Assembly: GCA_016213325.1 (NCBI GenBank)
Contig: JACRAY010000010.1
Coordinates: 1-64,000, forward strand
From: Burkholderiales bacterium
GTDB taxonomy: Bacteria > Pseudomonadota > Gammaproteobacteria > Burkholderiales > Burkholderiaceae_C
Direction of reading: 5' to 3'
Length of the DNA: 64,000 nt
Both the position numbers and the translations under genes were made by a program. Shown in pieces: positions 1 to 64,000 of the stretch (within the stretch, counting starts at the first letter, position 1; every line of letters starts with the position of its first letter). The notes under the pieces are model-generated. The model searched no databases. It saw nothing but the letters and a program-made list of their open reading frames with translations, and had not been told where the DNA came from.

Positions 1-575
<575 letters not shown>

Positions 576-770
576 GATCTTGAATTTTGCTCATAGGAAT
601 CGAAGTGAACTTCACTTCTTTTCGTAGAGCGTTTGATTTGTTCTGTTGAACTTGGCAATCGCCATCAAACGCCCACGCTTATCGGCTGTATATTTTTAAC
701 GAACCTGCCGGCTGGTGGGGCGTTGCGCCTTCCCTTTCAGCTGCTTTCGCTGCGATCAGCGAAGCCTTGA

Positions 771-800
771 ATTATCGCAGTTTTTTAGAAGACCTGTCAA
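771..800 (-). promoter_or_regulatory. rRNA operon promoter (proximal): TTGACA - 18 bp - GATAAT
   Basis: Minus strand TTGACA (795-800) and GATAAT (771-776) upstream of 16S. Confidence 0.65.
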
Positions 801-869
801 CTTCTGGGGTTTCTACCGATTCGCTGCGTCGCTGTTTAGTGCTTCGCGTCGTTTTCAGCAGAGCCTTGA

Positions 870-899
870 ATTCTATACCAGTTTTTTCCACCTGGTCAA
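870..899 (-). promoter_or_regulatory. rRNA operon promoter (distal): TTGACC - 18 bp - TAGAAT
   Basis: Minus strand TTGACC (894-899), TAGAAT (870-875), followed by TCAAGGCT..GCTGA shared with the proximal promoter. Confidence 0.6.
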
Positions 900-1044
900 C
901 TCAAGGCACCTTTTTTGCCCCTTCCGTTGTTGCCTGCCGCACCTGGCGCTTTCGCGTTCGGCTGCTGCATTCATCAGCGGAGCCCAAGACTATAACACCA
1001 TTTTTCGGGGCCCTGGCCGGGGGTGCGGATCTTTCAGGATTCGG

Positions 1045-3318
1045 TCAGGCAGCCAACGGCAGCGTGCGATGCCGCTGGCCCGTCAGTGCAAACAACGCGT
1101 TCGCGACCGCCGGTGCCAGTGGCGGCACGCCGGGCTCGCCCACGCCGCCCGGCGCACGCTGGCTCGGCACGATCCATGTGTGCACCTGCGGGGCCGCTGC
1201 CAGACGGACCAGCGGATAGCCGGGGAAGTTCCCCTGCTGCACCACGCCGTCCAGCACTTCGATGCGGCCGTGCAGGGCCGCCGAGAGCGCGAACACCACC
1301 GAGCTTTCCATCTGCTGGGCCACGATCATCGGGTTCACCACCACGCCGCAATCGATCGCACAGTCGACCCGATGCACCCTGGGGCGGCCGCTCTCCAGGG
1401 ACACCTCGGCCACTTGCACAACGATGCTGCCGAACGACTCCTGCAGCGCCACGCCGCGCGCGCGGCCCGCGGGCAGCGGGCCGCCCCAAGCCGACTTGGC
1501 CGCGGCCAGCTCCAGCACCGCCAGGTGCCGCGGCGCCTCGGCCAGCAGTTGCCGCCGGAGAGCCACCGGGTCGATGCCATTGGCGGCCGCCAGCTCATCG
1601 ATGAAGCTCTCCGAGAAGAAGGCGTTGTGCGAGTGCCCGACCGAGCGCCAGTACCCCACGGGCAGGCCCGAGTCGGTTGCCACGTGGCTCATCCGCTGGT
1701 GCGCGATGCCATAGGGCAGGTCGAACAGGCCTTCGGCTGCCGTCTTGTCCGGCATGCCACCGAGCGCTGTGAGTTCCGGCAGTGCACGCCGCAGGTACCC
1801 CGGCGTGATGGCATCGCCTGCCGAGCGAATCTGCAGCCCCACCAAGCGGCCCTTGCCGTCCAGCGCTCCGCGCAATTGCGCCACCTGCATCGGCCGGTAG
1901 TAGTCGTGCGTCATGTCCTGCTCGCGCGGCCAGATGAGCTGCACCGGTGCCCCGCCGCAGTCCATTGCCACGCGCACGGCGAAGGCCGCGTAGTCCACCT
2001 CGAGCCGGCGCCCGAAACCGCCACCGAGCAGCGTGACGTGCACCTTGACGTTCCCGGGCGGCACGCCGGCGATGCGCGCCGCCACCGCGCGGCACATTTG
2101 CGGCACCTGGGTCGGCACCCAAAGCTCCACCTGGCCGCCATCCACGCGCGCCGTGCAGTTCATCGGCTCCATCGTGGCGTGCGCCAGGTAGGGGGCGCTG
2201 TACCAGGCCTCGAGCACGCGCGCCGCGCTGCGCTCCGCTTCCTCGACTGCGCCTTGCCGGTGGAACACCGTCGCCGGGCCGGCCGTCACAGCCTCATGCA
2301 GGGCGGCAGCGATGCGCCGCGTGTCCGGCAAGGCGCCCGGCCGCGCGCCCCACACCACCTCCACCTTCCGGGCCGCTTCATCCGCCTGCCAGTAGCCATC
2401 GGCCACCACTGCGAACCCGGCCGTGGAGCCGGCGTAAGCAGGCAGCATCACGATGCGCTCGACGCCCGGCATCGCCAAGGCGGCAGCGGCATCGATGCGC
2501 GCAGGCGAACCACCGAGCACGGGTGCCAGCCGGAGCACGGCCACCTTCATGCCGGGCAGGCGCACGTCGATCCCATACCGCGCCGAGCCGTCCACCTTGG
2601 CGGGCACGTCGAGCCTGGGCAAGGGCCGGCCGATCACCCGCCACTCTTTCGGGTTCTTCAGCCGCACGTCGCCCGGCGGTGTGCTGGCGGCAAAGCGCGC
2701 CAGCTCGCCATAGCCGGCGAATCGGCCCGAAGGATGCGAGACGACGCCGTCAGACACCCGCAGTTCCTGCAGCGGAAGCCGCCATTGCAGCGAGGCGGCG
2801 CCCAGCAGGGTCGCGCGCGCCGTCGCCGCTGCGGTGCGGATCACTTCCCACGTGTCGATCACGCTGCTCGAACCGCCGGTGGCGTTGATGCCGAGCTCAC
2901 GCCCGAGCTTGCCGGTGAGCCATTGCGACGCCCTCACGACCCGTCCGTAGCCGTCGGCCTGCTCTTCGTGCCTGGGGTGGATGAACGGCAGGCTGGCAAT
3001 GAACCGGTGCACGTTGCCATAGATCGCGTCGCTGCCGGCCTGCTCGACCTGCACGCTCGCGAGCGGCACGTCCAGCTCTTCAGCCGCCAGCATCGCCAGC
3101 GCGGTGTGCACGCCCTGCCCCATCTCGCTGCGCGGCATGGCCAGCACCACGCCGCCTTCGCGGGTGACCTTGATCCAGCCATTGAGCGCGAAGTCCGTTT
3201 CGCCGACCGGCCACAAGGCCGCCGAACCGATACGCGAGCGCTGCGGCATCACGCCCCAGCCCACCACCAGCGCGCCGGCCGCACCGGCAGCGGCCACTAG
3301 CCAGCCGCGCCGCCTCAC
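1045..3318 (-). CDS. Xanthine dehydrogenase family molybdopterin-binding subunit (isoquinoline 1-oxidoreductase beta-like)
   Basis: ORF with GGGFGRR, molybdopterin-binding-type motifs; likely GTG start at 3318 overlapping (GTGA) the upstream 2Fe-2S gene stop. Confidence 0.88.
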
Positions 3319-3767
3319 GCCTTCACCCCGGCGGCCCGCTTGATGGCCGCGCGCACACGCTGGTAAGTGCCGCAGCGGCACAGGTTGGTCATCGCCTCGT
3401 CGATGTCGGCATCGGTCGGTTTGGGCTTCTTCTCCAGCAAGGCGGCCGCGGCCATGAGCATGCCGCTCTGGCAATAGCCGCACTGCGGTACCTGCTCGGC
3501 AATCCAGGCGGCCTGCAACGCGTGCGGCTTGCCGGGCGCGCCCAGCCCTTCGATGGTCTGGATGCGCTTGCCGGCCACGGCCGACACGGGCACGACGCAC
3601 GAACGCACCGCCTGAGCGTCGATGCGCACGGTGCAGGCGCCGCAGGCCGCAACGCCGCAGCCGAACTTCGTGCCGGTCATGCCCAGCACGTCGCGCAGCA
3701 CCCACAGCAGCGGCATCCGCCCGTCCACCTCGGCGTGCACGACCCGGCCGTTGACGTTCAGCTCCAC
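3315..3767 (-). CDS. (2Fe-2S)-binding protein, small subunit of molybdenum hydroxylase
   Basis: [12 protein letters not shown] and CGYCQSGM ... CRCGTY cysteine motifs; GTG start at 3767 preceded by GAGAGGG. Confidence 0.92.
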
Positions 3768-3865
3768 GTGGTTCCCTCTCCTCGACGGGAAAGCCACTAT
3801 AGCCAAGGCATCCGCGCCAAGCCGTTGCATTTGGTACGCCGGCGACCAGCGGACAATCCCCCCCA

Positions 3866-5734
<1,869 letters not shown>

Positions 5735-5806
5735 CCTGCGTCCTGCACCGACTGCCGGGTACCGCCGACCTTGCCGCCTCGGCCGCGCGGCGAGAGTGTC
5801 GACACC

Positions 5807-7450
5807 ATGCGCACCGCCCACCCCCTCGCCGCCTTCTGGCGCTGGCTGCTGGTCGCAGCCTTCCTTGGCGGGGCCGGCGGTTGCGCCGGTTTGCCGGCCA
5901 ACACGCAACGCACGGCCAGCACGGCCTTCGGGCAGCCCGAAGCCACGGCCCTCGGCCGACTCGTGCAGGCGCGCCGCGCGCAGGTGCAGGCACGCAGCGA
6001 CTCGGCCTTCAAGCTCATCGACAGCGTCGACCTCGCCTACTCGAGCCGGCTCGCGCTGGTCGAGCAGGCCGAGAGGTCGCTCGACCTGCAGTACTACGCC
6101 ATCCACGCCGATGCCAGCACCGAAACGCTGCTGCAGGCGATCCGCGCTGCGGCGCGGCGCGGCGTGCGGGTGCGCATCCTGCTGGACGACTTCAACTCGG
6201 TGGGCGAGGACGCGCAGGTGCTGCGCCTGGCCTTCGAGCGCAACATCGAAGTGCGCCTGTTCAATCCGCTGCCGGGTCCGCGCAACAACCTGGCCGGCCG
6301 CGTGATCGCCTCGCTGCACGACATCCCGCGCATCCAGAAGCGCATGCACAACAAGCTCTTCATCGCCGACAACGCGTGGGGCATCACCGGCGGGCGCAAC
6401 CTGGGCGACCGCTTCTTCGGCACCGGCGACAAGATCAACTTCCTGGATCTCGACGTGATGGCCACGGGCAGCGTCGTGCGGGCGATGTCGGCCAGCTTCG
6501 ACCGCTTCTGGAACGACGAGCTGGCCTACCCGGTCCAGTCGTTGCTGGACCCGCAGGACCTGGACAAGCTGCGCGCGCTGCCGGGCGGCGGCGAGACGGC
6601 CGACGGATCGCGCGCCGCGCCGCACGCCGGCAGCGCGACGGCTCGCGACCCAGGCACGGTGCTGCCCACGATCACCGCCGACGAGGCGCGCGCCGCTCGC
6701 CGCTCGCCGCTCGACCTGGGCACCGTTGCGCTGGTGTGGGCGCCATCGGCATTCCTGGTGGACGAGCCGGGCAAGGTCGCACCGGGGGACGACGAGGCCG
6801 ACGCGGGCGAGACCGTCGTCGACGGGCTGCTGTCGCTGATGCAGGCCGCGCAGCGCGAAGTGCTGATCGTGTCGCCCTACGTGGTGCCCGGCCCCCGCAT
6901 GATGCAGGTCTACCGGCAGCTGCGCGAGCGCGGCGTGCGCGTGCGCATGCTGACCAACTCGATGGCGTCCAACGACGCGCCAGCCGCCCACGCCGGCTAC
7001 CTGCGCTACCGCAAGGACCTGTTGGCTGCCGGCGTGGAGCTGCACGAGATGCGCGCCGACCCGCAAGCGGTGCAAGTCTTGTCGGGCAGCGGCGTGGCAG
7101 GCTCGAAATCCGCGAAGTCGCGCGCCAGCCTGCACACCAAGGCCGTGATCATCGACGGGCGGCTCGCCGTGATCGGCTCGATGAACCTGGACCTGCGGTC
7201 GCAGAAGCAGAACAGCGAGGCGGCGCTCGTGATCCGCAGTGCCGCGCTGTGCTCGGAGGTGGCGCGCGATGTCGAGGCCACGCTCGCATCGGCCGCCTAC
7301 CGGCTCGAGCTGCAGCCCGGCGGCCAGCTCGCCTGGCGTGCACCCCCGGGGGCTCCGTTCAAGGACGGGCGTAACGAGCCGGGAGCCGGCGCCAAGGCGC
7401 GGCTGGTGGTCGGGCTGCTCGGCCCGTTCGCACCGGAAGAGATGCTCTGA
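5807..7450 (+). CDS. Phospholipase D family protein (cardiolipin synthase-like lipoprotein)
   Basis: Two HxK motifs (HNKLFIAD, HTKAVIID) and N-terminal lipobox-like GGCAG. Confidence 0.88.
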   Translation: MRTAHPLAAFWRWLLVAAFLGGAGGCAGLPANTQRTASTAFGQPEATALGRLVQARRAQVQARSDSAFKLIDSVDLAYSSRLALVEQAERSLDLQYYAIHADASTETLLQAIRAAARRGVRVRILLDDFNSVGEDAQVLRLAFERNIEVRLFNPLPGPRNNLAGRVIASLHDIPRIQKRMHNKLFIADNAWGITGGRNLGDRFFGTGDKINFLDLDVMATGSVVRAMSASFDRFWNDELAYPVQSLLDPQDLDKLRALPGGGETADGSRAAPHAGSATARDPGTVLPTITADEARAARRSPLDLGTVALVWAPSAFLVDEPGKVAPGDDEADAGETVVDGLLSLMQAAQREVLIVSPYVVPGPRMMQVYRQLRERGVRVRMLTNSMASNDAPAAHAGYLRYRKDLLAAGVELHEMRADPQAVQVLSGSGVAGSKSAKSRASLHTKAVIIDGRLAVIGSMNLDLRSQKQNSEAALVIRSAALCSEVARDVEATLASAAYRLELQPGGQLAWRAPPGAPFKDGRNEPGAGAKARLVVGLLGPFAPEEML

Positions 7451-7453
7451 GCT

Positions 7454-8899
7454 TCAGAGCTGCTTCACGATCTCCGAGTACTTCTTCCAGAACGCCGCAT
7501 CCTGCGTGGTCGCGAAATTGATGCGCATCAGTGTGCTGGGACTGCGCTCGGCATGGAACAGCGCACCGGGCGCCAGCAGGTAGCCTTCGTCCAGCATGCG
7601 CTGCGCCAGCGTGTCGGTGTCCACGCCGGTGTCGACCCAGCCGAACAGCCCGGCCGGCTCTGCCACGAAACGGCAGCCTGCGTGGGTGGCCAGCTTCACG
7701 CTGCGCCCGCGCGCCACGTCCAGCCGCGTGCGGATGCGCTCGGCGTGGCGGCGCAACTGGCCCTGTTCGATGCACAGGGCCAGCGCTTTCTCCAGCAGCG
7801 CCGGCGTCGTCAGGGTGGCGAGCAGCTTGGTGTCCAGCAGCTGTTCGACCAGGGCGCTGGGCGCGGCCAGGAAGCCGATGCGCCAGTTGGGCGCCAGGAT
7901 CTTCGCGAAGCCGCTCACGTAGATGGTGCGCTGCAGGCCGTCCAGCGCGCACAGGCGTGGCGCGTGCTCCGGCGCCAGGTGGCTGTAGGTGTCGTCCTCG
8001 ACGATGTGGAAGTCGTACTGGTTCGCCAGCTGCAGCACGCGGTGCGCGCTGCCCGGTGTCAGGCAGTAGCTGGTGGGGTTGTGGAACACGCTCACGCTCA
8101 CGTACAGCTTGGGCCGGTGCAGCTCGCAGTAGCGTGCCATCACCTCCAGGTCGGGCCCGTCGGCGCGGCGCGGCACCGGCAGCAGCCGCATGCCCAGCGC
8201 GTTGAGCCGCGCGAATTCGACGGCCCAGCCGGGCTCTTCCACCATCACCGGGTCACCGGGGCGTAGCAGCGTGCGGCTCACGATATCGAGCGCGTGCGTG
8301 GCGCCGACTGACGTGATGATCTGATCGGCCGTGGCCGGTACGTTGAGTGCTGCAAGCTTGTTGGCAAGCGCCCGGCGCAGGCCGGTGTCGCCCATCGGTT
8401 CGCCATACTGCAGCGAGAAGTCCTGCAGCGCCCGCGTGCCCGTCACCTTGCGCACGGCAGCCGGCATGAAGGTGGACTCCAGCCACTCGGGCGGGAACAC
8501 GCCCATGCCCGGTTGCGGCTTGTTGCTGACTTTGTGGAACATGCCGCGGATCAGCGAGGTGGCGTTCAGCGGCGCCGGCCCGCGCCGCGCGGCCAGCCGC
8601 CAGTCCGCAGGGTCGGCCGGCTGCGAACCCCTGGCGTCGGGCGGAGGCGGTTCGTCGCGCCGCACCGAGGGCGCCTCGCGCACGAAGAAACCGCGGTTCT
8701 TGCGCGCTTCGACCAGTCCCTGCGCGAGCAGCTGGTCGTAAGCCGCCACCACCGTCGCCGGGCTCACGCCATGCTGCAACGCGCATTGACGCACCGAAGG
8801 CAGCCGCGAGCCGGGTGCCATGAGCCGGCTGCGGATGCGCTCGCCGAAACGGTCGGCCAGCTGCTCGGTGAGCGAACGCGTCGATGTCCTCATCAGCAT
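7454..8899 (-). CDS. MocR/GntR-type regulator with aminotransferase class I domain
   Basis: N-terminal wHTH (LPSVRQCALQHGVSPATVVAAYDQL) fused to PLP aminotransferase fold domain. Confidence 0.92.
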   Translation of the reverse strand: MLMRTSTRSLTEQLADRFGERIRSRLMAPGSRLPSVRQCALQHGVSPATVVAAYDQLLAQGLVEARKNRGFFVREAPSVRRDEPPPPDARGSQPADPADWRLAARRGPAPLNATSLIRGMFHKVSNKPQPGMGVFPPEWLESTFMPAAVRKVTGTRALQDFSLQYGEPMGDTGLRRALANKLAALNVPATADQIITSVGATHALDIVSRTLLRPGDPVMVEEPGWAVEFARLNALGMRLLPVPRRADGPDLEVMARYCELHRPKLYVSVSVFHNPTSYCLTPGSAHRVLQLANQYDFHIVEDDTYSHLAPEHAPRLCALDGLQRTIYVSGFAKILAPNWRIGFLAAPSALVEQLLDTKLLATLTTPALLEKALALCIEQGQLRRHAERIRTRLDVARGRSVKLATHAGCRFVAEPAGLFGWVDTGVDTDTLAQRMLDEGYLLAPGALFHAERSPSTLMRINFATTQDAAFWKKYSEIVKQL

Positions 8900-9032
8900 G
8901 TCTGGGGCTTTCCGTGTATCGCCGAATCCGGCGGTACAGATGTCCAACTGATATGGGCAACTGTACTGGTTGTGTATTGGTCTCCAAGACTACAGTCGTT
9001 CGGATGAGAGCGCAACCCCGGATCCCCCCGCG

Positions 9033-9647
9033 ATGAGCGCCGCCGAGCTGGCGGCGCTGCTGGCGTTCTGCACTGCGATGAGCTTCTCGCCGGGGCCGAA
9101 CACCACGCTGTCCACCGCACTGGCCGCCAACCTCGGCCTGAAGCGGGCCTTGCGCTTCTGCGTGGCCGTGCCCACCGGTTGGACGATGCTGATGGTGGCC
9201 AGTGGGCTCGGGCTCGGCTCGCTGGTGCTCGGCGTTCCGGCGTTGCGCTGGGCCGTGACACTGATCGGCGTCGCGTACATGCTGTGGCTGGCATGGCGCC
9301 TGAGCCGCGCGGGCGAATTGGCCGAGGTGGACCGCAGCCGGCTGGACATCGGCTTCTGGCAAGGCGTCGGGCTGCAGTTCCTGAACATCAAGGCGTGGTT
9401 GCTCGCGCTGACGCTCACGGCAGGCTGGGTGGTGAACGCCGGCGGCCAGCCGGCGGCCAACCCGGGCGAACGCCTCGCCATCATCTGCGCGGTGATGGTG
9501 CTGTTCGCCTTCGCGAGCAACTTCACCTATGCGCTGGCCGGTTCGCTGCTGCGCAACTGGCTGTCGCAAGGACGGCGGCTGCTGTGGTTCAACCGCTTGC
9601 TGGCCCTGGTGCTGGTGGCCACCGCGGCCTGGATGATGACGGTATGA
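9033..9647 (+). CDS. LysE family translocator
   Basis: FSPGPNTTLSTALAANLG motif and hydrophobic TM pattern. Confidence 0.88.
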   Translation: MSAAELAALLAFCTAMSFSPGPNTTLSTALAANLGLKRALRFCVAVPTGWTMLMVASGLGLGSLVLGVPALRWAVTLIGVAYMLWLAWRLSRAGELAEVDRSRLDIGFWQGVGLQFLNIKAWLLALTLTAGWVVNAGGQPAANPGERLAIICAVMVLFAFASNFTYALAGSLLRNWLSQGRRLLWFNRLLALVLVATAAWMMTV

Positions 9648-10537
9648 AGCCGCAGGAGGCTCGCGGCCTGTGGCTGGGCCTGGCCGGCGTAGCGATCTTC
9701 GCGCTGACGCTGCCGATGACGCGCCTGGCCGTCGGCACGCCCGAAGCGCCGCAGATGTCGGGCGTGTTCATCGCGCTCGGCCGCGGCGCTGTTGCGGCGG
9801 CCCTGTCGGCCGCCTTCCTGCTCGCCACGCGCGCGCCCTGGCCGCGGCGCGAAGACTGGGGGCCCCTGGCCGTCACGTCCGCCGGCGTCGTGTTCGGTTT
9901 TCCCCTGCTGACCTCGGTGGCCATGCGCTACGTCGAGGCGGTGCACGCCAGCGTGATCGTCGGCGTGCTGCCGCTAGCCACCGCCGCCGCCGGCGCGTTG
10001 CTGCATCGGCAGCGCCCTTCGGCCGGCTTCTGGCTGTGCGCGGCTGCGGGCAGCATCCTCGTCGTCGGCTTTGCCCTGTCGAAGGCCGGCGCGGGAGCCG
10101 TGCCCCACGTCGCCGACCTGCTGCTGCTGGCCGCCATGCTGTGCGCCGCTGTCGGCTACGCCTGGGGCGCGCGCCTGTCGCAACGCATGGCCGCCGAGCA
10201 CGTGATCTGCTGGGCGCTGGTGCTGGCCCTGCCGCTCACGCTGCCGCTGGCATGGGCCACGCGCCCGCAAGCGCCGGTGGACGCCGCGGCGTGGTGGGGC
10301 TTCGGCTACGTGGCGGTGTTCTCGATGTGGCTCGGCTTCTTCGCCTGGTATCGCGCCCTGGCACTGGGTGGCACCGTGCGCGTGAGCCAGGTGCAACTGG
10401 TGCAACCCTTCCTCAGCATGCTGTTCGCCGTGCCGCTGCTCGGCGAGAGCCTCGATGCCCTGACCCTTGCCTTCGCGCTGGCGGTGATCGCCACCGTGTT
10501 CCTCGGCCGCCGCATGCCGGTGCGTGCCGCGGCCTGA
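9644..10537 (+). CDS. EamA/DMT family transporter
   Basis: Ten-TM-like hydrophobic ORF; ATGA overlap with previous gene. Confidence 0.88.
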   Translation: MKPQEARGLWLGLAGVAIFALTLPMTRLAVGTPEAPQMSGVFIALGRGAVAAALSAAFLLATRAPWPRREDWGPLAVTSAGVVFGFPLLTSVAMRYVEAVHASVIVGVLPLATAAAGALLHRQRPSAGFWLCAAAGSILVVGFALSKAGAGAVPHVADLLLLAAMLCAAVGYAWGARLSQRMAAEHVICWALVLALPLTLPLAWATRPQAPVDAAAWWGFGYVAVFSMWLGFFAWYRALALGGTVRVSQVQLVQPFLSMLFAVPLLGESLDALTLAFALAVIATVFLGRRMPVRAAA

Positions 10538-10562
10538 CCCCGTTTAACCGAGAGAGAGACCG

Positions 10563-11756
10563 ATGAAACTCAACGACCTGCAGCAGGCTTCCTGGACCCT
10601 GGCGCGCCGTGCCGAGCGGATGAACCCTTCCGTGATCCGCGAGATCCTGAAGGTCACGGAACGCCCGGGCATCATCAGCTTCGCCGGCGGCCTGCCGGCG
10701 CCCCGGACCTTTCCCGTCGCCGAGTTCGCCGACGCCTGCGCGCGCGTGCTGCGCGACGATGGCCGGGCTGCGCTGCAGTACTCCGCGAGCGAAGGCTACG
10801 CGCCCTTGCGTGAAGCCGTGGCCGACATGTTGCCGTGGAACGTGGATCCGGCGCACGTGCTGATCACCACCGGCTCGCAGCAGGGGCTGGACCTGGTGGC
10901 CAAGGTGCTGGTCGACGCGGGCAGCCGCGTCCTGGTCGAGACGCCCACTTACCTCGGCGCGTTGCAGGCCTTCACGCCGATGGAGCCCGAGATCGCGGGC
11001 GTCGCGAGCGATGCCGAAGGGCCGGATACGCAGGACCTGGCCCGCAAGGCCACCGGTGCGCGCTTCTTCTACGTGCTGCCGAACTTCCAGAACCCGACGG
11101 GCCGCATGATCTCCGAAGCGCGCCGCGCCGAACTCTCGACGCGTGCGGCCAGCCTCGGCCTGCCCATCGTCGAGGACAACCCGTACGGCGACCTGTGGTT
11201 CGACCAGCCGCCGCCGCTGGCGATCACCGCGCGCAACCCCGAAGGCTGCATCTACCTCGGCTCGTTCTCCAAGGTGCTGGCGCCCGGCCTGCGCCTGGGC
11301 TACGTGGTCGCACCGGCCGGCATCGCGCCGAAGCTGCTGCAGGCCAAGCAGGCGGCCGACCTGCACACCCCCACCTTCAACCAGCGCATCGTGGCTGAAG
11401 TCATCAAGGACGGCTTCCTCGAGCGCCACGTGCCGACCATCCGCGCGCTGTACAAGTCGCAGCGCGATGCCATGCTGGCTGCACTGGAGCGCGAGATGGG
11501 CGGCCTCGACGTGACATGGAACCGGCCGGACGGCGGCATGTTCCTGTGGGCCCGGCTGCCCGCGGGCCTGTCCGCCGCCGGGCTGCTGCCCCAGGCAGTG
11601 AATCGCGGCGTGGCCTTCGTGCCCGGCGCGGCTTTCTATGCCGATGAGGCCGACCCGCGCACGCTGCGCCTGTCGTTCGTGACGGCGAGCGTTCAGCAGA
11701 TCGACACCGGCATCGCGGCGCTGGCCGCCGCCGTGCGCGAAGCGCTGGGAAGCTAG
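10563..11756 (+). CDS. PLP-dependent aminotransferase (2-aminoadipate/class I type)
   Basis: PNFQNPTGR, SFSKVLAPGLRLGYV PLP-lysine motif. Confidence 0.92.
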   Translation: MKLNDLQQASWTLARRAERMNPSVIREILKVTERPGIISFAGGLPAPRTFPVAEFADACARVLRDDGRAALQYSASEGYAPLREAVADMLPWNVDPAHVLITTGSQQGLDLVAKVLVDAGSRVLVETPTYLGALQAFTPMEPEIAGVASDAEGPDTQDLARKATGARFFYVLPNFQNPTGRMISEARRAELSTRAASLGLPIVEDNPYGDLWFDQPPPLAITARNPEGCIYLGSFSKVLAPGLRLGYVVAPAGIAPKLLQAKQAADLHTPTFNQRIVAEVIKDGFLERHVPTIRALYKSQRDAMLAALEREMGGLDVTWNRPDGGMFLWARLPAGLSAAGLLPQAVNRGVAFVPGAAFYADEADPRTLRLSFVTASVQQIDTGIAALAAAVREALGS

Positions 11757-11758
11757 CC

Positions 11759-12373
11759 GTGCTGCGCATCTGGGGCCGGCTCTCGTCGATCAACGTGCGC
11801 AAGGTCGTCTTCGCTGCGCAGTTGCTGGGGCTCGAGTTCGAGCGCATCGACGCAGGCGCCGGCTTCGGCGTGGTGCAGACGCCGGACTACCGGGCCAAGA
11901 ACCCCAACTCGCTGGTGCCCTTGCTGGAAGACGGCGGCTTTGCGCTTTGGGAGTCCAACGTGATCGTGCGCTACCTGTGCGCGAAACACGGCCGGCTGTA
12001 CCCGCAGGGCCTGCGCGAGCGATTCGACGCCGAGCGCTGGATGGACTGGCAGCAGACCACGCTGAACCCGGCGGGGCGCGATGCGTTCATCCAGTTGATC
12101 CGCGTCGCAGCCGGCGGGCGAAGCAAGGAGAAGGTCGCCACCTCTGTCGCCGCGACCGAACCCCTGCTCGACATGCTCGACGCCCACCTGTCGCGCCAGC
12201 CTTTCATGGCGGGCGAGCAGTTCACCATGGCCGACATCCCCGTGGCCTGCGAGATCCATCGCTGGGCCGGCCTGCCGCTGGAACATCGTGCGCGGCCGCA
12301 CCTGGATCGCTGGTACACAGGCCTCCTGCAACTTCCCGCCGCTCGCGGGGCCCTGGACGTCCCCCTCTCATGA
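11759..12373 (+). CDS. Glutathione S-transferase family protein
   Basis: N-terminal thioredoxin-like fold with ALWESNVIVRYL motif; GTG start. Confidence 0.88.
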   Translation: MLRIWGRLSSINVRKVVFAAQLLGLEFERIDAGAGFGVVQTPDYRAKNPNSLVPLLEDGGFALWESNVIVRYLCAKHGRLYPQGLRERFDAERWMDWQQTTLNPAGRDAFIQLIRVAAGGRSKEKVATSVAATEPLLDMLDAHLSRQPFMAGEQFTMADIPVACEIHRWAGLPLEHRARPHLDRWYTGLLQLPAARGALDVPLS

Positions 12374-13263
12374 AGCAACGCCCCTTCAAGCAAGTCGATG
12401 TGTTCACCGCGGCCCCCTACCTCGGCAACCCGCTGGCCGTGGTGCTCGACGGCAGCGGCCTCTCCGCCGGGGAGATGCAGCACTTCACCAACTGGACCAA
12501 CCTGTCCGAGGCCACCTTCCTGTTGCCGCCGACGCAGCCGGGAGCCGACTACCGCGTGCGCATCTTCTGTCCCGGCCGCGAGCTTCCGTTCGCGGGCCAT
12601 CCCACGCTGGGCAGTTGCCACGCGTGGCTGCAGGCCGGTGGCCGGCCCCAGGGTGACTACGTGGTGCAGGAGTGCGGCGTGGGGCTGGTCAGGTTGAAGC
12701 GTGGGGGTGATCGCCTGGCTTTCGCGGCGCCGCCGCTGCGCAAGGGCGGCCCGCTGGCAGAAGAGGACGTGGCGCTGATCGCCCGCGGGCTGGGCATCGC
12801 ACGCAGCGACATCGTCGCGCACGCATGGTGCGACAACGGTCCCAACTGGCGCGGCGTCATGCTGGGGTCTGCCGAGCAAGTGCTAGCCCTCCGACCCGAC
12901 GCGGCCATCCTCGCCGGCCTCGACATCGGTGTGGTCGGTCCGCGCGGCAAAGTCGGCGTTGTAGCGGCGCACGCGAGAACATCGAGCGCCGGCTCAAACG
13001 CCGGCGCGAATCACGAGTGCGCGTTCGAGGTCCGCGCCTTCTTCCCCGGCAACAACGGCATGGTCGAAGACCCGGTGACCGGCAGCCTCAACGCTGCGCT
13101 GGCGCAATGGCTGATTGGCGCTGGCATCGCGCCGCAGAGCTACATCGCGAGCCAGGGCACCGCACTGGGCCGCGCCGGCCGCGTCCATGTGCAGCGCGAC
13201 GGTGACGACACCTGGATCGGTGGTGCCTCGGTCACTTGCGTGGACGGGAGCGTCCTGCTGTGA
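12370..13263 (+). CDS. PhzF family phenazine biosynthesis-like isomerase
   Basis: QVDVFTAAPYLGNPLAVVLDG, ELPFAGHPTLGS, EDPVTGSLN motifs; ATGA overlap. Confidence 0.94.
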   Translation: MKQRPFKQVDVFTAAPYLGNPLAVVLDGSGLSAGEMQHFTNWTNLSEATFLLPPTQPGADYRVRIFCPGRELPFAGHPTLGSCHAWLQAGGRPQGDYVVQECGVGLVRLKRGGDRLAFAAPPLRKGGPLAEEDVALIARGLGIARSDIVAHAWCDNGPNWRGVMLGSAEQVLALRPDAAILAGLDIGVVGPRGKVGVVAAHARTSSAGSNAGANHECAFEVRAFFPGNNGMVEDPVTGSLNAALAQWLIGAGIAPQSYIASQGTALGRAGRVHVQRDGDDTWIGGASVTCVDGSVLL

Positions 13264-13949
13264 CGGCTGCCCGCGTCGACCATCTCGTGGTGCTGGCAGC
13301 AGGCCTGGCCGAAGGCGTGCGCTGGTGCGAAGCGACGCTGGGCGTGGCGCCCGGCCCGGGCGGCGAGCACCCGCTGATGGGCACCCACAACCGGCTGGCC
13401 CGGGTGGCGACGGTCGACTACCCGCGGGCCTACCTGGAAGTCATCGCCGTCAATCCGCAGGCCGACGCTTCGCAGCGCCGCGCCGGCTCGCGCTGGTTCG
13501 ACATGGACGATGAAACGGTCGCGGCGGCCGTCGCCTTGCAGGGACCACGCCTCACCCACTTCGTCGCCGTGGTGCCCGACCTCGACGCGGCGCTGGCCGC
13601 CTGGCGGCGCCAGGGTATAGACCGCGGCGAGGCGTTGCAGGCCTCGCGCATGACGCCGCGCGGCTTGCTGCAGTGGCGCATCTCGGTGCGCCCCGACGGC
13701 CAGCGCCTGTTCGACGGCTGCCTGCCGACGCTGATCGAGTGGGGTGACACCCATCCGGCCGGCGCGATGGCGGATGCCGGCGTCTCCTTGCAGTCGCTGG
13801 CCATCACCCACCCGCGCGCCGCGGAACTGCGGCGCGCGTTCAACGCCATCGACCTGCAGGGCGTGACGGTCGCCGAAGGCGCGCCCAACCTCTGCGCCAC
13901 CCTGCTAGCCCCGGCCGGCCGGGTGCGGCTGGAATCGAAAGGACTGTGA
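13260..13949 (+). CDS. VOC / glyoxalase-like domain protein
   Basis: VDHLVVLA...GEHPLMGTHNRL; GTGA overlap with phzF-like gene. Confidence 0.82.
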   Translation: MTAARVDHLVVLAAGLAEGVRWCEATLGVAPGPGGEHPLMGTHNRLARVATVDYPRAYLEVIAVNPQADASQRRAGSRWFDMDDETVAAAVALQGPRLTHFVAVVPDLDAALAAWRRQGIDRGEALQASRMTPRGLLQWRISVRPDGQRLFDGCLPTLIEWGDTHPAGAMADAGVSLQSLAITHPRAAELRRAFNAIDLQGVTVAEGAPNLCATLLAPAGRVRLESKGL

Positions 13950-14917
13950 TGCGATTCGAACGTGATGAAGTGCTGGCGGCGCGCGAGGCGATGCGCTCGT
14001 TCGTCCCCCCGACCCCCCAGTACGCCTGGCCGCTGCTGCGCGAGCGGCTCGGCACCTGGGTGTGGGTAAAGCACGAGAATCACACGCCGGCCGGCGCCTT
14101 CAAGGTGCGCGGCGGCATGACGTACTTCGATGCGCTGGCGCGCGAGCAGCCGGGCGTTCGCGGCGTGATCTCGGCCACGCGCGGCAACCACGGCCAGTCG
14201 GTAGGCTGGGGCGCCCGCAGGTACGGGCTGGCCGCCACCATCGTGGTGCCGCACGGCAACTCGGTGGAGAAGAACAACGCCATGCGTGCGCTCGGCGTGG
14301 CGCTGGTCGAGCACGGCGACGATTTCCAGGCGGCTCGTGAACACGCCACGGGGCTCGCGACGGAGCGCGGACTGCACATGGTGCCGTCGTTCCACCGCAA
14401 CCTGGTGAAGGGCGTGATGACCTACTGGGTGGAGTTCTTCGAAAGCTTTGCGCGCGGCGAGGAACCGGCCGCCGTGTTCGTGCCCATCGGCCAGGGCTCG
14501 GGCTTCTGCGCGGCGGCGGCAGCCCGCGCGCATACCGGCGCGCGCTGCGCCCTGGTGGGCGTGGTGTCGGCGCACGCGACCAGCTACCTCGACTCCTACC
14601 GCGCCGGCCATGTGGTCGAGGCGCCGGTCACGACGCAGCTGGCCGACGGCATGGCCTGCCGGCTGGCGGACGACGAAGCGCTGCAGATCGTGCTGCGCGA
14701 AGCCGAGGACGTGGTGGCCGTGACGGACGACGAGGTGGCCAATGCCATGCGTATCCTGTTTGCCGATACGCACAACGTGGCCGAGGGCGCGGGCGCGGCC
14801 GGGCTGGCCGCGGCGATCCGGCTCAAGGACCGTTGGGCTGGGCAGGCCGTGGGGGTCGCGCTGACGGGCGGCAACGTCGACAGCGACGTGTTCGCGCGAG
14901 TGCTCGCCGGCAGTTAG
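13949..14917 (+). CDS. Threonine/serine dehydratase family PLP enzyme
   Basis: KHENHTPAGAFKVRGG PLP-lysine motif and RGNHGQSVG. Confidence 0.9.
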   Translation: MRFERDEVLAAREAMRSFVPPTPQYAWPLLRERLGTWVWVKHENHTPAGAFKVRGGMTYFDALAREQPGVRGVISATRGNHGQSVGWGARRYGLAATIVVPHGNSVEKNNAMRALGVALVEHGDDFQAAREHATGLATERGLHMVPSFHRNLVKGVMTYWVEFFESFARGEEPAAVFVPIGQGSGFCAAAAARAHTGARCALVGVVSAHATSYLDSYRAGHVVEAPVTTQLADGMACRLADDEALQIVLREAEDVVAVTDDEVANAMRILFADTHNVAEGAGAAGLAAAIRLKDRWAGQAVGVALTGGNVDSDVFARVLAGS

Positions 14918-15105
14918 TCCTTCTTGCCGGACTTCTTCTTGGCCGGCACCTTGCCGCCTTCCTTGCGGGCTTCCGACAGGCCGATCGCCACGGCCTGGGC
15001 GCGGCTCTTCACCTTGCGGCCCGAACCGCTCTTCAGTTCGCCGCGCTTGTACTCGTGCATGGTCTTCTCGACCTTGTCCTGGGCCTTCTTGCCATATCGC
15101 GCCAT
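14914..15105 (-). CDS. DUF6496-like small basic protein
   Basis: MARYGKKAQDKVEKTMHEYKRGELKSGSGRKVKSRAQAVAIGLSEARKEG.. Confidence 0.75.
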   Translation of the reverse strand: MARYGKKAQDKVEKTMHEYKRGELKSGSGRKVKSRAQAVAIGLSEARKEGGKVPAKKKSGKKD

Positions 15106-15230
15106 GGATGCCTCCTTTGCAATACTTGCCCATTGGACGATTCGGGCGCCGGGCGGCTTGCAGGACAGCGTCCATTGCGCCTGTCGTCACCGTTGCAGCT
15201 CTTCTGGCCCTTCGTTGACAGAATGCGGCC

Positions 15231-15902
15231 ATGGGAACCCTTTACCTCGTGCGCCACGGCCAGGCCTCCTTCGGCGAGGCCGACTACGACCAGCTGAGCG
15301 ATCTCGGCCGGCGGCAGAGCGTGCGCCTGGGCGAATATTTCGCAGGGCGCGAGATGCGCTTCGACGCGCTGGTCGCCGGGACGCTGCGGCGCCACAAGCA
15401 GACCCTGGCGGGCATCCTCGAGGGCATGAACCATGCAGGCGAGCACCTGTCATGGGACGGCCTGAACGAGTACGACAGCGAAGCGGTGATCGCCACCGTG
15501 CACCCGCACAAGCTGGAAAAACCGACCACGCCCGAGATGTACCGGCACCACTTCCGGTTGCTGCGCGACGGCCTGGCCCGCTGGATGGCCGGCGACGCGG
15601 CGCCCGTCGGCATGCCCAGCTACCAGGAGTTCGTCGCCGGCGTGGCCGGTGCGCTCGACCACGTCAAGGCCAACCACTATGGCCAGAGCGTGCTGATGGT
15701 CACCAGCGGCGGGCCGATTGCCACCGCGGTGGGGCATGTGCTGGGCACCGCGCCCGAGACGACGATCGACCTGAACCTGCGCATCCGCAACACGTCGATC
15801 ACCGAGTTCGCCTTCACGCCCAAGCGCCACATGCTGGTCGGCTTCAACGCGCTGCCGCACCTGGATGCCCGCGAGTATCGGGACTGGGTGACCTACGCCT
15901 AA
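15231..15902 (+). CDS. Histidine phosphatase family protein
   Basis: LYLVRHGQASF RHG motif. Confidence 0.92.
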   Translation: MGTLYLVRHGQASFGEADYDQLSDLGRRQSVRLGEYFAGREMRFDALVAGTLRRHKQTLAGILEGMNHAGEHLSWDGLNEYDSEAVIATVHPHKLEKPTTPEMYRHHFRLLRDGLARWMAGDAAPVGMPSYQEFVAGVAGALDHVKANHYGQSVLMVTSGGPIATAVGHVLGTAPETTIDLNLRIRNTSITEFAFTPKRHMLVGFNALPHLDAREYRDWVTYA

Positions 15903-15911
15903 ACTGCGGGC

Positions 15912-16280
15912 GTGAATGACGACGCCCCTGAACGCCCCGCCGCGTGGCACGTGGTCTGCCTGTGCGCCGCCTGGTGCGGCGTGTGCCGCGACTGGCTGCC
16001 CGTGCTGCGCCAGGCGGCCGCGGCGCACCCGCAGTGGCAGGTTGCCTGGATCGACGTCGAGGACCACGACGAAGCCATGGGCGACGTGGATGTGGAGACC
16101 TTTCCCACCATGCTGGTGGCGCGGGGCGACGAGCCGCTGTTCCTCGGCCCGATCCCCCCGTCGGCCGTGCAACTCGAACGGCTGGTCGAGCGCCTGCAGG
16201 CTTCCGGCGGCGCCGTGCCGGGCGAAGCGCGGGACTTGCTGCAACGCCTGAAGCCCGTGCTGGATGCCGGGCGCGTGTAA
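15912..16280 (+). CDS. Thioredoxin family protein
   Basis: AAWCGVCRDWLPVL active site; GTG start. Confidence 0.85.
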   Translation: MNDDAPERPAAWHVVCLCAAWCGVCRDWLPVLRQAAAAHPQWQVAWIDVEDHDEAMGDVDVETFPTMLVARGDEPLFLGPIPPSAVQLERLVERLQASGGAVPGEARDLLQRLKPVLDAGRV

Positions 16281-16421
16281 CGACGCAGGGCAGAGTCCTA
16301 CATTCCTCCTCATCGACGCCTGACGGGCGCCACGGCTGCGCCAACGCTCAATGGGGCTTATGGCCGCCCGAGCGCCGGCCATGACATTCCAACCCGCTTA
16401 TCGTTTCGAAGGAGTACCAAC

Positions 16422-16709
16422 ATGGCTTCCAACAACCCTGGCAACCCCAGCGGCAAAAGCAACCGCGGCTTTGCCTCGATGGACCCGCAGCGCCAGCGCG
16501 AAATCGCCAGCGAAGGCGGCCGCGCCGCCCACGAGAAGGGCACCGCCCATGAGTTCACCTCGGAAGAAGCGCGCGAGGCCGGCCGCAAGGGTGGCCAGGC
16601 CCGCAGCCAGAAGCGCAGCCAGCAGATCGGGGGCAGCAACATCGCGGGCAACGACAGCAGTTCCGGCAAGAGCAACTCGGGCGACCTGGGCAGCTCGAGC
16701 GCCTTGTAA
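16422..16709 (+). CDS. KGG-domain general stress protein (YciG/Con-10-like)
   Basis: Repeats GFASMDPQRQREIASEGGRAAHEKGTAHEF and AREAGRKGGQA; good SD. Confidence 0.88.
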   Translation: MASNNPGNPSGKSNRGFASMDPQRQREIASEGGRAAHEKGTAHEFTSEEAREAGRKGGQARSQKRSQQIGGSNIAGNDSSSGKSNSGDLGSSSAL

Positions 16710-16735
16710 CAGCCGCTACCTGCCGGCGAAAAGGG

Positions 16736-16765
16736 AAAAGGGCGCCTCACGGCGCCCTTTTTTTC
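16736..16765 (+). terminator. Rho-independent terminator after KGG gene
   Basis: GGGCGCC-TCAC-GGCGCCC followed by TTTTTTT. Confidence 0.9.
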
Positions 16766-16783
16766 GGGTCCGTAACGGGCCGG

Positions 16784-16966
16784 CTACCAGTCTTCGAGCT
16801 GCCACTCGCCGACCTGGCGGACTCGCTGGTCCAGGTCGTCGGGCAGCTCGGCGGCGGCAGCGGCTTTCTTTTCCTCAGCCGCCGGCGGCATGCCCTGCGG
16901 CACCCGGTCGTCTGCCTGCTCCATCCGGAGCGGCATGCGGGGTTCGAAAACAGAAGAAAAACGCAT
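16784..16966 (-). CDS. Hypothetical small acidic protein
   Basis: ORF MRFSSVFEPRMPLRMEQADDRVPQGMPP..LPDDLDQRVRQVGEWQLEDW. Confidence 0.5.
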   Translation of the reverse strand: MRFSSVFEPRMPLRMEQADDRVPQGMPPAAEEKKAAAAAELPDDLDQRVRQVGEWQLEDW

Positions 16967-17096
16967 TGACGTCACCTGTGCTTGCAGTGTAGGCAAGCTC
17001 AGGTGTCCTGGCTGTGACCAAGCTCACAAGGAAACGCGTTTTTGCGCGCAAAGCAACACTGCCCTGCGCACTACCGTGACATCTGCACGGCAGGGC

Positions 17097-17540
17097 TCAA
17101 TGCGAACGGTCGGGCTCGGCAGGCGTGGAGATCTCGCCGAGCGAACTGGCGACCTCGCCCTCGTCCGTCGGGTCCTTCACCGCGATGTCGCCCAGCGAGA
17201 CGATGCCCACCAGGTGCTCGCCGTCGTCTACCACCGGCATGCGGCGGATCTGCCGCTCGGCCATCTCGGACAACACCTGGTCGACGTCGTCGGTCGGCTT
17301 GACGGCATGGACGCTGCCGCTCATCACATCGGCCAGCCGGGTCGCCCGCATGTCGCAGCCTTGGGCGACGCCACGCACGACGATGTCGCGGTCGGTCACC
17401 ATGCCCACCAGCTTCTCGCCGTCGCACACCGGTATGACGCCGACGTTCAGCTCGTCCATCGCCTGGGCGGCCGCCACCACGGTGTCGTTCGGGGCCATGG
17501 TGCGCACGCCCCGGGTCATCACGTCTGCCACTGTCGTCAT
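17097..17540 (-). CDS. CBS domain-containing protein
   Basis: Tandem CBS motifs VADVMTRGVRTM.. and LADVMSGSVHAV.. Confidence 0.92.
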   Translation of the reverse strand: MTTVADVMTRGVRTMAPNDTVVAAAQAMDELNVGVIPVCDGEKLVGMVTDRDIVVRGVAQGCDMRATRLADVMSGSVHAVKPTDDVDQVLSEMAERQIRRMPVVDDGEHLVGIVSLGDIAVKDPTDEGEVASSLGEISTPAEPDRSH

Positions 17541-17609
17541 TGCATTGCTCCTGTAGTCGCCACCCAATCTAGCGGTGCCCAGGCTTCGCCCGGGTAGGAC
17601 GGCGGCGGG

Positions 17610-18425
17610 TTAGGAGCGGGGGCGGTCGACGACGGTGGCCAACGGCAGGGCCGAGAGCTCCTGCAACAGGCGCGCGAGCTGCCGCCCGGCGGCGTCGAGC
17701 AGCGCCGCCCCCTTCTGCGCGGTGGCGGCGGCGGCGTTGCCGGCTGCGCCCTCGGGGTTGTAGTCCTGCATCTGCCAGCCCAGCTTGGCCGCCCGGCCGT
17801 CGCCCAGCACCGGCCACGCCTTTGCGCGGTCGCGCGAGGTCGAGCCGAAGTCGCGGGCGTGCGCCATGTCCACCGACTGCGGCCGCAGGGCCAGCATCAG
17901 CGAGGTCTCGACCTCGCCCGCATGGACGCCGAAGCGCTGCTCGTCGGCGTCGAACCGGGCGTAGGCGTCGCCCAGCGGCAGGTTCCACCAGCTGCAGCTA
18001 TAGGCGATGAGGCCATGCTGCGTGCGCAGCTCGCGCGCGACGATATCCATCAGGCTCACCTGCCCGCCGTGCGAGTTGAACAGCAGCACCTTTTTCACGC
18101 CGGCGCGCGCCACGCAGGCGCCCAGCTCGACCCAGGTGGCGATGACGGTCGGCGCCGACAGGCTCAGCGTCCCCGCAAAGGCGGTGTGCTCCGGGCTGTA
18201 GCCCACGGCCTGTGTCGGAAGGAACAGCACCGGCAGCTCCGCAGGCAGGTGCGCCAGCGCCGCCGCGACGATGCCGTCGACCAGCACCTGGTCGACCGCC
18301 AGCGGCAGGTGCGGGCCGTGCTGCTCGGTCGCGCCCACCGGCAGCACCGCCACCGCGGTGGCGGGGTCCAGCGCGGCGAAGTCACGGGTCGACAGGTCGG
18401 CCCAGAAGCGCGATGCAAGCGGCAT
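17610..18425 (-). CDS. Creatininase family protein
   Basis: LPVGATEQHGPHLPLAVD, FNSHGGQ, HAGEVETSLML motifs. Confidence 0.92.
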   Translation of the reverse strand: MPLASRFWADLSTRDFAALDPATAVAVLPVGATEQHGPHLPLAVDQVLVDGIVAAALAHLPAELPVLFLPTQAVGYSPEHTAFAGTLSLSAPTVIATWVELGACVARAGVKKVLLFNSHGGQVSLMDIVARELRTQHGLIAYSCSWWNLPLGDAYARFDADEQRFGVHAGEVETSLMLALRPQSVDMAHARDFGSTSRDRAKAWPVLGDGRAAKLGWQMQDYNPEGAAGNAAAATAQKGAALLDAAGRQLARLLQELSALPLATVVDRPRS

Positions 18426-18466
18426 GGCCGCCATCTTAGGGGGCTTTGCGGCGATCCGACGAACGG

Positions 18467-18500
18467 CACCCAATTTAATTGCACACAATTTAATTGGGTG
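18467..18500. promoter_or_regulatory. Tandem OhrR/MarR-type operator (two CAATT-T-AATTG palindromes)
   Basis: CAATTTAATTG at 18471-18481 and 18486-18496, flanked by CACC(C)..GGGTG, just upstream of the ohrR-like ATG. Confidence 0.75.
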
Positions 18501-18513
18501 CTACATTAATGCC

Positions 18514-18957
18514 ATGCCGCAACCCCAGACCGACGCCGCCCTGCTGCTGGACAACCAGCTGTGCTTCGCGCTGTATTCCACGTCGCTCGCCGTCACCAAG
18601 CTGTACAAGCCGCTGCTGGAAGAGCTGGGGCTGACCTACCCGCAGTACCTGGCCATGCTGGTGCTGTGGGAGACCGACGGTGTGTCGGTGTCCGAGCTCG
18701 GCCAGCGCCTGTCGCTCGACAGCGGCACGCTCACCCCCCTGCTCAAGCGCCTCGAAGCCGCCGGGCTGGTGAGCCGCCTGCGCGCCGTGGACGACGAGCG
18801 CCGCGTCCAGGTCACGCTCACCCCCGCCGGCCGCAAGCTCAAGGCCAGGGCCGCCAAGGTCCCCGGCTGCCTGATGGCCGCTTTCCAGTGCACGCCTTCC
18901 GAGGTGTCGCAGCTGACCCGCCAGATCCGCAGCCTGCGCGACCGCGTCGCCGGCTGA
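18514..18957 (+). CDS. ohrR: MarR family regulator, OhrR-like organic peroxide sensor
   Basis: [35 protein letters not shown]: conserved reactive Cys region; adjacent to ohr. Confidence 0.9.
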
Positions 18958-18994
18958 ACCCTTCACCCATCCCAACCGAAACCCAAGGAAACCC

Positions 18995-19411
18995 ATGACC
19001 CAGCTCGAGAAAGTCCTCTACACCGCCAGGGCCCACACCACCGGTGGCCGCGACGGCCAGTCGCGCACCGACGACGGCCGCCTGGACGTCAAGCTCTCGT
19101 CCCCCGGCATGGGCGGCAGCGGCACCAACCCCGAGCAGCTGTTCGCGGCTGGTTACTCGGCCTGCTTCATCGGCGCCATCAAGGCGGTGGCCGGCAAGAT
19201 GAAGATCCAGCTGCCCGCCGACCTGGCCATCGACGCCGAAGTCGACCTCGGCCCCATCCCCGGCGCCTACGGCATCGCCGCCCGCCTGAAGGTAAGCATC
19301 CCCGGCATGGAGCGCGCCGCAGCCGAGCAGCTCGTCGCCGCCGCGCACAAGGTGTGCCCCTACTCCAACGCCACCCGCGGCAACATCGACGTCCAGATCA
19401 CCGTCGCCTGA
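18995..19411 (+). CDS. ohr: Organic hydroperoxide resistance protein Ohr
   Basis: [17 protein letters not shown] and [11 protein letters not shown] catalytic Cys motifs. Confidence 0.96.
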
Positions 19412-19430
19412 CGATTGGTGTCGCCAAGGC

Positions 19431-19466
19431 GGCCCGCCCGTGTTGAACGGGCGGGCCTTCTTGTTT
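19431..19466 (+). terminator. Rho-independent terminator after ohr
   Basis: GGCCCGCCCG-TGTTGAA-CGGGCGGGCC then TTCTTGTTT. Confidence 0.88.
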
Positions 19467-19477
19467 AGGGTGCACGC

Positions 19478-20563
19478 ATGACCACCACCCTCCTCGTCGA
19501 GCGGCAGCAACTGCCCCATGCCACGCTCAGCACCACGGCCGATGCGCCCCTGGCTGACGGCCAGGTCCGCGTGCGCGTGGACGCCTTTGCGCTGACCGCC
19601 AACAACATCACCTACGCGGCCTTCGGCGACGCGATGGACTACTGGCGCTTCTTCCCGGCGGCCGAAGAAGGCCGCGGCATCATCCCGGTGTGGGGCTTCG
19701 GCACCGTGCTGCAGTCGCTGCATCCGGGTGTCGCCGTGGGCGAGCGCCTTTACGGTTACTGGCCGATGGCCGGCAGCGCCGTGCTGCAGCCTGACCACCT
19801 GTCGCCCTCGGGCTTTCGCGACGCGGCGCCGCACCGCGCCGGCCTGCACGCGGTCTACAACCAGTACATGCGCTGCAATGCCGACCCTTTCTATACACCC
19901 GACAGCGAAGACGTGCAGGCGCTGCTGCGCCCGCTGTTCACCACCTCGTGGCTGATCGACGACCTGCTGGCCGACAACGGCTTCTTCGGCGCGCAAACCA
20001 TCCTGCTGTCCAGCGCGTCGAGCAAGACCGCCTACGGCACGGCCTTCCAACTCGCCCAGCGGCCGGGCTTGCGCGTGGTCGGCCTGACGTCGGCGGGCAA
20101 CCGGGCCTTCTGCGAGAGCCTGGGCTGCTACCACCAGGTGCTGGCATACGAAGAGCTGGCGCGCATCCCGGCCGAAACGGCGTGCGTGTACGTGGACTTC
20201 GCCGGCAACGTGGACTTGCGCCGCGCCATCCACGAGCGCTTCGTGAACCTGGCCTACAGCTGCGCGGTTGGCGGCACGCACGTGGAGCACCTGGGTGGCG
20301 CGCGCGGGCTGCCGGGGCCCAAGGTCACCCTGTTCTTCGCGCCGGCGCAGGCCAAGAAGCGGCAGGCGGATTGGGGCCCGGCCGTCCTGGGCCAGCGGCT
20401 GGTGCAGGCCTGGCACGCCTTTCGCCAGCGCGTGTGCGACCCGGCCAAGCCGTGGCTGCGCGTGCAGCGCCATGACGGCGCCGAAGCGGCCCTGGCCGCC
20501 TACCGGGAGGTGCTGGCCGGCCGCGGCGACCCGCAGGCCGGCCACATCGTCAGCATTCGATAA
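19478..20563 (+). CDS. DUF2855 family protein
   Basis: MTTTLLVERQQLPHATLSTT..ANNITYAAFGDAMDYWRFFPA. Confidence 0.85.
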   Translation: MTTTLLVERQQLPHATLSTTADAPLADGQVRVRVDAFALTANNITYAAFGDAMDYWRFFPAAEEGRGIIPVWGFGTVLQSLHPGVAVGERLYGYWPMAGSAVLQPDHLSPSGFRDAAPHRAGLHAVYNQYMRCNADPFYTPDSEDVQALLRPLFTTSWLIDDLLADNGFFGAQTILLSSASSKTAYGTAFQLAQRPGLRVVGLTSAGNRAFCESLGCYHQVLAYEELARIPAETACVYVDFAGNVDLRRAIHERFVNLAYSCAVGGTHVEHLGGARGLPGPKVTLFFAPAQAKKRQADWGPAVLGQRLVQAWHAFRQRVCDPAKPWLRVQRHDGAEAALAAYREVLAGRGDPQAGHIVSIR

Positions 20564-20604
20564 ATCGCAAGCTGCGCTTCAGCCGGGCGGCGCATGATCG
20601 CCGC

Positions 20605-21357
20605 ATGCGACTGGCCCTGCTGTCCGACGTCCACGCCAACCGGCACGCCCTGCAGGCCTGCCTGGCCCATGCGCGCCGGGCGGGGGTCGCCCGCTTCGCT
20701 TTCCTGGGTGACCTGGTGGGCTATGGCGCCGAGCCGGGGGCGGTGGTCGACGAGGTGATGGCATTGTGCGCGGCCGGCGCGGTCGCGATCCGCGGCAACC
20801 ATGAGGCAGCGGCTTTGGCCCCCGCCGGCGCGGCGCCGAAAAACCTGGAGGAGCTGTCCGCGCAGTGGACAGGCACCCAGCTGAACGAGGGGCAGCGTGC
20901 CTTCCTCGGCGCGCTGCCGCTCACCGCCTCGCTGGAGTCGACCCTGCTGGTGCACGCCAGCGCGGATGCCCCCGACCGCTGGACCTACGTCGAGCGGCCC
21001 GAGCAGGCGCAACTGTGCCTGGACGCGGCGGCCGCGCTGGGCACGCAGCGCGTGTTTTGCGGCCACGTGCACGAACAGTGCCTGTACTTCGCCAGCCGCA
21101 CCGGCAAGCTGTTGCCGTTCACCCCGGTCGACGGCGTGCCGGTGCCGCTGGCCGCGCACCGCGGCTGGGTGGCGCTGGTGGGCTCGGTCGGCCAGCCGCG
21201 CGACGGCGACCCGCGCGCGATGTACGCGGTGCTTGATGTTGCGCAGCAGCGGCTGGCGTTCCACCGCGTAGCCTACGACCACCTCGGCGCCGCGGCCGCC
21301 ATCCGCCGGTCGGGCCTGCCCGAGTCCTTTGCGCAACGACTGGAGAACGGGCGATGA
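20605..21357 (+). CDS. Metallophosphoesterase family protein
   Basis: LSDVHANRHAL, FLGDLVGYG, IRGNHE, CGHVH motifs. Confidence 0.93.
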   Translation: MRLALLSDVHANRHALQACLAHARRAGVARFAFLGDLVGYGAEPGAVVDEVMALCAAGAVAIRGNHEAAALAPAGAAPKNLEELSAQWTGTQLNEGQRAFLGALPLTASLESTLLVHASADAPDRWTYVERPEQAQLCLDAAAALGTQRVFCGHVHEQCLYFASRTGKLLPFTPVDGVPVPLAAHRGWVALVGSVGQPRDGDPRAMYAVLDVAQQRLAFHRVAYDHLGAAAAIRRSGLPESFAQRLENGR

Positions 21358-22790
21358 CCAGGCTGGCGGCCGGTGACGAATGGGACGGCTTTGCCATCGG
21401 CGAGCGGCTCCACAGCGGCGGCATGGCCGACCTCTACCGCGTGCAGTACGCCAACGGCCGACCCGACCCGGGTTTCGGGATGGTGATGAAGGTGCCGCGC
21501 ATGGGCGGCGGCGAAGGCGCCGAGAACCTGGTGGGCTTCGAGGTCGAGCAGCAGATGCTGCAGTCGCTGCACGGGCCGCACGTGCCGCGCTTCGTGGCCG
21601 CAGGCGACCTGGCGCGGCTGCCCTACCTGGTGATGGAATATGTGCAGGGGCGCACGCTGCAGCAGATCATGGAAAGCGGCGAAGCGCGCCAGCCCGAAGA
21701 AATCGCCCGGCTCGGGCGCGGACTGGCCCGGGCCGCGCACAGCCTGCATGGCCAGAACGCAGTGCACCTCGACCTGAAGCCCGCCAACGCGATCTTCCGC
21801 GACAACGGCGGCTGCGTGCTGCTGGATTTCGGTTTGAGCTGGCACGCCCACTACCCCGACCTGCTGGCCGAGGAGATGCGCGTGGCGATCGGCTCGCCGC
21901 CCTGGATCGCGCCCGAACAGGTGGTCGGCGTGCGCGGCGACCCGCGCAGCGACGTGTTCGCCATCGGCGTGATCCTGTACGAAATGGCCACCGGCGAGCT
22001 GCCCTTCGGCGAGCCGCAGACCAAGGGGGGCATGCGCCAGCGGCTGTGGATGGACCCGGCGCCGCCGCGCGCGCTGAGGCCCGAAATACCCGAATGGCTG
22101 CAGGAAGTGATCCTGCGTTGCCTGGAACCCGAAGCCGCCATGCGTTATGCATCGGCTGCCCACCTCGCATTCGACCTGGCGCACCCGGCGCAAGTCAGGG
22201 TGACCGGGCGCGGACGGCGCACGGTCGGCACCCGCTGGACCACGCACTTCAAGCGCTGGGTCAAGGCCGCCGGCATGCACTACCAGCCCAGCCCGCTGCC
22301 GGTGACGCGCATCGAAGACGCGCCTATCGTGATGGTGGCCGTTCCCCATGAAGACGTGACCGACGCCACGCTCTACTCGCTGCGCCAGGCGGTGCAGCGT
22401 TCGCTGGGCATCCGCCCGGGCGCGCGGCTGGCCTGCGTCACGGTAGTGAGCGGGACGGACCCGACGGCCGCCGGCACAGCCGCCGACGAGTCGGCCCTGC
22501 ATCGCCACCACATGGAGCAACTGAGGCTATGGGCCCGCGGCATCGCCACCGAGGACCGGCAGGTCTCCTTCCACGTGCTGGAAGACAGCGATGTGGCGCG
22601 CGCACTGCTCGGCTATGCCGAGACCAACCACGTGAGCCTGATCGTGCTGGGCGCGGCGACGCACGGCCTGGCGATGCGCCGCTGGATCCCGACCATTCCC
22701 GCACGCGTGGCCAGCGAGGCGCCCTGCAGCGTGCTGCTGGTGAAGCAGGCATCGCCCTTCCGGCTGCTGGCCGACCCCGAACCGGCCTGA
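21354..22790 (+). CDS. Serine/threonine protein kinase fused to C-terminal universal stress protein domain
   Basis: HLDLKPANAIF, LLDFGLS, APEQVVG kinase motifs; C-terminal LIVLGAATHG..SVLLVK UspA-like; ATGA overlap with phosphoesterase. Confidence 0.9.
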   Translation: MTRLAAGDEWDGFAIGERLHSGGMADLYRVQYANGRPDPGFGMVMKVPRMGGGEGAENLVGFEVEQQMLQSLHGPHVPRFVAAGDLARLPYLVMEYVQGRTLQQIMESGEARQPEEIARLGRGLARAAHSLHGQNAVHLDLKPANAIFRDNGGCVLLDFGLSWHAHYPDLLAEEMRVAIGSPPWIAPEQVVGVRGDPRSDVFAIGVILYEMATGELPFGEPQTKGGMRQRLWMDPAPPRALRPEIPEWLQEVILRCLEPEAAMRYASAAHLAFDLAHPAQVRVTGRGRRTVGTRWTTHFKRWVKAAGMHYQPSPLPVTRIEDAPIVMVAVPHEDVTDATLYSLRQAVQRSLGIRPGARLACVTVVSGTDPTAAGTAADESALHRHHMEQLRLWARGIATEDRQVSFHVLEDSDVARALLGYAETNHVSLIVLGAATHGLAMRRWIPTIPARVASEAPCSVLLVKQASPFRLLADPEPA

Positions 22791-22806
22791 CGGTGACAAT
22801 GCGCGC

Positions 22807-23802
22807 ATGACCGACGCGGCGCGCCACCCCTACGAATCGCTGACACCCGACGTGGTGCTCGATGCCCTGGCCGGCGTCGGCCTGCACGGCGACGGCCGGC
22901 TGGCCGCGCTCGGCTCCTACGAGAACCGCGTGTACCAGGTGCAGCTGGAAGACCCGCACCAGGGTCACGCCGCGGTCGTCGCCAAGTTCTACCGGCCGGC
23001 GCGCTGGACTGAAGAGCAGATTCTCGAAGAGCACGCCTTTGCCGCCGAACTCGCGCAGGCCGAGGTGCCTGCCGTGCCGCCGCTCGCGCTCGGCGGCACC
23101 ACGCTGCACCACCATGCCGGCTTTGCCTTCAGCGCCAGTCCCCGGCGCGGCGGCCGCACGCCCGAGCTGGAAGACGCCGCCGTGCTGGAATGGATCGGCC
23201 GCTTCCTTGCGCGGCTGCACGTCGTCGGCGCGCGCTCGGCTTTCGCCACCCGCGGGGCGATCGACGTGGCGACGTTCGCCGAGGAGCCGCGCAACTGGCT
23301 GCTGCAGTCGGGCGCAGTGCCGCTGGAGGTCGAACGCCTCTGGGCCGAACGCTGCGACCAGGCGATCGCGCGCATCTGCGATGCGCTGGCTGCGCCGGTC
23401 GACCCCATCCGCGTGCACGGCGACTGCCATCCCGGCAACATCCTGTGGACGCCGGATGCCGGGCCCCATTTCGTCGACCTGGATGACGCGCGCATGGCAC
23501 CGGCCGTGCAGGACCTGTGGATGCTGCTGGCGGGCGAACGCGCGCAGCGCCAGCAGCAGCTGGGCGCGCTGCTCGACGGCTACGAACAGATGCGCGAGTT
23601 CGACCGGCGCGAGCTGGCGTGGATCGAGCCGCTGCGCACGCTGCGGCTCATCCACTACAGCGCGTGGCTGGCGCGCCGCTGGGACGACCCGGCATTCCCG
23701 CGGGCGTTCCCGTGGTTCGGCACGCCCGACTACTGGCGCGACCAGGTGCTGATGCTGGAAGAGCAGCTGGAGGCGATGGACGAGCCGCCATTGGTTGCGT
23801 GA
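22807..23802 (+). CDS. srkA: Serine/threonine protein kinase SrkA/RdoA (YihE) family
   Basis: LGSYENRVYQV, RVHGDCHPGNILW, FVDLDDARMAP motifs. Confidence 0.9.
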   Translation: MTDAARHPYESLTPDVVLDALAGVGLHGDGRLAALGSYENRVYQVQLEDPHQGHAAVVAKFYRPARWTEEQILEEHAFAAELAQAEVPAVPPLALGGTTLHHHAGFAFSASPRRGGRTPELEDAAVLEWIGRFLARLHVVGARSAFATRGAIDVATFAEEPRNWLLQSGAVPLEVERLWAERCDQAIARICDALAAPVDPIRVHGDCHPGNILWTPDAGPHFVDLDDARMAPAVQDLWMLLAGERAQRQQQLGALLDGYEQMREFDRRELAWIEPLRTLRLIHYSAWLARRWDDPAFPRAFPWFGTPDYWRDQVLMLEEQLEAMDEPPLVA

Positions 23803-23827
23803 GGCGGGGGCAGCAAAGCTGCCCACC

Positions 23828-24706
23828 TCACGCCGCCTGCAGCGGGTTCTCCAGCACGCCGATGCCGTCGATTTCAATGCGCACGACGTCGCCGGGCTGC
23901 AGGTACTTGGGCGGCTTGAAACCGATGCCTACGCCCACGGGCGTGCCGGTGGCGATGAGGTCGCCGGGGTACAGCGTGATGCCGGCCGAAATCGTCTCGA
24001 TGAGCGTCGGGATGTCGAAGATCAGGTCGCGCGTGCTCGCATCCTGGCGTGGCTCGCCATTGACCCACAGCCGCACGCGCGTGTCCTGCCCGTTCACCTC
24101 GTCGGCGCTCACCAGCATCGGCCCCATCGGGCAGAAGGTGTCGAACGACTTGCCCATGAGCCATTGCGAATGGCGCCCCTGCCAGTCGCGCGCCGTCACG
24201 TCGTTGACGATGGTGTAGCCCCACACGTGGCCCATGGCATCGGCGGCGCGGATGCCCTTGCCGCCGCGGCCGATCACCACGGCGAGCTCGGCTTCGTAAT
24301 CGATCGCCGTCGAAACGGCTGTGGGAACCAGGATGGGCTCGCCCGGGCCGATCACGCTTTCGGGCACCTTGGAAAAGATGATCGGGTGGGCCGGCACGTC
24401 GCCTGCCGCCGCGCTGGAGTCGAAGCCGCTGCCCGCGAACTCGCGCGCATGCGCGTGGTAGTTCTTGCCCACGCAGAAGATGTTGCGCCGCGGCCGCGGG
24501 ATGGGCGCGGTGAACGTCACCTCACCCAGCGGGATCGCAGCGCCCGGCGCGGGCAAGGCCTGCCCCGCGGCCAGCCGCTCGATGAACGGCAAGACGCCGA
24601 GCGGCCGTTCGTGCGCGGGCAACCCCAGGGGGTGGATGTGCAGGCCATCGGCAGCGACCAGGCCGGCCCCGGCGGCGCCCTGGAAGCGGTAAGCAGCAAG
24701 TCTCAT
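23828..24706 (-). CDS. Fumarylacetoacetate hydrolase family protein
   Basis: FCVGKNYHAHAREF, DYEAELAVVIGRGG motifs. Confidence 0.93.
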   Translation of the reverse strand: MRLAAYRFQGAAGAGLVAADGLHIHPLGLPAHERPLGVLPFIERLAAGQALPAPGAAIPLGEVTFTAPIPRPRRNIFCVGKNYHAHAREFAGSGFDSSAAAGDVPAHPIIFSKVPESVIGPGEPILVPTAVSTAIDYEAELAVVIGRGGKGIRAADAMGHVWGYTIVNDVTARDWQGRHSQWLMGKSFDTFCPMGPMLVSADEVNGQDTRVRLWVNGEPRQDASTRDLIFDIPTLIETISAGITLYPGDLIATGTPVGVGIGFKPPKYLQPGDVVRIEIDGIGVLENPLQAA

Positions 24707-24780
24707 GGGGAAAACTCTCTCGGCCCACGGCAGGGGCTTCTAGCATGCTAACAAAAACGCCCCTCCTTGGAGACCGCCCC

Positions 24781-25749
24781 ATGCGCCGCCGCTCGATCCT
24801 CTCTGCCGGCCTTGCCCTGGCAACTGCCCCTGCCGCTTTCGCGCAAGCGCCCTATCCCACGCGGCCGGTGACGATGATCGTGCCGTTCCCCGCGGGTGGG
24901 CTCGCCGACATCGTCGCGCGGCCGGTGGCCGAAGCGATGGGGCGCGAGCTCGGCCAGCCGGTCGTCATCGAAAACCGCGGCGGCGCGGGCGGTGGCATCG
25001 GCATGGGCGTGGCTGCCAAGGCGGCGCCGGACGGCTACACGATCCTGATGGCGCTGTCGTCATTCAGCGTTCTGCCCGAAGCCGACGTGCTGCTGGGCCG
25101 CTCGCCCATGTACACCTTCGGCTCGCTGCGCCCGATCGCGCGCTTCACGGCCGACCCGACTGTGCTGGCCGTGCGCGCCGAGGCGCCGTGGAAGACTGTC
25201 AAGGAGTTCGTCGACTTCGCGAAGGCGAACCCGGGCAAGATCAACTACGGTTCGTCGGGCAACTACGGCACGATGCATGTGCCGATGGAAATCCTGTCGC
25301 AGGTCGCCGGGATCAAGATGACGCACGTGCCGTTCACGGGCGCCGGGCCTGCCGTCGTGGCTCTGCTGGGCGGCCAGATCGACGCGATCTCCACCGGCCC
25401 TGCGACGGTGCTGCAGCATGTCAAGGCCGGCAAGATCCGGGTGCTGGCGCACTGGGGCGCAGCACGCCTCGATGCCCTGCCGGACGTGCCGACCCTGAAG
25501 GAAGCCGGCTTCCCGGCCGAATACGCCCAATGGTCGGGCCTGTTCATCCCCGCCGCCACGCCCGAGCCGGTGGCGCAGCGGCTGCGCGCGGCCGCGCGCG
25601 CCGCGGCCAACGACGCGAAAGTGAAAGAGGTGATCCTGAACGCCGGCAGCCCGGTGCTGTACCAGGACACCCCCGACTTCGAGAAGTACGTGCAGGCCGA
25701 CGTGCGCCGCATGGCCGACGTGGTGAAGAAGATCGGCAAGGTCGAATAG
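24781..25749 (+). CDS. Tripartite tricarboxylate transporter (Bug family) substrate-binding protein
   Basis: [24 protein letters not shown] signature and signal peptide. Confidence 0.93.
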   Translation: MRRRSILSAGLALATAPAAFAQAPYPTRPVTMIVPFPAGGLADIVARPVAEAMGRELGQPVVIENRGGAGGGIGMGVAAKAAPDGYTILMALSSFSVLPEADVLLGRSPMYTFGSLRPIARFTADPTVLAVRAEAPWKTVKEFVDFAKANPGKINYGSSGNYGTMHVPMEILSQVAGIKMTHVPFTGAGPAVVALLGGQIDAISTGPATVLQHVKAGKIRVLAHWGAARLDALPDVPTLKEAGFPAEYAQWSGLFIPAATPEPVAQRLRAAARAAANDAKVKEVILNAGSPVLYQDTPDFEKYVQADVRRMADVVKKIGKVE

Positions 25750-25768
25750 CCAATCCCAGGAGGCCTCC

Positions 25769-26740
25769 ATGCGCCGCCAGTTCATCCTGCAGGCCGCCAC
25801 GGCCGTCGCGGCGCTCGTGTTGCCGGCCGCAGCCCATGCGCAAGCCTGGCCCGCGCGGCCGGTGAAGATCGTCGTGCCGTTTGCCACCGGCGGGCCGGCC
25901 GACAACTACGCGCGCTTCCTGGCACAGCGCCTGCCCGAAGTCGTGGGCGGCTCTTTCGTCGTGGAGAACCGGCCCGGCGCCGGCGCGGTGATCGGCACCG
26001 ACGTGGTCGCCAAGTCCGCACCCGACGGCTACACGCTGCTGCTGATGTCGAACACCCACACCGTCAACGAGACGCTGGTGGCGAACAAGCCCTACAACCT
26101 GCTGCGCGACTTCGTCGGCGTCGCGCCCATCAACTACTCCGACCTGCTGCTGGTGGCGCATCCGTCGCTGAAGGCCAACAACGTCAGGGAGCTGCTGAAG
26201 CTGGCCAAGGAACGGCCGGGCCGCATCAACTACGCGTCGTCGGGCACCGGCACGCCGTACCACATGGCCGGCGAGCTGTTCAAGAGCATGTCGGGCACCT
26301 TCCTCGTCCACATCCCGTATCGCGGCAGCTCGGGTGCGCGCACCGACGTGCTCGGCGGCCAGGTCGACCTGATGTTCGACGCGGTCACCACGATGGCCGA
26401 GCAGGCGAAGGCGGGCAAGGTTCGCGCCATCGCCACCACCGGCAAGCAGCGCTCGGCGGTGCTGCCCGACGTGCCGACCGTGCACGAAGCCGGCGTGCCG
26501 AACTACGAAGCGACGATCTGGCTCGGGCTGATGGCGCCCAAGGGCACGCCGCAAGCGGTGGTCGACAAGCTCAACGAAGCCGTGAGCCGCATCGCCGGAC
26601 AACCCGAGGTGCAGCGCCAGTGGTCCGCGCAGGGCGCCACGGCCATGGTCATGACACCTGCGGTGTTCGAGAAGTACCTGCAGGACGACATCGCCAAATG
26701 GGCCGGCGTGATCAAGCGCGCCAACATCAAGGCCGAGTGA
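25769..26740 (+). CDS. Bug family substrate-binding protein
   Basis: WPARPVKIVVPFATGGPADNYAR signature and signal peptide. Confidence 0.93.
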   Translation: MRRQFILQAATAVAALVLPAAAHAQAWPARPVKIVVPFATGGPADNYARFLAQRLPEVVGGSFVVENRPGAGAVIGTDVVAKSAPDGYTLLLMSNTHTVNETLVANKPYNLLRDFVGVAPINYSDLLLVAHPSLKANNVRELLKLAKERPGRINYASSGTGTPYHMAGELFKSMSGTFLVHIPYRGSSGARTDVLGGQVDLMFDAVTTMAEQAKAGKVRAIATTGKQRSAVLPDVPTVHEAGVPNYEATIWLGLMAPKGTPQAVVDKLNEAVSRIAGQPEVQRQWSAQGATAMVMTPAVFEKYLQDDIAKWAGVIKRANIKAE

Positions 26741-26742
26741 GG

Positions 26743-27438
26743 ATGGCGGCGCTGCACCTGCTCAGTGGCGGCGCGGCGCTCGGGCTGGTGCGCGGGCTGC
26801 AAGCGGAATTCGAAGCCTCGCAAGGATTGAAGATAGAAGGCACCTTCGGCGCAGTCGGCGCCATGCGCGACAAGCTGCTGGCCGGCGCGCCCTGCGACCT
26901 GGTGATCCTGACCGAAGCGCTGGTGCGCGAACTGGCGGCGCAGGGGCAGGTGGATGGGGGGACGGCGCGGCCGCTGGGCGTGGTGAAGACGGGCGTGGCC
27001 TTGCCGCAAGCGGCGCCGGATGCGGATGTGGGCACCCCCGCGGCCCTGCAGGCGCTGCTGTCGGGCTCCGGCGCGATCTACTTCCCCGATCCCGCGAAAG
27101 CGACCGCCGGCATCCACTTCATGAAGGTGCTGGAAGAGCTGGGCCTGGCCGACGCCATGTCCGCGCGGCTGCGCACCTTTCCGAACGGCGCCACGGCCAT
27201 GGCTGCACTGGTGCAGGCGCCCGAGGCCAACCCGGTCGGCTGCACGCAAGTGACGGAGATCCTCTACGCGGAGGGCGTGAAGCTCACCGGCCTCTTGCCG
27301 CCGCCTTTCGAGCTGGCCACGACCTATACCGCAGCCGTCTGCACCAAGGCGCAGGACCCCTCGGCTGCGCGGGCGCTGGTGGCCCTGCTGGCAGGTGGCG
27401 CGGCCGCACCGTTGCGCTCGCGGGCGGGCTTCCTGTAG
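26743..27438 (+). CDS. Signal-peptide-less ModA-like substrate-binding domain protein
   Basis: LHLLSGGAALGLVRGLQAEFEA..GTFGAVGAMRDKLLAGAPCDLVIL; start 3 nt after Bug stop. Confidence 0.82.
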   Translation: MAALHLLSGGAALGLVRGLQAEFEASQGLKIEGTFGAVGAMRDKLLAGAPCDLVILTEALVRELAAQGQVDGGTARPLGVVKTGVALPQAAPDADVGTPAALQALLSGSGAIYFPDPAKATAGIHFMKVLEELGLADAMSARLRTFPNGATAMAALVQAPEANPVGCTQVTEILYAEGVKLTGLLPPPFELATTYTAAVCTKAQDPSAARALVALLAGGAAAPLRSRAGFL

Positions 27439-27464
27439 GCTGGGGTGCAACCCCAGCCCCCCCA

Positions 27465-29303
27465 TCAAGCCAGCAGCGCGTTCACCCGTTTCACGTAAGC
27501 CGCCGGGTCCTCCGGCAGCCCGCCTTCAGCCAGCAGCGCCTGGTCGAACAGGATGTGCGCCAGGTCCTGGAAGTTCGGCGAGCCGTCGAGCTTCTTCACC
27601 AGCGGGTGTTCGGGATTCACTTCGAGCACGGGCTTCACGTCGGGCGCCTTCTGCCCGGCCTGCTTGAGCAGCCGCGCGAGCTGCGTGCTCATGCCGCCTT
27701 CGGTGACCACCAGGCAGGCCGGTGAATCGACCAGGCGCGTGGTGGCGCGCACGTCCAGTGCCTTGTCCTTCAGCGCTTCCTTCAGCTTCGCCAGCACCGG
27801 CTTGAAGGATTCGGCCGCTTCCTCGGCGGCCTTTTTCTCCGCCTCGTCCTGCAACCCGCCCAGGTCCACCGCGCCCTTGGCCACCGACTGCAGCGGTGTG
27901 CCGTCGAACTCGTCCAGGTAGTTCAGCGCCCACTCGTCCACGCGGTCGGCCATCAGCAGCACCTCGATGCCCTTCTTGCGGAAGATCTCCAGCTGCGGGC
28001 TGTTCTTCGCTGCAGCCAGTGTGTCGCCGGTGATGTAGTAGATGGCGGACTGGCCTTCCTTCATGCGCGCCTTGTAGTCGGCGAACGAGACGCTCACGCT
28101 GTCCGACTGCGTGGAGGCAAAGCGCAGCAGCCTGGCCAGCCGCTCGCGGTTGCCGAAGTCCTCGCCCAGGCCCTCCTTCAGCACCGGGCCGAACTCCCCG
28201 TAGAACTTGGCGTAGTCGTCGCCCTTGGCCAGGTCCTCCAGCATGGTGAGCACGCGCCGCGTGTTGCCTTCGCGGATCGCCTTCACGTCGCGGCTTTCCT
28301 GCAGCAGCTCCCGGCTGACGTTCAGCGGCAAGTCGAACGAGTCCACCACCCCCTTCACGAAGCGCAGGTACAGCGGCAGCAGCGCCTCGGCGTCGTCCAT
28401 GATGAACACGCGCCGCACGTACAGCTTGACGCCGTGCGCCTTGTCGCGGTTCCACAGGTCGAACGGTGCGTGCGAGGGGATGAACAGCAGCTGCGTGAAG
28501 TCGGTGGTGCCCTCGACGCGGTTGTGGCTCCACGCGAGCGGGTCTTCGTAGTCGTGGCTGATCGCCTTGTAGAACTCGCGGTACTGCTCCGGCGTGATGT
28601 CCTTCTTGGGCCGCGCCCACAGGGCGGTGGCCGAATTGACCGTTTCCCATTCCTCGGGCGAGCCCTCCTTGCGCATCATGATCGGCAGCGAGATGTGGTC
28701 GGAGTACTTGCCGATGATGGAACGCAGCTTCCAGGGCGACAGGTAGTCGGCCGCGTCCTCGCGCAGGTGCAGCGTGACGCGCGTGCCGCGTTCCGCTCGC
28801 GTGAGCGCTTCGACTTCGAAGTCGCCGGTGCCGGCGCTTTCCCAGCGCACGCCTGCTTCGGGTTTCAGCCCGGCGCGGCGGCTCTCGACGGTGATGCGGT
28901 CCGCCACGATGAAGCCGGAATAGAAGCCGACACCGAACTGGCCGATCAGCTGCGCGTCGGCCTTCTGGTCGCCCGACAGCCGGTTCATGAACTCGCGCGT
29001 GCCGCTCTTGGCGATGGTGCCGAGGTTCTCGATCGCCTCGGCCTCGGACATGCCGATGCCGTTGTCGGTGATGCTGAGCGTGCGCGCTGCGGCGTCGAAC
29101 TCGATGCGGACCTCGAGGTTGGGCGCGTCCTCGTGCAAGCCGTTGTCCTGCAGCGCCTCGAAGCGCAGCTTGTCGCAGGCATCCGACGCGTTGGACACCA
29201 GTTCACGCAGGAAGATGTCCTTGTTCGAGTACAGCGAATGGGTCACCAGGTGCAGCAGCTGGGCGACCTCGGCCTGGAAGTTGAGGGTCTGTTTCTGGGT
29301 CAT
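27465..29303 (-). CDS. htpG: Molecular chaperone HtpG (Hsp90)
   Basis: [50 protein letters not shown]. Confidence 0.97.
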
Positions 29304-29466
29304 TGCATTGGGGCGACTGGATCGGCGCAACCGAGCTAGGGGCAGCCGCCGTGGATTTCAAGAACCGGCGATAGTAGCCCGGCCGGCGTGACAAAATCGA
29401 CGGATGGGCCCATGGCGTGGCCGGACGGTCGTAAGAGCCACCCCAACAGGTTGTTACAGTACGCCC

Positions 29467-29685
29467 ATGAGGCCCGATGAGTTCCTGTCCACCCTGCCCG
29501 CCGACGCGACTGCGACGGCCGCGCAAGCCACCAGTGGCTGGTACACGCTCACCATGGGTGCAGGTACTTTCCCGGCGGACGCCGTTCTCGCCGTTGCGGA
29601 CCGGCTTGCCGCGGCCCCCGGCGCCTTCTACGCCAGCGTGCGCATGGACGACGGCCGCCTGACCGCGGTGACGGTGACCTTCTAG
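29467..29685 (+). CDS. Hypothetical 72-aa protein
   Basis: ORF MRPDEFLSTLPADATATAAQATSGWYTLTMGAGTF.. Confidence 0.6.
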   Translation: MRPDEFLSTLPADATATAAQATSGWYTLTMGAGTFPADAVLAVADRLAAAPGAFYASVRMDDGRLTAVTVTF

Positions 29686-29730
29686 GCCTTCGCGCTGGCC
29701 GTTCGCCCCCCCGTTCCGACCGCAACACTG

Positions 29731-30402
29731 TTGCGCCACCAGCCGCTTTTCAAGGGCCTGGAACCGGCGAGCCTGGCGCGGCTGGCCGAAGCGGCCGTAC
29801 GGCGCAATCTTCCCCGGTCGGACGTCCTGTTCAGGCGGGGCGACCTGCCCGCCGGGATGTACGTGGTCGTCTTCGGTTCGATTCAGCTCCTCGCACCGCA
29901 CGGCGTGCGCGGCAAGCGGCTCACCGGCGTGGTCCGCGCCGGCCAGAGCTTCGGCGAGCCGGTCATGTTCCTCCAGCGTCCCGCCATGGTGGATGCCGTG
30001 GCCGCGGAGGATTCACTGGTGGTCCAGCTTCCGCGCGAAGCACTGCTGGCTCTGGTCGACGAGAATCCGCTGCTCGCGCGCCAGCTGCTGGCGACGCTCA
30101 GCGAGCGCGTCGAGAAGCTGGTGAACGAGCTGGCGCGGCAGTCCGGCGGCAGCGGCCGCGCCCGGCTCGCCAGCTACCTGCTGGCCCACTCGGGCGCTGC
30201 CGGTGCAGGCGAGCTGGCACTGCCCGCGTCGAAGGCATCCGTTGCGTCGCAGCTCAACGTCACGCCCGAGCACTTCTCCCGGCTGCTGCACGAGCTGGCA
30301 GCGGACGGCGTCCTCGCCATCGAGGGGCGCCGCGTGCGTGTCCTGGACCGCGATCGCCTGGCCGCAGCCGCCGGCACGCACCGGCGTCGCCGCGCTCAGT
30401 GA
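29731..30402 (+). CDS. Crp/Fnr family transcriptional regulator
   Basis: cNMP-binding-like FRRGDLPAGMYVVVFGSIQL and C-terminal HTH SKASVASQLNVTPEHFSRLLHELAADGVL; no ATG/GTG near N-terminus, TTG start assumed. Confidence 0.85.
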   Translation: MRHQPLFKGLEPASLARLAEAAVRRNLPRSDVLFRRGDLPAGMYVVVFGSIQLLAPHGVRGKRLTGVVRAGQSFGEPVMFLQRPAMVDAVAAEDSLVVQLPREALLALVDENPLLARQLLATLSERVEKLVNELARQSGGSGRARLASYLLAHSGAAGAGELALPASKASVASQLNVTPEHFSRLLHELAADGVLAIEGRRVRVLDRDRLAAAAGTHRRRRAQ

Positions 30403-31013
30403 CCGTGGCCGGCCTCGCCGCCCGGCGTGGCTGCCTTGGCACCGGCGCTGCCGTGCAGCCGCTCCACGTAGTGGACATAGTCGACGTAAGCGTCCACGTG
30501 CCGACGCGCGGCCTCGACGTCGTCCGGCGCATGCTTGCGGGTCGACTGTACCGCGGCAAACCTGCGGTGCAGACCCTGCTCGGCCTCGTCGAAGATCATG
30601 CGCGCCACGGGCTTGATTTGCCCGTTGTCAATGGATTTGTCCGCTGCCGCTACCGCCGGTTCGATGTGGCCAGCCGGCTTCAACCCGGTGTACGGCGCCC
30701 CCTCGCCGGCCCGGTGTACGCGCACCAGCGTTTCATAGAAGGACTGGTCGGCGAGGTCACGTGCGGCGCCGCCTTGCTTGCGCACGGCCGCCGCGCGCTC
30801 GAACGCCGCGCGCACCTCGCTTTCGTTGGCCTTGCGCACCCAGCCCAGCACCAGGTTGACGTTGCCGCTGTCAAGCGCCTTTCGGCCCTGCTGGACCACC
30901 GGCCCGTCCAGGGCGTCGCAGTGGGCCTGCGCGGGCGTACCCCAGGCAAACGCGAGCGCGGCAACAGCCGCACCGAGGTACCGGGCATAGGGAGAACGAG
31001 TGACTTGCTTCAT
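30396..31013 (-). CDS. DUF6448-like exported protein
   Basis: Signal peptide ..AQAHCDALDGPVVQQGRKALDSGNVNLVLGWV..FYETLVRVHRAGEGAPYTGLKP. Confidence 0.8.
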   Translation of the reverse strand: MKQVTRSPYARYLGAAVAALAFAWGTPAQAHCDALDGPVVQQGRKALDSGNVNLVLGWVRKANESEVRAAFERAAAVRKQGGAARDLADQSFYETLVRVHRAGEGAPYTGLKPAGHIEPAVAAADKSIDNGQIKPVARMIFDEAEQGLHRRFAAVQSTRKHAPDDVEAARRHVDAYVDYVHYVERLHGSAGAKAATPGGEAGHGH

Positions 31014-31188
31014 GGAATGCTCCTTGGTTGGCTGCCGTAGGGGGAGCGCCAAGGCGTCCTTCCGGACCCCGGGCGCAAGCCCGGATTCCCGGGCCCAGCG
31101 GTGAGACGGGAGGCCGCCTGCGGCGTTCACGGCGAGCGTCGGGCCCTTAACAGTTGTCAAGAAACACCGCGCCGCGCGCGATGGGGCA

Positions 31189-32547
31189 TCAGTAAGCGGG
31201 CTCGACCCGCGCGATCAGGCCGCTGCGGTCTTCACGGTTGCGCAGCGTCAGGCGCAGGCCGCAGCGCTTCGCGGCGCTCTGCGCGATGGCGAGGCCCAGT
31301 CCGCTGCCGCTGGTGCCGTTGCCCGGCACCCGGAAGAAGCGGTCGAACACGCGCGGCAACAGGTCCGGCGGGATGCCCGGGCCGGTGTCGACCACTTCCA
31401 CGGCAGGCCGCCCCCCGTCATCGATCAGCCGCACGTCGACCACGCCGCCTTCGGGCGTGTAGCGCAAGGCGTTCTCGATCAGGTTGTCCAGCAGGCTGCG
31501 CAGGTCGCCGGGCGCACAGCGCAGCGTCACGGGCGCAGCGGGCGGCTCGGGGGGGCCCACCAGCCCCAGGTCGATGTTGCGCTGGTCCGCCAGTGCGATC
31601 AGCGTGTTCATGCTTTCGTGCAGCTGCGCCTGCAGGTCCACCGGTGCCGGGCCTTCGGCGGCTGCGGCCTCGTGGCGCGACATCTTCAGCAGCTGGTCGA
31701 CCAGCCGCTGCGCGCGCTTCACGCCGGTTTCGAGCTGGGCGAAGCGCTCGGCCGACTCGCCGCTGCAGCAGTCGCCGCGCAGGTTTTCCAGCTGCAGGCC
31801 GATCGCCGTGATGGGGGTGCGCAATTCATGCGCGGCGTCCGAGACGAAGCGCCGCTGTTGCTGGAAGGCATCGCGCAACCGTCCCAGCAGGCTGTTGAAC
31901 GATGCCACCAGCGGACGGATTTCGAGCGGCACGCGGTCGATGGACAGCTCGGCGATGGAGTGCTCGTCCTGGTCGGCCGCCTCGCGGCCGATGTCCAGCA
32001 GCGCGCGCGAAATGCTGCGCGCCAGGCCCCACAGCACCAGCATCGACAAGGGCAGCAGGATCAGGATGGGCGCGACGGCCGAACCGGCCCGCTCGGCCGC
32101 CACGTGCGAGCGGAACTGCCCGCTTTGCAGCACCTGCACCGTGTGGCCGCCGGGCGAGACGGCGGGCGTGACGAAGACGCGCCACTGGCGCCCGTCGTAG
32201 CTCACGTCATGGAAGCCTTCGCCGGGGATCATGCCCATGCGCAGGTCGGGCCACGAACTCGCCACCATGCGCCCGTCGGGGCGAAACACCTGGGTCACGT
32301 AGGCGCCCCACTTGTGCACGCGTTCGGTGCTCTGCGGCGGCGGCGCCATCTGGTCGGGGTGCGTGGCGAGGGCCTGGGCCAGCTGCTCCATCTGGTCGTC
32401 CATGAAGGCAGCCACCATGCGGCTGTAGCTCCAGTACGAGAAGGCGGCCGAGGCCGCGCCCACCAGCAGGAACAGCGGCACCAGCCACAGCATCAGGGCG
32501 CGCCTGAGCGAGCAGAGCGGGCCGCGTGGAAAGACGTGGAACTTCAT
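31189..32547 (-). CDS. Two-component sensor histidine kinase
   Basis: FVSDAAHELRTPITAIGLQLENL H-box, DNLIENALRYTPEGG, DTGPGIP. Confidence 0.94.
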   Translation of the reverse strand: MKFHVFPRGPLCSLRRALMLWLVPLFLLVGAASAAFSYWSYSRMVAAFMDDQMEQLAQALATHPDQMAPPPQSTERVHKWGAYVTQVFRPDGRMVASSWPDLRMGMIPGEGFHDVSYDGRQWRVFVTPAVSPGGHTVQVLQSGQFRSHVAAERAGSAVAPILILLPLSMLVLWGLARSISRALLDIGREAADQDEHSIAELSIDRVPLEIRPLVASFNSLLGRLRDAFQQQRRFVSDAAHELRTPITAIGLQLENLRGDCCSGESAERFAQLETGVKRAQRLVDQLLKMSRHEAAAAEGPAPVDLQAQLHESMNTLIALADQRNIDLGLVGPPEPPAAPVTLRCAPGDLRSLLDNLIENALRYTPEGGVVDVRLIDDGGRPAVEVVDTGPGIPPDLLPRVFDRFFRVPGNGTSGSGLGLAIAQSAAKRCGLRLTLRNREDRSGLIARVEPAY

Positions 32548-33224
32548 TCGGCCCTGGCTCCCGCTGCAGAAGGCGCCACCCGCCAGCCGAGGCCGCGCAC
32601 GTTGCGGATGGCGTCGGGACCGAGCTTGCGGCGCATGCCGTGGATCAGGACGTCCACGGCATTGCTGCTGACCTCTTCGCCCCAGCCATAGATGCGGTTT
32701 TCCAGCTGCTCGCGCGACAGGATGGCGCCGGGGCGCTCCAGCAGCGCGTGCAGCAGGGCGAACTCGCGCGCCGACAGCTGCGAACGCTCGCCTTCGACCA
32801 CCACTTCGCGCGTGGTCAGGTCCAGTTGCAGGCCGGGTGCGCCGATCACCGAGTGCGCGCTGCCGTCGCGCCGGCGGATCACGGCGCGCATGCGCGCCAG
32901 CAGTTCGCGGAACTCGTAGGGCTTCAGCAGGTAGTCGTCGGCGCCGAGGTCCAGCCCGCCGATCCGGTCTTCGAGGCCGTCACGCGCGGTCAGCACCACG
33001 ATCGGCGTGGCATCCTTGCCCTCCCGTGCACGGCGCAGCACTTCGACGCCGTCGCGCTTGGGCAGGCCCAGGTCGAGCAGCACGCACGCGTAGTCGCCAT
33101 CGGCCAATGCGCTCTGCGCGAGCAGGCCGTCCCTCACCCAGTCGACCGACCAGCCCTGCGTGCCGAGTGCATCGCGCAGGCTGGCGCCGATCATCTCGTC
33201 GTCTTCCACCAGCAGGACCCGCAT
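32544..33224 (-). CDS. OmpR-family response regulator
   Basis: MRVLLVEDDEMIG, LLDLGLPKRDG, C-terminal winged helix SNAVDVLIHGMRRKLG; overlaps kinase start. Confidence 0.94.
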   Translation of the reverse strand: MRVLLVEDDEMIGASLRDALGTQGWSVDWVRDGLLAQSALADGDYACVLLDLGLPKRDGVEVLRRAREGKDATPIVVLTARDGLEDRIGGLDLGADDYLLKPYEFRELLARMRAVIRRRDGSAHSVIGAPGLQLDLTTREVVVEGERSQLSAREFALLHALLERPGAILSREQLENRIYGWGEEVSSNAVDVLIHGMRRKLGPDAIRNVRGLGWRVAPSAAGARAE

Positions 33225-33352
33225 GTCGTCTCCTTGCGCCGCCGGCCCCGCCCATCGGGACCACCGCCGAACGCGTAAGTTACTAGGTATGGATTAGCCG
33301 GCGATTACGCGCCGAAATCAACCGTTCATCACTGTTGGGGAACCGTTCAGGG

Positions 33353-33358
33353 TAGAAT
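33353..33358 (+). promoter_or_regulatory. Possible -10 (TAGAAT) of pilus operon promoter with AACCGTTCA direct repeats upstream
   Basis: AACCGTTCA at 33320-33328 and 33341-33349 (21-bp period), then TAGAAT. Confidence 0.4.
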
Positions 33359-33543
33359 GCGGACCTTAGTTCTCGTTTCAAATAGTAACTATCTGTGACA
33401 ATTCCCGTCTCTTCTGACGAAATGATCGGAAGAACGTTGATTCAGCGTGACTTTTTTCATTGCAAACCGTTACATCAGCCCGTACATTTCAATCACCGTA
33501 AGCAGATTGCCTAACCCCCTCAGCCGATTCCCTAGGAGCCCTC

Positions 33544-34059
33544 ATGAAAAAGCTTAGCCTGATTGCCGCTGCACTGCTCGCGCTCAGCGGCACCACCTTC
33601 GCCGGCACCACGTCCGACACCTTCGCCGTATCGGTGTCGTTCACCAGCGCCTGCACGGTGTCCACCACCGCCAACGACCTGTCGTTCACCTATGTCGGAA
33701 TGCAGGTCGGCGCCGCCACCGACTCCACGGGCATCACGTTCTCGTGCACCCGCAATTTCGTCAACCCGACGTTCACGTTCGACGACACCGACGCGGTGCG
33801 CACGGCCTCGGCGGCGGCGTCCAGCGGCACCATCACGGCTGAAGGCTTGCTGAAGGGGCTGCGCTACACCTTGTCGGCTGCGGTGCCCACGGTGGTGGAC
33901 GGCACCGACGCTTCCGCCGGTGCCCTCGGCACGGGCGGCAGCAACGGCACCGCGGACGCCTACACGCTGACCATCAACGCCAACATGCCGGGCGGCCAGG
34001 CCGGCGACAACACCGCGGGCGCGACGACACACAACCGTACGCTGACCATCAGCTTCTAG
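33544..34059 (+). CDS. Spore coat U (SCPU) domain protein, major pilin of archaic chaperone-usher pilus
   Basis: Signal peptide, ..VSVSFTSACTVS.., C-terminal LTINANMPGGQAGDN..RTLTISF donor-strand-like pattern. Confidence 0.85.
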   Translation: MKKLSLIAAALLALSGTTFAGTTSDTFAVSVSFTSACTVSTTANDLSFTYVGMQVGAATDSTGITFSCTRNFVNPTFTFDDTDAVRTASAAASSGTITAEGLLKGLRYTLSAAVPTVVDGTDASAGALGTGGSNGTADAYTLTINANMPGGQAGDNTAGATTHNRTLTISF

Positions 34060-34105
34060 GCAATTCACCTAAGATGTGGCGCGACAGTGGCAGCACCATC
34101 GCGTC

Positions 34106-34507
34106 ATGGAGCTCCGCGTGAATTCCCAGGCCATCCGATCGATCCTGCTCGGCTGCGTCGCTGCGGCCCTGCTGGCCGCGGAACACGCGGACGGGGGGCA
34201 GGCCAGCGCCAGCTTCCGTGTGACGGTGAACTACACGCCGTCGCAGCAGTGCACGGCCGGGCTGGGGCCGGACGGCTTGCCGGCGGCGGAGTGCGGCTCG
34301 GGTGGCCAGATCCCGGGGGGCGGCGGGCAGCCCCCCAGCGGCGGGACCCCGCCACCGGCGCAGCAGCCGGCCCAGTCGCAGGCCTGGCCGCGTTCACGCC
34401 TCGCGGGCCAGCGCCAGGGGCAGGACGGGTATTTCATCGGCGAGTACTCCTCGCGCATCATCGTGGCTGGCGAATACGAGTACGTGGAGATGACCGTGAG
34501 CTGGTAG
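34106..34507 (+). CDS. Hypothetical exported Pro/Gly-rich protein in pilus operon
   Basis: Signal-peptide-like N-terminus, GGSG..PGGGGQPPSGGTPPPAQQPAQ linker, C-term EYVEMTVSW. Confidence 0.7.
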   Translation: MELRVNSQAIRSILLGCVAAALLAAEHADGGQASASFRVTVNYTPSQQCTAGLGPDGLPAAECGSGGQIPGGGGQPPSGGTPPPAQQPAQSQAWPRSRLAGQRQGQDGYFIGEYSSRIIVAGEYEYVEMTVSW

Positions 34508-34544
34508 GCTCGCCTCTGTCGAGCTGACTTACCCCACGATCGCC

Positions 34545-35264
34545 ATGAACACCTTCGTAAGAGCGCTGGCACTGGCGCTGGTTGCGCTGGCCCAGCAGGC
34601 CCAGGCTGCGCAATTCTCCATCACGCCGGTACGCATCTTCATGACTCCGCGCGATCGGGCGATAGCCGTCACGATCACGAACGAGAGCGCCGAGGAAGTC
34701 GTCATGCAGGCCGACCTGTACCTGTGGAAGCAGAAGCCGGACGGTACCGACGACCTGACGCTGACCGAAGACCTGATCCTGTCGCCGCCGATCCTGAAGC
34801 TCGGGCCCAACGCGCGGCAAGTGGTGCGGCTCGCCCGAATTTCGGCGACCCCGACGGACCGCGAGCTCACCTACCGGCTGATCGTGCGCGAAGTGCCCGA
34901 GGCGAAGCCCACCGAGCGGCTGACCCTGCAGGTCGCACTGGCCTTCTCGCTGCCGATTTTCATCACGCCGCCGAGTGCGAAGCGCTCGCTGCAGTGCAGC
35001 GCCGAGCGCGCGACCTCCGACGCGGTCCGCGTGACCTGCGAAAACTCCGGCCGGGCCTACGCGCAGCTGCGTGGCATCGAGGTGCTCGACAGCAAGGGCA
35101 CCAAGGTCGCGAGCCGCGACCAGGGCGCCTACATCCTGCCTTCCATCAAGCGCGTCTTCGACGTGAAGAGCGTCGCCGGGCGCATCCCGGCCGGGCCGGT
35201 GAAGGTCCAGATGATGCTGGACGACGGCAGCATGCAGGGATTCGATGCCAGCCTGCCAGAATGA
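34545..35264 (+). CDS. Fimbrial periplasmic chaperone
   Basis: FSITPVRIFMTPRDRAIAVTITNESAEEVVMQADLY.. PapD-like. Confidence 0.9.
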   Translation: MNTFVRALALALVALAQQAQAAQFSITPVRIFMTPRDRAIAVTITNESAEEVVMQADLYLWKQKPDGTDDLTLTEDLILSPPILKLGPNARQVVRLARISATPTDRELTYRLIVREVPEAKPTERLTLQVALAFSLPIFITPPSAKRSLQCSAERATSDAVRVTCENSGRAYAQLRGIEVLDSKGTKVASRDQGAYILPSIKRVFDVKSVAGRIPAGPVKVQMMLDDGSMQGFDASLPE

Positions 35265-37627
35265 CCGTTCGCCGCGGACGCACCCTTGTCATGGCCGCAA
35301 CCCTCACTCTCTCCGCGGCACTGGCGCTGGCCCAGTCAGGGCGGCCCGAGGTGCCGGCGTCCGTGGCAACGCAGGACCGCATCCTGCCGCTTGAGGCGAC
35401 CGTCAATGGCGCGCGCGGCGGCTCGTGGCCCTTCGTCGAGCGCCAGGGCGTCCTGTACGTCACGCGCGATGCGCTCGAGGAGTGGCGGCTGCACATCCGT
35501 GGCGACATGCAGCCGATCACCGCCCGCGGCGGCGAGTACTGGCCGCTGAACGGCATCCCGGGCTTCTCGGCAAAGATCAATTACGCCCAGCTCTCGATCG
35601 ACCTGAGCTTCTCCCCGGATGCCTTTTCGGGCACCCAGCTGAAGGTGACGAAGGAGCTCGAGCGGCCCAAGCCCGGCCCCGTGCTGCCCAGCCTGTTCCT
35701 CAACTACGACCTGAACTTCCAGCACTCGCGCTCCTCGAGCCAGGCTTCGCGCGACCTCGGTGCCGTGCTCGAATTCGGGGGCTCCAACGACTGGGGCGTG
35801 GTCACGTCCACGCACGTGGGGCGCAACCTGAGCGGAGGCACCGAAGGCCCGCGTGGCTGGCTGCGGCTGGAAAGCACTTTCACGCGCCACATCCCGGATT
35901 CGCAACTCAGCCTGCGCGCCGGCGACAGCACCACCCGCCAAGGCCTGTGGGGACGCGGCGTGTACTTCGGCGGCCTCCAGCTGGGCAGCAACTACTCCCT
36001 GACCCCGGGGTTCCTCACGCAGCCGCTGCCGCTCTTCACGGGGGTGTCGGCGGCGCCGTCGACCGTGGAGCTGTACATCAACGACCAGCTGCGCAAGGTG
36101 GCCCAGGTGCCGGCCGGGCCCTTCGCCATCGACAACAACGCCCTGGGCTTCACGGGCAGCGGCGAAGCCCGCATCGTGGTGCGCGACATCCTCGGGCGCG
36201 AGGTCGTCATGGTGCAACCGTTCTTCACATCGGCGCACCTGCTGGCGTCCGGGCTCGCAGACTGGTCCGTGGAAGCCGGTGCGGTTCGCGAGAACCTCGG
36301 CACCACGAGCAACGACTACGGACACCGCTTCGCGACCGGGACCTGGCGGCGCGGCATGAACGACAAGCTGACGCTGGAGGCCCGCGGGGAAATCACGCGC
36401 AGCCACCGCACCGCCGGGGCAGGCGCCATCCACGCGCTGCCCTGGGATGCCCTGGTGCGCGGCGCGTACGCCCGCAGCCGGCATGACGCCGCCGGAAGCG
36501 GCCACTACTGGACGCTCGGGCTCGACAAGCAGTGGCTCGTCACGGCGTTCAGCGTGCAGGTGCTGGGCGCCACCCGCGGTTATCGCGAGCTGGGGATGGC
36601 CGCAGACGCCCTGCCGGTCCGGCGGCAGTGGGGCGTGCGCCTGTCCCACACGTTCACGCAAGGCACCCTGGGCCTGGCGGTCGCCCGGCAGGAACGGTTC
36701 GACGTGGAGGCGGTCACCACCCTGAGCGCCAATTACTCGATGCGCATCGGGGCGCGCAGTTCGCTGAACGTCAACCTGAGCCGCGTGCTCGGGCCGTCGC
36801 CGGGAACGTCGGTCGGCATGACCTTGCAGGTTCCGCTGGACGCCACCAGCGTGGCATCGACCATTTTCAGCAGCCACTCGGGCGGCCAGGACCTGTACGC
36901 GACCTACTCGCAATCCTCCACGCCCGAGCAGAGGCTCGGGTGGCGGGTGATGGGCGGCCTGCTGCAGAACAAGGTCCGCAGCGAAGCCGGTGCCGACTAC
37001 TCAGGCCGCTATGGCCGGGTGTTCTCGGACCTGAGCGTGTCGAGCGGCCAGCAGTCGCTGCGGCTGGGCGCCTCAGGTGGCATGGCGATGGCCGCGGGCC
37101 GGGTGTTCCTGGCCCCGCGGCTCGACGAGAGCTTCGCGGTTGCGGAGTTGAAAGGCTATCCAGGTGTAGGCATCGGGCTCGGGTCGAACCCGAGCACGAC
37201 GACAGATGCAGCAGGTATCGCGTTCATCCCGAACCTGAGCCCCTGGCAGACCAACCAGATCCGGCTGGACCCGCGCGACCTGCCGATCTCGGCGGAACTG
37301 GACTCGATCGAGCAGTCCGTGGTGCCGTCGTGGCGCAGCGCAGTGAAGGTGGACTTTCCGGTGCGCAGCGGGCGCGGTGCCTTGCTGCGGCTCGCGCAGG
37401 AGAACGGGGAGCCGATTCCCGCCGGCGCGATCGTGCAGATCGTGGGCGACAAGGAAGAGTTCTATACGGGCCGCCGCGGCGAGGCCTTCGTTACGGGCTT
37501 GCAGACGGCCAACAAGCTGGTGGTGCGCTGGAAAGGCGGCCAGTGCAGCGTCGACGTGACATTGCCGCCGGCCAACGACGACGTGCCGCGCATCGGGCCG
37601 CTCACCTGCCAAAGGAGCGCCCGGTGA
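35261..37627 (+). CDS. Fimbrial outer membrane usher protein
   Basis: Long beta-barrel ORF with PSTVELYINDQLRKVAQVPAGPFAIDN.. plug/usher motifs; ATGA overlap with chaperone. Confidence 0.9.
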   Translation: MTVRRGRTLVMAATLTLSAALALAQSGRPEVPASVATQDRILPLEATVNGARGGSWPFVERQGVLYVTRDALEEWRLHIRGDMQPITARGGEYWPLNGIPGFSAKINYAQLSIDLSFSPDAFSGTQLKVTKELERPKPGPVLPSLFLNYDLNFQHSRSSSQASRDLGAVLEFGGSNDWGVVTSTHVGRNLSGGTEGPRGWLRLESTFTRHIPDSQLSLRAGDSTTRQGLWGRGVYFGGLQLGSNYSLTPGFLTQPLPLFTGVSAAPSTVELYINDQLRKVAQVPAGPFAIDNNALGFTGSGEARIVVRDILGREVVMVQPFFTSAHLLASGLADWSVEAGAVRENLGTTSNDYGHRFATGTWRRGMNDKLTLEARGEITRSHRTAGAGAIHALPWDALVRGAYARSRHDAAGSGHYWTLGLDKQWLVTAFSVQVLGATRGYRELGMAADALPVRRQWGVRLSHTFTQGTLGLAVARQERFDVEAVTTLSANYSMRIGARSSLNVNLSRVLGPSPGTSVGMTLQVPLDATSVASTIFSSHSGGQDLYATYSQSSTPEQRLGWRVMGGLLQNKVRSEAGADYSGRYGRVFSDLSVSSGQQSLRLGASGGMAMAAGRVFLAPRLDESFAVAELKGYPGVGIGLGSNPSTTTDAAGIAFIPNLSPWQTNQIRLDPRDLPISAELDSIEQSVVPSWRSAVKVDFPVRSGRGALLRLAQENGEPIPAGAIVQIVGDKEEFYTGRRGEAFVTGLQTANKLVVRWKGGQCSVDVTLPPANDDVPRIGPLTCQRSAR

Positions 37628-38472
37628 GCACGCTGCTGCGCCTGCTGGCGATGCTGGCCCTGCTGGCAGCCTGGCCATCGGCTCACGCGGCCCTCTCGTG
37701 CGACCCGCCGGTGACGGGCGCCGGGGTCACGATCAACTACGTCAACAACACGACCATGACGGTCCAGTCCACGTTCGACATCACCTGCCGGCGCACGTCG
37801 ACCGGCGACGCCACCACGCTCGATGTCGAATTCGAGATGGACAACGGCCTGTACAACAACGGCACCAACAACCGCGCGCGCCACACCATCACGACCAGCG
37901 CGTTCATCAAGTATGACTTCTACCGGGCGTCCAACTGCGGCAGCAAGTGGAAGGGCAACCAGAAGCTCAGTGCCACCTTCACCTGGGCCGCCGGCACCAC
38001 CGGGCCGCAGACGAAGACCGTTTCCTACTGGGCCTGCATCAACACGGCCCAGGTCGCCGCGGCCGAAGGCCTGCACAGCGACACCGGCCATGTCACAACC
38101 ACCTATGGCACCACAACGCTGGCCGCGGTCGACCTGAACGTCTCGATCTACGCGCCGGCGTACTGCAACCTGACGACCCCGCCGGGCGACATCAGCGTTT
38201 CATACACCGCCTTCGGCGCACAGCAGAGCGGCAGTACCGGCTTCGGGCTCACCTGCACCATCGGCATGACCTACACGATTGCGACGGACGTGACGGAAAG
38301 CCTCCTCACGGGCCTGCGCTACATCCTGAGCACGTCTCCCGCCACGACCGCGGGAACGGGTGCGCTGCAGAACTACTCGATCATCGCCACTTTCCCGGCG
38401 GGCCAGGCCGGCAGTTGCGCAGCGGGCAGCTGCAGCGGCACCAACACCCACACGCTCACCATCACGTACTGA
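37624..38472 (+). CDS. Two-domain SCPU protein, putative tip adhesin
   Basis: Two SCPU-like halves; C-terminal NYSIIATFPAGQAGSC..HTLTITY; GTGA overlap with usher. Confidence 0.85.
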   Translation: MSTLLRLLAMLALLAAWPSAHAALSCDPPVTGAGVTINYVNNTTMTVQSTFDITCRRTSTGDATTLDVEFEMDNGLYNNGTNNRARHTITTSAFIKYDFYRASNCGSKWKGNQKLSATFTWAAGTTGPQTKTVSYWACINTAQVAAAEGLHSDTGHVTTTYGTTTLAAVDLNVSIYAPAYCNLTTPPGDISVSYTAFGAQQSGSTGFGLTCTIGMTYTIATDVTESLLTGLRYILSTSPATTAGTGALQNYSIIATFPAGQAGSCAAGSCSGTNTHTLTITY

Positions 38473-38478
38473 AGCGCC

Positions 38479-39579
38479 TCACCGCGGCAGCGCCTCGACC
38501 TCCTTCGTCCACCGCTCCACCAGCCGCCGCCGCTCGCTGGCCTTGCCGTACTTCTCGAAGTCGTACTTGATCAGGCGCACGCTGTCGATGGCCGGGATGC
38601 GCGGATCGGGCTTGAACATCCGGTTGGCGGGCACCTGCAGGCTGTTCGCCTTCGCGCCGACCTGCTGCCCCGCCGGGCTCATGAGCCAGTCGTAATAGCG
38701 CTTCGCTGCATCGCGGTTGCGCGAGCCTTTCACCAGCGCGATGCCGCCGATCTCGTACGGCGTGCCCTCGCACGGGGCGGCCGAGAACACCGGGAATTTG
38801 TTGGTGACGCGTTCGTTCTCGAAGCCGAAGATGAAGCTCACGCCGATGCCGACCTCGCCCTTGGCGACGCTGCGCGCCTGCGCGGTGCCGCTGCGCGTGT
38901 ATTGCGTGACGTTGCGGTGCAGCTTCTTCAGGTAGTCGAAGGCCTGGTCCTCGCCCATCAGCTGCACCAGCCCGGCGACGATGGTGTAGCCCGTGCCGCT
39001 GGAGCCGGGGTGCGAGGTCTCGATCTCGCCCTTGTAGCGGGCGTCAAGCAGGTCCTTCCAGCACTTCGGCGGCGGCAGCTTCTTCTTGCGCAGCACCTCG
39101 TCGTTCCAGCCGAAGCCGATGGCGCTGGTGTAGAAGCCGCCCACGTAGTTCTGGCTCATGGCGTACTGGCGCACCGCCCAGCCGTGCAGGTCGCCCAGGT
39201 AGTCGGGGCGATAGGCGTCGAGCAGGCCGAATTCGGCGGCCTGGTAGAACGGGTCGCCGGTGCCGCCCCACCAGATGTCGGTCTTGGGGTTGGCCGCTTC
39301 GGCGCGGATCTGCGCCAGCGCCTCGCCAGTCGGCTTGCGCGTCTGCAGCACGCGCACACCCGTGGCCTTGGTGAACTCCTGCGCCGCCAGTTCGCACCAC
39401 GCCTGGTCGGTGCTGCAGATGGCGCTGACGACTTGCTGGGCGTGCGCGCTACCCGGCAACAACAAGAACGCAGAAGTCGCAGAAAAAACACCAAAGACGC
39501 AGAAAAGAACCTTCCTGATGAATCCTTCTGCGTCTTTGGTGTTTTTTCTGCGACTTCTGCGTTCAAGAACCTGAGCCAT
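38479..39579 (-). CDS. ABC transporter substrate-binding protein (iron/putrescine-type)
   Basis: AICSTDQAWCELAAQEFTKATGVRV..WWGGTGDPFYQAA..; N-terminus encoded by an inverted repeat. Confidence 0.85.
   Translation of the reverse strand: MAQVLERRSRRKNTKDAEGFIRKVLFCVFGVFSATSAFLLLPGSAHAQQVVSAICSTDQAWCELAAQEFTKATGVRVLQTRKPTGEALAQIRAEAANPKTDIWWGGTGDPFYQAAEFGLLDAYRPDYLGDLHGWAVRQYAMSQNYVGGFYTSAIGFGWNDEVLRKKKLPPPKCWKDLLDARYKGEIETSHPGSSGTGYTIVAGLVQLMGEDQAFDYLKKLHRNVTQYTRSGTAQARSVAKGEVGIGVSFIFGFENERVTNKFPVFSAAPCEGTPYEIGGIALVKGSRNRDAAKRYYDWLMSPAGQQVGAKANSLQVPANRMFKPDPRIPAIDSVRLIKYDFEKYGKASERRRLVERWTKEVEALPR
39466..39564. repeat. 39-bp perfect inverted repeat (arms 39466-39504 and 39526-39564, 21-bp spacer), REP/MITE-like
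   Basis: GAACGCAGAAGTCGCAGAAAAAACACCAAAGACGCAGAA and its exact reverse complement. Confidence 0.95.
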
Positions 39580-39591
39580 CGTGATCCCCTT

Positions 39592-40359
39592 TCAGAACCG
39601 TTCATGCGGCGCGAGATAGCGCCATTGCCCCACCGGCAACTGTCCCAGCGACACCCGCCCGATGCGAACCCGCTTCAACCCTACCACCTTCAGCCCGGCC
39701 AGCTCGCACATGCGGCGGATCTGGCGCTTGCGGCCTTCGGTCAGCACGAAGCGCAGCTGCTCGGGGTTCTGCCAGTCCACCTGCGCTGTCTTCAGGGGCT
39801 TGCCGTCCAGGCTCAGGCCATGGCGCAGCCGCGCGAGTTGCGACGCCGGGAAGGCCCGCTGCACATCCACCGTGACCGAGCCGAAGGCGACGCGCACCAG
39901 GTATTCCTTTTCGATGCCCGAGTCTTCGCCGACCAGCGTGCGCGCCACGCGCCCGTCCTGCGTCAGCACGAGCAGCCCGGTCGAATCGATGTCCAGCCGG
40001 CCCGCGGGCGCCAGGCCCTTCAGTTGCGCGGGCGAAAAACGCAGCGGCGTCTCATCGCCCTTCCAGCGGTTGCGCGCCTGCACCAGCACCACCGCCGGCT
40101 CATAACCGTCTTCCGCCTGCCCGCTCACGTAACCCACGGGCTTGTGCAGCAGGATGGTCACCTGCTGCTGCTGTTGCCCGCGCGCCTGGCGGTCGACCTC
40201 GATGCGCGCATCCGGCGCCACCTGCTGGCCCATGGTGGCGACCGTGCCGTTCACCTTCACCCAGCCGCGTGCGATCCATTCGTCGGCCTCGCGGCGCGAA
40301 CACAGGCCGAGTTCGGCCATGCGCTTGTTCAGGCGCGAAGTGCTGGCGCCTTCAGGCAT
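39592..40359 (-). CDS. 23S rRNA pseudouridine synthase, RsuA/RluB/RluF family
   Basis: S4 domain [45 protein letters not shown]. Confidence 0.92.
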
Positions 40360-41077
40360 CGGTACGCAAGGACAGGTCGCGGTTGCGCAGCGCATCCTGG
40401 TCGAGGATGCGCAGGCCGCCGTATTCGACGCGGATCAGCCCCTGCGCCTGCAGCGACGCCAGCGCCTCGTTGACGCGCTGCCGCGACAGGCCCACCAGGT
40501 AGGCGAGCTCCTGCTGCGTGATGCGCAGCACCTCGCCGACGCCGGGGTACAGCACGGGGTTGAACAGCGCCGCGAGGCTGCGCGCCACGCGCAGGTCGGG
40601 GTTGTTCATGCGGTCGATCTCGCGCGCCGCGATGAACTGGCCGAGCCGCTCGTTCAGCTGGTTCATGACGAAGCGGTTGAAGCCGATCGAGTGGTCCAGC
40701 AGCCAGTGGAACATGTCGGCCGGCAAGCCGGCGACCACGCTCTTGCGCAACGCCTGCACGTTGTAGCGGTAGATCTCGCGCTTGATGACCGTGCCTTCGC
40801 CGAACCAGCCCCCCGGCGGCAGCCCCGCGAACGTGAGGTGATGACCTTCTTCGTCGTCGGTGCTCATCTTCAGCAGGCCTTCGACCACACCGAACCAGTA
40901 CGTGACGGGCCGCCCGATGCGGCAGACGTAGTCGCCCGGCAGGGCGTCGCCCACCTTGATGTGCGACGACACGCGCTCGCGCTCCTCGGCCTGCAGCGCG
41001 CGCAACCACGGGATGCCGGCAAGCTCCACGGGCGTGGGATCGCGGCGGCGTTGGTGCAGGGACAGTTCGGAGGCCAT
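40352..41077 (-). CDS. Crp/Fnr family transcriptional regulator
   Basis: cNMP-binding fold and C-terminal [35 protein letters not shown]. Confidence 0.9.
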
Positions 41078-41089
41078 GGACGAGCTTGA

Positions 41090-41107
41090 TTGTCGCCAGA
41101 AAGACAA
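41090..41107. promoter_or_regulatory. Operator-like palindrome TTGTC-N8-GACAA (copy 1)
   Basis: TTGTCGCCAGAAAGACAA between divergent genes. Confidence 0.65.
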
Positions 41108-41153
41108 CGAAACCGCCCTATCCGGACAGTTCCCACTAGGGCTTACCCGGGGA

Positions 41154-41171
41154 TTGTCGGCGTAAAGACAA
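41154..41171. promoter_or_regulatory. Operator-like palindrome TTGTC-N8-GACAA (copy 2)
   Basis: TTGTCGGCGTAAAGACAA, 64 bp from copy 1. Confidence 0.65.
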
Positions 41172-41205
41172 CAAAACGTCAAACCTGTTCCTAGCATCCG
41201 CCCCC

Positions 41206-43140
41206 ATGGAGACAACATTCCCGAAGCTGTTGCTGCAGCACGCATCGCAGAGGCCGCAAGCGCCCGCGATGCGCGAGAAGGAGTTCGGCATCTGGCAGTC
41301 GCTCAGCTGGTCCCAGCTGGCGGCGCTGGCCGAGCGCATCGCCTGCGGGCTGCACGACGCCGGCCTCTCGCGCGGCGAGCACATCGTCATCATCGGCGCC
41401 AACCGCCCGCGCCTGTACGCCACCATGCTGGCCGCGCAGGCGCTCGGCGCCGTCCCGGTGCCGCTGTACCAGGACGCCACCGCTGTCGAAGCCGCTTTCC
41501 CCATCAACAACGCCGAAGTGCGGATCGCGTTCGCCGAAGACCAGGAGCAGGTCGACAAGCTGCTGGAGATCCGCACGCAGTGCCCGCAGCTCACGACGAT
41601 CTATTACGACGACCCGCGGGGGCTGCGCAACTACGCCGACGCAGGCCTGCATTCGCTGGACGCGCTGGTGGCCGCCGGCGACGTGATCGCGAAGCAGCGC
41701 CCGGGCTTCTTCGCCGAAGCAATCGCCAGCACGCAGCCCGAAGACGTGGCGGCGATGTTCTTCACCTCCGGCACCACCGGCAACCCGAAGGGCGTGGTGC
41801 ATACGCACCGCACGCTGCTGGACCGCGCCCATGCGGGCGCCCAGTTCGACCGGCTCAGCAACACCGAGGAAGTGCTGGCCTACATGCCGCCCGCCTGGAT
41901 CGGCCAGAACATCTTCAGCTACGCGCAGTGGCTGGCCTGCGGCTACGTGGTGAACTGCCCCGAGTCGTCCGGCACGGTCATGATCGACCTGAAGGAGATC
42001 GGCCCCACCTACTACTTCGCGCCGCCGCGAGTGTTCGAGGCGCTGCTCACCAGCGTGATGATCCGCATGGAGGACGCCAGCGCGATCAAGCGCAGGATGT
42101 TCCACGCGTTCATGGACGTGGCCCGCCGCGTCGGCCCGCAGCTGCGCGACGGCAAGAGCGTGGGCACGGCGGACCGCCTGCTGTACGCGCTGGGCAACCT
42201 GCTGGTGTACGGGCCGCTGCGCAACAACCTGGGCATGTCGCGCGTGCGCGTCGCCTACACCGCGGGCGAGGCGATCGGCCCCGACCTGTTCACCTTCTAC
42301 CGCGCCATCGGCATCAACCTGAAGCAGCTGTACGGCTCCACCGAGACGGCGGTGTTCGTGTGCCTGCAGCCCGACGACCAGGTGCGCGCCGACACCGTGG
42401 GCATCCCGATCCAGGGCGTCGAAATCCAGGTGGCCGACAACGGCGAGATCCTGGTGCGCTCGCCGGGGCTGCTGAAGGAGTACTACAAGAACCCCGCGGC
42501 CACCGCCGAAGTGAAGACGGCCGACGGCTGGTACCACACGGGCGACGCCGGCTTCCTCGACGCGCACGGCCACCTGAAGATCATCGACCGGGCCAAGGAC
42601 GTGGGCCGGCTGGCCGACGGCTCGATCTTCGCGCCCAAGTACATCGAGAACAAGCTCAAGTTCTTCCCGCACATCAAGGAAGCGGTGGCGGTGGGCGATG
42701 CCCGCGACATGGTCTGCGCCATGATCAACATCGACTTCGATGCGGTGGGCAACTGGGCCGAGAAGCGCAACCTGCCGTATGCGGGCTACACCGACCTGGC
42801 GCAGAAGCCCGAGGTCTACCAGCTGGTGAAGGAATGCCTGGAGAAGGTCAACGCCGACCTCGCCGCCGACGAGAAGCTCGCGGGCAGCCAGGTGAGCCGC
42901 TTCCTCATCCTGCACAAGGAGCTGGACGCCGACGACGGCGAGCTGACGCGCACCAACAAGGTCCGGCGCGGCTTCATCGCGGACAAGTACGGCGTGCTGG
43001 TCGATGCCCTGTACGGGGGCAAGTCCGAGCAGTACATTGAAACCCAGGTGAAGTTCGAAGACGGGCGCACCGGCAGCGTGAGCGCGACGCTGAAGATCAT
43101 GGATGCCCGCACCTTCGCGCCGGTGAGGGCGGCGGCATGA
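41206..43140 (+). CDS. AMP-dependent synthetase / long-chain acyl-CoA ligase family
   Basis: MFFTSGTTGNPKGVVHTH AMP-binding motif, GWYHTGDAGFLD. Confidence 0.93.
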   Translation: METTFPKLLLQHASQRPQAPAMREKEFGIWQSLSWSQLAALAERIACGLHDAGLSRGEHIVIIGANRPRLYATMLAAQALGAVPVPLYQDATAVEAAFPINNAEVRIAFAEDQEQVDKLLEIRTQCPQLTTIYYDDPRGLRNYADAGLHSLDALVAAGDVIAKQRPGFFAEAIASTQPEDVAAMFFTSGTTGNPKGVVHTHRTLLDRAHAGAQFDRLSNTEEVLAYMPPAWIGQNIFSYAQWLACGYVVNCPESSGTVMIDLKEIGPTYYFAPPRVFEALLTSVMIRMEDASAIKRRMFHAFMDVARRVGPQLRDGKSVGTADRLLYALGNLLVYGPLRNNLGMSRVRVAYTAGEAIGPDLFTFYRAIGINLKQLYGSTETAVFVCLQPDDQVRADTVGIPIQGVEIQVADNGEILVRSPGLLKEYYKNPAATAEVKTADGWYHTGDAGFLDAHGHLKIIDRAKDVGRLADGSIFAPKYIENKLKFFPHIKEAVAVGDARDMVCAMINIDFDAVGNWAEKRNLPYAGYTDLAQKPEVYQLVKECLEKVNADLAADEKLAGSQVSRFLILHKELDADDGELTRTNKVRRGFIADKYGVLVDALYGGKSEQYIETQVKFEDGRTGSVSATLKIMDARTFAPVRAAA

Positions 43141-43988
43141 AGATCATGAGAGACCCTGCTCCCGGCGGCACCGGCGCCGCAGCCCCCCACCAGAGCGCGG
43201 GGACACCGGGCCGCCGCCTCGGCGACGTGATCCTCGACGTGAAGAACATCTCGCTGTCGTTCGGCGGCGTCAAGGCGCTCAGCGACATCTCGTTCGACGT
43301 GCGCGAGCACGAGGTGCGCGCCATCATCGGCCCCAACGGCGCCGGCAAGAGCTCCATGCTCAACTGCATCAACGGCGTGTACCAGCCGCAGGAGGGCACC
43401 ATCACCTTCCGCGGGCAGACCTTCCACCACATGAAGAGCCGCCAGGTGGCCGAGATGGGCATCGCCCGCACTTTCCAGAACCTGGCCCTGTTCAAGGGCA
43501 TGAGCGTGCTGGACAACATCATGACCGGGCGCAACCTGCACATCAGGTCCAACATCCTGCTGCAGGCGCTGCGCATCGGACCGGCCGAACGCGAGGAGAC
43601 GGCGCACCGCGAGTACGTCGAGAAGATCATCGACTTCCTGGAGATCCAGCCGTTCCGCAAGACGCCGGTCGGCCAGCTGCCGTACGGCCTGCAGAAGCGC
43701 GTGGACCTGGGCCGCGCGCTCGCGATGGAGCCGCAGGTGCTGCTGCTCGACGAGCCGATGGCCGGCATGAACCTGGAAGAAAAGCAGGACATGTGCCGCT
43801 TCGTGCTGGACGTGAACGACGAGTTCGGCACCACGGTGGTCCTGATCGAGCACGACATGGGCGTGGTGATGGACATCTCGGACCGCGTCGTCGTGCTGGA
43901 CTACGGCAAGAAGATCGGCGACGGCACCCCCGAGGAAGTGCGGGCCAACCCCGAAGTCATCAACGCCTACCTCGGGACCCAGCACTGA
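43137..43988 (+). CDS. livG: Branched-chain amino acid-type ABC transporter ATP-binding protein (LivG)
   Basis: GPNGAGKSSMLNCINGVY Walker A; GIARTFQNLALF LivG-like. Confidence 0.92.
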   Translation: MKIMRDPAPGGTGAAAPHQSAGTPGRRLGDVILDVKNISLSFGGVKALSDISFDVREHEVRAIIGPNGAGKSSMLNCINGVYQPQEGTITFRGQTFHHMKSRQVAEMGIARTFQNLALFKGMSVLDNIMTGRNLHIRSNILLQALRIGPAEREETAHREYVEKIIDFLEIQPFRKTPVGQLPYGLQKRVDLGRALAMEPQVLLLDEPMAGMNLEEKQDMCRFVLDVNDEFGTTVVLIEHDMGVVMDISDRVVVLDYGKKIGDGTPEEVRANPEVINAYLGTQH

Positions 43989-43989
43989 C

Positions 43990-44919
43990 ATGGCCTATTT
44001 CCTCGAAACCCTGATGGGCGGCCTGATGACGGGCATGCTCTATTCGCTGGTGGCGCTCGGCTTCGTGCTGATCTTCAAGGCCTCGGGCGTGTTCAACTTC
44101 GCGCAGGGCGCAATGGTGCTGTTCGCTGCGCTCGCCATGGCACGCTTCGCGGAGTGGCTGCCCAAGTGGCTGGGCTTCGAAAGCGCCTTCCTCGCCAACG
44201 CGCTGGCCTTCCTGGTGGCGGGCGCGTGCATGTTCGCCGTCGCCTGGCTCATCGAGAGGCTGGTGCTGCGCCACCTGGTCAACCAGGAAGGCGCCACGCT
44301 GCTGATGGCGACGCTGGGCATCACATACTTCCTCGACGGGCTCGGCCAGACGTTGTTCGGCAGCGACATCTACAAGCTGGACGTCGGCATGCCGAAGGAT
44401 CCGTTGCTGGTGCTGGAGTCCACCTTCCAGGGCGGCATCCTGCTGAACAAGGAAGACCTGATCGCCGCACTGATCGCGGCGGCGCTGGTGGCGCTGCTCA
44501 CGCTGTTCTTCCAGAAGACGTCGACCGGGCGGGCCCTGCGCGCCGTGGCCGACGACCACCAGGCCGCGCAGTCCATCGGCATCCCGCTCAACCGCATCTG
44601 GGTCATCGTGTGGTGCGTGGCCGGCGTGGTGGCGCTGGTGGCCGGGATGATCTGGGGCAGCAAGCTGGGCGTGCAGTTCTCGCTGTCCACCGTGGCGCTG
44701 CGCGCGCTGCCGGTGGTGATCCTGGGCGGCCTCACCTCGGTGCCGGGCGCCATCATCGGCGGGCTGATCATCGGCGTGGGCGAGAAGCTGTCCGAGGTGT
44801 ACATCGGCCCGATGGTGGGCGGCGGCATCGAAATCTGGTTCGCCTACATGCTGGCGCTCATCGTGCTGCTGTTCCGGCCGCAGGGCCTGTTCGGCGAAAA
44901 AATCATTGATCGGGTTTGA
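43990..44919 (+). CDS. livH: Branched-chain amino acid-type ABC transporter permease (LivH)
   Basis: LivH-like TM ORF, GMLYSLVALGFVLIFKASGVFNFAQGAMV. Confidence 0.92.
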   Translation: MAYFLETLMGGLMTGMLYSLVALGFVLIFKASGVFNFAQGAMVLFAALAMARFAEWLPKWLGFESAFLANALAFLVAGACMFAVAWLIERLVLRHLVNQEGATLLMATLGITYFLDGLGQTLFGSDIYKLDVGMPKDPLLVLESTFQGGILLNKEDLIAALIAAALVALLTLFFQKTSTGRALRAVADDHQAAQSIGIPLNRIWVIVWCVAGVVALVAGMIWGSKLGVQFSLSTVALRALPVVILGGLTSVPGAIIGGLIIGVGEKLSEVYIGPMVGGGIEIWFAYMLALIVLLFRPQGLFGEKIIDRV

Positions 44920-44923
44920 GGAA

Positions 44924-46000
44924 ATGATCTACCGCGAAAACGGCCAGTTCAAGACGAGCTACCGCGCCGACCAGCAGATCTTCCCGATCCTGCAGGACCG
45001 CTGGGCGGTCTCGGCCATCATCCTGGCCGCCTTCATCCTGGTGCCCATGCTGGCGTCGGACTACATGTTCCGCGCCATCCTGATCCCCTTCCTGATCCTG
45101 GCCCTGGCCGCGCTGGGCGTGAACATCCTGGTGGGCTATTGCGGCCAGATCTCGCTGGGCTCAGGCGCCTTCATGGCGGTGGGCGCCTACGCGGCCTACA
45201 ACTGCCTGATCCGCATCGACGGCATCCCGCTCATCGCCGCCATCCTGCTGGGCGGCTTCTTCGCCACGCTGGTGGGCATCGCGTTCGGCATACCGAGCCT
45301 GCGCGTGCGGGGGCTCTACCTGGCCGTCGCGACGCTGGCCGCGCAGTTCTTCTGCGACTGGGCCTTCCTGCGCATCAAGTGGTTCACCAACTACACGTCG
45401 TCGGGCTCGGTGTCGGTGTCCAACATGCAGGTGCTGGGCTGGTCGATCGACACCGCCGTCGACAAGTACCTGTTCTGCCTGGGCTTCCTGGCGATGTTTG
45501 CGCTGCTCGCCAAGAATCTGGTGCGCGGCGCCATCGGCCGCGAGTGGATGGCCATCCGCGACATGGACGTGGCCGCGGCCGTGATCGGCATCCGCCCCAT
45601 GTATGCCAAGCTGAGCGCATTTGCCGTCAGCTCCTTCATCGTCGGCGTGGCCGGCGCGCTGTGGGGCTTCGTGCACCTGGGCGCCTGGGAGCCGGCGGCA
45701 TTTTCGGTGGACCGCTCGTTCCAGCTGCTCTTCATGGTGATCATCGGCGGGCTGGGCTCGGTCATGGGCAGCTTCTTCGGCGCCGCCTTCATCGTCGTGC
45801 TGCCCATCTTCCTGAACCAGGCGCTGCCGGCGCTGGGCAGCCTGGTGGGGGTGGAAATCTCTACGGCCAACGTGTCGCACGCCGAGGTGATGATCTTCGG
45901 CGCGCTGATCGTGTGGTTCCTCATCGTCGAGCCGCACGGGCTGGCCCGCTTGTGGTCGATCGGCAAGCAGAAGCTGCGGCTGTGGCCCTTCCCGCACTGA
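44924..46000 (+). CDS. livM: Branched-chain amino acid-type ABC transporter permease (LivM)
   Basis: LAALGVNILVGYCGQISLGSGAFMAVGAYAAY. Confidence 0.92.
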   Translation: MIYRENGQFKTSYRADQQIFPILQDRWAVSAIILAAFILVPMLASDYMFRAILIPFLILALAALGVNILVGYCGQISLGSGAFMAVGAYAAYNCLIRIDGIPLIAAILLGGFFATLVGIAFGIPSLRVRGLYLAVATLAAQFFCDWAFLRIKWFTNYTSSGSVSVSNMQVLGWSIDTAVDKYLFCLGFLAMFALLAKNLVRGAIGREWMAIRDMDVAAAVIGIRPMYAKLSAFAVSSFIVGVAGALWGFVHLGAWEPAAFSVDRSFQLLFMVIIGGLGSVMGSFFGAAFIVVLPIFLNQALPALGSLVGVEISTANVSHAEVMIFGALIVWFLIVEPHGLARLWSIGKQKLRLWPFPH

Positions 46001-46095
46001 ACGCTCCAAGGAAACCCTTGCTCGCAAGTCCCGATGCATCCCGCTGCTTTGTCCCGTTAACTGGCAACGCTTCAACTTTCAACAAGGAGACAGGT

Positions 46096-47430
46096 ATGAA
46101 GTTGCGAAATTTCGCCCTTGCAGCCGCCATGGTGGCGGCCATTGGCTCGTCGGCGTTCACGACCAGCGCATTCGCGCAGGCGAAGGAACAGTTCTTCCCC
46201 GCGCTGGTGTATCGCACCGGCGCCTACGCACCCAACGGCGTGCCGTTCGCCAACGGCTACGTCGACTACCTGAAGCTGATCAATGCCAAGGGCGGCCTCA
46301 ACGGCGTGAAGGTCATCTGGGAAGAGTGCGACACCCAGTACGCCACCGACAAGGGCGTGGAATGCTATGAGCGCCTGAAGGGCAAGCATGGCGGCGCGTC
46401 CGTGTTCCACACGCTGTCCACCGGCATCACGTACGCCGTGACCGAAAAGGCGCCGCAGGACAAGATCCCGATCATCACCTCGGGCTACGGGCGCAGCGAG
46501 AGCACCGACGGCAACGTATTCAAGTGGAACTTCCCGCTGGCCGGCACCTACTGGGACGCCGCCGACATCCTGCTGCAGCACCTGTCCAAGAAGGAAGGCG
46601 GCTGGGACAAGCTGAAGGGCAAGAAGATCGCGCTGGTCTACCACGACAGCCCGTACGGCAAGGAGCCGATCCCGCTGCTGCAGGAACGCGCCAAGATGCA
46701 CGGCTACGACCTCCAGCTGCTGCCGGTGGCGCACCCCGGCGTGGAGCAGAAGGCCACCTGGCAGCAGATCCGCGGCAGCCGTCCCGACTACGTGTTCCTG
46801 TGGGGCTGGGGCGTGATGAACTCCACCGCCCTGAAGGAAGCCGTGGCCACCGGCTACCCGCGCGACAAGATGTACGGCGTGTGGTGGGCCGCTGCGGAGC
46901 CGGACGTCAAGGACGTCGGCGACCAGGCCAAGGGCTACAACGGCCTGACCCTGCAACACGGCGCCGAGCCGAACTCCAAGGTGGTCAAGGAGATCCTGGA
47001 CATGGTGCACGCCAAGGGCCAGGGAACCGGGCCCAAGGAAGAAGTGGGCCAAGTGCTGTACATGCGCGGCGTGATGGCCGCCATGCTGTCCACCGAAGGC
47101 GTGCGGCGCGCGCAGGAGCGCTACGGCAAGGGCAAGGTCATGACCGGCGAGCAGGTGCGCTGGGGCCTGGAGAACCTGGCGCTCGACCAGAAGAAGCTCG
47201 ACGCGCTCGGTTTCGCCGGCGTGCTGCGTCCCATCAGTACTTCGTGCGCCGACCACCGTGGCGCCGTGTGGGCACGCATCCACACCTGGGACGGCAAGAA
47301 GTGGGGCTTCACCTCCGACTGGTACCAGTCGGACGACGCGGTGATCAAGCCGATGATCAAGAACGCGGCCGACGCCTATGCGCGCGAGAAGAAGCTCGAG
47401 CGCAGGACGGTCGCCGACTGTCAAACCTGA
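46096..47430 (+). CDS. ABC transporter substrate-binding protein (LivK-type)
   Basis: Signal peptide ..SAFAQAKEQFFPALVYRTGAYAPNGVPFANGYVDYLKLINAKGGLNG. Confidence 0.92.
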   Translation: MKLRNFALAAAMVAAIGSSAFTTSAFAQAKEQFFPALVYRTGAYAPNGVPFANGYVDYLKLINAKGGLNGVKVIWEECDTQYATDKGVECYERLKGKHGGASVFHTLSTGITYAVTEKAPQDKIPIITSGYGRSESTDGNVFKWNFPLAGTYWDAADILLQHLSKKEGGWDKLKGKKIALVYHDSPYGKEPIPLLQERAKMHGYDLQLLPVAHPGVEQKATWQQIRGSRPDYVFLWGWGVMNSTALKEAVATGYPRDKMYGVWWAAAEPDVKDVGDQAKGYNGLTLQHGAEPNSKVVKEILDMVHAKGQGTGPKEEVGQVLYMRGVMAAMLSTEGVRRAQERYGKGKVMTGEQVRWGLENLALDQKKLDALGFAGVLRPISTSCADHRGAVWARIHTWDGKKWGFTSDWYQSDDAVIKPMIKNAADAYAREKKLERRTVADCQT

Positions 47431-47448
47431 TCCCTTGAGGACAAGCAA

Positions 47449-47498
47449 GGCGGCTCGCAGGAGCCGCCAATCGAAAGGCCACACGGCCTTTCGATTGG
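47449..47498 (+). other. Two consecutive perfect mRNA hairpins between livK and livF
   Basis: GGCGGCTC-GCAG-GAGCCGCC and CCAATCGAAAGGCC-ACAC-GGCCTTTCGATTGG, no U-tract. Confidence 0.85.
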
Positions 47499-47514
47499 CC
47501 ACAGCCCGACACCC

Positions 47515-48324
47515 ATGGAACCCAAAAACATCGTTCTCAACGTCAACGGCATCGAGGTGATCTACAACCATGTGATCCTCGTGCTGAAGGGCGTTTCGCT
47601 GCAGGTGCCCGAAGGCGGCATCGTGGCGCTGCTCGGCGGCAATGGCGCCGGCAAGACCACCACGCTGCGCGCCGTGAGCAACCTGCTGAAGGGCGAGCGC
47701 GGCGAAGTCACCAAGGGCTCCATCGAGCTGCGTGGCGACCGCATCGAGAACCTGACGCCCGCCGACCTGGTGCAGCGCGGCGTGGTGCAGGTGATGGAAG
47801 GCCGCCATTGCTTCGCCCACCTCACGATCGAGGAGAACCTGCTGACCGGCTCCTATACGCGTACCAACAAGGCGCAGATCGCGGCCACGCTGGAGAAGGT
47901 CTACAACTACTTCCCGCGCCTGAAGGTGCGCCGCACCTCGCAGGCCGCCTACACCTCGGGCGGCGAGCAGCAGATGTGCGCCATCGGCCGCGCGCTGATG
48001 GCCAACCCGTCCATCGTGCTGCTGGACGAACCGTCGATGGGCCTCGCGCCGCAGATCGTGGAAGAGGTGTTCGAGATCGTGAAGGACCTCAACACCAAGG
48101 AGCAGGTGACCTTCCTGCTGGCCGAGCAGAACACCAACATGGCGCTGAAGTACTCCGACTACGGCTACATCATGGAAAGCGGCCGCATCGTGATGGACGG
48201 CCCGGCTGCCGAACTCGCGAACAACGAGGACGTGAAGGAGTTCTACCTGGGCGTGGGCGGCGGCGAACGCAAGAGCTTCCGCGACGTCAAGAGTTACAAG
48301 CGCCGCAAGCGCTGGCTGGCATAG
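47515..48324 (+). CDS. livF: ABC transporter ATP-binding protein (LivF)
   Basis: LGGNGAGKTTTLRAVSNLL, LLDEPSMGLAPQIVEEVF. Confidence 0.93.
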   Translation: MEPKNIVLNVNGIEVIYNHVILVLKGVSLQVPEGGIVALLGGNGAGKTTTLRAVSNLLKGERGEVTKGSIELRGDRIENLTPADLVQRGVVQVMEGRHCFAHLTIEENLLTGSYTRTNKAQIAATLEKVYNYFPRLKVRRTSQAAYTSGGEQQMCAIGRALMANPSIVLLDEPSMGLAPQIVEEVFEIVKDLNTKEQVTFLLAEQNTNMALKYSDYGYIMESGRIVMDGPAAELANNEDVKEFYLGVGGGERKSFRDVKSYKRRKRWLA

Positions 48325-48329
48325 ACGCA

Positions 48330-49577
48330 ATGACCGAATTCTTCGACGCGCTCGAAACGCGCACGCCCGCCGAACGTGAAGCGCAGCTGCTCGCCGCCCT
48401 GCCGGGCCAGGTGGCGCATGCTCAGCAACAGTCGCCGGCTTTCCGCCGCATCCTGGACAGCGTCGACGCGCAGGCCGTCCGCTCGCGCGCCGCACTGGCG
48501 AGGCTGCCGGTCACCCGCAAGGGCGAACTGTTCGAGCAGCAGCGCGCGACTCGCGCCACCGACCCGTTCGGCGGCTTCTCGACGCTGGTGCGCGGCCCGC
48601 AGATGCCGCGCCTGTTCGCCTCGCCCGGGCCCATCTACGAACCGGAAGGCGCGCAGCGCGACTACTGGCGTTGCGGCCGCGCGATGTACGCGGCGGGCTT
48701 TCGCGCCGGCGACCTGGTGCACAACGCCTTCAGCTACCACATGACGCCCGGCGCCTTCATCATGGAGTCGGGCGCGCATGCGGTCGGCTGCACGGTGTTC
48801 CCGGCTGGTGTCGGGCAGACCGAGCAGCAGCTGCAGGCCATGGCCGAGCTGCGGCCCGACGCCTACTCGGGCACGCCCAGCTTCCTGCGCATCCTGGTCG
48901 AGAAGGCGGCCGAGGCCGACGTGGACATCCGCAGCGTGCGCAAGGCGATGCTGGGCGGCGAGGCGTTCCCGCCCAGCCTGCGCGACTGGTTTGCCGAGCG
49001 CGGCATCACGGCCTACCAGTGCTACGCCACCGCCGACCTCGGCATGATCGCCTACGAAACCAGTGCGCGCCAGGGCATGGTGGTGGAAGAGAGCGTGATC
49101 GTGGAGATCGTGCGTCCCGGCACCGGCGACCCGGTGCCCGAAGGCGAGGTCGGCGAGGTCGTGGTGACGACCCTCAGCCCCGGCTACCCGCTCATCCGCT
49201 TCGGCACCGGCGACCTGTCGGCCGTGCTGCCCGGCCCCTGCCCCACCGGTCGCAGCAACATGCGCATCAAGGGCTGGCTCGGCCGCGCCGACCAGACCAC
49301 CAAGATCCGCGGCATGTTCGTCCACCCGAGCCAGGTGGCCGACATCGCGCGCCGCTTCCCCGAGGTGCTGAAGGCGCGGCTGGTGGTCAGCGGCGAGATG
49401 GCCAACGACGTGATGATCCTGAAGGTGGAGGCGGCCGCCGCCCCGGCCGGGCTGGACGAGCGCATCGGCGAGGCGATCCGCGACGTCACCAAGCTGCGCG
49501 GTAACGTCGAACTGGTGCAGCCGGGGTCGCTGCCCAATGACGGCAAGGTGATCGAGGACGCCCGCAGCTATAAATGA
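48330..49577 (+). CDS. Phenylacetate-CoA ligase family protein
   Basis: PaaK-like ORF; YSGTPSFLRILVEKA, TAYQCYATADLGMIAYE. Confidence 0.9.
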   Translation: MTEFFDALETRTPAEREAQLLAALPGQVAHAQQQSPAFRRILDSVDAQAVRSRAALARLPVTRKGELFEQQRATRATDPFGGFSTLVRGPQMPRLFASPGPIYEPEGAQRDYWRCGRAMYAAGFRAGDLVHNAFSYHMTPGAFIMESGAHAVGCTVFPAGVGQTEQQLQAMAELRPDAYSGTPSFLRILVEKAAEADVDIRSVRKAMLGGEAFPPSLRDWFAERGITAYQCYATADLGMIAYETSARQGMVVEESVIVEIVRPGTGDPVPEGEVGEVVVTTLSPGYPLIRFGTGDLSAVLPGPCPTGRSNMRIKGWLGRADQTTKIRGMFVHPSQVADIARRFPEVLKARLVVSGEMANDVMILKVEAAAAPAGLDERIGEAIRDVTKLRGNVELVQPGSLPNDGKVIEDARSYK

Positions 49578-49582
49578 CGCGC

Positions 49583-49596
49583 TTGATGCGGGTCAA
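49583..49596. promoter_or_regulatory. FNR/ANR-like box TTGATGCGGGTCAA
   Basis: One mismatch to TTGAT-N4-ATCAA, upstream of the Bug gene. Confidence 0.45.
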
Positions 49597-49670
49597 GGCC
49601 GCTACGTAATTCCCGCGATGCGGCGGCCGTGCCACGCTGCCTATGATTGCCGGTCTACAAGGAGACCCGC

Positions 49671-50657
49671 ATGAAACAAATTCTGAAGGCGCTGCCCCTG
49701 GCGCTGTTCGCCCTGGGCTTCACGGCCGCGCAGGCCGCCGACTTCCCCATCAAGGACAAGCCGGTCAGCATCGTGGTGCCGTTCGCAGCGGGCGGCCCGA
49801 CCGACCGCGTGGCGCGCGACCTCGCCGAAGCGATGCGCAAGCCCCTGGGCGCGACCGTGGTGGTCGAGAACGCGGCCGGTGCCGGCGGCACCATCGGCGC
49901 CAACAAGGTCGCCAAGGCCGCGCCGGATGGCCACACCATCCTCCTGTACCACATCGGCATCGCCACTTCGCCCTCGCTGTACCGCAAGATGCCGTACGAG
50001 ACGCTCACCGACTTCGAGTACCTCGGCCTGGTGAACGAAGTGCCGATGACGCTGATCGGCCGTCCGTCGCTGCAGCCGAACACCTTCGCCGAGCTGATGA
50101 AGTGGATGGAAGCGAACAAGGGCAAGATCAACCTGGCCAACGCCGGCCTGGGCGCCGCGTCGCACCTGTGCGGCCTGCTGTTCCAGCAAGCCGTGAAGAT
50201 CGACATGACCACCATCGCCTACAAGGGCACGGGCCCGGCCATGACCGACCTGATCGGCGGGCAGGTCGACCTGCTGTGCGACCAGACCACCAACACCACC
50301 GGCCAGATCGAGGCCAAGAAGGTCAAGGCCTATGCCGTGACCACGCCCAAGCGCCTGACCACCCCGTCGCTGAAGGACCTGCCCACGCTGAACGAAGCCG
50401 GCCTGAAGGGCTTCGACGTCAGCATCTACCACGGCCTGTACGCGCCCAAGGGCACGCCTGCCGACGTGGTGAAGAAGCTCAACGACGCCATGCGCGCCGC
50501 CCTGAAGGACCCCGATTTCATGAAGAAGCAGGAAGGCCTGGGCGCGGTGATCGTCACCGACAAGCGCGTCGAGCCGGCCGAGCACAAGAAGTTCATCGCG
50601 GCGGACATCAACAAGTGGACGCCGATCATCAAGGCTGCCGGCCAGTACGCGGACTGA
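49671..50657 (+). CDS. Bug family substrate-binding protein
   Basis: FPIKDKPVSIVVPFAAGGPTDRVARDLAEAM signature; SD AAGGAGA. Confidence 0.93.
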   Translation: MKQILKALPLALFALGFTAAQAADFPIKDKPVSIVVPFAAGGPTDRVARDLAEAMRKPLGATVVVENAAGAGGTIGANKVAKAAPDGHTILLYHIGIATSPSLYRKMPYETLTDFEYLGLVNEVPMTLIGRPSLQPNTFAELMKWMEANKGKINLANAGLGAASHLCGLLFQQAVKIDMTTIAYKGTGPAMTDLIGGQVDLLCDQTTNTTGQIEAKKVKAYAVTTPKRLTTPSLKDLPTLNEAGLKGFDVSIYHGLYAPKGTPADVVKKLNDAMRAALKDPDFMKKQEGLGAVIVTDKRVEPAEHKKFIAADINKWTPIIKAAGQYAD

Positions 50658-50683
50658 TGTACGTGCCTGCAGAAGGCTCGAGG

Positions 50684-50707
50684 AAGCCGCCCCGCGGGGC
50701 GGCTTTT
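50684..50707 (+). terminator. Terminator-like hairpin AAGCCGCCCCGCGGGGCGGCTTTTT
   Basis: GC-rich palindrome with T5 tail. Confidence 0.75.
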
Positions 50708-50713
50708 TCCTTG

Positions 50714-51103
50714 ATGGGCCGGCCGCAAGCGCCGCTGCGCATCGTCGACTCGATCACCGAGCTGGGCGCGAAGGATAGCGGCTGCATCGCCGTGAGCGGC
50801 TCGCACGGCGGGCTGAGCTCGGCCCGCTACGCGGCCGCCGCACGGCCGCTGCTGGCGGTGTTCAACGACGCCGGCTTCGGCAAGGACGGCGCCGGCATCG
50901 CCGGGCTGGCCCTGTTGCACTCGCGCGGCGTGGCGGCGTGCGCGGTGGGCCACGCCACGGCGCGCATCGGCGACGCCCACAGCACACTGGACGATGGCAT
51001 CATCAGCCACGCCAACGCGCTCGCGCAGGAACTGGGGGTCGTCCCCGGGCAAGGCTGCCGCGAAGCCGTACAGATCGTGCAGAAAGCCAGGAGACAGCCG
51101 TGA
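50714..51103 (+). CDS. Conserved-looking protein of unknown function ([10 protein letters not shown] / [19 protein letters not shown])
   Basis: ORF with organized motif content; 4-nt overlap with downstream Bug gene; alternative start 50657. Confidence 0.7.
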
Positions 51104-52098
51104 GCCGTTCCAACCCCACCCGCCGCCAGGTGCTTGTTGCCGCCACCGCTCTGGCGGTTCCGCTGGCGGCTTCCGCGCAGGGCGCATGGCCGAGCCGGCC
51201 GGTGAAGATCATCGTGCCGTTCCCGGCGGGCGGCACCACCGACATCCTGGCGCGCGCCATCGCCCCCGAGCTGTCCAAGGCCTTCGGCCAGCAGTTCATC
51301 GTGGAAAACCGCGCGGGCGCCGGCGGCAACGTGGGCGCCGAGGCGGTGGCCAGGTCGCCGGCCGACGGTTACACGCTGCTCATGGGCACCGTGGGCACGC
51401 ATGGCATCAACCGCGCCCTGTACGCGAAGATGACCTACGACCCGATCAAGGACTTTGCGCCGATCACGCTGGTGGCGGGGGTGCCCAACCTGATGGTGAT
51501 GAACCCGGACAAGGCGAAGGCCTACGGCATCAACACCGTGAAGGACTTCATCGCCTATGCCAGGCGCAACCCCGGCAAGCTGAACATGGCCTCCAGCGGC
51601 AACGGCACTTCGATCCACCTGGCCGGCGAGCTGTTCAAGAGCCAGGCTGGCGTGTTCATGGTGCACTTTCCTTATCGCGGCTCGGCGCCCGCCGTGCTCG
51701 ACCTGCTCGCGGGAAACATGGACGTGATGTTCGACAACCTGCCTTCGGCGCTGCAGCACGTGAAGGCCGGCAAGCTCAAGCCGCTGGCCGTGACCAGCAG
51801 GCAGCGCTCGACGGTGCTGCCCGACACGCCCACGATCGAGGAGGCTGCGGGCTTCAAGGGTTTCGACGCCACTTCATGGTTCGGCCTGCTTGCACCCGCG
51901 GGCACGCCCAGCGACATCGTCAACCGCATCCAGCAGGAAGTGGCGAAGTCGCTGAAGACGCCGGCCATTAGCGAGAAGCTGGTGGCGCAGGGCGCCATTC
52001 CCAGCGGCAACACGCCCGCGGAATTCGCGAAGCACATCGACGCCGAGCACAAGAAGTGGGCGGAGGTGGTGAAGGCGTCGGGCGCGAAAGTGGACTAA
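51100..52098 (+). CDS. Bug family substrate-binding protein
   Basis: [32 protein letters not shown] start. Confidence 0.93.
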
Positions 52099-52126
52099 TG
52101 GTGGGCAGCAGAGCTGCCCCCCCTAC

Positions 52127-52450
52127 TCACACGCCCCAGACGATTTCCTTGTCTTCCCTGCCGCAGCGCTTGAGCATGTCGATGAAGGGCACGGCGCGCT
52201 GGCGCAGCGACACCGACTCGAACTTGGGCGGCACCTCGCCCTTGGCCTGCGCCTCCTCGATCAGCGAGCGCTGCTCGGCCTCTTCGCGCGCGATCTCCTC
52301 CTCCAGTGCGCGCACCGCGCCCGGCATCTCGGCGGGCAGGATGATGCCTTTCGGCCCGGGGTCCTTGCCGATCACCTGCAGCACGCGGCGCCCATTGGGC
52401 TCCAGCATGATCAGGTCACCGGCCGCCTTGGATTTGAATTTGAAGAGCAT
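52127..52450 (-). CDS. DUF1840 domain-containing protein
   Basis: MLFKFKSKAAGDLIMLEPNGRRVLQVIGKDPGPKGIILPAEMPGAV. Confidence 0.88.
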   Translation of the reverse strand: MLFKFKSKAAGDLIMLEPNGRRVLQVIGKDPGPKGIILPAEMPGAVRALEEEIAREEAEQRSLIEEAQAKGEVPPKFESVSLRQRAVPFIDMLKRCGREDKEIVWGV

Positions 52451-52453
52451 CGG

Positions 52454-53686
52454 TTAACGATACATGTACTCGCGGGTGAACGGGTAGGACGTAGGCGCCC
52501 CCGGCCGCGTGGCCAGGACCTGGTGCAGCGACACCCAGCCCTGCTCGAAGCTCATGGCGCTGCCGGCCAGGTAGAGCCGCCAGGCGCGCAGGATGGCACC
52601 GCCTTCCTCCTCGCCGTGCTGGGCCGCCAGGAGCCGCTCCGCCTCGTCGATCCGGCCCTCCAGCGCATCGGACCACGCCCACAGGGTGCGCGCGTAGTGC
52701 GGGCGCAGGTTCTCCACGTCGACCACCTCCAGCCCGGCGGCCGCGACGTCGGCCAGCTCATGGCTCACGTGCAGCAGTTCGCCGCCGGGAAAGATGTACT
52801 TCTCGATGAATTCACCCATGCCGGCGCCCAGCTGGGCCGGCTGCAGGCTGCCCGAGGTGATGCCGTGGTTCATGAACAGGCCGCCCGGGCGCAGGAGCCG
52901 GGCAATCTTGCCGAAATACGCCTGCATGTTGGCCTGCCCGACGTGCTCGAACATGCCCACCGATGCGATGCAGTCGAACTGCTGCGTCTCGTCGAGCTCG
53001 CGGTAGTCCAGCAGCCGCATCTCCACCCGCCCGCCGAGGCGCCGGTCCTCGACCAGCCGTTTCACGCAGGCCCACTGGTTCCTCGACAGCGTGATGCCGG
53101 TGGCCTGCACGCCGTAGTGTTCCGCCGCCCACAGCAGCAGCCCGCCCCAGCCCGCCCCGATATCCAGGAAGCGCTGGCCCGGCGCCAGCATCAGCTTGCG
53201 GCAGATGTGGTCGAGCTTGGCCTCCTGCGCCGCAGCCAGCGACATGCCTTCTTCGCGGAAGTACGCGCAGGAATACACCCGCCGCGGGTCCAGCCACAGG
53301 CCGTAGAAGTCGTCGGAGACGTCGTAGTGGAAGCGGACCTGTTCGGCGTCCCTTTGCGGCCGGTGCGCCGCCAGCGAGCGGGCCCGCCGGGCCGCCCGGG
53401 TCCACCACTGCGTCTCACGGGGCACGGGGCTGCCGGGCAGCAGCGCCGCGGCCGCCTTCATCAGGTCGCGCATGCTGCCCTCGATGCGGCAGCGCTTTTC
53501 CACGTAGTCCTCGGCAATGCGGCCGATCTGCCCGGCCGCCAGCAGCGCCAGGCCGGACCAGTCGGCAAAGGCCAGCCGCACCGGGGCGTTGGGCGGACCC
53601 ACGCGCTCGCCGCCCGGCAGTTCCAGTGCCAGCGGCACCGGCAGCCCTGCGAGCCTTGAGCGGACTTTACGGACGAGCCCATCCAT
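52454..53686 (-). CDS. Cyclopropane-fatty-acyl-phospholipid synthase family methyltransferase
   Basis: HYDVSDDFYGLWLDPRRVYSCAYF, LDIGAGWGGLLLWAAEHYG. Confidence 0.93.
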   Translation of the reverse strand: MDGLVRKVRSRLAGLPVPLALELPGGERVGPPNAPVRLAFADWSGLALLAAGQIGRIAEDYVEKRCRIEGSMRDLMKAAAALLPGSPVPRETQWWTRAARRARSLAAHRPQRDAEQVRFHYDVSDDFYGLWLDPRRVYSCAYFREEGMSLAAAQEAKLDHICRKLMLAPGQRFLDIGAGWGGLLLWAAEHYGVQATGITLSRNQWACVKRLVEDRRLGGRVEMRLLDYRELDETQQFDCIASVGMFEHVGQANMQAYFGKIARLLRPGGLFMNHGITSGSLQPAQLGAGMGEFIEKYIFPGGELLHVSHELADVAAAGLEVVDVENLRPHYARTLWAWSDALEGRIDEAERLLAAQHGEEEGGAILRAWRLYLAGSAMSFEQGWVSLHQVLATRPGAPTSYPFTREYMYR

Positions 53687-53746
53687 CCCCCGATTTTCTG
53701 TCCAGGGCGTGTAGGACGGGACCGCATTGTGCGGTCATCCGCACTG

Positions 53747-53774
53747 TTGACACCTATTCGTTTAGGCTTAAACT
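53747..53774 (+). promoter_or_regulatory. Sigma70-like promoter with GTTTA-N4-TAAAC palindrome
   Basis: TTGACA (53747-53752), 16-bp spacer, TAAACT (53769-53774); palindrome 53760-53773 overlaps -10. Confidence 0.5.
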
Positions 53775-53802
53775 ATTTACATCTCACACGAGGATCCGTC
53801 CC

Positions 53803-54279
53803 ATGGACCTGGAAGCCCGCGCGCACAGCGAACACCCCGAGGCCCTGCGGCTGTGGCTGCGCCTGCTCACCTGTACCCAGATCGTCGAAAAGCAGGTGCG
53901 CAGCCTGTTGCGTGACCGCTTCGACACGACGCTGCCGCGCTTCGACCTGATGGCCCAGCTCGAGCGCGCGCCCGACGGCCTGAAGATGAACGAGCTGTCG
54001 CGCCGCATGATGGTGACCGGCGGCAACATCACCGGCATCACGGACCAGCTGGTGGCCGAGGGGCTGGTGGAGCGCATCGACGTGCAGGGTGACCGGCGCG
54101 CCTACCGCGTGCGCCTGACCCCGCGCGGGCGCAAGTCGTTCAACGAGATGGCGCGCCAGCACGAAGACTGGATCGTCGACGCCTTCAGCGCGCTTTCGGA
54201 CAAGGATGTCGCCACGCTGCACCGGCTGCTGGGCAAGGTGAAGGACCATGCCAAGGGCCGGCTGGAGGTTTCCGCATGA
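53803..54279 (+). CDS. MarR family transcriptional regulator
   Basis: wHTH MNELSRRMMVTGGNITGITDQLVAEGLVERIDVQGDRRAYRVRLTPRG. Confidence 0.92.
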   Translation: MDLEARAHSEHPEALRLWLRLLTCTQIVEKQVRSLLRDRFDTTLPRFDLMAQLERAPDGLKMNELSRRMMVTGGNITGITDQLVAEGLVERIDVQGDRRAYRVRLTPRGRKSFNEMARQHEDWIVDAFSALSDKDVATLHRLLGKVKDHAKGRLEVSA

Positions 54280-55886
54280 GCGCCCAGCCCGACCGCTTCG
54301 TCCACGACCGCCTGCCGCCGCGCGAGCAGTGGCCCGAGCTGCGCTACGACCGCCCCGAACTGCAATTGCCCGCACAGTTCAACCTGGTCGAAGAACTGCT
54401 GGACAAGGCCGCGGCCAGGGGCTGGGCCGGGCGGCCGCTGCTGCGTTCGCCCAAGCTGGTGCTGGGCTACGGCGAGGTGCGCGACCGCGTAGACCGCATC
54501 TGCCGCGTGCTGGTGGAAGACCTCGGCGTCGTGCCCGGCAACCGGGTGCTGCTGCGCGGCGGCAATTCCATCGGCATGGCGCTCGCCTGGCTGGCGGTGG
54601 TCAAGTGCGGCGCGATCGCGGTAGCCACCATGCCGCTGCTGCGCGCGCGCGAACTCGGCGACATCATCGACAAGGCGCAGCCCACGGTCGCGCTGTGCGA
54701 CGCGAAGTTGCTGGAAGAACTGGAACTGGCGCGCCGTGACCGCCCCGTGCTGGCCAACGTGGTCGCGTTCAACGCACCGGACGAGCCCGGCTCGCTCGCC
54801 GCGCGTTCGGCGAGCAAGCAAGGCAACTTCATCGCCTGCCCGACCGCCGGCGACGACATCGCCCTGCTGGCCTTCACCTCGGGCACGACCGGCCAGCCGA
54901 AAGCCGCCGTGCACACCCATCGCGACATCCTGGCGGCCTGCGAGACCTGGCCGCGCCACGTGCTGAAGGCGACGCCCGACGACATCGTGATGGGATCGCC
55001 GCCGCTCGCCTTCACCTTCGGGCTGGGCGGGTTGCTGGTGTTCCCGATGTGGTCCGGCAGCTCCGTGTACTTTCCCGACATCCCGTACACGCCCGAAGCC
55101 ATGGTCAAGCTGATCGGCGAGGTCGGCGCGACCATCTGCTACACGGCACCGACTTTCTACCGCCAGATGGCGCCCTTCGCGCGGCAGCATGGCGTGGGCC
55201 AGCTGCGCTCCTGCGTGAGCGCCGGCGAAGGCTTGCCCGACGCGACGCGCCAGTTGTGGAAGGACGCGACCGGCATCGAGATGCTCGACGGCATCGGCGC
55301 CACCGAGATGTTCCACATCTTCATCTCGTCGGCCGGCAGCGACGTGCGACGCGGCGCCGTCGGCAAGGTGGTGCCCGGCTACAGCGCGCGCATCGTCGAC
55401 GACGAGGGCCACGAAGTGCCGCGCGGCACGATCGGCCGGCTCGCCGTGGTCGGGCCGACCGGCTGCAAGTACCTGGACGACCCGCGCCAACGGAACTACG
55501 TGAAGGACGGCTGGAACTATCCGGGCGACGCGTTCGTGGAGGACGACGACGGCTACTTCTTCTACCAGGCGCGCGCCGACGACATGATCATCACGGCGGG
55601 CTACAACGTGGCCGGGCCGGAAGTGGAGGACGCGCTGCTGCGCCACCCGGCGGTGGCCGAGTGCGGCGTGGTCGGCAAGGCCGACGAGGAACGCGGCATG
55701 ATCGTCAAGGCGTACTGCGTGCTCAAGCCGGGCCACAGCGGCGACGCGGCGATGGTGAAAGCGCTTCAGGACCACGTGAAAGCCAGCATCGCGCCGTACA
55801 AGTACCCGCGCGAAATCGAGTTCCTGGCGAGCCTGCCACGCACGGAGACAGGGAAGCTGCAGCGGTTCAAGTTGCGGCAGTTGTGA
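54276..55886 (+). CDS. Benzoate/2-aminobenzoate-CoA ligase family protein
   Basis: LLAFTSGTTGQPKAAVHTHRDI; DGIGATEMFHIFISS; adjacent MarR. Confidence 0.88.
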   Translation: MSAQPDRFVHDRLPPREQWPELRYDRPELQLPAQFNLVEELLDKAAARGWAGRPLLRSPKLVLGYGEVRDRVDRICRVLVEDLGVVPGNRVLLRGGNSIGMALAWLAVVKCGAIAVATMPLLRARELGDIIDKAQPTVALCDAKLLEELELARRDRPVLANVVAFNAPDEPGSLAARSASKQGNFIACPTAGDDIALLAFTSGTTGQPKAAVHTHRDILAACETWPRHVLKATPDDIVMGSPPLAFTFGLGGLLVFPMWSGSSVYFPDIPYTPEAMVKLIGEVGATICYTAPTFYRQMAPFARQHGVGQLRSCVSAGEGLPDATRQLWKDATGIEMLDGIGATEMFHIFISSAGSDVRRGAVGKVVPGYSARIVDDEGHEVPRGTIGRLAVVGPTGCKYLDDPRQRNYVKDGWNYPGDAFVEDDDGYFFYQARADDMIITAGYNVAGPEVEDALLRHPAVAECGVVGKADEERGMIVKAYCVLKPGHSGDAAMVKALQDHVKASIAPYKYPREIEFLASLPRTETGKLQRFKLRQL

Positions 55887-55896
55887 TAATCGGGCC

Positions 55897-57120
55897 ATGC
55901 CGGCCTATTCCTTCGAAGCGATCGACGCCCAGGGCGAAACCCACCGGGGCGTGCTGGAAGCCGACACGGCCAAGGCAGCGCGCGTGCAGTTGCGCGCACG
56001 CGCGCTGGTGCCCATGGACGTCGCGCCCGTCGGCGTCGCCACCACCCGCGAGGGCAAGCCGTCGGTCGGCCTGTTCCAGCGCCCCGTGTTCAACGAAACG
56101 GCGCTGGCCATCTGGACGCGCCAGCTGGCCGGCCTGGTCACCTCGGGGCTGCCGCTGGAGCGCGCACTGACGGCGCTGACCGAGGAAAGCGAGAACGAGC
56201 GTGAACGCAACATCGTCGCCGCGTTGCGCGCCGAGGTGAATGCAGGCTCGCCGTTTGCCAAGGCGCTGTCGCAGTTCCCGGCCGAGTTCTCCGACATCTA
56301 CGTGGCCGTCGTCGGCGCCGGCGAGCAGAGCGGCCACCTCGGCATGGTGCTGGAACGGCTGGCCGACGACCTGGAGGAACGCCACGCGCTCAGGACCCGG
56401 CTGGTCGGCGCGGCGCTGTACCCGGCCATCGTGACGGTGGTCGCGATCGCCATCGTGCTGTTCCTCATGACCTATGTGGTGCCGCAGATCGCCAACGTGT
56501 TCGCCGGCACCAAGCGCGCGCTGCCCTTGCTGACGACGGCCATGCTGGGCATCAGCGCCTTCGTGCGCAGCTGGGGCTGGGCGGTGCTGGCGGCGCTGGC
56601 CGGCGGTGCCGTGATGCTGCGTTTCGCGCTGAAACGCGAGGCGTTCCGCGAGACCTTCGACGCCGCCTGGCTGTCGATCCCCTTGCTCGGGCGGCTGGCT
56701 CGCGGCTACAACGCAGCGCGCTTCGCGGGCACGCTGGCCATGCTCGCGGGCGCGGGCGTTCCCATCCTGAAGGCGCTGCAAGCCGCCGCCGAGACGCTGG
56801 GCAACCGGGCCATGCGCGCCGATGCGCTGGACGCGCTGGTGCTGGTGCGCGAAGGCGCGCCGCTGGCCACCGCCCTCGCGCAGAAGAAGCGCTTTCCCGG
56901 CCTGCTCGCCATGTTTGCCCGGCTCGGCGAGCAGACCGGCCAGCTGCCCAACATGCTGCAGCGGGCAGCCAAGCAACTGTCGTCCGAAGTGCAACGGCGC
57001 GCGATGCAGCTCGCAACCGTGCTGGAGCCGCTGCTGATCGTGGCGATGGGCCTCGTGGTGCTGCTGATCGTGCTGGCGGTGCTGCTCCCCATCATCCAGC
57101 TCAACCAGTGGGTACGATAG
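55897..57120 (+). CDS. Type II secretion system F family protein (GspF/PilC-like)
   Basis: Two GspF domains; ETALAIWTRQLAGLVTSGLPLERALTAL, LLEPLLIVAMGLVVLLIVLAVLLPI. Confidence 0.92.
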   Translation: MPAYSFEAIDAQGETHRGVLEADTAKAARVQLRARALVPMDVAPVGVATTREGKPSVGLFQRPVFNETALAIWTRQLAGLVTSGLPLERALTALTEESENERERNIVAALRAEVNAGSPFAKALSQFPAEFSDIYVAVVGAGEQSGHLGMVLERLADDLEERHALRTRLVGAALYPAIVTVVAIAIVLFLMTYVVPQIANVFAGTKRALPLLTTAMLGISAFVRSWGWAVLAALAGGAVMLRFALKREAFRETFDAAWLSIPLLGRLARGYNAARFAGTLAMLAGAGVPILKALQAAAETLGNRAMRADALDALVLVREGAPLATALAQKKRFPGLLAMFARLGEQTGQLPNMLQRAAKQLSSEVQRRAMQLATVLEPLLIVAMGLVVLLIVLAVLLPIIQLNQWVR

Positions 57121-57124
57121 GAGG

Positions 57125-58024
57125 ATGAGCGTTACCCTCGACAACAAGCTGGTCGTCGCGATCTCCTCGCGCGCACTGTTCGACTTCGAGGAAGAAAACC
57201 GCGTGTTCGAGGCAGGCGACCCGCTGGCGTACATGCGGCTGCAGCTCGAAAGGCTGGACCAGCCGGCGCGGCCCGGCATCGCCTTTTCGCTGATCCGCAA
57301 GCTGCTGGCCTTCAACGACACCAGCGCGCAGCGGGTCGAGGTGGTGATCCTGTCGCGCAACGACCCGGTGTCCGGCATGCGCGTATTCCGCTCGGCCAAG
57401 GCGGCCGGCATCCACCTGGAGCGCGGCGTCTTCACGCAGGGCCGCTCGCCCTTCGGCTACCTGCGCCCGCTGCGCGCCCACCTGTTCCTGTCGGCCAATG
57501 CGGACGACGTGCGCGAAGCACTGGGCGCAGGCTTCCCGGCCGCGCGCGTGCTGACCGAGTCGGTGCTGGCCAGCGAAAGCTACCCCAGCGAGGTGCGCAT
57601 CGCGTTCGACGGCGACGCGGTGCTGTTCTCCGACGAGGCGGAGCAGGTGTTCCAGTCGCAGGGGCTGGCCGCTTTCCAGCAGCACGAGTCGAGCAAGGCG
57701 GCGCTGCCGCTGCCCGACGGGCCGTTCAAGCCGCTGCTGGCTGCCTTGCAACGCCTGCAGCAGGCCGGCAATGCGACCATGCGCATCCGCACCGCACTGG
57801 TCACGGCGCGCAGCGCACCGGCGCACGAGCGCGCCATCCGCACGCTGATGGACTGGAAGATCCAGGTGGACGAGGCGATGTTCCTCGGCGGGCTGGCCAA
57901 GGGCGAGTTCCTGCGCGAGTTCGAGCCCGACTTCTTCTTCGACGACCAGACCGGCCATGTGGACCATGCCGCGCGGCATGTGCCCGCCGGACACGTGGCG
58001 GCTGGTATCGTGAACCGCCATTGA
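57125..58024 (+). CDS. 5'-nucleotidase
   Basis: LVVAISSRALFDFEEENRVFEAGDPLAYMRLQLERLD.. Confidence 0.85.
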   Translation: MSVTLDNKLVVAISSRALFDFEEENRVFEAGDPLAYMRLQLERLDQPARPGIAFSLIRKLLAFNDTSAQRVEVVILSRNDPVSGMRVFRSAKAAGIHLERGVFTQGRSPFGYLRPLRAHLFLSANADDVREALGAGFPAARVLTESVLASESYPSEVRIAFDGDAVLFSDEAEQVFQSQGLAAFQQHESSKAALPLPDGPFKPLLAALQRLQQAGNATMRIRTALVTARSAPAHERAIRTLMDWKIQVDEAMFLGGLAKGEFLREFEPDFFFDDQTGHVDHAARHVPAGHVAAGIVNRH

Positions 58025-58054
58025 CGCCGGGGTTGCCCGGCCCGCGGGGAACCC

Positions 58055-59803
58055 ATGAAACTCAACGAGAAGCTGGCGCTGGCCGGCACCACCACCCGGC
58101 GCATCTGGGCCCTGACCACGCCCTACTTCAGCTCCGACGAAAAGTGGCGGGCGCGCGCGCTGCTGGCGGGCATCGTCGTCCTGAACCTGCTGGCGGTGTA
58201 CGTGCTGGTACTGCTCAACGAGTGGAACCGCGGCTTCTACGACGCGCTGGAAAAGCGCAACCAGCCCGTGTTCTGGGCCGAGTTGTGGCGCTTCACCTAC
58301 CTGGCCTTCGGCTTCATCGTCGTGGCGGTGTACCGCTTCTACCTCACGCAGCTGCTGGAGCTGCGCTGGCGCGAGTGGATGACCGGCCGCTACCTGCGCC
58401 GGTGGCTGGGCGACCAGGCCTTCTATCGCATGGAGCTCGCGCGCTTCACCGCACCTGCCGCCTCGCCCGACAACCCCGACCAGCGCATCCAGGAAGACCT
58501 GAACCTCTTCACCACCTACAGCGTGTCGCTCAGCATGGGCCTGCTGAACGCCGTGGTCACGCTGGCCAGTTTCGTCGGCATCCTGTGGACGCTGTCGGGC
58601 AGCTTCCACTTCGAATTCGCCGGCGACAAGTGGTACATACCGGGCTTCATGGTGTGGGCCGCGGTGGCCTATTGCCTCGCGGGCAGCCTCATCACGCACT
58701 TCATCGGCCGCCCGCAGATCCCGCTGAACTTCCACCAGCAGCGGCTGGAAGCGGACTTCCGCCACCACATGGTGCGGGTGCGCGAGTACAGCGAGGCGAT
58801 CGCGCTCGACCGCGGCGAGCCGGTCGAGCGGCAGCACCTGGACCTGCGCTTCTCGCGCGTCGTCGGCAACTACCTCGCGCTGATCCGCGCGCAGAAGAAC
58901 CTGATCTGGTTCAACACCTTCTTCGCGCAGGCGGCCACCGTGTTCCCCATGATCGTCGCGGCGCCGCGCTTCTTCGGCGGCGCGATCCAGCTCGGCGAGC
59001 TGATGCAGATCGCATCGGCGTTCGACCGCGTGCAGGCATCGCTCTCCTGGTTCCTCGACAACTACCAGACCATCGCCGCGTGGAAGGCCACCACCGACCG
59101 CCTGACCAGCTTCGAGCAGAACCTGCGGCAGCAATCGGCGCCGCGCGACTTGCAGGTGGCGGGCGCAGCCGGAGAACTCGCGGCCCAGGACGTCACCATT
59201 GCCCTGCCCGACGGCGCGCAGTTGCTGCACGGCGTGGACGTGAAGGTGCAGCCGGGCGACACGGTGCTGGTGCAGGGGCCTTCGGGCAGCGGCAAGTCGA
59301 CGCTGCTGCGTACCTTGTCGGGCATCTGGCCGTATGCGAGAGGACGGGTGGGGCAGCCACCGGACTTGATGTGCATCCCGCAGCTGCCGTACTTCCCCGA
59401 AGGGTCGCTCCGCTCGGCACTGGCGTATCCGCAACCGGCGGACGCCTACACGGACGAGCAGTTGCGTTCGGCATTGATGGATGCGCAATTGCCCGGGTTC
59501 GCCGCGCGCCTGGACGAGGAAGAAGCATGGGCGCAGAAGCTGTCGGGCGGCGAGCGCCAGCGGCTGGCGATCGCGCGCGTGCTGCTGAAGCGACCGCGCT
59601 TCGTGCTGGCCGACGAACCCACCAGCGCGCTCGACGCGCCGACCGAGGCGCTTGTCTACCGTGCGCTGCTGGACCGCGTGAAGGAGTCGGGAGGCGCGCT
59701 GGTCTCCGTGGCGCACGGCAGCGCGCTGGACGCCCTGCATTCGCGGCACTGGCGCTTCGAGCCGGCCACGGGCGGCACGGCGCGCTGGCGTCTCGCTACC
59801 TAG
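58055..59803 (+). CDS. ABC transporter ATP-binding/permease, SbmA/BacA-YddA-like
   Basis: N-terminal SbmA/BacA-like TM domain, GPSGSGKSTLLRTLSGIWPYARG, LSGGERQRLAIARVLL. Confidence 0.9.
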   Translation: MKLNEKLALAGTTTRRIWALTTPYFSSDEKWRARALLAGIVVLNLLAVYVLVLLNEWNRGFYDALEKRNQPVFWAELWRFTYLAFGFIVVAVYRFYLTQLLELRWREWMTGRYLRRWLGDQAFYRMELARFTAPAASPDNPDQRIQEDLNLFTTYSVSLSMGLLNAVVTLASFVGILWTLSGSFHFEFAGDKWYIPGFMVWAAVAYCLAGSLITHFIGRPQIPLNFHQQRLEADFRHHMVRVREYSEAIALDRGEPVERQHLDLRFSRVVGNYLALIRAQKNLIWFNTFFAQAATVFPMIVAAPRFFGGAIQLGELMQIASAFDRVQASLSWFLDNYQTIAAWKATTDRLTSFEQNLRQQSAPRDLQVAGAAGELAAQDVTIALPDGAQLLHGVDVKVQPGDTVLVQGPSGSGKSTLLRTLSGIWPYARGRVGQPPDLMCIPQLPYFPEGSLRSALAYPQPADAYTDEQLRSALMDAQLPGFAARLDEEEAWAQKLSGGERQRLAIARVLLKRPRFVLADEPTSALDAPTEALVYRALLDRVKESGGALVSVAHGSALDALHSRHWRFEPATGGTARWRLAT

Positions 59804-60737
59804 GCCGCGACTCGCGCCGTGCCAGCCACAACACCGAAGCGCAGATCACCGCGCCCCCGAGCAGCGTGGATTGGCTGGGCACGTCGCTGAACACCACCCA
59901 GCCGAGCAGCGACGCCCACACCAGGTCGAGGAACTTCACCGATTGCGTGGTCGACACGTCGGTGACCGCCAGCGACTGCGTCAGGCAGTAATGCCCCAGG
60001 CTGCCCAGCACGCCGCACACCGCAAAACCCACCCACTGCGCAGCAGTGGGCCACTGCCACTGCAGCAGCGCAATGGGCAGGCTGAACAGCGAGATGCTGA
60101 TGGCCTGCCACAGCACGATCACTTCCGCCCGCTCGGTGCGCGTCAGTGCCTTGGTAAGCAGGAACGACGCAGCGAACAGCGGCGCGCTGGCCAGCATGAC
60201 CAGTGAGTGCAGGCCGCCCGCGCCGGTGAGCTGTGCCCCCACCACGACGAGCACGCCGGCCATGCCCATGGACGCTGCGATCCAGCGATCGGCCCGCATG
60301 GGCTCGCGGAACACCAGCACGGCGCCGATCATTGCGAAGATCGGAGTGGTGAAACTGATGGCCGTGGTTTCGGCAATGGGGATGTGCGGCACGGCAACGA
60401 ACCACAGCAACAGGCCGAGCGTGTGCACCGCGCCGCGCGTGAAGTGGCCACTGTAAGCCTGCGGCCGGTACGACTGGAGGCCGCTGCGCAGCACGAAGGG
60501 CAGCACGACCAGCATGCCCGCGAGGTAGCGCACGAACTGCGTGACCTGCGGGTTGACCTGCCGCGCCAGCTCGCGCAGCAGCGTGTTCAGCATGACGAAC
60601 AGCAGGCCGGCCGCTGCCGCCCACAGCACGCCGCGCAGCGTGGCCGGCAGCCGCTGCGCGCGGCGCTGCACGACGGCTGCGTGGCGCAGGATCAGGGGAC
60701 GTCGCCGGCGCGCGGGGGCGTGGTTCATGGCAGCCAC
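59796..60737 (-). CDS. DMT (EamA) family transporter
   Basis: Ten-TM pattern; convergent 8-bp overlap with upstream ABC gene. Confidence 0.88.
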   Translation of the reverse strand: MAAMNHAPARRRRPLILRHAAVVQRRAQRLPATLRGVLWAAAAGLLFVMLNTLLRELARQVNPQVTQFVRYLAGMLVVLPFVLRSGLQSYRPQAYSGHFTRGAVHTLGLLLWFVAVPHIPIAETTAISFTTPIFAMIGAVLVFREPMRADRWIAASMGMAGVLVVVGAQLTGAGGLHSLVMLASAPLFAASFLLTKALTRTERAEVIVLWQAISISLFSLPIALLQWQWPTAAQWVGFAVCGVLGSLGHYCLTQSLAVTDVSTTQSVKFLDLVWASLLGWVVFSDVPSQSTLLGGAVICASVLWLARRESRPR

Positions 60738-60800
60738 CGACTATAGGTGGGGTGACCCCCACGCGACGCAGGGATTTTTCTCCTGTCCTATAGTGCACGT

Positions 60801-60948
60801 GTCTTCAGGGCGGGGTGGAATTCCCCACCGGCGGTAGGCGGCTTAACAACCGCAAGCCCGCGAGCGCTCCGGCATGCGCTGCTTGCCGGAGGTCAGCAGA
60901 CCCGGTCAGATGCCGGGGCCGACGGTCACAGTCCGGATGAAAGAAGGC
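60801..60948 (+). ncRNA. FMN riboswitch (RFN element)
   Basis: CTTCAGGGCGGGGTGGAATTCCCCACCGGCGGTA ... GTCAGCAGACCCGGTCAGATGCCGGGGCCGACGGTCACAGTCCGGATGAAAGAAGG. Confidence 0.96.
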
Positions 60949-61025
60949 ATGTCCACGCGTTTCCGCAGGGAAAGGCGCGGACGTCTTCCCTTGGGGCGTT
61001 TTTGTTCAACCGACAGGAGCGTTTC

Positions 61026-61679
61026 ATGACTTCCACCTTTGCCACTGCCGCCCCGGCTGCGATCGACCTCGCGCCGGTTCCCGATGTCCTTGCGGCCATC
61101 GCGCGCGGCGACCCCGTGCTCGTGCTCGACGACGCCGATCGCGAAAACGAGGCCGACCTCATCTGCGCCGCCGACCGCGTCAGCGTGCGCACCATGGCCC
61201 TGATGATCCGCGAAGGCAGCGGCATCGTCTGCCTGTGCATACGCCCCGCCAAGGCCAGCGAGATGCGCCTGCGTCCGATGGTCGAGGTGAACCGGTCGCG
61301 CTACGCGACGGCGTTCACGCAGTCGATCGAGGCGGCCTTCGGCGTCACCACCGGGGTGTCGGCAGCCGACCGCGTGCAGACCATCCAGTGTGCGCTGCGC
61401 ACGACGCTGGAGCGCAGCGAAGTCGTGAGCCCCGGGCATGTGTTTCCGCTGGTCGCGCGCGACGGCGGCGTGCTGGAGCGGCAGGGCCACACCGAAGCGG
61501 CAGTGGACCTCGCTGAACTCGCGGGCTGCTACCCGGCGGGTGTGTTGTGCGAATTGATGAATGCGGACGGCAGCATGGCGCGGGGCGCGCAGGTGCGGGA
61601 GTTTGCCGCACGGCACGGGTTGTTGTGCACAACCGTCGAGGCGGTGCGCGCCTGGCGCGCTGCCCTCAACGCGTCCTGA
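61026..61679 (+). CDS. ribB: 3,4-dihydroxy-2-butanone-4-phosphate synthase
   Basis: [31 protein letters not shown]; downstream of FMN riboswitch. Confidence 0.95.
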
Positions 61680-62643
61680 CCACAACCCGCCCGCGCACCT
61701 GCCCCGCCATCAGCTTGTGCGCGGCCTCGACCGCACCTTCCAGCGCGACTTCGGTCGTCATCTCCTCCAGCAACGCCGTGTCGAGGTCGTGTGCCAGCCG
61801 CCCCCAGGCCTCTTCGCGCCGCGCCATCGGCGCCATCACGCTGTCGACGCCGCACAGCGTGACGCCCCGCAGGATGAAGGGCGCAACCGACGAGGGAAAG
61901 TCCATGCCCTGCGCCAGCCCGCAGGCTGCCACCGCGCCGCCGTAGCGCGTTTGCGCGCAGGCGTTGGCGAGCGTGTGGCTGCCCACCGCGTCCACCACGC
62001 CGGCCCAACGCTCCTTCTGCAAGGGCTTGCCGGGCGACGACAGCTCGTTGCGGTCGATGATGCCTGCGGCGCCCAGCTTCTTCAGGTAAGCCTCTTCACT
62101 GGCCTTGCCGGTGGCGGCGACGACCTTGTGCCCCAGCTTCGAGAGGATCGCGATGGCGACCGAGCCGACGCCGCCGGTCGCGCCGGTGACCAGCACCTCA
62201 CCGTCGCCCGCCTTCAGCCCATGGCGTTCCAGCGCCAGCACGCACAGCATCGCGGTGTAGCCCGCGGTGCCGATCGCCATCGCCTGCCGCGCCGTGAAAG
62301 CAGCGGGACGGCGCACCAGCCATTCGCTCTTCAGCCGGGCGCGGCCGGCCAGGCAACCCTTGTGCGTTTCGCCGACGCCGAAGCCGTTGAGCACGACCGC
62401 ATCGCCCTTCTTCCACTTCGCCGACGAGCTCTCGGCGACGACGCCCGCGCCGTCGATGCCGGCCACCATCGGCCAGCTGCGCACGACCGGCGACTTGTTG
62501 GTGATGGCCAGGCCATCCTTGTAGTTGAGCGTCGAGTATTCGACGTCGACCGTCACGTCGCCTTCCGGCAGGAACGTGTCGTCGACCTCGCGCACTTCAG
62601 CGCGGAACGCGGGTTCCTTCTCCAGCACCAATGCCTTGAACAT
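61666..62643 (-). CDS. acuI: MDR family oxidoreductase, acryloyl-CoA reductase AcuI/YhdH-like
   Basis: [50 protein letters not shown]. Confidence 0.88.
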
Positions 62644-63832
62644 GCACGTTTCCTTCAGTGGCTTCGGCCAGCACGGCCGGTGTGCTCGCGCCCAGCGGCT
62701 CGGCACCGCGGCGCACTTCTTGCGGTGCGCCCATGTACCGGAATCCCAGGCCGGGCGTTCGCACGGTGCGTCCATTCTGCTCGAAACTCAGTCCCTGCCC
62801 GGCCGCCGCACCGCAGGCCTGTGCTTCCTGCAGGAATTCGCCCAGCCGGCGCACGCGCGCAGCCGGCACGCCTGCCGCATTGAGCCGCTCTTCCATGTCG
62901 GCCGCACTGCGCCCGGCAAACGCCTCGCGGAACTGCGCGCGTAGGTAATCGAGGTCGCGTGCCACCACGAAGCCGCCGTCGCTTTCGAAAGCGGCGAGGT
63001 CCAGCGCCCGCGCGTCATTGCACAGGTGCTCGAGGCCCAGCACCGCCGTGAGCTTGCGGAACTGCGCGGGCGTGTTCGCCGCCGTCGCGAGCCAGCCGTC
63101 CTGGCAGCGGTACGTGTCGGCCGTGGGACTGCCGGTGTAGCCGCGGTTGCCGCTGCGCTGCGGCTCGACGCCGCTCGACAGGAAGGTGCTGGCATGCGGG
63201 TACATCAGCATCTGCGACGCCTGCACCATCGAAGCATCGATATGCGCGCCCTGCCCACTGCGTTCACGCTGCCGCAGGGCGGCGGTGATCGCGAGCGACG
63301 CGAGCATGCCGACGGCCACGTCGATGACCGGGAAGCCGACCTTGACCGGCTCTTCGTCGCCCGCGTCGCCCGACATCATCATCATGCCGGTGAGCGCCTG
63401 TATCACGTGGTCGTACGCGCCACGCCCCGACCACGGGCCCTGCTGGCCGTAGCCGGAGATCGAGCAGTAGACGATGTCGGGGCGGTGCCGCCGGATCGAC
63501 TCGTAGTCCAGTCCGTAGCGGGCGACCACGCCCGGGCGGAAGTTCTCGATCAGCACGTCGGCCGTCTCGGCGAGCGCGCGCACCGCGCCAGCGCCTTCCG
63601 GCGTGCGGATGTCGATGGCGGCACTGCGCTTGCCCGCGTTCAGCGCGACGAAGCCGTCCGGCGTGTCGCCCTGCGCTGGCTTGCCCGCGCGCATCACGTC
63701 ACCGCGCGGCGGCTCGACCTTGATGACCTCGCCGCCCAGCTGCGCCAGGTAGAACGAGGCCAGCGGGCCGGCAATCACGTGCGACATGTCGATGACGCGC
63801 ACGCCTTCCAGGGGCAGGGCCATGTTGCTCAT
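62597..63832 (-). CDS. CaiB/BaiF family CoA-transferase
   Basis: LEGVRVIDMSHVIAGPLASFYLAQLGGEVIKVEPP, LIENFRPGV. Confidence 0.94.
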   Translation of the reverse strand: MSNMALPLEGVRVIDMSHVIAGPLASFYLAQLGGEVIKVEPPRGDVMRAGKPAQGDTPDGFVALNAGKRSAAIDIRTPEGAGAVRALAETADVLIENFRPGVVARYGLDYESIRRHRPDIVYCSISGYGQQGPWSGRGAYDHVIQALTGMMMMSGDAGDEEPVKVGFPVIDVAVGMLASLAITAALRQRERSGQGAHIDASMVQASQMLMYPHASTFLSSGVEPQRSGNRGYTGSPTADTYRCQDGWLATAANTPAQFRKLTAVLGLEHLCNDARALDLAAFESDGGFVVARDLDYLRAQFREAFAGRSAADMEERLNAAGVPAARVRRLGEFLQEAQACGAAAGQGLSFEQNGRTVRTPGLGFRYMGAPQEVRRGAEPLGASTPAVLAEATEGNVHVQGIGAGEGTRVPR

Positions 63833-64000
63833 CCCGCGGTCACGCCGGTCAGCTTGATGATGTCGGCCCACTTGCGGTATTCGCTGCGCACGAAGCCGGC
63901 GAAGGCCTGCGGGCTGTCGGTGACCGCCGCCGAGTTGCCCGAGCCCTCGAACATCGCCTTTACGCCCGGATCGGACAGCACCTTGTTGGCCGCCGCGTGC
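63829..64000 (-). CDS. Bug family substrate-binding protein, C-terminal part (partial)
   Basis: Minus-strand translation ends ..SDPGVKAMFEGSGNSAAVTDSPQAFAGFVRSEYRKWADIIKLTGVTAG*; ATGA overlap with CaiB start. Confidence 0.8.
   Translation of the reverse strand, partial: HAAANKVLSDPGVKAMFEGSGNSAAVTDSPQAFAGFVRSEYRKWADIIKLTGVTAG

Follow-up and report, generated by a model that had tools for sequence, protein, structure and literature searches.

In the genome of a Ramlibacter soil bacterium, a gene for an extracellular solute-binding protein (SBP) carries a palindrome of about 100 bases, in frame and directly 3' of its ATG. This raises the questions of how a repeat came to occupy the place of an export signal and whether the gene still yields an exported protein. 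We addressed these questions within the 64,000-nucleotide window (the whole stretch of DNA that was analyzed), in the remainder of the genome, and in related bacteria.

Structure of the inverted repeat

The SBP gene (38479..39579, minus strand) encodes 366 aa, and its product matches SBP_bac_8/6/11/1 in Pfam (PF13416, E 2.5e-22). The upstream gene on the same strand (39592..40395), identified by Pfam and synteny, is RluB-like, with S4 and pseudouridine synthase domains. From its stop codon it is 12 nt to the SBP start and ~28 nt to the palindrome core. A Shine-Dalgarno-like AAGGGGA (39585..39591, minus strand, by sequence reading) adjoins the rluB stop codon and stands 5 nt 5' of the ATG. The first-pass annotation had described exact 39-bp arms with a 21-bp spacer, and the arm comparison bore this out, as positions 39466-39504 and 39526-39564 form two 39-nt arms that are 100% complementary. 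It had also read the minus strand in the binding-protein frame as a basic arm and a hydrophobic arm followed by LLLPGSAHAQQ, and the translation of the open reading frame is identical: MAQVL-ERRSRRKNTKDAE-GFIRKVL-FCVFGVFSATSAF-LLLPGSAHAQQ. In the direction of the gene, the ATG and four further codons (MAQVL, 39565..39579) precede the palindrome, and the place of this ATG is conserved in syntenic orthologs. The purine-rich 5' arm (39526..39564) supplies codons 6-18, ERRSRRKNTKDAE, as a basic n-region; the 21-nt spacer (39505..39525) supplies codons 19-25, GFIRKVL, which end the n-region and start the h-region; and the pyrimidine-rich 3' arm (39466..39504) supplies codons 26-38, FCVFGVFSATSAF, the bulk of the h-region. 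The host-derived remainder, LLLPGSAHA (39439..39465, minus strand), ends at what by eye is a plausible signal peptidase I site between AHA and QQ.

The RNA fold of the region has an energy of -99.9 kcal/mol (z = -7.7), which was matched by 0 of 200 shuffles, indicating that the palindrome is not a product of chance and agreeing with the very stable mRNA hairpin expected near the start. The perfect 39-bp hairpin begins 15 nt past the ATG and could hinder translation or draw RNase III. A T-run sought 3' of the hairpin at this locus was absent. A 523-aa open reading frame at 38902-40473 of the window (plus strand), antisense to the SBP gene and rluB, is open through the palindrome but is probably no gene. 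Beside the SBP gene on the opposite strand (34724-38472 of the window, plus strand), fimbrial usher-like and secreted spore-coat-U-like genes were recognized by eye.

Orthologs and the predicted signal peptide

We searched 58 other Ramlibacter genomes for SBP orthologs and found about two dozen, 73-89% identical and aligning from about residue 33 on. The first-pass annotation had proposed that the repeat was inserted and had named orthologs with the same N-terminus but no repeat copies elsewhere as a finding that would speak against this. Instead, none of the orthologs carries the repeat, and their signal peptides are ordinary, repeat-free, and 19-30 aa long. Seven syntenic orthologs, each immediately behind rluB and with a signal peptide of 19-29 aa, start 9-13 nt past the rluB stop, compared to 12 nt here, indicating that the position of the SBP ATG is ancestral. 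Judged against the orthologs, the palindrome is an insertion into the SBP signal-peptide region, and it now stands between MAQVL and LLLPGSAHA. The insert provides the n- and h-regions of a predicted new signal peptide of ~47 aa. Among the Ramlibacter genomes searched, this insertion is carried by one genome only, which makes the locus a clear before-and-after case of a signal peptide apparently rebuilt from a repeat.

The composition and hydropathy of the new N-terminus are those of a Sec signal peptide, with a basic n-region, a hydrophobic h-region, and small residues at -3 and -1. The best 12-residue mean hydropathy of the h-region is 2.27, versus 1.7-2.8 in the intact orthologous signal peptides. 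The mature SBP is still constrained (dN, 0.06-0.17; dS, 0.37-0.96), and its rate is not raised in this lineage. Apart from the ATG, the only in-frame start ahead of the mature part is a TTG run 3' of the repeat; a product begun there would have about nine residues (MLLPGSAHA or the like) in front of the mature part and would lack an export signal. The SBP gene most likely still yields an exported protein with a remodeled signal peptide of ~47 aa.

A dispersed family of stop-proximal palindromes

The dispersed repeat family suspected earlier was recovered when the genome was searched. The 111-bp region aligned 79 times, at 40 sites of the same genome, and a pattern count returned 178 half-sites, versus 9 with a backward control pattern, corresponding to ~85 elements. 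In the aligned copies, the core GAACGCAGAAGACGCAGAAG ... CTTCTGCGTCTTCTGCGTTC is conserved and the middle parts and loops vary; many copies have a further 20-nt outer flank, AAGACCYAACCGGAGRYCAC. The SBP-gene copy belongs to this family both by its arms, which match GAACGCAGAAGACGCAGAAG...CTTCTGCGTCTTCTGCGTTC, and by its placement, with the core ~28 nt past the rluB stop compared to a family median of 24.5. Of the 40 copies compared, no other shows arms that pair perfectly along 39 nt. On the start-codon side, GTTCTT beside the core at 39565..39579 resembles the outer flank of the family, with ~9 nt fitting the 20-nt flank (p = 0.0047 versus random sequence), and on the opposite side there is no fit (p = 0.11). 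The insertion boundaries at the SBP locus are uncertain because the fit is partial on one side and absent on the other. Full-length outer ends at this locus were rejected, with ~9 nt fitting on one side only.

By gene calls, nearly all of 127 copies in six genomes are intergenic, with a median distance to a stop codon of 24.5 bp; 55 lie between convergent and 66 between codirectional genes, 3 are in a divergent setting, and 3 overlap predicted gene ends. The SBP-gene copy was itself scored as intergenic because the crude codon-usage gene caller places the SBP start after the repeat. In just 1 of the 127 copies, that in the SBP gene, an ATG was found a few codons upstream with a frame that runs on into a conserved mature protein, and none of the other 126 in the six genomes forms a new N-terminus in this arrangement. 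Three copies (L030, L263, and L266) overlap the 3' ends of predicted genes, apparently lengthening or altering their C-termini. At a second locus (L016), where an empty site was sought in relatives, these matched one flank at a time, never both together. Movement, target duplication, and transposition intermediates were not observed. An idealized palindrome found no match in plasmids and phages.

REP sequences are proposed mRNA stabilizers, terminators, or attenuators. The family's position just 3' of stop codons, often between convergent genes, and its strong hairpin would suit a comparable role at the 3' end of rluB, with the palindrome working chiefly at the RNA or DNA level (as stabilizer, terminator, or attenuator) and its coding capacity incidental. 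We consider this quite improbable, as the hairpin lacks a T-run and the SBP gene has no alternative start giving an export signal; moreover, the coding and RNA roles are mutually compatible. The dispersal of palindromes at 3' ends, the genome's two Y1_Tnp genes, and GTAGC-like ends on some outer flanks also recall REP/BIME families moved by a REP-associated tyrosine (Y1) transposase. However, neither Y1_Tnp gene has a palindrome copy nearby, the element forms a single long hairpin where REP families have GTAG-tagged hairpins of 20-40 nt, and the arms of the element flank a GxxExxY gene instead. We hold this origin to be very improbable, and with no element copies flanking either Y1_Tnp gene, a REP/RAYT origin was set aside.

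Signal-like readings of the repeat

We scored the readings of 129 elements (two strands by three frames, 774 readings) as signal-like when a net positive first part was followed by a hydrophobic stretch; the thresholds were our own and were set once. The real elements were signal-like in 285 of 774 readings (37%), or in 48% of the open readings. The corresponding counts were 112 of 3870 (2.9%) for random genomic segments and 55 of 3870 for mononucleotide shuffles. Compared with random genomic DNA, this repeat class encodes signal-like segments about thirteen times as often. The first-pass annotation had held that complementary arms predispose such a repeat to become a signal peptide. The predisposition stood, but complementarity alone did not explain it. 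Random-sequence palindromes were signal-like in 62 of 3870 readings (1.6%); when real arms were shuffled and built into palindromes, 738 of 3870 readings (19%) were. This indicates that a palindrome as such does not create the bias, which stems from a purine-rich 5' arm combined with its complement.

The element readings were open in 600 of 774 cases, and an open frame alone is therefore weak evidence. The insertion could instead have broken the SBP gene, leaving a recent pseudogene or cytoplasmic relic in which the frame is open by luck and the hairpin silences translation or the long n-region goes unrecognized. The stable hairpin and the frequency of open readings are compatible with such a loss, and the perfect arms suggest that the copy is recent or recently corrected. 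However, the mature SBP is intact, constrained, and not fast-evolving, the frame meets the mature protein exactly, the hydropathy of 2.27 is ortholog-like, and the junction of AHA and QQ is a plausible cleavage site. A broken gene is unlikely in our judgment, and retention of a functional, remodeled signal peptide is the reading we prefer.

A GxxExxY nuclease gene between the same arms

One arm pair in this genome, ~490 bp from outer end to outer end, encloses a gene of the GxxExxY family (PF13366, PDDEXK_3; TIGR04256), which belongs to the PD-(D/E)XK nuclease superfamily. This is the genome's only GxxExxY copy (L314/L393, G000:C10:109886-110164). A truncation or frameshift affects it past ~residue 94, and E-I-E stands in the place of E-x-K, so the palindrome family may now be immobile in this genome.

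With an arm call cutoff at the 99th percentile of random flank pairs, a genus-wide search found inverted arms tightly flanking GxxExxY at 18 of 24 Ramlibacter loci. Inverted arms also flank the gene at 24 of 30 loci in other families of the class, and arms are present at two Bacteroidota plasmid copies. Palindrome and gene occur together in 15 genomes, the palindrome only in 2, the gene only in 7, and neither in 35 (Fisher p = 4e-7, a statistic that ignores phylogeny). In five of six genomes, the GxxExxY-side arms resemble the dispersed palindromes of their own genome best. The catalytic D and E-x-K are intact in all armed Ramlibacter copies except that of the present genome (E-I-E, truncated), and the active site is broken in all but one of the five Ramlibacter copies that fully lack arms. 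These four read Q-x-K in place of E-x-K, and their genomes gave no hit in the palindrome search.

Genome G014 provides an independent replicate, as its arms are built of CACAGAGG units and are unlike those of the family in the SBP gene. It contains 60 (29 + 31) dispersed arm matches in inverted pairs, one pair of which surrounds its GxxExxY gene, and these arms had 0 matches in four other genomes. At one of its loci (L432), one palindrome arm is expanded to about eight CACAGAGG units, suggesting growth by unit duplication. In the present genome, in its relatives, and in G014, many short copies have the same inverted ends as a longer element with a gene inside. The palindromes probably represent MITE-like, presumably mobile derivatives of this GxxExxY-carrying element. 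From the anatomy of the loci and these associations, we infer that the nuclease is the mobilizing enzyme, which offers a testable function for an annotated-but-unexplained protein family.

Palindromes of this class at GxxExxY loci were seen in many Gammaproteobacteria families and in Bacteroidota. At L398-L427, L449, and L451, arms of CACAGAGG-, CGCAAAGG-, CGCCAAG-, or CACGGAA-like units surround the gene. A near-perfect CGCAGAGG-type palindrome lies directly 3' of the GxxExxY gene on the megaplasmid of Gemmatirosa kalamazoonensis (Gemmatimonadota; L448). In many Ramlibacter genomes (L374-L397), GxxExxY adjoins the same neighbor, the start of which reads as trpG; the arms of GxxExxY vary from genome to genome and look like the dispersed palindromes of the genome that they are in. 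Relatives of GxxExxY are rare on plasmids (4 records), and none were found in viral contigs. No solved structure matches GxxExxY by sequence, and PADLOC gave weak Cas4 matches only.

The nuclease might also process or tolerate palindromes without mobilizing them, with the arms at its gene arising as insertions or gene conversions from dispersed copies. Many Ramlibacter copies occupy one conserved site beside the trpG-like gene, as if vertically inherited, and the arms and the dispersed copies show concerted evolution, which gene conversion would also produce. We regard this as somewhat unlikely, given the tight inverted arms on both sides of the gene at 24 of 30 loci elsewhere and at the two in Bacteroidota, and the broken active site in four of five fully armless Ramlibacter copies.

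The explanation we favor, and consider reasonably probable on the sequence comparisons, is that a stop-proximal MITE-like copy inserted behind rluB and rebuilt the SBP signal peptide and that its family derives from a GxxExxY element. An element of the multicopy, 3'-end-proximal family would have inserted at the family's usual distance from the stop codon, and because the SBP gene starts only 12 nt past the rluB stop, the insert hit the SBP signal-peptide region. The ancestral ATG and ribosome-binding site would have been retained with the frame open. The purine-rich 5' arm would then have become the basic n-region, the spacer and pyrimidine-rich arm the hydrophobic h-region, and the remnant of the old signal peptide, LLLPGSAHA, the cleavage region. 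The SBP-gene copy would be a side product of the family's spread that replaced most of a signal peptide. The palindromes themselves would be nonautonomous derivatives of an element with the GxxExxY gene between the same arms, spreading possibly through cutting of cruciforms or hairpins by the nuclease. More tentatively, and with confidence falling just short of probable, we suggest that GxxExxY genes are the autonomous partners of widespread, unrecognized mobile palindromes with CACAGAGG-, CGCAAAGG-, or CGCAGAAG-like arms. Being purine-rich, these arms would predispose any in-frame copy to encode a signal peptide, and the class may be a recurrent source of export signals. Abundant palindromes, usually ignored in genome annotation, would thereby gain a candidate origin.

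Comparison with known repeats

In full text, the name GxxExxY was found in only two papers; one of them concerns reverse transcriptases, and its passage on the name does not mention repeats. No paper linking GxxExxY, the TIGR04256/PF13366 (PDDEXK_3) family that includes the gene between the arms, to palindromes was found in the open full-text literature, and within that scope the link may be new. There is one published precedent for a predicted MITE-derived signal peptide: in Yersinia YPO1552, it is derived partly from the ERIC-like MITE RU-2/YPAL (Delihas 2007, PMC2759123). RU-2/YPAL, however, is ~168 bp and apparently unrelated, and the function of its host protein is unassigned (Delihas 2007, PMC2759123). 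Its transfer mechanism was not elucidated and no partner gene was identified there, whereas the Ramlibacter family has a candidate in GxxExxY (PMC2759123). REP/BIME sequences with their RAYT transposases form GTAG-tagged families (PMC3733652) and are likewise palindromes dispersed outside genes, but the Ramlibacter element is a longer single hairpin and is unlinked to Y1 transposase genes.

Rickettsia palindromic elements (Ogata 2000, 2002), as summarized in later papers (PMC10969869, PMC6649704), are ~150-bp palindromes in frame within protein genes, and the palindrome in the SBP gene likewise lies in frame. They are often intragenic, whereas the Ramlibacter family is almost wholly intergenic, occurs in a different lineage, and can be paired with a candidate nuclease. 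The SBP case differs from the known in-frame elements in that its two arms give distinct signal-peptide regions. Coding palindromes are also known from nematomorph mitochondria, where the limits that complementary arms place on hydrophobic and hydrophilic residues have been discussed (PMC6649704). These resemble the SBP-gene repeat as long, perfect inverted repeats inside coding sequence; however, they are mitochondrial and actively maintained across genes, whereas the SBP-gene palindrome is a copy of one dispersed bacterial element.
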